23,938 nt of DNA from the IMG/VR virus record IMGVR_UViG_3300009103_000153, positions 1 through 23,938 of that record; one strand, written 5' to 3'. The translations under genes were made by a program, and so were the position numbers. Origin of the DNA: a virus. This document shows, piece by piece, positions 1 to 23,938 of this stretch (within the stretch, counting starts at the first letter, position 1; each line of letters opens with the position of its first letter). The notes beneath the pieces were generated by a model. The model was not told where the DNA came from and did not search any database. It saw only the letters and a list, made by a program, of their open reading frames with translations.

Positions 1-3000
1 TGCTTCCCGCATCTCGTCACGGGTTATATCCCCCAGGGCATACTCGTCATAAGCCGTTGCCCGCGGCGGTGTAACCGCCTCCGCCGCAACCTCACGGGGA
101 GTAGGCGGCGTGACCGCCTCCGCAGCCACCTCACGGGCCGTCGGAGCAGTGGACGGCTCCAACCCTACCAGTTGCCGGTACTCGGCTATCCCCTCATCCG
201 CCAACCGACGGCCAAGAGCAGCAGCCTCGGGAGTCGCCGCATCGTGAAGTTCCTTCGCCCGCTTCTTACCGCCCTTCCTCCACCGCATTTTGTTCTTGGC
301 GCTGGTCTTTACCGGACCTTCGAGAGCGTCGACCACCTCGTCCAGCATCCGCATGTTGTAGACGTAATGGCGAACATCGAGCGCTTGTGTCCGGAGTTCT
401 TCGGGTATACCGGCGTAGTAGCCGGGATCCCAGCGTTCCCCCGTGTGTTCGTACCGTTGTCTCCAAATCGTGGCCTGTTCAAGGGCGTCATCCGATGCCG
501 CGTAAGCCTCGTTGAACGCCCGCAGCATTATCTCCCACGCTTCCTGCGAATCTGCCCGCCATGAGATTCGGGTCTTCCCGTGGAACGTGATGTCAGGATG
601 ATCGGCAGGTATAAGTGCCCGTACCGACTCATCTATTTGCCGCTGGGGTTCCATCCCTGGTTTGTCAACCCACACGAACTCGCCGTCCACAAGTTCGGTA
701 CGACCACTGTAGTTGTATCGAAAGGTCTTACCCGCCGCTGCCGGAGGCGTGACCGCCTCCGCCGCCACCTCACGGGGCGTAGGCGCCGGCACCCCCTCGC
801 CAATCCACTTCCCCAAACTCCCCTTGATCTGCCCGATGCCTACAGGGCCGCCGCGCTTTCCCGATCCCGTGGGCTCGACAATACGAATCTCCCGGCTCAA
901 CATGCCGCGCTGTTGCGCCCTCTCCAACAGATCCTGCATCAATACCCGGTACTTGGCAGAACCGTAAAAGAACAGTTCCTCCGCATCCCCCACAAGATCA
1001 ACAAACTTCTGTAGTTGCTTCGGTCCAGCGACAACTTCCTTAGCGCCCGTCTTGGGCAACTGCACATCGTACGTTTCAACCAACTCAGCCGGATCCAACA
1101 CCCCGTGCTTCGCAGAAATAATGCCACCCAACTCGGCGTCACTACCCTCGATCTGGTGTTTCATAAACTTGAACGTGTCATCCGTGTAAAGATCCTCGGC
1201 AGCGACCGTGGCACCTTCCGCCAACTCGCACTTCTTCTTCGTACACATGGCGAACACCTTGCGGCGTGCCGCAGCACGCCTGGCGGCAACACCAGCGCCC
1301 GCTGCCGGAGGCGGCACATCATCCATCCCCTTCGCCAGATTCTCCGCCTCCCACAAAGCCTCCAACTCCGGATCAACCTCCGGTGCGGTACCACGGATCT
1401 CCGCCATACGATCAGCAGCCGACCTACCCGAACGCTTCGTCGCCTCCGCCTGCGCCACCTCCTTCGCTTCCTTCAAGGTCTTGGGTAATCCACCACCGAC
1501 GCCGACATCAGCCACCGGTACACCATTCACCGAAACAACCCAGCCGTCACGAACCCACTTATCGACCTTCTTGCCGAACTCCTCAACCGTTCGCACGCTG
1601 CCAGTCGGCTCAATCGTCCAAACGTCAATAATGCGTTCGCCATCGACGACCTGCACCGACATCGCAGTCTCCCCAGGCGCCGTCGTGCGCGGTTTGGCTC
1701 CGACATGCTTGCCGGCGTCGGTCCACTCCTTCCACTCCCGGCGACGCAACGCCTGGCGTTTCTTCAACGTCATACCTGTCGCTTCATCAACTGCTTCTTC
1801 AATGCGGTACTTGGTTAGTAGTTCTTCCTCCGACGGGATCGAAAACTTCGCCACCCGCACCGACCGTGAAGCAAACGGCACCTCCTCAGACGGCCCCTTC
1901 GACCACCTCAACGGCTCACCCTCAGCCACCTCAGCGCCACCAGAAACATTCCTCGCCCACACGCCATCCCGCATCGTCGCCTCGACCCGCACAAACGGCG
2001 AATCCTGAGACAACAACACACCGCCAGCCAACGCCTGACGCTGCTGCCACTCAGTCAACACCGTCCCGTAACCATGCCCCCGATCCAAAGCCCCCTCATA
2101 TGCGGCAGACACCTCCTGCCAACTATTCTCCGCCTCCCGCATCCACCGCGGCAGTTTCGCCACATCGATCCCGTTGTAATCCCGATAGATGCTGCCAATA
2201 TCAGGGAACAGACGATCATCGTCGTACACCTGGCGTACATCAAACCCCTCCCCAAGAACAGTCTTCGTCCACGGACCAGGAGGATCAGGGTCCAGCACCT
2301 CCCTGAAAAAGAACACATCCCCCAACCACTCCCGCATCTTCAAATCCTTAGGAAACGCATCCAACAAGCCCTGCTGATCCAACTCGCTCAACGGCGCCTG
2401 CAAAGCATGCAGCATCCGCTTTATGCTTTGCACATCCTTAGACACCTCGGCAAGCGACTTCGCTTCCTTCACCAGGTGCCGCATCTTCGCTTCGACATTG
2501 CCAAACGCTTCAATCAACTCGTCCAACAACTTGTCGTCAACGATCGTTCTCGTCGCCGCAGTCCGCTGCTGCGCCAACATGCTGCTGATCGCCTGCAACT
2601 GTTTCCACCGGTACCCGACCAGCGACGCTTCCTCCAACAAAGGCTTCATAAAGTCGTACAGCGCCTCCCGCGACTTCTGCGCCCTACTGCTCACACCCCG
2701 CATCACCTCCATCAACTGGGCCTGTATGTCAACCAGTTTCGCTTCAAGAATCTCGACCTCAGCGATCCACGCAGCCGTCTGCGTCCCAATCTCAGACGCC
2801 CCCTCCCGCCTCGCAATAGCCATCCGCATCGCCTTCACCTGCTCGACATCCAGGCCACGCTCAATACCCTTGAACACCTCGTCAAACGCGTCCCCCCTAT
2901 TGCCGTAAAGCCCCTTCAATGCGCTATGAGCGGCATCCTTCTGCCCCTTGATCCAAGTCACCGGATCCTTGAACGCAATACCCCCCTCCTCCAACAAGTT

Positions 3001-4872
3001 CATAATCTTCGCTCGACGCACCCCCTCCCCGATCTTGCTCAAATACACATCCATAGACTTCCAGATGTCCTTATCGAACAGTTCACGCGCCCCGTCACCA
3101 AACTCTGTATCCGCTATCGCCCTGATCTGTTCCTCGATCGTGCGCCGCGACGGATCATCCATCTGGTTCACCAACGGGACACCCCTGAACTCGCCGCCAG
3201 GAATCAACCTACGCGGCATCGTCGGGTCATACGCCTGCTCCAACGCCCGACGCATCACCCACAACTCGTCGGCGCTCGCAAACAACCACTGGCTCCCACC
3301 GAACATGTTCGCCCGAACCAGAGCATCATCCATCCACTTGCGGCCCTGATGCCAAAAATCAGACACCGCACTATCACCAACCCGCTTCATCACAGAACCA
3401 AACTTCTGCCGAAACCTCGGATTGATAATAGGTAAACCGTCTTCCAGAACCTGGGCGCCCAACGAATCAGTCAAATAGAACTGTGTTTTGAACATGTCGT
3501 CGACCGTTTCAGGATCCAACCCCAACCGTCGCGCCGTGCGTCGCAGAACCAACGCATCCTTCGACATGAGATCCATGAACCGGTTGCGGGCAGCCCACCC
3601 GGCGTTATTGCTCACCATCACCCGGTTCGCGTCCAGAACCGTCTTGTAGTCCTTGCTACGCAACCCCTGCTTGATGCTCGACTTGTTGTTGAACGACTTG
3701 TCGATCGTTTCCGCAGTCTTCCTATCGAACAGAGCCGCCTTCCCCTTCCCGAACTGTGGGACGACAGTTGTCAACACTTTCCCGGTGAAACCAGGCAACT
3801 TGAATGCTTCGACCGGCATCCTCGACGCCATCCGTGCCGCCGCCGTGTAGAAATCGTCAGGAATGTCACCCAGGTCGACACCCTTGGAGATGTCTTTCAT
3901 CCGGCTAATGATCTTTGCTTCCGCCGCAGCGGCATCCTCCAGCCCTTCACGGCCAAACCTGGCTACAGCCTCAGCAGCATCATCCACAGCCTTCCCTGCG
4001 ACCGGTCGAGCCAGATCCCCGATGTACGGCAACTTCGACGCCTGCCGGGCACGACGAGCCGTCATCCCACCCCTGGTCGCCTTGTCCAACACCTTGTCCA
4101 GACGCACCGCCCGCCCCAAACGCCCCGTCGTCGGAACAAACAACCCCATCTGACCCAGCAGGCCAACCTCCTGCAACGCCTCCCGGCCGGCCGAATGCAT
4201 CGCATTCGACCTGCCGACAGCCGTAACACCGTCCTTCAACACCTTCGACTTGTGAACAGCCTGCGCCTGCGTCACCCCAGCCTTACCGCCAGCCTTAGCG
4301 ATGTCGTCATACCAGGCAGCACCCTTCGACATCACATCTATCAACTTGTTGGCACTCATCCCCGCACGGCCGGCAGCCCCAATACCACCAGTCATATAGG
4401 TGATCGGATCAAACGCGATGTCGAACCCCAACCCCACCACCATGTCCAACGGGCCAGGAAGATCCACCCCCCAATCACGCATCACATCCTGCATGAACAG
4501 ATTGTCCTCAGTCTGCTTCCACCAATCAACAGGCGAAAACCCCTCCCCCGTGAACAGATCCCCGACCTCTTTGATCGTCGACACGATCGCCGCACGCGGC
4601 GTATCGATCAAATCAATGAACTTCCCCAACGGGCCAGCGAACTCGAACGGTCCCGGCTCCGGCTCCGGCGCCTCCGGTATCATCACCGGCTCCGGTCGCG
4701 GCAACAACTGACCCGTCGTCACAGGCGTACGCTGCGGAGCATCTTCCGGACCCTTCACCAGGTCAATCAACGGGCTCCCAACGCCCGTAGTCATATTGGC
4801 GAGAATGTCCTTACGGCTCGGCCGGCCAGGCCCAGTCGTGATATTCGCCAGAATATCTTCGCGGGACGGCAC
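1..4872 (-). CDS. Giant multi-domain virion/ejection-type protein, C-terminus beyond window
   Basis: An uninterrupted frame of 1624 codons runs from a GTG at 4872 to base 1, with no stop before the window edge. The start is 2 nt past the stop of the 712-aa gene, behind a G-rich stretch. Residues 3-34 hold two copies of a 16-residue unit (SREDILANITTG / SRKDILANMTTG). A Pro/Glu linker follows at about 45-75, then a hydrophobic stretch near 140-165 (GLGFDIAFDPITYMTGG). The middle is long, helical-looking and charged, with coiled-coil-like segments at about 695-830. Residues about 1203-1360 resemble the DUF6884/YaaA-like fold (see separate entry). Three 13-residue TPREVAAEAVTPP linkers bracket another module at about 1375-1575. 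By position after the fibre genes and by size I infer an internal virion protein ejected into the host, similar in organisation to 'polyvalent' proteins. I see no T7-type RNA polymerase, lytic transglycosylase or protease motif. That it is one gene is certain; the overall function is inferred. Confidence 0.85.
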   Translation of the reverse strand, partial: MPSREDILANITTGPGRPSRKDILANMTTGVGSPLIDLVKGPEDAPQRTPVTTGQLLPRPEPVMIPEAPEPEPGPFEFAGPLGKFIDLIDTPRAAIVSTIKEVGDLFTGEGFSPVDWWKQTEDNLFMQDVMRDWGVDLPGPLDMVVGLGFDIAFDPITYMTGGIGAAGRAGMSANKLIDVMSKGAAWYDDIAKAGGKAGVTQAQAVHKSKVLKDGVTAVGRSNAMHSAGREALQEVGLLGQMGLFVPTTGRLGRAVRLDKVLDKATRGGMTARRARQASKLPYIGDLARPVAGKAVDDAAEAVARFGREGLEDAAAAEAKIISRMKDISKGVDLGDIPDDFYTAAARMASRMPVEAFKLPGFTGKVLTTVVPQFGKGKAALFDRKTAETIDKSFNNKSSIKQGLRSKDYKTVLDANRVMVSNNAGWAARNRFMDLMSKDALVLRRTARRLGLDPETVDDMFKTQFYLTDSLGAQVLEDGLPIINPRFRQKFGSVMKRVGDSAVSDFWHQGRKWMDDALVRANMFGGSQWLFASADELWVMRRALEQAYDPTMPRRLIPGGEFRGVPLVNQMDDPSRRTIEEQIRAIADTEFGDGARELFDKDIWKSMDVYLSKIGEGVRRAKIMNLLEEGGIAFKDPVTWIKGQKDAAHSALKGLYGNRGDAFDEVFKGIERGLDVEQVKAMRMAIARREGASEIGTQTAAWIAEVEILEAKLVDIQAQLMEVMRGVSSRAQKSREALYDFMKPLLEEASLVGYRWKQLQAISSMLAQQRTAATRTIVDDKLLDELIEAFGNVEAKMRHLVKEAKSLAEVSKDVQSIKRMLHALQAPLSELDQQGLLDAFPKDLKMREWLGDVFFFREVLDPDPPGPWTKTVLGEGFDVRQVYDDDRLFPDIGSIYRDYNGIDVAKLPRWMREAENSWQEVSAAYEGALDRGHGYGTVLTEWQQRQALAGGVLLSQDSPFVRVEATMRDGVWARNVSGGAEVAEGEPLRWSKGPSEEVPFASRSVRVAKFSIPSEEELLTKYRIEEAVDEATGMTLKKRQALRRREWKEWTDAGKHVGAKPRTTAPGETAMSVQVVDGERIIDVWTIEPTGSVRTVEEFGKKVDKWVRDGWVVSVNGVPVADVGVGGGLPKTLKEAKEVAQAEATKRSGRSAADRMAEIRGTAPEVDPELEALWEAENLAKGMDDVPPPAAGAGVAARRAAARRKVFAMCTKKKCELAEGATVAAEDLYTDDTFKFMKHQIEGSDAELGGIISAKHGVLDPAELVETYDVQLPKTGAKEVVAGPKQLQKFVDLVGDAEELFFYGSAKYRVLMQDLLERAQQRGMLSREIRIVEPTGSGKRGGPVGIGQIKGSLGKWIGEGVPAPTPREVAAEAVTPPAAAGKTFRYNYSGRTELVDGEFVWVDKPGMEPQRQIDESVRALIPADHPDITFHGKTRISWRADSQEAWEIMLRAFNEAYAASDDALEQATIWRQRYEHTGERWDPGYYAGIPEELRTQALDVRHYVYNMRMLDEVVDALEGPVKTSAKNKMRWRKGGKKRAKELHDAATPEAAALGRRLADEGIAEYRQLVGLEPSTAPTAREVAAEAVTPPTPREVAAEAVTPPRATAYDEYALGDITRDEMREA
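68..144 (-). repeat. Two tandem copies of a 39-nt (13-residue) linker repeat
   Basis: Two adjacent 39-nt units (68-106 and 107-145, about 80-90% alike) encode T-P/A-R-E-V-A-A-E-A-V-T-P-P within the giant gene. A third copy lies at 746-783. The unit is in frame and low in complexity, so it most likely forms an Ala/Glu/Pro linker between domains. The copies bracket a module of about 200 residues. Confidence 0.8.
746..783 (-). repeat. Third copy of the 13-residue linker repeat
   Basis: This unit encodes T-P-R-E-V-A-A-E-A-V-T-P-P. At DNA level it is nearly identical to the copies at 68-145, sharing the plus-strand core gaccgcctccgc followed by cacctcacggg. It lies just after the DUF6884-like domain and just before the distal module of the giant protein. 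Confidence 0.8.
795..1266 (-). other. Embedded DUF6884/YaaA-like domain within the giant protein
   Basis: Residues about 1203-1360 of the giant protein read like a free-standing small-enzyme family. There is a hydrophobic strand followed by C1210-T-K-K-K, then AAEDLY (Y1229) with FKFMKHQ, then GGIISAKHG (S1253 to G1257) VLDP, then a YDVQLP segment. A helical part follows and ends in GSGKRGGPVGIGQIKG. The order 'Cys-Lys-Lys, A-x-DLY, SAKHG-x-x-xP, YD-x-x-L' is what I recall for DUF6884-type proteins, related to the YaaA fold and common in actinobacteria, archaea and phages as separate proteins. Their biochemical role is poorly defined. The assignment is from memory of motifs and was not computed. 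Here the domain is fused in the middle of a probable virion protein. Confidence 0.6.
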
Positions 4873-4874
4873 CC

Positions 4875-7013
4875 CTACCCCCGTGCCTCGTACTCCTGCG
4901 ACGCCTCAACATCTCCCCAACCGGAAATCGGCATAGGCACCATCTGCCCGTTGATGTTCACCGGATAGAACCCCACCGGAGCGTTCTGAGTCTCAGCGAT
5001 CTGCGCCTTCAACATAATCTCAGGATCCACAAAGTAAGTCTCGCTGCCACCCGTAGGCGTCCACGGCATCATGTTCTCGTACTCGTTGGCTTCCGCCTCA
5101 CCCATCAAATCGCCGTACAAGTCACCCAACAAACCGCCAGCCGCCATCGCCTCAGCCGTACCCGGCGTCAAACCCATCTGCATATCGATCGTCGCAAACT
5201 GGGCTGACTCCGCAGCCTGAGCCTGAGCAGCCTTCGCCTCAGCCTCCGCCTGCGCCTGGGCAGCCTCCGCCCTCGAAATCCGCCCCGACGCCTCCGCCTC
5301 ATTGATACGCGACATCTCTGCGTCATACGTCTGCTGCGCCCCATAGACGCCGGCACGCTGCGCCTGACCCGCACCGAACGCCCCCGTACGGGCCGCCTCA
5401 GAACCCTGGAACCGGCCAGCAGCAATCTGCTCGCCGGTATCGTACATCCCCGTCCTGTACGCCTGATTGGCTCCAAAGCGCCCCTGAGCGATCTCGTTCG
5501 CCAAGGCATGCTGCGACCCCAACTCGCCCGTATTGATGCCACCCAACGCCTGCATGTTCTGCAAACCCAGGCCCGTGCGCCGACCAGCAATATCCTCCGC
5601 AAGGTTCGCACGGCCACTAAACAACTCATCCGCCAAAGCAGCACGGGCATCCTGGAACAACCCCGTCGCCCCCAACGAACGATCCGTAGCCTCTGACGCC
5701 GCAATCGACGCCAACCTGCCCTGCAGATCCTGCGACGAAAGAGCCTGCGACCCCAACAGCCCCGCAGTTTCCGCACCAACCGCCGTCGTATACGCCTCCG
5801 GACTAATGCCCTGCTCCCGCAGGGCAGCCTCCGCATCCAACCGGCGCTTATCCAAACCACCCTGAGCGCCCGTATAACGACCGCTCATAGCCTCCATCAT
5901 CGCCTGCTCCTGGGCCAGACGCTCCCCTTCCAAAGTCTCCATCTGGCTCAACAACTGCGCCTCGTAGTCATCCAACCTTGCGCCACGTTGAGTTTCCAAC
6001 TGGTCATACACGCCGCCCCGACGCGCCTGCTCAGCGTTCAACGCATCGATCATGTGCTGGTACTGCTGGTTGACGTTCCCCCGACGCATATTCGCCATGT
6101 CCAGAATCTGCTGCTGTTCACGGCCCTCCCGACCCGTCAGATATTCAAGGGCGTCGTCCCGCGTCCCACCGAAATAGTCTTCCGCAGCGGTAGCACGATC
6201 GTCGTAATAGCCGCCTGACAGATCGGCGCCCGTATCGTAGAAAGCGGTTGTCTCGTCGCCTTCTGTAGTGAAATAGTCCTCCGACGTATCAAACGCCGTT
6301 TCAGCGTCCTCTCGCAGATCGGCGTACATGTCGGTGTACGCGTCTTCGATGGGGACACCCAATGTCGAAATCGGAGCAGCGGGAGCAGGAGCCGGGGCAG
6401 CAGGAGTCGTGATCCCTAGAAAGTTCTGAGCATCAGACGTACCAAGCCAGTCGAGAACCTCCTGATCCGTCGGACCTGGAGGACCACCCATAGCACCTGG
6501 CGTACCAAACGTCGGAGCATTCTGCGCCTTTTCATACGCCGGCGTCGGCGCACCCGTAACCGGATCGGCATAAACCTCTGCCGCCCTGGCATACCTCGCT
6601 GCCTCCAACACCCCCGGTGCAGGACGATCTACAGCAGGCGCCATCCACGCTCTTTCATACCTGGCGGCTGCCAAAGCGCCAGGATCGGGACGGGACGCAA
6701 CGGGCGTCGGGCCGCCATGTCTGGCGGCTAACGCCTCCCTTGCCGGTGTCGAAGCGGCCTGCGTAGCCGCCCGCGCCGCTGGATGCACATTACCCAACGG
6801 GTGACCACCCCTGGGTGCCTGACCAAACGACGGCGCTTGACTACGAGCCGCCGCCGCAGGATGCACCCTCGCAGGCGACGGCCGATTCGCGCCACCCATC
6901 GTCGATGGCGGCCCCCCACCAGTTGTCGCAGCATTCGTCACAATGCCGCTTGGCGAACGTATCGACAAACTCTGTCCTGCGGATCTACGCCGTATAGCGT
7001 CAGGTCGACCCAT
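4875..7013 (-). CDS. 712-aa Ala/Gln/Glu-rich repetitive protein, probable internal virion (ejection) protein
   Basis: The ATG at 7013 overlaps the preceding stop (TAATG). Residues 1-215 are disordered-looking, rich in Ala/Pro/Gly, with a duplicated AARYERA/AARYARA unit (116-145). A WLGTSDAQNFL motif sits at 189-199. Residues 225-295 are acidic and aromatic (EDYF, YYDD, EDYFGG). Residues 295-610 are long amphipathic helix with Gln/Glu/Ala/Arg heptad character and imperfect repeats RTGMY, RTGAF and RAGVY at 520-556. The last 100 residues are acidic, with a hydrophobic Gly/Leu stretch (GGLLGDLYGDLMG). No enzymatic motif is visible. Its place between the fibre genes and the giant ORF, and the long helical repeats, fit a podovirus internal-core or ejection protein. 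That role is inferred, not shown by a recognised domain. Confidence 0.85.
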   Translation of the reverse strand: MGRPDAIRRRSAGQSLSIRSPSGIVTNAATTGGGPPSTMGGANRPSPARVHPAAAARSQAPSFGQAPRGGHPLGNVHPAARAATQAASTPAREALAARHGGPTPVASRPDPGALAAARYERAWMAPAVDRPAPGVLEAARYARAAEVYADPVTGAPTPAYEKAQNAPTFGTPGAMGGPPGPTDQEVLDWLGTSDAQNFLGITTPAAPAPAPAAPISTLGVPIEDAYTDMYADLREDAETAFDTSEDYFTTEGDETTAFYDTGADLSGGYYDDRATAAEDYFGGTRDDALEYLTGREGREQQQILDMANMRRGNVNQQYQHMIDALNAEQARRGGVYDQLETQRGARLDDYEAQLLSQMETLEGERLAQEQAMMEAMSGRYTGAQGGLDKRRLDAEAALREQGISPEAYTTAVGAETAGLLGSQALSSQDLQGRLASIAASEATDRSLGATGLFQDARAALADELFSGRANLAEDIAGRRTGLGLQNMQALGGINTGELGSQHALANEIAQGRFGANQAYRTGMYDTGEQIAAGRFQGSEAARTGAFGAGQAQRAGVYGAQQTYDAEMSRINEAEASGRISRAEAAQAQAEAEAKAAQAQAAESAQFATIDMQMGLTPGTAEAMAAGGLLGDLYGDLMGEAEANEYENMMPWTPTGGSETYFVDPEIMLKAQIAETQNAPVGFYPVNINGQMVPMPISGWGDVEASQEYEARG

Positions 7014-7519
7014 TACGCACCTCTGATCCGTGCAGCCATCACAGCCCGACGCGACGCATCATCCATCACGCCACCCAAACGCTGCCCAGCGTACGCCTGC
7101 TCCGCCTCCCACTGTTGAGCAGCCAACTGATCCAACGCACCCTGCACACCCATCTCGTAGCGGCCAGCCTCACGCAACTCATCCGTATACGTCCGACCCA
7201 ACCCCCGCTGAAACTGGCCCGAATCCAACATGCCGCGCCGATTGAACTGACCAGGGATCTGCCGACGCAGATCCCCAAACCGGCGACTCATGTCATCCAA
7301 ACCCATCGCCCGCTGCCGGCCATACCCCTCACGCTGATGCTGCAACCCCGACAAACGGCGACGCAGATCACGGCCACTCTTGGCAACCGACGCATACTTC
7401 GGAACATTCCCCAACGGGGACGGCGAAATAGCGCCAGCAGCGCGACCCTGGACGCCAGCCGGCGTCAAAGGCCCAACCAACTCCTTAGAGCGGTTCGTGA
7501 CGTTGAAGTCAATCGCCAC
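7013..7519 (-). CDS. 168-aa Arg/Gln-rich protein, probable minor virion protein
   Basis: The start is a GTG at 7519, 7 nt after the preceding stop codon, with no clear Shine-Dalgarno, so translation is probably coupled to the upstream gene. The protein is basic in its middle (SGRDLRRRLSGLQ, MSRRFGDLRRQIPGQF), with a motif RRGMLDSGQFQRGLGR followed by a helical Gln/Ala/Glu segment ending in SRRAVMAARIRGA. The 'RGMLDSG' type of sequence turns up in small virion and ejection-associated proteins of other phages. That is a loose resemblance rather than a family assignment. Together with the flanking 211-aa and 712-aa proteins it forms a set that I infer sits inside the particle. There are no membrane segments. 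Confidence 0.75.
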   Translation of the reverse strand: MAIDFNVTNRSKELVGPLTPAGVQGRAAGAISPSPLGNVPKYASVAKSGRDLRRRLSGLQHQREGYGRQRAMGLDDMSRRFGDLRRQIPGQFNRRGMLDSGQFQRGLGRTYTDELREAGRYEMGVQGALDQLAAQQWEAEQAYAGQRLGGVMDDASRRAVMAARIRGA

Positions 7520-7528
7520 CGTAAAAGG

Positions 7529-8164
7529 TCAGCGACCGACTCTGCCGCCAGCAGCCTGTTCTGCTATCAGAGCCTGGATGGCGGCGGCACGGCCGGGACC
7601 AGACGAGCGCCGTCCAGCGCCCCGCACCGTATTCGGGTCGACGTGCAACTGCCGGCCTGTCCGCGGATCGAACACCGGTCGAGGACCACCAAAAGCGCCA
7701 GCAATAGCGCCACCCAAACCGGCCAATGGATGGCCGCCCTGCGGACCAAACGACTCGGGATCCGACAGATCCCGTTCACCGCCGGGCACACCTGGTGCCG
7801 GCGACGGACCCATCCCAGGCCCCGTCGGCGGAGGCGGAACAGGACGCCGCTCATGCGGCCTGGAATGGCCGGGACCGGGAGGACCGCCTCGGCTACCTGG
7901 TCCCATAGGACCGGGACCGCCTGGAGGACCACCAAGACCAGGATCAGGTGCGCCAGGAGGCGGCCCCTGATCCATCAAACCCTGCTCCATCACGATCCGG
8001 CGCAAAAACTCCTGCGCCTCAGGGGTCCCCAACCACGCCATCACCGCGGCAGCCTGTGGATCCTGGCCGAACTTGGCCCGGTCGGCACCCATCGGTTCTC
8101 GCGCCTGCATGAACGCATCCAACTGGTTCACTGAGGGCGGAGCGTTTCCTGGTGTATTCGCCAT
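7529..8164 (-). CDS. 211-aa Pro/Gly-rich (collagen-like) virion-associated protein
   Basis: The ATG at 8164 is preceded by AAGGAAC about 9 nt upstream. A short helical N-terminus contains AAAVMAWLGTPEAQEFLRRI (residues 38-57). Residues 66-135 are a Pro/Gly-rich low-complexity stretch (PPGAP, GGPPGGPGP, PPPPTGPGMGP). The C-terminus (about 140-211) is ordered-looking, with GGHPLAGLGGAIAG and DPRTGRQLHVDP, then an Arg/Ala helix. The WLGTxxAQxFL and GGHPL motifs both recur in the 712-aa protein encoded two genes downstream, so the two proteins may share a partner or an origin. No known enzyme family is apparent. Confidence 0.8.
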   Translation of the reverse strand: MANTPGNAPPSVNQLDAFMQAREPMGADRAKFGQDPQAAAVMAWLGTPEAQEFLRRIVMEQGLMDQGPPPGAPDPGLGGPPGGPGPMGPGSRGGPPGPGHSRPHERRPVPPPPTGPGMGPSPAPGVPGGERDLSDPESFGPQGGHPLAGLGGAIAGAFGGPRPVFDPRTGRQLHVDPNTVRGAGRRSSGPGRAAAIQALIAEQAAGGRVGR

Positions 8165-8187
8165 AACAATAGGTTCCTTCTGTCCCG

Positions 8188-8352
8188 CTAACTAAAAACG
8201 TGGCCGGCAATCACAAGATCGTCGTCTTCGACAGTCACATTTATTACAACCGCCCCGCTCGTACCGCCTCCGTTGATCGCAACACCGGCAGTCACAGCGG
8301 TAATATCCCCCGTAGGGACTTGATCGATCCGTTGAGTAATACGCGAGGGCAT
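8188..8352 (-). CDS. 54-aa mini tail-fibre-motif protein
   Basis: This short ORF starts at an ATG (8352) behind an excellent ribosome-binding site (AGGAGAG, 4 nt spacer) and ends in TAG at 8188-8190. Its core, GDITAVTAGVAINGGGTSG followed by AVVINV, matches the motif often seen in longer tail-fibre and tailspike proteins (GDIT-x-V-x-AG-x-G-L-x-GGG-x-SG). Here the motif makes up nearly the whole protein. It sits between the 94-aa structural-type gene and the Pro/Gly-rich gene, with no room for another frame. It is most likely a small virion or fibre component; its precise role is unknown. Confidence 0.75.
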   Translation of the reverse strand: MPSRITQRIDQVPTGDITAVTAGVAINGGGTSGAVVINVTVEDDDLVIAGHVFS

Positions 8353-8360
8353 CTTCTCTC

Positions 8361-8645
8361 CTAGCCGAAGTAAGTGACATCGATGGTGCTGGTCGATGAA
8401 ACCCGAATAAACTTGACATCATCCAAATCGTCCTGGTACAAATCCAAGACGCTGTATGGATTCAAATAATGTCCGACACTGGCCGTCGGCGTACCCCAAC
8501 GTACCCTCACGGGCTCCGCCCCATTCGTAACCATCGCAGCGATAGCCCCCGTCGGCCTGGTCAAACCAATAGCGGTACCTGCAACCGTTACTTGCTGGTC
8601 GCTAAGGGCAGAACCGTATTCTGCCGCTGACTGTCTGATACCCAT
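8361..8645 (-). CDS. 94-aa small virion structural protein (predicted)
   Basis: The ATG at 8645 follows the TAG of the 43-aa gene by one nucleotide. The protein is beta-rich and has no charged helices: AGTAIGLTRPTGA, AMVTNGAEPVRVRWG, and a C-terminus IRVSSTSTIDVTYFG. This pattern (residues tolerating position, an 'RW' strand and an ending in IDVTY) is typical of small decoration or fibre-associated phage proteins, although I cannot name a family. It lies within the block of fibre genes and is probably translated in series with the genes around it. Confidence 0.75.
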   Translation of the reverse strand: MGIRQSAAEYGSALSDQQVTVAGTAIGLTRPTGAIAAMVTNGAEPVRVRWGTPTASVGHYLNPYSVLDLYQDDLDDVKFIRVSSTSTIDVTYFG

Positions 8646-8646
8646 G

Positions 8647-8778
8647 CTAATCCTCCAGCGCGGCTACCCGCGCCTCCAAATCGTCCAGTTTCTCCTGGAT
8701 CTTACGAAGTTCGTACTCAATAGATGTAGCGTTCGGCCCGACAAACCTATGAGTCGGCTTGTATTCAATCGTCGGCAT
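8647..8778 (-). CDS. 43-aa coiled-coil protein
   Basis: The ATG at 8778 overlaps the end of the 114-aa gene by 14 nt; the TAG at 8647-8649 sits one base before the next ATG. The N-terminal 20 residues (MPTIEYKPTHRFVGPNATSI) are followed by a clear heptad helix (EYELRKIQEKLDDLEARVAALED), which should form a short coiled coil. The next gene starts immediately, so this frame fills what would otherwise be a 120-nt gap. A coiled coil beside the membrane-anchored coiled-coil 114-aa protein suggests the two may interact; this is inference. Function unknown. Confidence 0.75.
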   Translation of the reverse strand: MPTIEYKPTHRFVGPNATSIEYELRKIQEKLDDLEARVAALED

Positions 8779-9109
8779 CAGGCCACCATTCCTGTTCCGC
8801 CTCCATCAACAAAGTGCTAACGGAAGAAGCGATGCCGGCGACGAGTGCTTCCATCTCATCTACGCGGTTGCACATCTCCTCCATCGCCACCAGGCGGTCC
8901 TCCAACTCGCGGATGTCCTCCACCCGCGCATAGGCGTTCATGTCCATCGAGTCTTCGATGGATTCGACCGATTCTTCGAGTCGGTCGATGCGAGCCACCG
9001 TACGGGCAGAAGACCAGGTGATGGTCCCAGCGATCACCGCCACGGACAGGATCAGTCCGACCGCGATGGTCGGGATCTTGACTTGACGGATGTCGGTGGG
9101 AGTATCCAT
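8765..9109 (-). CDS. 114-aa membrane-anchored coiled-coil protein, possible lysis component
   Basis: The ATG at 9109 overlaps the preceding stop (TAATG). A 12-residue N-terminal tail is followed by one transmembrane segment (IPTIAVGLILSVAVIAGTIT, about 12-31). A long acidic coiled coil follows (RIDRLEESVESIEDSM, RELEDRLVAMEEMCNRVDEM), and a hydrophobic/acidic tail ends in EWWPDADD. One TM plus a periplasm-length coiled coil fits a small phage membrane protein such as an inner-membrane spanin, a holin-like accessory or an envelope-interacting ejection factor. No endolysin is present nearby to settle this. The TM and coiled coil are visible; the role is inferred. Confidence 0.8.
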   Translation of the reverse strand: MDTPTDIRQVKIPTIAVGLILSVAVIAGTITWSSARTVARIDRLEESVESIEDSMDMNAYARVEDIRELEDRLVAMEEMCNRVDEMEALVAGIASSVSTLLMEAEQEWWPDADD

Positions 9110-9387
9110 TACTCAGGCGGTGTGGGCCACACCACTTCTGACACGCGGCTGTACGTTTGGGGCAGATCCCGTAGATCCTGTCGGTACCTCTCCCACTCTG
9201 CCTTCTGTTCGTCGGTGAGTGGTGCGTCACCCAACTGGGTCCAATCACAGTTCCCCAACGTGGCGTTGCGCTGGGAGCGGACCTGCGAGAAGTCCAGATC
9301 CGCAGCCTCAAACATGGCGTCCAGTTCGGCTTCTTCTTCTGCCGTCAGTTCGATGTATTCACCGTTGACGACCTTCATTCGTGGCAT
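9109..9387 (-). CDS. Tail-fibre/tail assembly chaperone-like protein (92 aa)
   Basis: The ATG at 9387 has AGGAG six bases upstream. The C-terminal half carries the pattern RNATLGNCDWTQLGDAPL, then T-x-x-QK-x-x-W-x-x-YRQDLRDLPQ, and ends VVWPTPPE. This 'RN-x-x-L-x-x-x-DW-x-x-L-x-D ... W-x-x-YRQ-x-LRD-[IL]P ... WP-x-P' signature is that of the phage tail assembly chaperone / fibre assembly group (Pfam Phage_tail_APC-type, also found at the end of tail-fibre assembly proteins). The N-terminal half is acidic (ELTAEEEAELDAMFEAADLDF). Its place directly after the fibre paralogues supports a role in folding or attaching them. Family recognition is from motif memory. Confidence 0.8.
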   Translation of the reverse strand: MPRMKVVNGEYIELTAEEEAELDAMFEAADLDFSQVRSQRNATLGNCDWTQLGDAPLTDEQKAEWERYRQDLRDLPQTYSRVSEVVWPTPPE

Positions 9388-9388
9388 G

Positions 9389-9922
9389 TCAGGCTCCTGT
9401 TACTCCGTAGAGGGTGATAGCGGAATACTGGGCCAAGTCATCGGCGTAACCCGATGCGATCTTGATTGACGAGATCGCTGAAGCCTGAGCGTAAAGACCC
9501 GCTGTGACTCCAGTAGCCCAGTCGCCGCTGCTTGTGCTGTTGTTCGGTGAAACAAACCGCATCACGAACGGCTTGAAGGTCGACGTATCCGAGTAGTTGG
9601 GAATCCAGATGTCCATACAACCGAACGTGTCGGCCAAAGCCTGATCCGCAGGCCACTGGACGTTCACCAAATCGCCGCGTGCAGCCTCGCGGGTTGCCGT
9701 GAGAGAGGTGCTGCTGGCGTACAGCGACGTATTGGAATACACGGACGAAGTGACACTGTTCACGGTCAGCGACATTGAAACGTACTTCCTGGTGGCGTAC
9801 TCGCCACGCAACGACGCCTTTATGAGCAAGTGGTCGTAGGACGACGAAATGCTCGTTTCCTCCCAGTAGGCGGCACCGCCTGACCCGATCTCAGTGTGGT
9901 CGATAACAGTGAAAGCAGCCAT
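9389..9922 (-). CDS. Fibre-type virion protein, paralogue C (177 aa)
   Basis: I chose the ATG at 9922 rather than 9970 because it overlaps the upstream stop as TAATG, the rule in this operon, and the extra 16 residues look unrelated. The protein is beta-rich: YWEETSISSSYDHLLIKASLR, VSMSLTVNSVTSSVYSNTSLY, DIWIPNYSDTSTFKPFVMRF, and an ending in SAITLYGVTGA. It shares with its two upstream neighbours the order 'Y-[DE]HL-x-I-x-x-x-x-R', an irregular Ser/Thr/Asn-rich middle and a C-terminal [FI]-x-LYG motif. I interpret it as one of three small fibre or receptor-binding subunits. No enzymatic signature is seen. Confidence 0.8.
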   Translation of the reverse strand: MAAFTVIDHTEIGSGGAAYWEETSISSSYDHLLIKASLRGEYATRKYVSMSLTVNSVTSSVYSNTSLYASSTSLTATREAARGDLVNVQWPADQALADTFGCMDIWIPNYSDTSTFKPFVMRFVSPNNSTSSGDWATGVTAGLYAQASAISSIKIASGYADDLAQYSAITLYGVTGA

Positions 9923-10482
9923 TACGAGTTCTTCCAGCCGTACAAGGTGAACTCTGAACCACGCAGCCACGCCGTCCCGTCCACGGGATTCAACAGGATC
10001 GCGTTGACGACAGAAACGTCATCCCACACGCCGCCGCCGAACCTCAGCAACACATCGTTTGCCCCGCTGCCCAACGATGACACCATGCCGCTCTGAGCCA
10101 TTATGGATGTGTTCTTGCTCGCGTTCGCGTAGTCCAACAGCAGGATGGAGCCTTGGCCGAAGTTTGCTGCGCCCGAATACTTCGTGGACACTCGCGGGAC
10201 AAGCATCGACGTTTGGCTGGCGCTGGCATACCCTGCTTCCGTTGAGCCGTGTGCGTAGATGTACGCATAGGAATAGTTGGAACCAGTATCGACAGGCGAG
10301 TGGCCCGTGTCGCCCAACCGAATCAGCATGTCGTCGTTGCCATATGACGCCCGATTCGACTGGGCGCTGAACCTGATCTCCAGATGCTCGTAGGTGGACG
10401 GGATGTCGTCCCAGATGATGTACGAAGCCTCAGCCCCGTCAGCCTCCAGGTAGGTCGTCTGGATTGCTTCCATCGCAGCCAT
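9922..10482 (-). CDS. Fibre-type virion protein, paralogue B (186 aa)
   Basis: The ATG at 10482 overlaps the preceding stop (TGATG). Recognisable pieces are IPSTYEHLEIRFSAQSNR, DDMLIRLGDTG, a GSNYSYAYIYAHGS strand, ILLLDYANASKN and the C-terminal GSEFTLYGW. This set (STYEHLEI ... D-x-x-x-[LI]RLN/GD-x-G ... NY ... DY-x-x-x-x-K ... GS-x-F-x-LYG) is common in phage fibre-associated beta-sandwich proteins, especially marine ones. The neighbours on both sides share the same ends, which points to gene duplication. Likely a surface or tail-tip component. Confidence 0.8.
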   Translation of the reverse strand: MAAMEAIQTTYLEADGAEASYIIWDDIPSTYEHLEIRFSAQSNRASYGNDDMLIRLGDTGHSPVDTGSNYSYAYIYAHGSTEAGYASASQTSMLVPRVSTKYSGAANFGQGSILLLDYANASKNTSIMAQSGMVSSLGSGANDVLLRFGGGVWDDVSVVNAILLNPVDGTAWLRGSEFTLYGWKNS

Positions 10483-11063
10483 CAGGCGACCATCCTCGGG
10501 AGGATGCCGAACAGGTCGAAGCGGGAACCAGAGACAAACCCTGTGTCGTCCAGAAGGTCGATCTCAATGATCGGATCTTGGTTCCTCCAGATCGCACCGA
10601 ACAGGTTGACGTTCCCCGACCCGTCTAGGTCGCACGCTCCTTGGCAGAACGCCGCCTTGTATTTGCCGGAGTTGATGTCGGAGAAGGTCATGACGTAACC
10701 GCCGAAAATGTTGGCGGTCGCTGACACCTGCGGGGCCACTCCGAAGCGGATGTAACTAATCGACGCGTTGACATCGCCAGCCGCCGACGACCCGTCGCTC
10801 TGTAACTGCTGCCACCCGTAGTTGTTGCCCGTGTCGTTGTTCAGTCGCAGGTAGACGCCCGTCGTAGCACTCCCCGACACTCCCGAGCGTGCGTAGCCGA
10901 CTACGACGAGATCAAGGTACTGCGACCAGTCCCCGACCTGACCGTCGTTGGTTGAAGTGAACGACACATTCGCACCGCTGGGCGAAGCGGTCGCCAGGGC
11001 GACCCACGCCTCACCGTCGGTGATCGCACCCGTGGCAGCGTCGATATAAGCGGGGAGTGCCAT
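10482..11063 (-). CDS. Fibre-type virion protein, paralogue A (193 aa)
   Basis: The ATG at 11063 overlaps the preceding stop (TAATG). The protein is beta-rich, with DWSQYLDLVVVGYAR, VYLRLNNDTGNNYGWQQLQ, NIFGGYVMTFSDINSGKYK and C-terminal GSRFDLFGILPRMVA. 'LRLNNDTG-x-NY' and the closing 'GS-x-F-x-L[YF]G' are shared with paralogue B, and the last also with paralogue C. It follows directly on the glycine-rich adhesin gene. Probably part of the host-recognition apparatus; function inferred from context and general resemblance. Confidence 0.8.
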   Translation of the reverse strand: MALPAYIDAATGAITDGEAWVALATASPSGANVSFTSTNDGQVGDWSQYLDLVVVGYARSGVSGSATTGVYLRLNNDTGNNYGWQQLQSDGSSAAGDVNASISYIRFGVAPQVSATANIFGGYVMTFSDINSGKYKAAFCQGACDLDGSGNVNLFGAIWRNQDPIIEIDLLDDTGFVSGSRFDLFGILPRMVA

Positions 11064-12007
11064 TACGCAGCCACCTCGTATCGGACGAGGAAGATACCTG
11101 CGCCACCTTCACGGCCCGCGTAGGCAATACCTGTCACGTCGCGGCCTCCTGCTCCACCGCCCGTGTTCACGACACCGGCCTGAGCGTCGTCGGCATTGTT
11201 GCCGCCGTCGCCACCTCCGTAAGTTCCGCCGACCTTGCGTACACCCGTGTCGTAGTCACCAGCACCGCCACCGCCTCCATAGCCGACGGCGGTCGCCGTG
11301 ATCCCCCAATGAAGGGCACCATCGCCACCCTGTCCTGCTCCGTCGGTACCGCCTGCTTCACCGTTGCCACCGCCACCACCGCCAGCGGCGATGACGCCAT
11401 CGCCGTCGTAGCCCTGACCGGACGTTCCGTCGCCTCCGTCCGAACCGGGGTAGCCGCCGCCACCTGATCCACCACCGCCACCAACCCCGCTAGAGGGTGT
11501 GGCGTTGCCCCCGCCGTATCCGCCTCCGACGGCGGTGTAGCCGAACGCAGTCGAATCAGCACCATCGGTCGGGAGAGTCGAACCTGCGCCGTCGCTTTCG
11601 GCCCCGCCACCAGTCCCGACAACAATCGTATAAATGCCCGCGCTTACCGTGTATGCGCCTGACGCCGTAGTCGCTCCAGACCCTCCGGCGAGGGAACCGA
11701 GGATGCCACCTGCGCCAGCACCACCCACGCCTGAACCGCCACCGCCAGCGACGAGCAGCCAATCGACATCAGCCGAACCACTAGCCACGACAAACTTGCC
11801 ATCGCCACGGAACGCATGGACCCGGTAGGTCGTGCCAGAGTCGGTGTATTGGGTGATGATCCCGCCAGTAGCCACTAACGGGCCACCGAATACGCCGCCG
11901 TTCAGCCAAGTGGAAACAGCCGTAGACGGCCACCCACGGGCAGTATCCTTCCGCCCCTTCCAGTTGGAAACGGCGGTGGACGGGTTGGTGCGGTCCTGGC
12001 GGAACAT
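11063..12007 (-). CDS. Glycine-rich tail adhesin/fibre protein (314 aa)
   Basis: The ATG at 12007 lies 3 nt after the preceding stop. The N-terminal 75 residues contain TYRVHAFRGDGKFVVASG, the usual lead-in strand of glycine-rich phage proteins ('...H-x-F-x-x-x-G-x-F-V'). DWLLVAGGGGSG follows, then about 200 residues of Gly-rich sequence broken by short strands (YTIVVGTGGG, AVGYGGGGGAG), and the C-terminus GAGIFLVRYEV closes the domain. Such Gly-rich modules are known to form polyglycine-helix sandwiches in phage adhesins (for example S16 gp38), where loops between Gly runs bind receptors. Here it is most likely a receptor-binding or fibre-tip protein. The repeat-rich DNA would be prone to recombination. 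Confidence 0.85.
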   Translation of the reverse strand: MFRQDRTNPSTAVSNWKGRKDTARGWPSTAVSTWLNGGVFGGPLVATGGIITQYTDSGTTYRVHAFRGDGKFVVASGSADVDWLLVAGGGGSGVGGAGAGGILGSLAGGSGATTASGAYTVSAGIYTIVVGTGGGAESDGAGSTLPTDGADSTAFGYTAVGGGYGGGNATPSSGVGGGGGSGGGGYPGSDGGDGTSGQGYDGDGVIAAGGGGGGNGEAGGTDGAGQGGDGALHWGITATAVGYGGGGGAGDYDTGVRKVGGTYGGGDGGNNADDAQAGVVNTGGGAGGRDVTGIAYAGREGGAGIFLVRYEVAA

Positions 12008-12010
12008 CTA

Positions 12011-12367
12011 TCAGGCAGTAATACGGTTCACGAAACCGTTGACGTTGATGACGTTCGCCGTCGCAGCGTGCGCCTTCACAATCAGGCTGTTGTCCAACAG
12101 GAACCCAGGAACGATCAACGTCATCCCCGAATCGGCTGCCAGTTCCAACTCGATGTAGTCGTCCTGGTCGGTGGTGCCCCCGTACTGGACGGTCAACACG
12201 ACCGCCGAAGCGGAAGTGTTGCAGGCGTACAGCCAAATCTCGTCCCTGTTGGAGGTTCCCGAACCAGCGGTGTGGATCGTTACGGGCGATCCTGCCGTCG
12301 TCGAGGTGATGGAGATGTTCTTGCCGTTGGTGCTACCCGACAGGAACTCCTTTGAATACGTTGCCAT
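12011..12367 (-). CDS. 118-aa virion structural protein (fibre-block)
   Basis: The ATG at 12367 has AGAGGAAAGG upstream. The protein is Ser/Thr-rich and all-beta in appearance: GKNISITSTTAGSPVTIHTAG, DEIWLYACNTSASAVVLTVQYGG, IELELAADSGMTLIVPGFLL and SLIVKAHAATANVINVNGFVNRI. This layout (two hydrophobic strands, a central 'IWLYACNTS' strand, then a 'NVNGFVNRI' ending) recurs in small phage head-fibre or tail-associated proteins listed only as structural. It is encoded between the 99-aa fibre-motif gene and the glycine-rich adhesin. I can support a structural role, not a precise one. Confidence 0.8.
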   Translation of the reverse strand: MATYSKEFLSGSTNGKNISITSTTAGSPVTIHTAGSGTSNRDEIWLYACNTSASAVVLTVQYGGTTDQDDYIELELAADSGMTLIVPGFLLDNSLIVKAHAATANVINVNGFVNRITA

Positions 12368-12379
12368 AATGCCTTTCCT

Positions 12380-12679
12380 CTATGAGAAAACTTGGTTTGC
12401 GATGATGTTGTCGTCCACAGCCGTGGTCACCCACGCAACCCCAGGGGTCGCGCTGGAGTCAGCCACCAAGAATGTTCCATTGGCTCCGATGCCAACTCGA
12501 ACAACCGTGTTATCGGCCGAACCGGCCAGAATGTCTCCCTTGGCGTCGATCAGAGTGTTCTGAACAACCCCAGGCGACGAGTTCACGAATGTTTCAATAT
12601 CCGTGAAGTTCTGGTTCATGTCAGCAGCAACAATCGTTGTTCCTGCTGAGAAGTCGTTTGTGACGGCAAGTGTCGCCAT
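12380..12679 (-). CDS. 99-aa tail-fibre-motif protein
   Basis: The start codon abuts the stop of the 527-aa gene (TAAATG). The N-terminus (FSAGTTIVAADMNQNFTDIETFVNS) matches the trimerising lead-in of many phage fibre proteins ('G-x-x-I-x-A-x-x-[ML]N-x-N-F-x-x-I'). The centre carries LIDAKGDILAGSADNTVVRV followed by GANGTFLVADSSATPGVAW, the familiar 'KGD-x-L-x-G-x-x-DNT ... G-x-x-G-x-x-L-x-ADS-x-x-x-G-x-x-W' fibre motif. These are usually parts of long fibres; here they form a whole small protein. It most likely links the tail nozzle to the adhesins encoded downstream. Confidence 0.85.
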   Translation of the reverse strand: MATLAVTNDFSAGTTIVAADMNQNFTDIETFVNSSPGVVQNTLIDAKGDILAGSADNTVVRVGIGANGTFLVADSSATPGVAWVTTAVDDNIIANQVFS

Positions 12680-14263
12680 TTACCTGAGTCTCCTGGGAGT
12701 ATAGGTGAAAGCCAACGCATTGACTTCCCAATGATTATCCGACGTTGGCCCACTCACCTTCAAACTGACGCTCTTGGCTGTTCCCAAAGTCGGCAGATTG
12801 ATGACATCTGCAGTCAACGAACGAGCGATCGCATCCCACTTCGCCACATAATCGGAACTATCGTCGCTGTCGTCCCACTTGGCGGTATCCCACCTGGATG
12901 TGGAAGTTTTGCCGGGAACAGCGACATTGAAAGATGTCGTCTGAGCCGACTTGTCGTAGTCCTTGTAGATGTCGACCGGGAGCGTAATCGTCGATTCGGC
13001 TGAGGTGACCATTCGAGGTCGACCCCACCGTTTCTTCACGATCGGGTTTCTTCCCGTCATCCAGGTTGTGAAGAAGTACGAAGAAATGTGGGTTTCCGCT
13101 GAACTGCCGTATCTGTCGCTGGTGCGGTTCTGTTCATCTTCGACATCGACGACAACACCCGTATTCGCCACACAACCAGCGAATACGGTCGGTGACGAGT
13201 TGGGCGGCCGGTAGGCATACAGTGGGCCGGCGTCGATGTCGGTCAGCACCCAGGCGCCGGTTGGCCCCAAAGTCGGATCATAAATGAACGTCCGCCGAGT
13301 CGTCGTACCGTCCTCTGTCCAATCGACGCTGACGTACGCTTTCTGGTTCCCCCACGCTAGTTGCGGATTCGAGGTGAACGAGATGCGGCCATCCGTGATC
13401 GCCGGAGCGATCTTATCGAACACCCAGGTGAAGTTTTCTTTGTTGTAGGCGAAGACGCCCTGATCGGCGTACCAGAAGAACACCCCGTAGGGGGTGGAGA
13501 TGGGTTGCGACAACGGTACAGACCCGACGCTGTCCGTCAATGTGACCACCTGGAACGAGTCCGAATCGAACCCGAAAATGGCGTAGACACTGTTCGACTT
13601 GAATATCAGGAGTCGATCTCCCATCGGGCACAGGCCGGTGATGTAGTCGCCGTGTTCGCCCTTGTCGATGTCGACGTAATCTGTCGCCGTCCATTTCTCA
13701 GGATCGTTAGCGTTCGACCACCGCACCCGGTACTTGTAACCGGTGGCTGATTCGTAGGTGTACGCCGCCCACGCAAAGTTGTTCCAGAACGCAACATACT
13801 GGGCCTGGGGGAAGTTGCCGGCTGAACCATCCAGAGTCGTACCCAGGTCGGCGGCAGACGATCCATCCCACTTGAATGACGGCTTGTCGTACGATACGCC
13901 GTAGGCAACATTGTTCATGGTCATTCCGTAAACCCTGGACCCGTCGGTGCGGGCCGTGATCCCAGTCAGATCCGTGAAGTTTGCCGTAGCCGAATAGGCG
14001 ACCTTGGTCCCGTAGTTGACCATCAGGTGATTGGTCCCGCTATCCGTGTGAAGCGCCCAAATGCCCTTTACATCGGCGCTCAGAGCCGTCGTGTTGCGAC
14101 GATCGACGCCGTCGCGCATTCTGATCCCTCCACGGGGATCTACGAGAACATTGAGAAGATCCGGTGATTCGTTGTCTTCCAGGTTGAACTGGTCGGTACG
14201 AAGGTTCAGTCCGCCGATGAACGATTCGAGGGTTTCTAACTTGAACTGACTACGCGTAGCCAT
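12680..14263 (-). CDS. Tail nozzle/hub protein, P22 gp10-like (527 aa)
   Basis: The ATG at 14263 starts next to the preceding stop. The N-terminus (FIGGLNLRTDQFNLEDNESPDLLNV, then GGIRMRDGVDRRN) is the standard opening of podovirus tail-hub/nozzle proteins ('GG-x-N-x-x-x-[DS]-x-x-x-[LI]-x-x-x-E-[SA]-x-x-x-x-N'). The body has repeated strands typical of a beta-propeller, e.g. YVAFWNNFAWAAYTYES, GLCPMGDRLLIFKSNSVYAIFG, GVFFWYADQGVFAYN and PQLAWGNQKAYVSVDW. A C-terminal beta domain ends FTYTPRRLR. In P22 and T7 such proteins plug the head-tail channel and carry the fibres, which fits the fibre genes directly downstream. Assignment by gene order and sequence style; fairly sure. Confidence 0.85.
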   Translation of the reverse strand: MATRSQFKLETLESFIGGLNLRTDQFNLEDNESPDLLNVLVDPRGGIRMRDGVDRRNTTALSADVKGIWALHTDSGTNHLMVNYGTKVAYSATANFTDLTGITARTDGSRVYGMTMNNVAYGVSYDKPSFKWDGSSAADLGTTLDGSAGNFPQAQYVAFWNNFAWAAYTYESATGYKYRVRWSNANDPEKWTATDYVDIDKGEHGDYITGLCPMGDRLLIFKSNSVYAIFGFDSDSFQVVTLTDSVGSVPLSQPISTPYGVFFWYADQGVFAYNKENFTWVFDKIAPAITDGRISFTSNPQLAWGNQKAYVSVDWTEDGTTTRRTFIYDPTLGPTGAWVLTDIDAGPLYAYRPPNSSPTVFAGCVANTGVVVDVEDEQNRTSDRYGSSAETHISSYFFTTWMTGRNPIVKKRWGRPRMVTSAESTITLPVDIYKDYDKSAQTTSFNVAVPGKTSTSRWDTAKWDDSDDSSDYVAKWDAIARSLTADVINLPTLGTAKSVSLKVSGPTSDNHWEVNALAFTYTPRRLR

Positions 14264-14266
14264 AAG

Positions 14267-14971
14267 TTACTCCCACGAATATCGCATACGGTTTGGGAGG
14301 ATGACCTGCGAACGCCACCGTGAAGCACTCCGACTGTTCAACAGCACGGGTTGTGGCGCCGGCATGTCGTCGTAGCGTGCTTTCAGGTTGTCGAGTTCCT
14401 GATTGAAAATCTGGAAATACTGGGTCGCCATCGTGGGATCTTCCTGCTGCTCGTAAGCGCGGGCAATCCCGTACGTTGCCACCACGATATGGAACGGATC
14501 CGGCAGATCGGACGGTTCCGTAGCATCAGACACGCCAGCCCCGAAAGTCGTCGGGTTCTTGTATCCGCGCACATAGATCGTTTCAGCAGTTGTAGGCGTA
14601 GGGTACAGGCGGACTGTCTCACCCCAATACGACCACCACCAGGGCGATCCCTGACCGGTCACATTGAGCGGATAGACCACATCGCCTTCGTCGCGGCCAA
14701 CATAGGTCGCAACGTGATCGTCGGTGCGAATGGCTGCGATTTCACGCAAACCATTAGTTACGGATGCGCCGATCGCAGCCAGGGTGTAGTCCTTCTGCGA
14801 CGCTACCGTGTCGAACGTGGTCGACACCTCGAAGAACGGCCACCGCTTCTCCGAATAGACGATGACATCGTAGCCTTCGCCCAGGAAACGGTTGAGGGTA
14901 TCGTCGGAAATATCGGTGGAATCGATGTCCACCACGGAGCGGACATACGACCGCATGGTCGAAATGTCCAC
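14267..14971 (-). CDS. Head-tail adaptor protein (234 aa)
   Basis: The start is a GTG at 14971 with AGGAAG five bases upstream; an internal ATG at codon 6 is possible. The N-terminal helices (TMRSYVRSVVDIDSTDISDDTLNRFLGEGYDVIVYSEKRWPFF) are followed by beta strands (QKDYTLAAI, LREIAAIR, GETVRLYPTP, IYVRGYKNP). A C-terminal helical segment follows (LPDPFHIVVATYGIARAYEQQED). This helix-sandwich-helix order with 'D-x-x-LN-x-[FW]-[LI]' and 'P-x-x-x-H' motifs is that of podovirus/siphovirus connector adaptors that bind under the portal ring. It lies between capsid and nozzle genes, as expected. Confidence 0.85.
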   Translation of the reverse strand: MDISTMRSYVRSVVDIDSTDISDDTLNRFLGEGYDVIVYSEKRWPFFEVSTTFDTVASQKDYTLAAIGASVTNGLREIAAIRTDDHVATYVGRDEGDVVYPLNVTGQGSPWWWSYWGETVRLYPTPTTAETIYVRGYKNPTTFGAGVSDATEPSDLPDPFHIVVATYGIARAYEQQEDPTMATQYFQIFNQELDNLKARYDDMPAPQPVLLNSRSASRWRSQVILPNRMRYSWE

Positions 14972-14973
14972 GG

Positions 14974-15228
14974 CTACTTCCTATGGAAGACGCACAGGTC
15001 GCTGCCCGCAGGGGGATTCCCCTTACAGGGATCCCCGCTGCGGGTCAGCGCGCTGCACTTGGGTGCCGCAGGAACAAGGTTCGGGTCTGCGATCGGGGCG
15101 ATCTGATGAACGTTGCGGGATGGCCCCACGGTTTGAGGCCGTGGAGTGCTTTCCCGGTAATGGTCGCCAGATGGTTGACCATACGGTCGAACCCCGACTT
15201 TGTACGCGTCTGCGAATCCTCGTCCCAT
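14974..15228 (-). CDS. 84-aa protein with C-terminal Cys/His zinc-knuckle-like motif
   Basis: The ATG at 15228 is 9 nt after the capsid gene's TAG, with no convincing Shine-Dalgarno, so translation is likely coupled to the capsid gene. The N-terminal 55 residues are Arg/Pro-rich and uninformative. The last 30 residues hold C58-x9-C68-x10-C79-x2-H82 in the setting KCSALTRSGDPCKG ... GSDLCVFHRK. This matches a small family of proteins in phages and bacteria with 'C-x-x-x-T-x-x-G-x-PC-x-x-x-x-x-x-x-x-x-x-C-x-x-H', presumed to bind zinc. Placing such a protein between capsid and adaptor is unusual and may indicate DNA or capsid binding; its job is unknown. Confidence 0.8.
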   Translation of the reverse strand: MGRGFADAYKVGVRPYGQPSGDHYRESTPRPQTVGPSRNVHQIAPIADPNLVPAAPKCSALTRSGDPCKGNPPAGSDLCVFHRK

Positions 15229-15237
15229 CGGGTACTA

Positions 15238-16191
15238 CTAGGCCGGCGTAATGCCGTACATGTAGCCCTGGCGGGCACGGTTGCTTACGGTCAACTCGCC
15301 GTAGCAAAGCAACTGCGAGAACACCGCGTCCTGATTGGTCGGGCGCACGAACGGCGTCGGCTTGAACCAGACATCCGAATGAGCGACCAACTGCAGGTAC
15401 TTGGTGTTCAGCATGTAGAGTTTGCCTTCGCCGGCGAGAGTGCCGTCGAAAGTCATCGGTGCGCCCTTGAACAACAGGTTCTGGAAACCCTTGTCAGCCA
15501 TGTCGGTGTCCGTGTAACGGATCTGACCGACCAGCAGAGCCTCGTAAGCCTCGTACTGGTTCTGTCCCGAAATGATGATCGTGGGCTGGTCGTTACCGAC
15601 CGAACAGTTGTTGTAGAGAGTCGCCATCGAGGCAACAGTAATAGCGGCCGAACCCTGGTTCGTTACCGCTGACCGCCACCAGGAGTTATCCGAATCGGTG
15701 GCGTCGATGCCACCGGGAGAACCCGTAGAACCGACCAGAGCCGAAAGCCCCAACCAGTCCTTGCTGCTGTTGCCGGTGCCGTTGCCGAAGAACATGGTGT
15801 TCATGTTCTCGATAATGGTTTCCTGGGTCTGGAAGATCTTGCCTTCCAGAAGATCAATGATCTGGGCTTCGCCGTTGTTCTTGGCTTCCTCCATACCGTT
15901 GATTGTGACTGTGGCCGCGTACTGCTTCCAGTCGTACTCAGCCGCGCTAATGCCCGTCTGCGCCGTCGTGGAAATCGTGTCCGTACCTGAGTACGAACCG
16001 GCCGTTGAGTTGGTCCCATAGATTACGGGAACGACGATCTTCGCACCACCACTGATTCGACGAATCGTCTGACCGTTCGTCAAAGCGTAGAACAACGGCC
16101 GCGCACTGAAAATGTTATCAGTGAGTTTCGGGACGTAGTTCTTGAGCGTGGTGGAAAGAATCTCGTCAAAGTTGCTGTTACCAGCCGCCAT
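15238..16191 (-). CDS. Major capsid protein (HK97-fold type, 317 aa)
   Basis: The ATG at 16191 has AAGGGG nine bases upstream. The N-terminus NFDEILSTTLKNYVPKLTDNIFSARPLFYAL leads to GGAKIVVPVIYGTNSTAGSYSGTDTI. Then come AAEYDWKQYAATVTINGMEEAKNNGE, IDLLEGKIFQTQETIIENMNTMFFGNGTG, and the P-domain strands TIIISGQNQYEAYEALL and KLYMLNTKYLQLVAHSDVWFKP, ending in YGELTVSNRARQGYMYGI. This series (DEI-x-[AS]TTL-x-N, 'YSGYDT'-like turn, 'EYDWKQYA', 'N-x-GE-x-QIIDLLE') matches a family of HK97-fold major capsid proteins in podo- and siphoviruses. The scaffold gene immediately upstream supports the call. Confidence 0.92.
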   Translation of the reverse strand: MAAGNSNFDEILSTTLKNYVPKLTDNIFSARPLFYALTNGQTIRRISGGAKIVVPVIYGTNSTAGSYSGTDTISTTAQTGISAAEYDWKQYAATVTINGMEEAKNNGEAQIIDLLEGKIFQTQETIIENMNTMFFGNGTGNSSKDWLGLSALVGSTGSPGGIDATDSDNSWWRSAVTNQGSAAITVASMATLYNNCSVGNDQPTIIISGQNQYEAYEALLVGQIRYTDTDMADKGFQNLLFKGAPMTFDGTLAGEGKLYMLNTKYLQLVAHSDVWFKPTPFVRPTNQDAVFSQLLCYGELTVSNRARQGYMYGITPA

Positions 16192-16210
16192 GATTCTTTA
16201 CCCCTTGGGT

Positions 16211-16897
16211 CTAGGTGCCGTGTTCTTTTTTGGCGTTGGCGAACGCTTCACGAATCGACATCGGTTTCTCCGCTGCCGTACTGGTCACTACACCAGCCTG
16301 TCGAGAAGTTCCCGTTTCCACCTTGGCGTTCCGCTTTGATTCGGTTATCTCCCGTTCCTCATGCAGTTTCCCCGCATAAGTAGCCAAAGATCCGAAGTTC
16401 ATGTGAGCGTACGCCGCCTCCAGGTTCGGAATACGGTTCGCCAATGCGTGTCTGTAAAGAGCATCCGCATCAAAGTCGCCGTACTTCGCCTGGAGAGTGG
16501 AAACTTCCGCCTCCAACGCCTGCTGTCTCGACGCCCTCGCCTGTTGAGCCATCGTCGCCTCCAAAGAAGCGATGCGTTCCTCTGTCGGATCCGGTTCATC
16601 CTCCCACTCATCCGTGGAAGAAGTCGACCGGTTGTCCTCAATGCCGAACGCTGATGACAACGCAGTAAGCGCACCTTCGGGGTCCGCTTCCAAAGCCGAA
16701 ACTATTGCTTCGGCCTGCTCCAAACGCTGACGTTCGGATGCCAACTCCTGCGTCTTACGGGTGTAATCCGCCTGTCGCTGGTATCCCTGTTGAAGTTCGC
16801 TCAAGGTGACCTCCGACTCTGTTCCGTCCACCTTCACGGTGTACGTCGAATCGGCAGGTTCTGTCGCTACCTCGCTGGAAGATTCTGGAGTGTCCAT
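16211..16897 (-). CDS. Capsid scaffolding protein (228 aa)
   Basis: The ATG at 16897 has AGAAGGAAC upstream. It is acidic and almost wholly helical: a short N-terminal strand (YTVKVDGTESEVTLSELQQGYQ) then RQADYTRKTQELASERQRLEQAEAIV, a common scaffold signature ('V-x-L-x-EL-x-x-GY-x-R-x-x-DYT-x-K-x-Q-x-L-x-x-x-R'). A coiled-coil stretch follows at about 105-135 (EERIASLEATMAQQARASRQQALEAEV), and the basic C-terminus (SIREAFANAKKEHGT) would contact the capsid protein. Its location just before the capsid gene is diagnostic. No protease domain is fused and none is encoded nearby. Confidence 0.88.
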   Translation of the reverse strand: MDTPESSSEVATEPADSTYTVKVDGTESEVTLSELQQGYQRQADYTRKTQELASERQRLEQAEAIVSALEADPEGALTALSSAFGIEDNRSTSSTDEWEDEPDPTEERIASLEATMAQQARASRQQALEAEVSTLQAKYGDFDADALYRHALANRIPNLEAAYAHMNFGSLATYAGKLHEEREITESKRNAKVETGTSRQAGVVTSTAAEKPMSIREAFANAKKEHGT

Positions 16898-16987
16898 CTT
16901 GATGGGTTCCGTTCCTTCTATGTTTTGTGGGCACTAGCCCTCGGAGTCCGTAGGTTGCTCCTAATACACAACAACGTCTGTCCCAGG
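16898..16987 (-). other. Intergenic spacer between portal and scaffold genes
   Basis: At 90 nt this is the longest gap inside the operon. On the minus strand it holds a short inverted repeat GGGC-TAGT-GCCC (16929-16940) followed by an A-rich stretch, then the scaffold ribosome-binding site. The stem is only 4 bp and has no U-tract, so I do not call a terminator. No convincing -35/-10 pair is seen either. A weak internal promoter or mRNA processing site remains possible because scaffold and capsid are usually needed in excess. Confidence 0.4.
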
Positions 16988-18889
16988 CTAACCCAAAGAA
17001 GGCAACTCCAACCCCATCTGGCCCTCCAGTTGAGCCATCAACTCGGGTGGCACACCACCCGTAGGAGCGAAAGCGGGGGGCACACCGGCGCCTGGGGGAG
17101 GTTCAGACACGGGTGGCCCCCCTGGCGGCAGGGGGCCGCCGGCAAGAGCCGCTTCTTCCTCTACCGGGGCTTCCCCAGGAGGTAGTGGCGGCCCCTGTTC
17201 CATGATGAACTTCTGCGGATCCTTGATCCCGAAACCTTCTTCCAGCACATGAATCGCCAAAGCGGCCGGATCGATAACTGTCCCAACGAGCGGAGCAATC
17301 GCATTCAGCAATGATACAGCCTGCTGCTTCCGAATCGTGTCATTCATCGGCTGGGTCGAACCAGCCTCGACAGCGAAATCGTACTCTCCTAGAATGTCGT
17401 CACGCTCATACGGCACCCACAGAGACTCGCCGCCCTTCATCGACACGCGAGCCATCTGATCGCCAGTCATAAACTGCTGCATCAACTGGATCACGCGTCT
17501 GGCGATCTCCGAAATCGCAATCTCGATGATCGCCAACTTGTCTGCGGCCCGCGCATTCTGAGCATCAGCGATGATGCTGGCCTCAGTTGCCGTACGCGTG
17601 ATCTCCGGCATCGCCCCTCTGGCGTATTCTGACACGCCAGATACCGTATTGATGTCGTTCTCAATAATGTTCGAGTAGTTGTAAATCTCGGGCGAAACCG
17701 GTGTCTGCGGCATCGGGATCACAACATCCGACAAAGACTTGTTCTCGTCGAGAACAGGAACCAGGCGGCCGTCCTCATCAGATTCCAAGGCTTCGCGCCC
17801 TGCCGGCCCAAACGACCGCTCATGGTACAGGTACTTGCGGGCGTACCGCTTCCTGTCGTTCATCAACTGGGAACGAGTCTTATCCAACTCCAGTTGCAGA
17901 GACTCGATCGATTCCAGGTCACCCATCGGATAGAACAGATCGGGAATGTCGTAGTTCCGGATCATCACGAACGGCTGCCCGTACGCATACGGCATCGGTG
18001 TCGGGTCAACCAGGAAACCATCACTGTTCTCGGAGAACACAGACATCGTGTTGTCGACGATGTCGTAGAACTCCCAAATCGTGACCCTGTCCTCGTCGAG
18101 AACGCGCTCACGCTCGTTCTCGTACTGAGAAACATACGCCGGGTTCACGCCGGCGTCAGCGTCCAGACGCTTCCGAACCGACGGCTTGTACCGTTGATCC
18201 TTCTGAGCCTCCTCAAGCGGCCGCACAATCTTCTGAGCGATCCACCTGGCATCATCCATGCAGGTTGCTTCCGGATCAACAAACACATCGAACGGTGAAA
18301 CCCGTTCCACAAAGGGTTGATCTTCAATCACCATCATCGCCGTTTCCGGCAGATTGGCGTTGATCTCGTCATCCGTCGGTAGCGACGCAGCCAAGTCGGG
18401 AGACTCGACAGCGAACTCGTCGACCTCCAAGCGGGCCTGCTGCATCAGCAGATCCCGCTCAGCCTCAGCCAGAGAAGTCTCCTGCTCCAGGAACTTCCAT
18501 CCGGTCTTCACCCAACCGTGCCCGAAGATCAGGAAATCCTTGACTGCCCGCCGGAACGGCTTACGGAAGTCGTGATGCCGCCACAAATGGTTGACAACAG
18601 CCTCCACAAATGCGGCACGATCAGAGTTGCCCTCATCGTTCGCAGATACCACGATCTTCGGATGATTCACCGCGACAGAAGGAGCGATCACGTTGATCGT
18701 GCTGAACGCCAAGTTCACAGCGATCAGATCAGAACGGCTACGCGTCGTTTCAGCCCAATGCTTACCCCGGTACAGATCGATCAGACGCCACCAGGTGCGA
18801 TCATACGCCTGATCCTCCCGCCACCTACGAGTACGCTCCAAACGCCGCGTATACTGCTCATGCAGTTCCGCCCTCGTTTTATGCGCCAT
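16988..18889 (-). CDS. Portal protein (633 aa)
   Basis: The ATG at 18889 overlaps the preceding stop (TGATG). The N-terminus WWRLIDLYRGKHW leads to SDLIAVNLAFSTINVIAPSVAVNHPKIVV, a standard portal opening. Further portal signs are FLIFGHGWVKTGWK, ERVSPFDVFVDPEATCMDDARWIAQKI, a middle helix with DKTRSQLMNDRKRYARKYLY, and a stem/wing region with SGVSEYARGAMPEITRTATEASIIADAQNAR. A crown-side tail ends in a Pro/Gly-rich segment (about residues 563-620). It forms the dodecameric channel at the capsid vertex that docks terminase and adaptor. Length and order fit P22-like or T7-like podoviruses. The Pro-rich tail is longer than usual and low in complexity. Confidence 0.92.
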   Translation of the reverse strand: MAHKTRAELHEQYTRRLERTRRWREDQAYDRTWWRLIDLYRGKHWAETTRSRSDLIAVNLAFSTINVIAPSVAVNHPKIVVSANDEGNSDRAAFVEAVVNHLWRHHDFRKPFRRAVKDFLIFGHGWVKTGWKFLEQETSLAEAERDLLMQQARLEVDEFAVESPDLAASLPTDDEINANLPETAMMVIEDQPFVERVSPFDVFVDPEATCMDDARWIAQKIVRPLEEAQKDQRYKPSVRKRLDADAGVNPAYVSQYENERERVLDEDRVTIWEFYDIVDNTMSVFSENSDGFLVDPTPMPYAYGQPFVMIRNYDIPDLFYPMGDLESIESLQLELDKTRSQLMNDRKRYARKYLYHERSFGPAGREALESDEDGRLVPVLDENKSLSDVVIPMPQTPVSPEIYNYSNIIENDINTVSGVSEYARGAMPEITRTATEASIIADAQNARAADKLAIIEIAISEIARRVIQLMQQFMTGDQMARVSMKGGESLWVPYERDDILGEYDFAVEAGSTQPMNDTIRKQQAVSLLNAIAPLVGTVIDPAALAIHVLEEGFGIKDPQKFIMEQGPPLPPGEAPVEEEAALAGGPLPPGGPPVSEPPPGAGVPPAFAPTGGVPPELMAQLEGQMGLELPSLG

Positions 18890-19161
18890 CAGAAATACGC
18901 CTTGTCTGGCAACCTCTCGATGTTGCGCCCCTGCGATAACGCTTCCTGTTCCGCCTTGCGGCCACGTTCCGCCCGTGTGAGATGTTGCTCGTCAGCGGGG
19001 AAAACCCCTCGCGCACCGCGTCCCGTATCAACTCGGAGGCCCAGGAGTTTCTGTCGCCACTCCCACAGTTCATCCATCTCCTGTTGAGTTTTCGGACCTT
19101 TGTGATCCACAACATAGACACAAAACTGCTCGTAAGACGCCTCCCTGGGGAGGATCGCCAT
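18889..19161 (-). CDS. 90-aa hypothetical protein between terminase and portal
   Basis: The ATG at 19161 overlaps the preceding stop (TAATG), and its own stop overlaps the portal ATG. The sequence is soluble and charged: ASYEQFCVYVVDHKGPKTQQEMDELWEWRQKLLGLRVD in the first half, then a helix with HLTRAERGRKAEQEALSQGRNIERLP. It is not recognised. Tight coupling to the portal gene suggests a packaging or head-assembly role, but nothing in the sequence proves it. There are no cysteine clusters or membrane segments. Confidence 0.75.
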   Translation of the reverse strand: MAILPREASYEQFCVYVVDHKGPKTQQEMDELWEWRQKLLGLRVDTGRGARGVFPADEQHLTRAERGRKAEQEALSQGRNIERLPDKAYF

Positions 19162-19448
19162 TACTTGGCGTTGCTGCCGCGCAACTTCGGCTGCGGGCTC
19201 GCCGGTTCAACCTTGCCGGTCTTCCCATGCTGGTTGAACGGCGTGCTACGCACAGAAACCTGGCCGTAACCGCCAGTCTGGTTGTTCACCTTCGGGCTGC
19301 TGAACCGCTGCTTGGGCGAGTTGGGGCTACCAGGCTCCCAAATCGGATTCGCAGAGACACTGGACCCGCGCTTCATCCGGTTGTTCTTACCGGTGGGACC
19401 ATCGATTGTCTCAGTGCCGTTGGTGTGCGAAACAAAGTTCTTTGCCAT
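19161..19448 (-). CDS. 95-aa basic, Asn/Ser/Gly/Pro-rich protein
   Basis: I chose the ATG at 19448 over the upstream one at 19550 because AGAGG sits 5 nt before it and the longer form would run back over the end of the terminase nuclease gene. The protein (MAKNFVSHTNGTETIDGPTG ... KLRGSNAK) is rich in Lys/Arg, Ser, Gly, Pro and Asn, with no predicted helices or membrane segments, so it is probably disordered. A basic low-complexity protein next to terL and portal could be a DNA-binding or head-associated component. I do not recognise a family. Confidence 0.75.
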   Translation of the reverse strand: MAKNFVSHTNGTETIDGPTGKNNRMKRGSSVSANPIWEPGSPNSPKQRFSSPKVNNQTGGYGQVSVRSTPFNQHGKTGKVEPASPQPKLRGSNAK

Positions 19449-19488
19449 AACTACCTCTCGGAGGAAACGAGCATGCCTAATAGTTCGT

Positions 19489-20163
19489 TCATCGTGTCCC
19501 ACGGACAGAGTGCTGACCGATCCGAAACGGGTCTTCCGACGTATCCTCATTCAACGCCAGGCGCTTCCACCAATCGATCGTCCAGTAATCGTCGGCCTTC
19601 TCGACGTACTCGGGGGCATACGCAAACTTTCGCATCTGATTCGCCAACGCCAACGCCATCACCCGGTCGTCGAACGGCGAACCCGACATCGAACCCTTCT
19701 CGTTGCGGGTAAAAGTCCGCAACTCCGCCAAAGTGTTCCGGTCCCTCAACCCCAACTCCTCGTTCTTCAACGCAGTCGCCAAATCATCGATCATCAACGG
19801 CTTCGACGTACGCGTCGTCTTCCAACCGTACTCCTGAGTCACCCGATTCGACACGTTGTTCAATGTCCGCTTCCGAAACAGACGAGGATACCCCAACTGG
19901 CGCAACACCGTGATCGTCGTCAAACCGTGATTGTTCGACTCGACACAACACAACGCATCCCGATACCACAACCCGATGTTGAAAACCTCAGCCGCCAACT
20001 CATCGGGAGCGATATGTCCGTGCCAAATCGCAACCTGCTCCCCTGTATTCAAATCCAACACCTGAACACACGAATAGTCGCCGTGACCCAACCCCTCAGC
20101 CGTGTCAACACCCATCACATACCCATGCGTCGAATCAGGCGGCGACCAAACTTCAAGATTCAC
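19489..20163 (-). CDS. terL: Terminase large subunit, nuclease part (224 aa, split ORF)
   Basis: This is the C-terminal, RNase H-like nuclease half of a large terminase. It has the first acidic motif GYVMGVDTAEGLGHGDYS (D20), the second ALCCVESNNHG (E75), and the third GSPFDDRVMALALA (D165/D166), the usual three metal-binding positions. It starts with a GTG at 20163 in a GTGA overlap with the stop of the ATPase ORF. There is no good Shine-Dalgarno, so it would be made by coupled re-initiation unless the split is an artefact. Its frame is closed by a TAG two codons before the GTG. A single missing base at the junction would fuse the halves into a normal protein of about 520 residues. It cuts the phage concatemer during packaging. 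Confidence 0.88.
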   Translation of the reverse strand: MNLEVWSPPDSTHGYVMGVDTAEGLGHGDYSCVQVLDLNTGEQVAIWHGHIAPDELAAEVFNIGLWYRDALCCVESNNHGLTTITVLRQLGYPRLFRKRTLNNVSNRVTQEYGWKTTRTSKPLMIDDLATALKNEELGLRDRNTLAELRTFTRNEKGSMSGSPFDDRVMALALANQMRKFAYAPEYVEKADDYWTIDWWKRLALNEDTSEDPFRIGQHSVRGTR

Positions 20164-21047
20164 GTTCTAAACTCCACAACCTTCGGCATCACAGAATGCA
20201 GATACCCGACCTGGCCTCGCCGGCAACCCGCCGCCAAAGCATCCAAGACATCCAAATCGAACACCGGGTTACCAGACCGGACAAACGCTTCCTCCGGTGT
20301 CGTCGGGTACTCCTGGGCCAACTGCCACGGCAACATCGACTGACGCTTTTCCTCATACCACGACTCGTCCCGATCCTCAGTCGCAGACCACGGAAAAAAC
20401 ATCGGAGCAAACTTGTTGTTCGACGCCGAAGCACCAACCCACAGATTATGAAAAAAGTTGCCGGAACCATTCGCAGTCGACAAGCCAATGATACGACCGC
20501 CCACATCCGCAACCGGCTCAATGGACGCCCACGCTTCCTCAGGGTTCGGCAAAAACGCCCACTCATCGACAACGATCAGCGTGGCGGACTCGCCACGCGC
20601 AGGATCCGAAGCCGACGGCATCGACGTAATCTGTGACCCGTTGTCGAAAAGCATACGCTGCTGATGCTCGACCAGAGACTTCGGGCCACGCTCCACCATC
20701 CACACCGGCAGATGCGAAAACCCGTACTTCGTCTTCCGCAGCAACAGCACCGCCTCACGCTCCGTACGAGACAGATCGATAATGTTCTGGTCAGGCTGAA
20801 AAAACGCCAACCAGAACTGGTGCGCCGCCACCAAAGTCGTCCACCCAATCTGGCGAGCCTTGAGCGTCAGGGAATAACGGTTCTCACCCCAATGATCCAA
20901 AGCAAACTTCTGAGCAGCCCTCAGATCAAACAGGATCCTGCCGTAAGCAGGATGGGCGATGTTCCAATACTTTCGCAGAAAGTACGACTCATCCCTCACG
21001 CAGCGGCGCCACTCCGCCTCCTGGCGGAGTTCCGTCAACCGCGACAC
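20160..21047 (-). CDS. terL: Terminase large subunit, ATPase part (295 aa, split ORF)
   Basis: The translation shows the packaging ATPase motifs: adenine-side FALDHWGENRYSL, Walker A-type KARQIGWT (63-70), Walker B TLIVVDEWAF with D161/E162, coupling motif GLSTANGSGN (188-197), and the lid-end signature LAQEYPTTPEEAFVRSG (243-259). It stops at 20160, just where the linker to the nuclease domain would start, and the nuclease follows in the next frame. It starts directly after the stop of the 88-aa gene. It drives DNA into the procapsid through the portal. ATPase identity is certain; whether the split is natural is discussed in the findings. Confidence 0.92.
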   Translation of the reverse strand: MSRLTELRQEAEWRRCVRDESYFLRKYWNIAHPAYGRILFDLRAAQKFALDHWGENRYSLTLKARQIGWTTLVAAHQFWLAFFQPDQNIIDLSRTEREAVLLLRKTKYGFSHLPVWMVERGPKSLVEHQQRMLFDNGSQITSMPSASDPARGESATLIVVDEWAFLPNPEEAWASIEPVADVGGRIIGLSTANGSGNFFHNLWVGASASNNKFAPMFFPWSATEDRDESWYEEKRQSMLPWQLAQEYPTTPEEAFVRSGNPVFDLDVLDALAAGCRRGQVGYLHSVMPKVVEFRT

Positions 21048-21314
21048 TCAGTCCTCGACCGGATCCTCGACCGGTCGCAACTTCGGAGTCCAGGTGTTGC
21101 GCCAAACCGACGGAGGATGATTGTCCTCAACCTCAAACCTGACCTCCGGATCGGGATACATGCGAACCACATGATGGCACGGTTCCGCACCATCCCACAA
21201 AGCGGCATCCTCCCACTCGGTAGTCGGAACGCCATCATGCAATACACACACCGGCGGGCCACAAAACCCCCGGTTGATGCCCTCTGTCATCCACTGGTCA
21301 AACGAACGGCCCAC
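21048..21314 (-). CDS. 88-aa conserved-looking phage protein with Cys/His residues
   Basis: The start is a GTG at 21314 with GGGAGG four bases upstream; the stop codon abuts the terL ATPase start. The sequence MGRSFDQWMTEGINRGFCGPPVCVLHDGVPTTEWEDAALWDG is followed by EPCHHVVRMYPD and an acidic, Pro-rich tail. The combination 'R-x-F-[DE]-x-W-x-x-x-G-[IF]-x-R-G-[FW]-C-x-P-x-C-x-x-H-[DE]G' plus 'C-x-HV-x-R-x-Y' resembles small proteins I recall from actinobacteriophages, where no function is known. The Cys (18, 23, 47) and His residues could bind a metal. Confidence 0.8.
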   Translation of the reverse strand: MGRSFDQWMTEGINRGFCGPPVCVLHDGVPTTEWEDAALWDGAEPCHHVVRMYPDPEVRFEVEDNHPPSVWRNTWTPKLRPVEDPVED

Positions 21315-21323
21315 AACGCCTCC

Positions 21324-21443
21324 CTAGAATCGGAACACACTCTGCAGGATTCTGCCCGCAGCAAACACCATAATAGCGCACACAAAGGTTCCAATGGCAA
21401 TCCCTGCGATCGCAACAACATGGGTTACTGGCACGCGTCGCAC
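21324..21443 (-). CDS. 39-aa single-span membrane protein
   Basis: A short frame runs from a GTG at 21443 (GGAG about 11 nt upstream; a second GTG at 21434 is possible) to TAG at 21324-21326. The product is basic at the N-terminus (VRRVPVTH), has one strong transmembrane stretch (VVAIAGIAIGTFVCAIMVFA) and ends in a basic amphipathic tail (GRILQSVFRF). Its first bases overlap the end of the 56-aa gene, and the next ribosome-binding site follows its stop. A holin-like or other small phage membrane protein is possible; it is too short to assign. Confidence 0.6.
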   Translation of the reverse strand: MRRVPVTHVVAIAGIAIGTFVCAIMVFAAGRILQSVFRF

Positions 21444-21595
21444 GATTCAGGGTTCTCCAAACCGCACTCCAATGGTTCATCGGCACCAGGCCCATGAAAC
21501 GGATCCCCCCACGGACCTAGAACAGGTCGTTCTCCAAAGGCTTCTTCGCGCCAGACCTGGTCCTCATCTCCTGGCAACACTTTCCCACCCAGCAC
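21425..21595 (-). CDS. 56-aa acidic protein overlapping the 62-aa gene out of frame
   Basis: The frame starts at a GTG (21595) with AAGGGAG four bases upstream and ends in TAA at 21425-21427. Translation gives KVLPGDEDQVWREEAFGERP, then LGPWGDPFHGPGADEPLECG and LENPESCDACQ, an ordinary-looking acidic protein with three cysteines near its end (CGLENPESCDAC). About 80 nt overlap the 62-aa gene in a different frame. Its second half is the only credible reading of 21444-21516. Unrecognised; function unknown. Confidence 0.6.
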   Translation of the reverse strand: MLGGKVLPGDEDQVWREEAFGERPVLGPWGDPFHGPGADEPLECGLENPESCDACQ

Positions 21596-21705
21596 GGCAC
21601 TCCCTTCGAATGCATCTCGAACACTTCACGACGTACCTTGGCTCGCTCCGCCGACCGTTCGGCCCGCAAATCAGCAAGCATACGCTTGCGGCCTAAAGAA
21701 ATCAC
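21517..21705 (-). CDS. 62-aa basic protein with Cys cluster
   Basis: The GTG at 21705 overlaps the stop of the 561-aa gene (GTGA), the same coupling seen elsewhere in the operon. The first half is a basic helix (GRKRMLADLRAERSAERAKVRREVFEM), the second is HSKGVPCWVGKCCQEMRTRSGAKKP with C38, C43 and C44. It is similar in style to small regulatory or DNA-contacting phage proteins, but I recognise no family. The 3' third overlaps another frame (the 56-aa gene), so one of the two could be spurious. Confidence 0.65.
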   Translation of the reverse strand: MISLGRKRMLADLRAERSAERAKVRREVFEMHSKGVPCWVGKCCQEMRTRSGAKKPLENDLF

Positions 21706-23387
21706 TGCGACGACAACACGGCGCCACCAGCCAAAATCGGTGGCACCAGAGGACCACCAAACCCGGTTCCAGCGGCAGTAGCGGCAGCAATCGCCGTCGC
21801 AATCATTATCGCCGTCTTCGTGTCGATGCCAGGCACAGCCTCAACAACGCTTTCCACCAGATTGCCAAGCCCACCGAAATAGCCTTCGCTTTCCTGCGCT
21901 GTACCCTGAGCAAGCATCTCTGGCAAAATCGAAGCATCCATCCTCGACTCGGGATCTATCCCCTCGTCGTCCTCTGGAGGCCGCGTACCCTCCAATGTTT
22001 CACGAACCTCAGGCAGCCACTTCTTCCCCAACTCCCGCTGCTCAGGCGTCAACGCCCACGGAGGACGAGGCTTCTCGGGCTCCATCCCAGGCAGATGCTG
22101 CTCGCCTTCCATCACCATCGAATGCACCGTCGGCCCCCGTTCCTGCAAAGGTCTGATCGGCGTACCTTGAAGAACCGGTTGCTCAACCGGAGGTGCGATA
22201 AACGGAGGAATCGCCGTATCGACAGAAGGAGGTGAAAGCGGGGGAATCGCCGTATCTGTGGGTGGCATCAGGAACGGCGGGATCTGCTGAAATCTGTTTT
22301 CGTCGGACACAGCACGCGACTCCGACACACCAGGCGGAACCGATGGATCTCCACTCTCGATCGCACCCCGATTCCGCATCCGGTCCACCTCACCGCTGAC
22401 GCCTTCCCGTGGAGCGCGCCACCGCATCGGCAAATCCTGCTGACGCCGTATCACATCGTCGCGGTGAATCTCATCCATAATCACATCACGAATCTCATCA
22501 CGCTCCCCGTAACCCCGCCCCTCCCCCAAGTCGTAAATCTTTTCGCCCGTGTCAGGGTCCACCAAATACTGCTGTTCCACAAACTCCAGCAAATCCAGAA
22601 TCTGGTCAACGTTCATGCCGGCCTCAACGGCCATACGAATCGCCCCGGCACGGGCATCAGCGGCCCACAAGGACGTCACCTCGGGCTTGTGGGCCGCCCC
22701 CTTGTAGTCGACATTGAACGTCCCCTCGGGGGTGAGCGGGTTCGGATGCCGCAGATCCTCCCCCAGCAACTCCTCCCAAACGGGAACCCAATCAGAACGA
22801 GGTTCCGTCGACCACATCTTGATGGGTGAGCCCCCGCTTCCGTGCCACGGACCGGGAACTTCCTGACGGCCTTCTACCGGCTCGATCAACTCGGGCCTGG
22901 AAAGATACTCGCCATAACCCTGCGTCCACTCCTCCGAATCAAACCCACCCGCACCAGGAACCCCCCCAACAGCCGACATCGTGGATGTACCAGGCGGAGG
23001 ATCAGGCACAGGCTCCAAATGCCGGCCACCCCACTTCTCAATCGCCGCCTTACGCTGCGCCGGATCATCCAAATCCCAAGTCTGAACCAGAGGCGGCGAC
23101 GGAGGATCATCAGGCGGATCCAACTCCCGAATCTCCGCCTCGATCTCAGCCAACTCGTCGATCACCTGCTCCAACGCCTGGTCATACGGCGCAGAAGTAT
23201 CCTTCAACCGATCCCCATGCCTCTTTTGTAAATCAGCCTGACGGGCACGCAGACGCTGCAACCTGATACTCGTCACACTCCCCATCATCTCCGCAGCAGT
23301 CTCCCGCGCATCAGGCAACGACACAGACCTGTCAGGCGTCCTCGACTGCGGATTCGGCCCGTGTTGAGAAACAATATCAATCGCCAT
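21702..23387 (-). CDS. 561-aa protein of unknown function between terS and terL
   Basis: I place the start at the ATG at 23387 (MAIDIVSQHG), which overlaps the end of terS by 11 nt. The upstream ATG at 23480 would add 31 residues that lie wholly over terS and look like an out-of-frame shadow. A coiled-coil region near residues 35-90 (LQRLRARQADLQKRHGDRL, ELAEIEAEIRELD) is followed by a long Pro/Asp/Glu-rich stretch with WSTEPRSDWVPVWEELLG and a helix AGAIRMAVEAGMNVDQILDLLEF. Then comes a Pro-rich segment containing two DTAIPP repeats. A hydrophobic, Ala/Gly-rich C-terminus follows (KTAIMIATAIAAATAAG), which might insert into a membrane. No family recognised. It could be a virion or ejection protein out of its usual place, or a packaging accessory. 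Confidence 0.8.
   Translation of the reverse strand: MAIDIVSQHGPNPQSRTPDRSVSLPDARETAAEMMGSVTSIRLQRLRARQADLQKRHGDRLKDTSAPYDQALEQVIDELAEIEAEIRELDPPDDPPSPPLVQTWDLDDPAQRKAAIEKWGGRHLEPVPDPPPGTSTMSAVGGVPGAGGFDSEEWTQGYGEYLSRPELIEPVEGRQEVPGPWHGSGGSPIKMWSTEPRSDWVPVWEELLGEDLRHPNPLTPEGTFNVDYKGAAHKPEVTSLWAADARAGAIRMAVEAGMNVDQILDLLEFVEQQYLVDPDTGEKIYDLGEGRGYGERDEIRDVIMDEIHRDDVIRRQQDLPMRWRAPREGVSGEVDRMRNRGAIESGDPSVPPGVSESRAVSDENRFQQIPPFLMPPTDTAIPPLSPPSVDTAIPPFIAPPVEQPVLQGTPIRPLQERGPTVHSMVMEGEQHLPGMEPEKPRPPWALTPEQRELGKKWLPEVRETLEGTRPPEDDEGIDPESRMDASILPEMLAQGTAQESEGYFGGLGNLVESVVEAVPGIDTKTAIMIATAIAAATAAGTGFGGPLVPPILAGGAVLSSQ
22207..22256 (-). repeat. Direct repeat within the 561-aa gene (Pro-rich segment)
   Basis: The 14-nt word ggaatcgccgtatc occurs at 22207-22220 and 22243-22256, exactly 36 nt apart and in frame, and encodes the duplicated DTAIPP peptide. 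A third, weaker Pro/Ile-rich copy flanks it. This is a short low-complexity expansion inside the linker. Confidence 0.75.
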
Positions 23388-23844
23388 CAGACACCGGCAC
23401 ATCTCGGAACTCGGCCACCAGGGACTCCAACTCGTCCGCCAACTCGGCATCCGACAAACCGGCAGCATCACGCTCGTCATCGACGATCACACGACGCTTC
23501 GGAGTGAACTTCTCGACATACTGGAGGTACAGCGAAGCGGCCTTCACATCGCCGTTGGCGGCAGCGCCATACAGCGCGTCAATCACCGTCTGAGTACGCT
23601 CAGGATGAACATTCAGTTCAGCGGCCCGGCGGTCCCACTCACGCACAAAACGCACATCCCGCTTGATCCGACGAACCGAATCCTCGTGCATCCCGTTCTC
23701 AGCCGCCCACTCCTTCTGAGTCGGCGGTGTACGCTCCGGCCCCGCCAACACCCAATCCAGCAGCAACCGCCACCGATCCGGCATCGTCTGCGCCCCCGAA
23801 GCCTCATCCGTCTTCCAGCCTCGACCGCCACCGTTCTGTGCCAC
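23377..23844 (-). CDS. terS: Terminase small subunit (155 aa)
   Basis: The start is a GTG at 23844 with GGAGGT five bases upstream, the strongest ribosome-binding site at this end and probably the first gene of the operon. Residues 42-62 form a helix-turn-helix (TQKEWAAENGMHEDSVRRIKR). A helical oligomerisation segment follows (TVIDALYGAAANGDVKAASLYLQYVEKFTPK, 87-116), then an acidic C-terminus. HTH, helix pair and position upstream of terL match phage small terminases of the type that recognise the packaging site. Atypically, a 561-aa gene and several small ones lie between it and terL. Confidence 0.82.
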   Translation of the reverse strand: MAQNGGGRGWKTDEASGAQTMPDRWRLLLDWVLAGPERTPPTQKEWAAENGMHEDSVRRIKRDVRFVREWDRRAAELNVHPERTQTVIDALYGAAANGDVKAASLYLQYVEKFTPKRRVIVDDERDAAGLSDAELADELESLVAEFRDVPVSDGD

Positions 23845-23872
23845 TACGCACCTCCATACACCTGCCTGGAAC

Positions 23873-23894
23873 GTCCCAAAAGAAATAGTGGGAC
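23873..23894. repeat. Inverted repeat upstream of terS
   Basis: A perfect 6-bp inverted repeat (gtccca / tgggac) with a 10-nt A-rich spacer lies 29 nt upstream of the terS GTG. In the leader of the packaging operon it could be an operator, an mRNA hairpin or part of a terminase recognition site. The stem is short, so chance is possible. I see no convincing -35/-10 promoter here. Confidence 0.35.
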
Positions 23895-23911
23895 AAACCC
23901 TACGGTATTGT

Positions 23912-23929
23912 GGGGGTGGGGGCTGGGGG
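23912..23929 (+). other. Three G5 tracts near the right edge (possible partial G-quadruplex)
   Basis: The plus strand carries three runs of five G at 23912-23916, 23918-23922 and 23925-23929, separated by one and two bases. A fourth run would be needed for a canonical four-tract quadruplex; the nearest is a GGG at 23890-23892 with a 19-nt loop, or one may lie beyond the window. It is in the leader of the terS operon. Confidence 0.35.
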
Positions 23930-23938
23930 TGCCACCCA

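What the first reader, a model, noticed from the sequence alone, without database searches (positions are those of the whole stretch)
1..4872. Giant (at least 1624 codon) multi-domain phage protein with an embedded DUF6884/YaaA-like domain
Seen: a single frame open from 4872 to the edge, with a hydrophobic N-terminal segment, coiled coils, and at residues about 1203-1360 the ordered motifs C-T-K-K-K, AAEDLY, GGIISAKHG, VLDP, YD-x-x-L. Known: DUF6884-type proteins usually stand alone; phage 'polyvalent' proteins join many effector domains for delivery with DNA. Inference: this may be an ejected protein that carries an enzymatic or nucleotide/nucleic-acid-related domain into the host to protect phage DNA or reprogramme the cell.
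Basis: partly seen in the sequence, partly recalled or inferred. Interest (0 to 1): 0.72.

Follow-up and report, generated by a model that had tools for sequence, protein, structure and literature searches.

The report
Phage cargo protein with swappable modules
A short-tailed phage, probably of actinobacteria, carries one very large late protein whose two ends are conserved while its middle is a changeable row of enzyme-like modules (one of them a DUF6884 domain linked to DNA bases), so it looks like a carrier that phages restock with different effectors for injection into the host.

Summary
A single frame runs from 4872 off the left edge, and residues 1198-1363 hold a DUF6884 domain (42.6 bits, cut-off 30). 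A 99.98% identical IMG/VR contig shows the whole protein: 2430 aa, ending directly before an amidase (endolysin) gene. It belongs to a large, mostly unannotated phage family: 172 loci matched the C-terminal domain, and full-length members are about 1100-2866 aa. Conserved N- and C-terminal regions flank a variable middle. The modelled C-terminal domain matches viral 'large polyvalent protein associated' proteins (E 2e-15), and 60 of 66 members precede an amidase. In the window's clade the middle is a row of modules: DUF6884 is optional; others resemble GNAT or ADP-ribosyltransferase. Two phages over 95% identical in both ends share almost no middle. Module joints encode AEAVTPP from an almost invariant DNA core (GCGGAGGCGGTYACRCC, 31 of 31 copies), found only in this gene in the phages checked. 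Best reading: an ejection-type (T7 gp16-like) polyvalent protein with swappable effector cassettes. Presence in virions, injection and DUF6884 activity are inferred, not shown. New variant of a known kind (phage polyvalent proteins).

The parts
1..4872 (-). giant polyvalent-type gene, 5' 1624 codons (whole gene 2430 codons in L002:7260-14552)
1357..4872 (-). conserved N-terminal region, residues 1-1172, with motifs DLIDTPRA..VSTIKEVGDLF and GLGFDIAFDPITY kept in relatives down to about 30% identity
784..1281 (-). DUF6884 module, residues 1198-1363
   Evidence: Pfam PF21818 42.6 bits; family profile; alignment A5
1231..1245 (-). CTKKK (CxxxK motif), residues 1210-1214
1102..1116 (-). SAKHG (LSAxxG motif), residues 1253-1257
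746..762 (-). joint 1: GCGGAGGCGGTCACGCC, encodes AEAVTP
151..732 (-). module 2, 194 aa, residues 1381-1574, no family match, seen only in this phage
107..123 (-). joint 2: GCGGAGGCGGTCACGCC
68..84 (-). joint 3: GCGGAGGCGGTTACACC; in L002 it lies in the full inverted repeat CGGAGGCGGT-TAC-ACCGCCTCCG; the window differs by one residue just after the core (TPPR for TPPP)
1..57 (-). start of a short shared module YDEYALGDITRDEMREA, also in L006 and L054
4875..7013 (-). 712-aa gene directly upstream, position and size like a T7 gp15-type ejection protein; no family match
   Evidence: published order in PMC8954989
7013..7519 (-). 168-aa gene, RRGMLDSG-type motif conserved in distant relatives, position like gp14

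Best explanation
The gene encodes the large member of an ejection-type trio (168, 712 and 2430 aa) of a short-tailed phage with an SU10-like portal and adaptor. Its N-terminal ~1170 and C-terminal ~620 residues are structural; they most likely hold the protein in the capsid and help DNA delivery, as T7 gp16 does. The middle carries effector modules that enter the cell with the DNA and differ from phage to phage. In this phage the recognisable module is DUF6884, probably a DNA-base-acting domain that acts on phage or host DNA at the start of infection. Modules are gained and replaced by recombination, at least partly through short repeated joints. Shown: anatomy, conservation, module replacement, joint sequence, gene order. 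Inferred: packaging, injection, enzymatic action, recombination through the joints.
For: DUF6884 above cut-off. C-domain model matches viral LPD proteins, E 2e-15 to 1e-12, and at E 6e-3 one named LPD38; [quoted passage not shown] 172 IMG/VR loci encode the C-domain. 60 of 66 family members lie directly before an amidase gene (58 by pattern plus L099 and L101 by eye); the Microbacterium and Cellulosimicrobium phages have peptidase endolysins there. Module replacement: L003 and L004 share 95.7-96.2% nt in the N part and 98.9% in the C part, but almost only joints align in between. GNAT module in L049 above cut-off. Independent assemblies agree on module order. The gene order small-medium-large matches published ejection-protein operons.
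Against: No proteomics. No sequence-level match of the C-domain to Pfam LPD38 or to any solved structure. Models are of medium confidence (pLDDT 68 and 70). The DUF6884 model has no significant match among solved structures. ART modules rest on a below-cut-off match (18.8 bits, cut-off 31.2) and on motifs seen by eye. Gene position alone would also fit a non-virion late protein.
Confidence: 0.68

Rival explanations
1. Tail or host-specificity protein: the protein sits on the particle and the variable middle binds receptors, so it varies with host range.
For: 15 of 39 C-domains match phrog_19395, labelled 'tail fiber protein; host specificity'; variability between conserved ends is typical of receptor-binding proteins.
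Against: Modules are enzyme-like (DUF6884, GNAT, ART-like), not beta-rich binding domains; fibre-like genes lie elsewhere (L026:2943-6938 is collagen-like); C-domain fold matches polyvalent proteins.
Confidence: 0.1
2. Purely structural ejection protein: the middle modules are tolerated neutral insertions without function in the cell.
For: Many members are only about 1640 aa and leave little room for extra modules; L004 has lost DUF6884.
Against: DUF6884 keeps its CxxxK motif in all copies aligned, and SAKHG in all but L049 (SGRYG), with 71-88% identity in the clade; repeated acquisition of enzyme families known from conflict systems.
Confidence: 0.15
3. The giant protein is a late cytoplasmic protein made in the producing cell and not injected, for example acting on DNA during packaging or on a competing phage.
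For: No proteomic evidence (none found in the papers searched); DUF6884 proteins such as YfjM and DpdC act inside cells.
Against: Constant place in the ejection-protein position; polyvalent-type C-domain; size-graded trio.
Confidence: 0.07

Closest known systems
Phage polyvalent proteins with LPD domains (Iyer et al. 2017, PMC5512222)
   Same: Very large late-locus phage protein; several enzyme-type domains across the family (GNAT above cut-off, ART-like); C-domain fold match to LPD proteins
   Different: No metallopeptidase found; C-domain not reached by the Pfam LPD38 model; 'YaaA' does not occur in that paper by word search; repeated DNA joints between modules
DUF6884 (PF21818): B. subtilis YfjM, DpdC
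   Same: CxxxK and SAxxG motifs, score above cut-off
   Different: Embedded in a 2430-aa phage protein instead of standing alone or in a Dpd island; no dpd gene recognised among the window genes scanned
T7 gp16 / P22 gp16 ejection proteins (PMC8954989)
   Same: Largest of a three-gene small-medium-large set, variable size, in a short-tailed phage
   Different: No sequence similarity found; no lysozyme domain; effector modules in the middle
N4 virion RNA polymerase
   Same: Giant multi-domain injected protein; weak fold match of a Vibrio phage virion RNA polymerase to the C-domain (E 0.12)
   Different: No RNA polymerase domain recognised
Polymorphic toxin cassettes
   Same: Constant carrier with exchanged effector parts
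   Different: Modules lie in the middle, between two conserved ends, and are joined by repeats; no immunity genes seen

Membership tests
DUF6884 (PF21818) | profile score above curated cut-off | tested here: met
   42.6 bits vs 30; also in L003, L006, L049
DUF6884 (PF21818) | CxxxK and LSAxxG motifs | tested here: met
   CTKKK and ISAKHG; the L049 copy has LSGRYG
DUF6884 (PF21818) | YaaA-like 'cantaloupe' fold | tested here: inconclusive
   model pLDDT 70; no significant PDB match; viral library: KS14 gp8 E 2.9e-6, a protein labelled YaaA E 1.7e-3
DUF6884 (PF21818) | base-directed activity (as DpdC, dPreQ0 hydrolysis) | not testable with these tools
   needs biochemistry
phage polyvalent proteins | several conflict-type domains in one large polypeptide | tested here: met
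   DUF6884 plus unknown modules here; DUF6884 plus GNAT in L049; ART-like below cut-off in L050
phage polyvalent proteins | LPD-type associated domain | tested here: inconclusive
   fold match to LPD proteins E 2e-15, no Pfam LPD38 match
phage polyvalent proteins | encoded among virion genes | tested here: met
   SU10-like portal and adaptor on the same strand; amidase directly after
phage polyvalent proteins | packaged in virion and injected | not testable with these tools
   needs proteomics
T7 gp16-type ejection protein | three-gene set in size order (gp14-, gp15-, gp16-like) | tested here: met
   168, 712, 2430 aa; order published in PMC8954989
T7 gp16-type ejection protein | sequence homology to gp16 families | tested here: not met
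   no gp16-type Pfam or PHROG match

The most novel reading that the evidence does not exclude
The joints are a dedicated DNA element: an in-frame inverted repeat (CGGAGGCG N4 or N7 CGCCTCCG) that serves as the site at which effector cassettes are inserted, lost and exchanged, so that the phage keeps one constant delivery protein and reloads its cargo by recombination inside a gene.
Probability: 0.2. Interest if true: 0.82.

Novelty: new variant of a known kind. Interest (0 to 1): 0.56.

Why it matters
It gives a carrier family, with at least 172 loci in IMG/VR and members in cultured actinobacterial phages, in which candidate injected effectors can be read off as the variable part between conserved ends. 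That makes it a catalogue for finding new host-takeover or counter-defence domains, and puts DUF6884 (base-acting, DpdC-related) in the setting of DNA entry. If the joints are recombination sites, it is a natural system for swapping protein modules in frame.

Tried and rejected
Pfam LPD38 by sequence: no match in four relatives' contigs (the control genomes rang nowhere either) nor in 39 C-domains. Solved structures by sequence: none for the C-domain or DUF6884 (one chance hit). RNA hairpin at the joints: mean z -1.0 against -0.46 in control stretches, not convincing, since the amino acids alone give GC-rich hairpins. Internal start site: the joint core contains GGAGG, but no start codon was seen at a ribosome distance in the joint sequences printed; not scanned systematically. 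Assembly error as cause of the module swaps: judged unlikely, because exact repeats within the gene are at most 24 nt and independent assemblies agree on module order. Rfam: nothing in the window. Of the four joint-pattern hits outside the clade (L116, L119, L121, L125), only L116 was read and no AEAVTPP context was recognised there; the other three were not read.

Full report
Observation. The window carries one frame from 4872 to its left edge on the minus strand, 1624 codons with a GTG start. IMG/VR contig IMGVR_UViG_3300009104_000063 (L002) is 99.984% identical over 12,131 nt and holds the whole gene, 2430 codons, followed with a 4-nt overlap by an N-acetylmuramoyl-L-alanine amidase with a peptidoglycan-binding domain. 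DUF6884 is real: 42.6 bits against a cut-off of 30 at residues 1210-1319, with both signature motifs.

The phage. The portal and adaptor match the SU10 families (85.7 and 79.6 bits), so this is most likely a short-tailed phage. Related long contigs are 37-38 kb, so the giant gene is about a fifth of such a genome. Relatives of the giant protein are found in Microbacterium phage Shocker (gp37), Cellulosimicrobium phage DS1 and two metagenomic podoviruses, one with whiB genes, and in a contig binned with an Acidimicrobiaceae genome. The host is therefore probably an actinobacterium; this is an inference.

The family. A profile of the last 438 residues found 172 loci in IMG/VR, of which 80 were fetched. 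Complete proteins run from about 1100 to 2866 aa. Two regions are conserved: an N-terminal part with DLIDTPRA..VSTIKEVGDLF and G-DIA-DP-TY motifs, and a C-terminal part with TPGF--RN--GG and HFDY-DLT--ER----IPFWTW motifs. 60 of 66 are followed directly by an amidase gene (58 by pattern, L099 and L101 by eye). Upstream lie a medium gene and a small gene; the small one keeps an RRGMLDSG-type motif in distant relatives. This order, small, medium, large, matches published ejection-protein operons of short-tailed phages (PMC8954989).

What the C-terminal domain is. Its AlphaFold2 model (39 sequences, pLDDT 68) matches viral proteins named 'Large polyvalent protein associated domain-containing' at E 2.2e-15, 2.0e-14 and 1.0e-12, one named LPD38 at 5.9e-3, and Shocker's own protein at 2.6e-7. 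Those names describe whole proteins, so they do not prove that the matched part is itself the named domain. Pfam LPD38 does not match by sequence. [quoted passage not shown]

The variable middle. In the window's clade the stretch between residue ~1170 and the C region is a row of modules separated by the peptide AEAVTPP. The window's phage has DUF6884, a 194-aa module of unknown kind and a short module. L003 has DUF6884 and others; L004 lacks DUF6884 and has different modules; L006 and L054 have ART-like modules seen by eye. In the neighbouring lineage without AEAVTPP joints, L049 has DUF6884 and a GNAT module (26.0 bits against 23.6), and L050 has an ART-PolyVal-like module below the cut-off (18.8 against 31.2). 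A DUF6884 profile finds the domain in 7 of the 66 proteins examined. L003 and L004 are 95.7-96.2% identical in the N part and 98.9% in the last 624 residues, yet between them almost only joints align. So the middle has been replaced recently while the ends stayed. DUF6884 itself follows the tree of the ends among L002, L003, L054 and L006, so within the clade it is mostly inherited, and it was lost or replaced in L004.

The joints. All 31 AEAVTP copies in nine contigs use GCG GAG GCG GTY ACR. Valine is never GTG there, although GTG is half of the gene's valine codons. Drawing synonymous codons at the gene's own usage gives the left arm GCGGAGGCGGT in 5.4 copies on average and at most 15 of 31 in 2000 trials; observed 31. 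In the C domain the same phages share only about 68-84% of codons at conserved A/E/V/T/P positions across main lineages. The core forms inverted repeats with the proline codons that follow (right arm CGCCTCCG in 21 of 31, drawn 4.3). The T and first P codons are linked (ACA always with CCG, Fisher p 0.0004). Copies were chosen by their peptide and are related by descent, so these numbers are not independent-sample tests. In the phage contigs scanned for it the core occurs only inside this gene, on one strand. A scan of IMG/VR for the core found 15 stretches, 11 of them in this clade. Three readings fit: a recombination site; joints kept alike by gene conversion; a translational or RNA signal (RNA folding support is weak).

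Mechanism. Most likely the protein is packed in the capsid with its two partners, leaves with the DNA, and its ends help to form the delivery path while the middle modules act in the cell. For DUF6884 the literature gives DNA-base-directed roles: DpdC hydrolyses 7-cyano-7-deazaguanine in DNA (PMC12839542, which files DpdC under DUF328; PMC11888242, assigns DUF6884 to dpdC), and B. subtilis YfjM was reported among interactors of abasic and ribonucleotide lesions (PMC11701544). A role in guarding or altering DNA at entry is thus plausible but untested.

Limits. No virion proteomics for this family turned up in the papers searched. Both models are of medium confidence, and the DUF6884 model has no significant match among solved structures. 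Several module assignments rest on motifs read by eye.

Noticed in passing
19489-21047 (-): The large terminase is split into two overlapping ORFs (295 and 224 aa). The split is kept in five other relatives' contigs (about 80% and 65-80% identity), while a distant relative (G006) has one 537-aa frame.
   Followed up: partly
L049:6364-6813: GNAT acetyltransferase module next to DUF6884 in the giant protein of a relative.
   Followed up: yes
L050:1036-1920; L006:12154-12738; L027:12449-14602; L054:6247-6966: Modules that look like ADP-ribosyltransferases by motif; only L050 has a weak Pfam match (18.8 bits).
   Followed up: partly
L004:10180-10578: Module with a CWQCSWG and HAWIE motif, possibly a cysteine enzyme; no family match.
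   Followed up: no
L126 (NHIM01000009.1): A phage-like contig of this family is binned in an Acidimicrobiaceae genome (TMED189); possible host clue.
   Followed up: partly
L007:8001-9692: The giant frame is broken in this contig, probably an assembly gap or error.
   Followed up: no
A0A6J5NPY6 in the viral fold library: A protein piece of over 1100 residues from an uncultured phage matches the DUF6884 model at E 1.6e-3: perhaps another giant protein carrying this domain.
   Followed up: no
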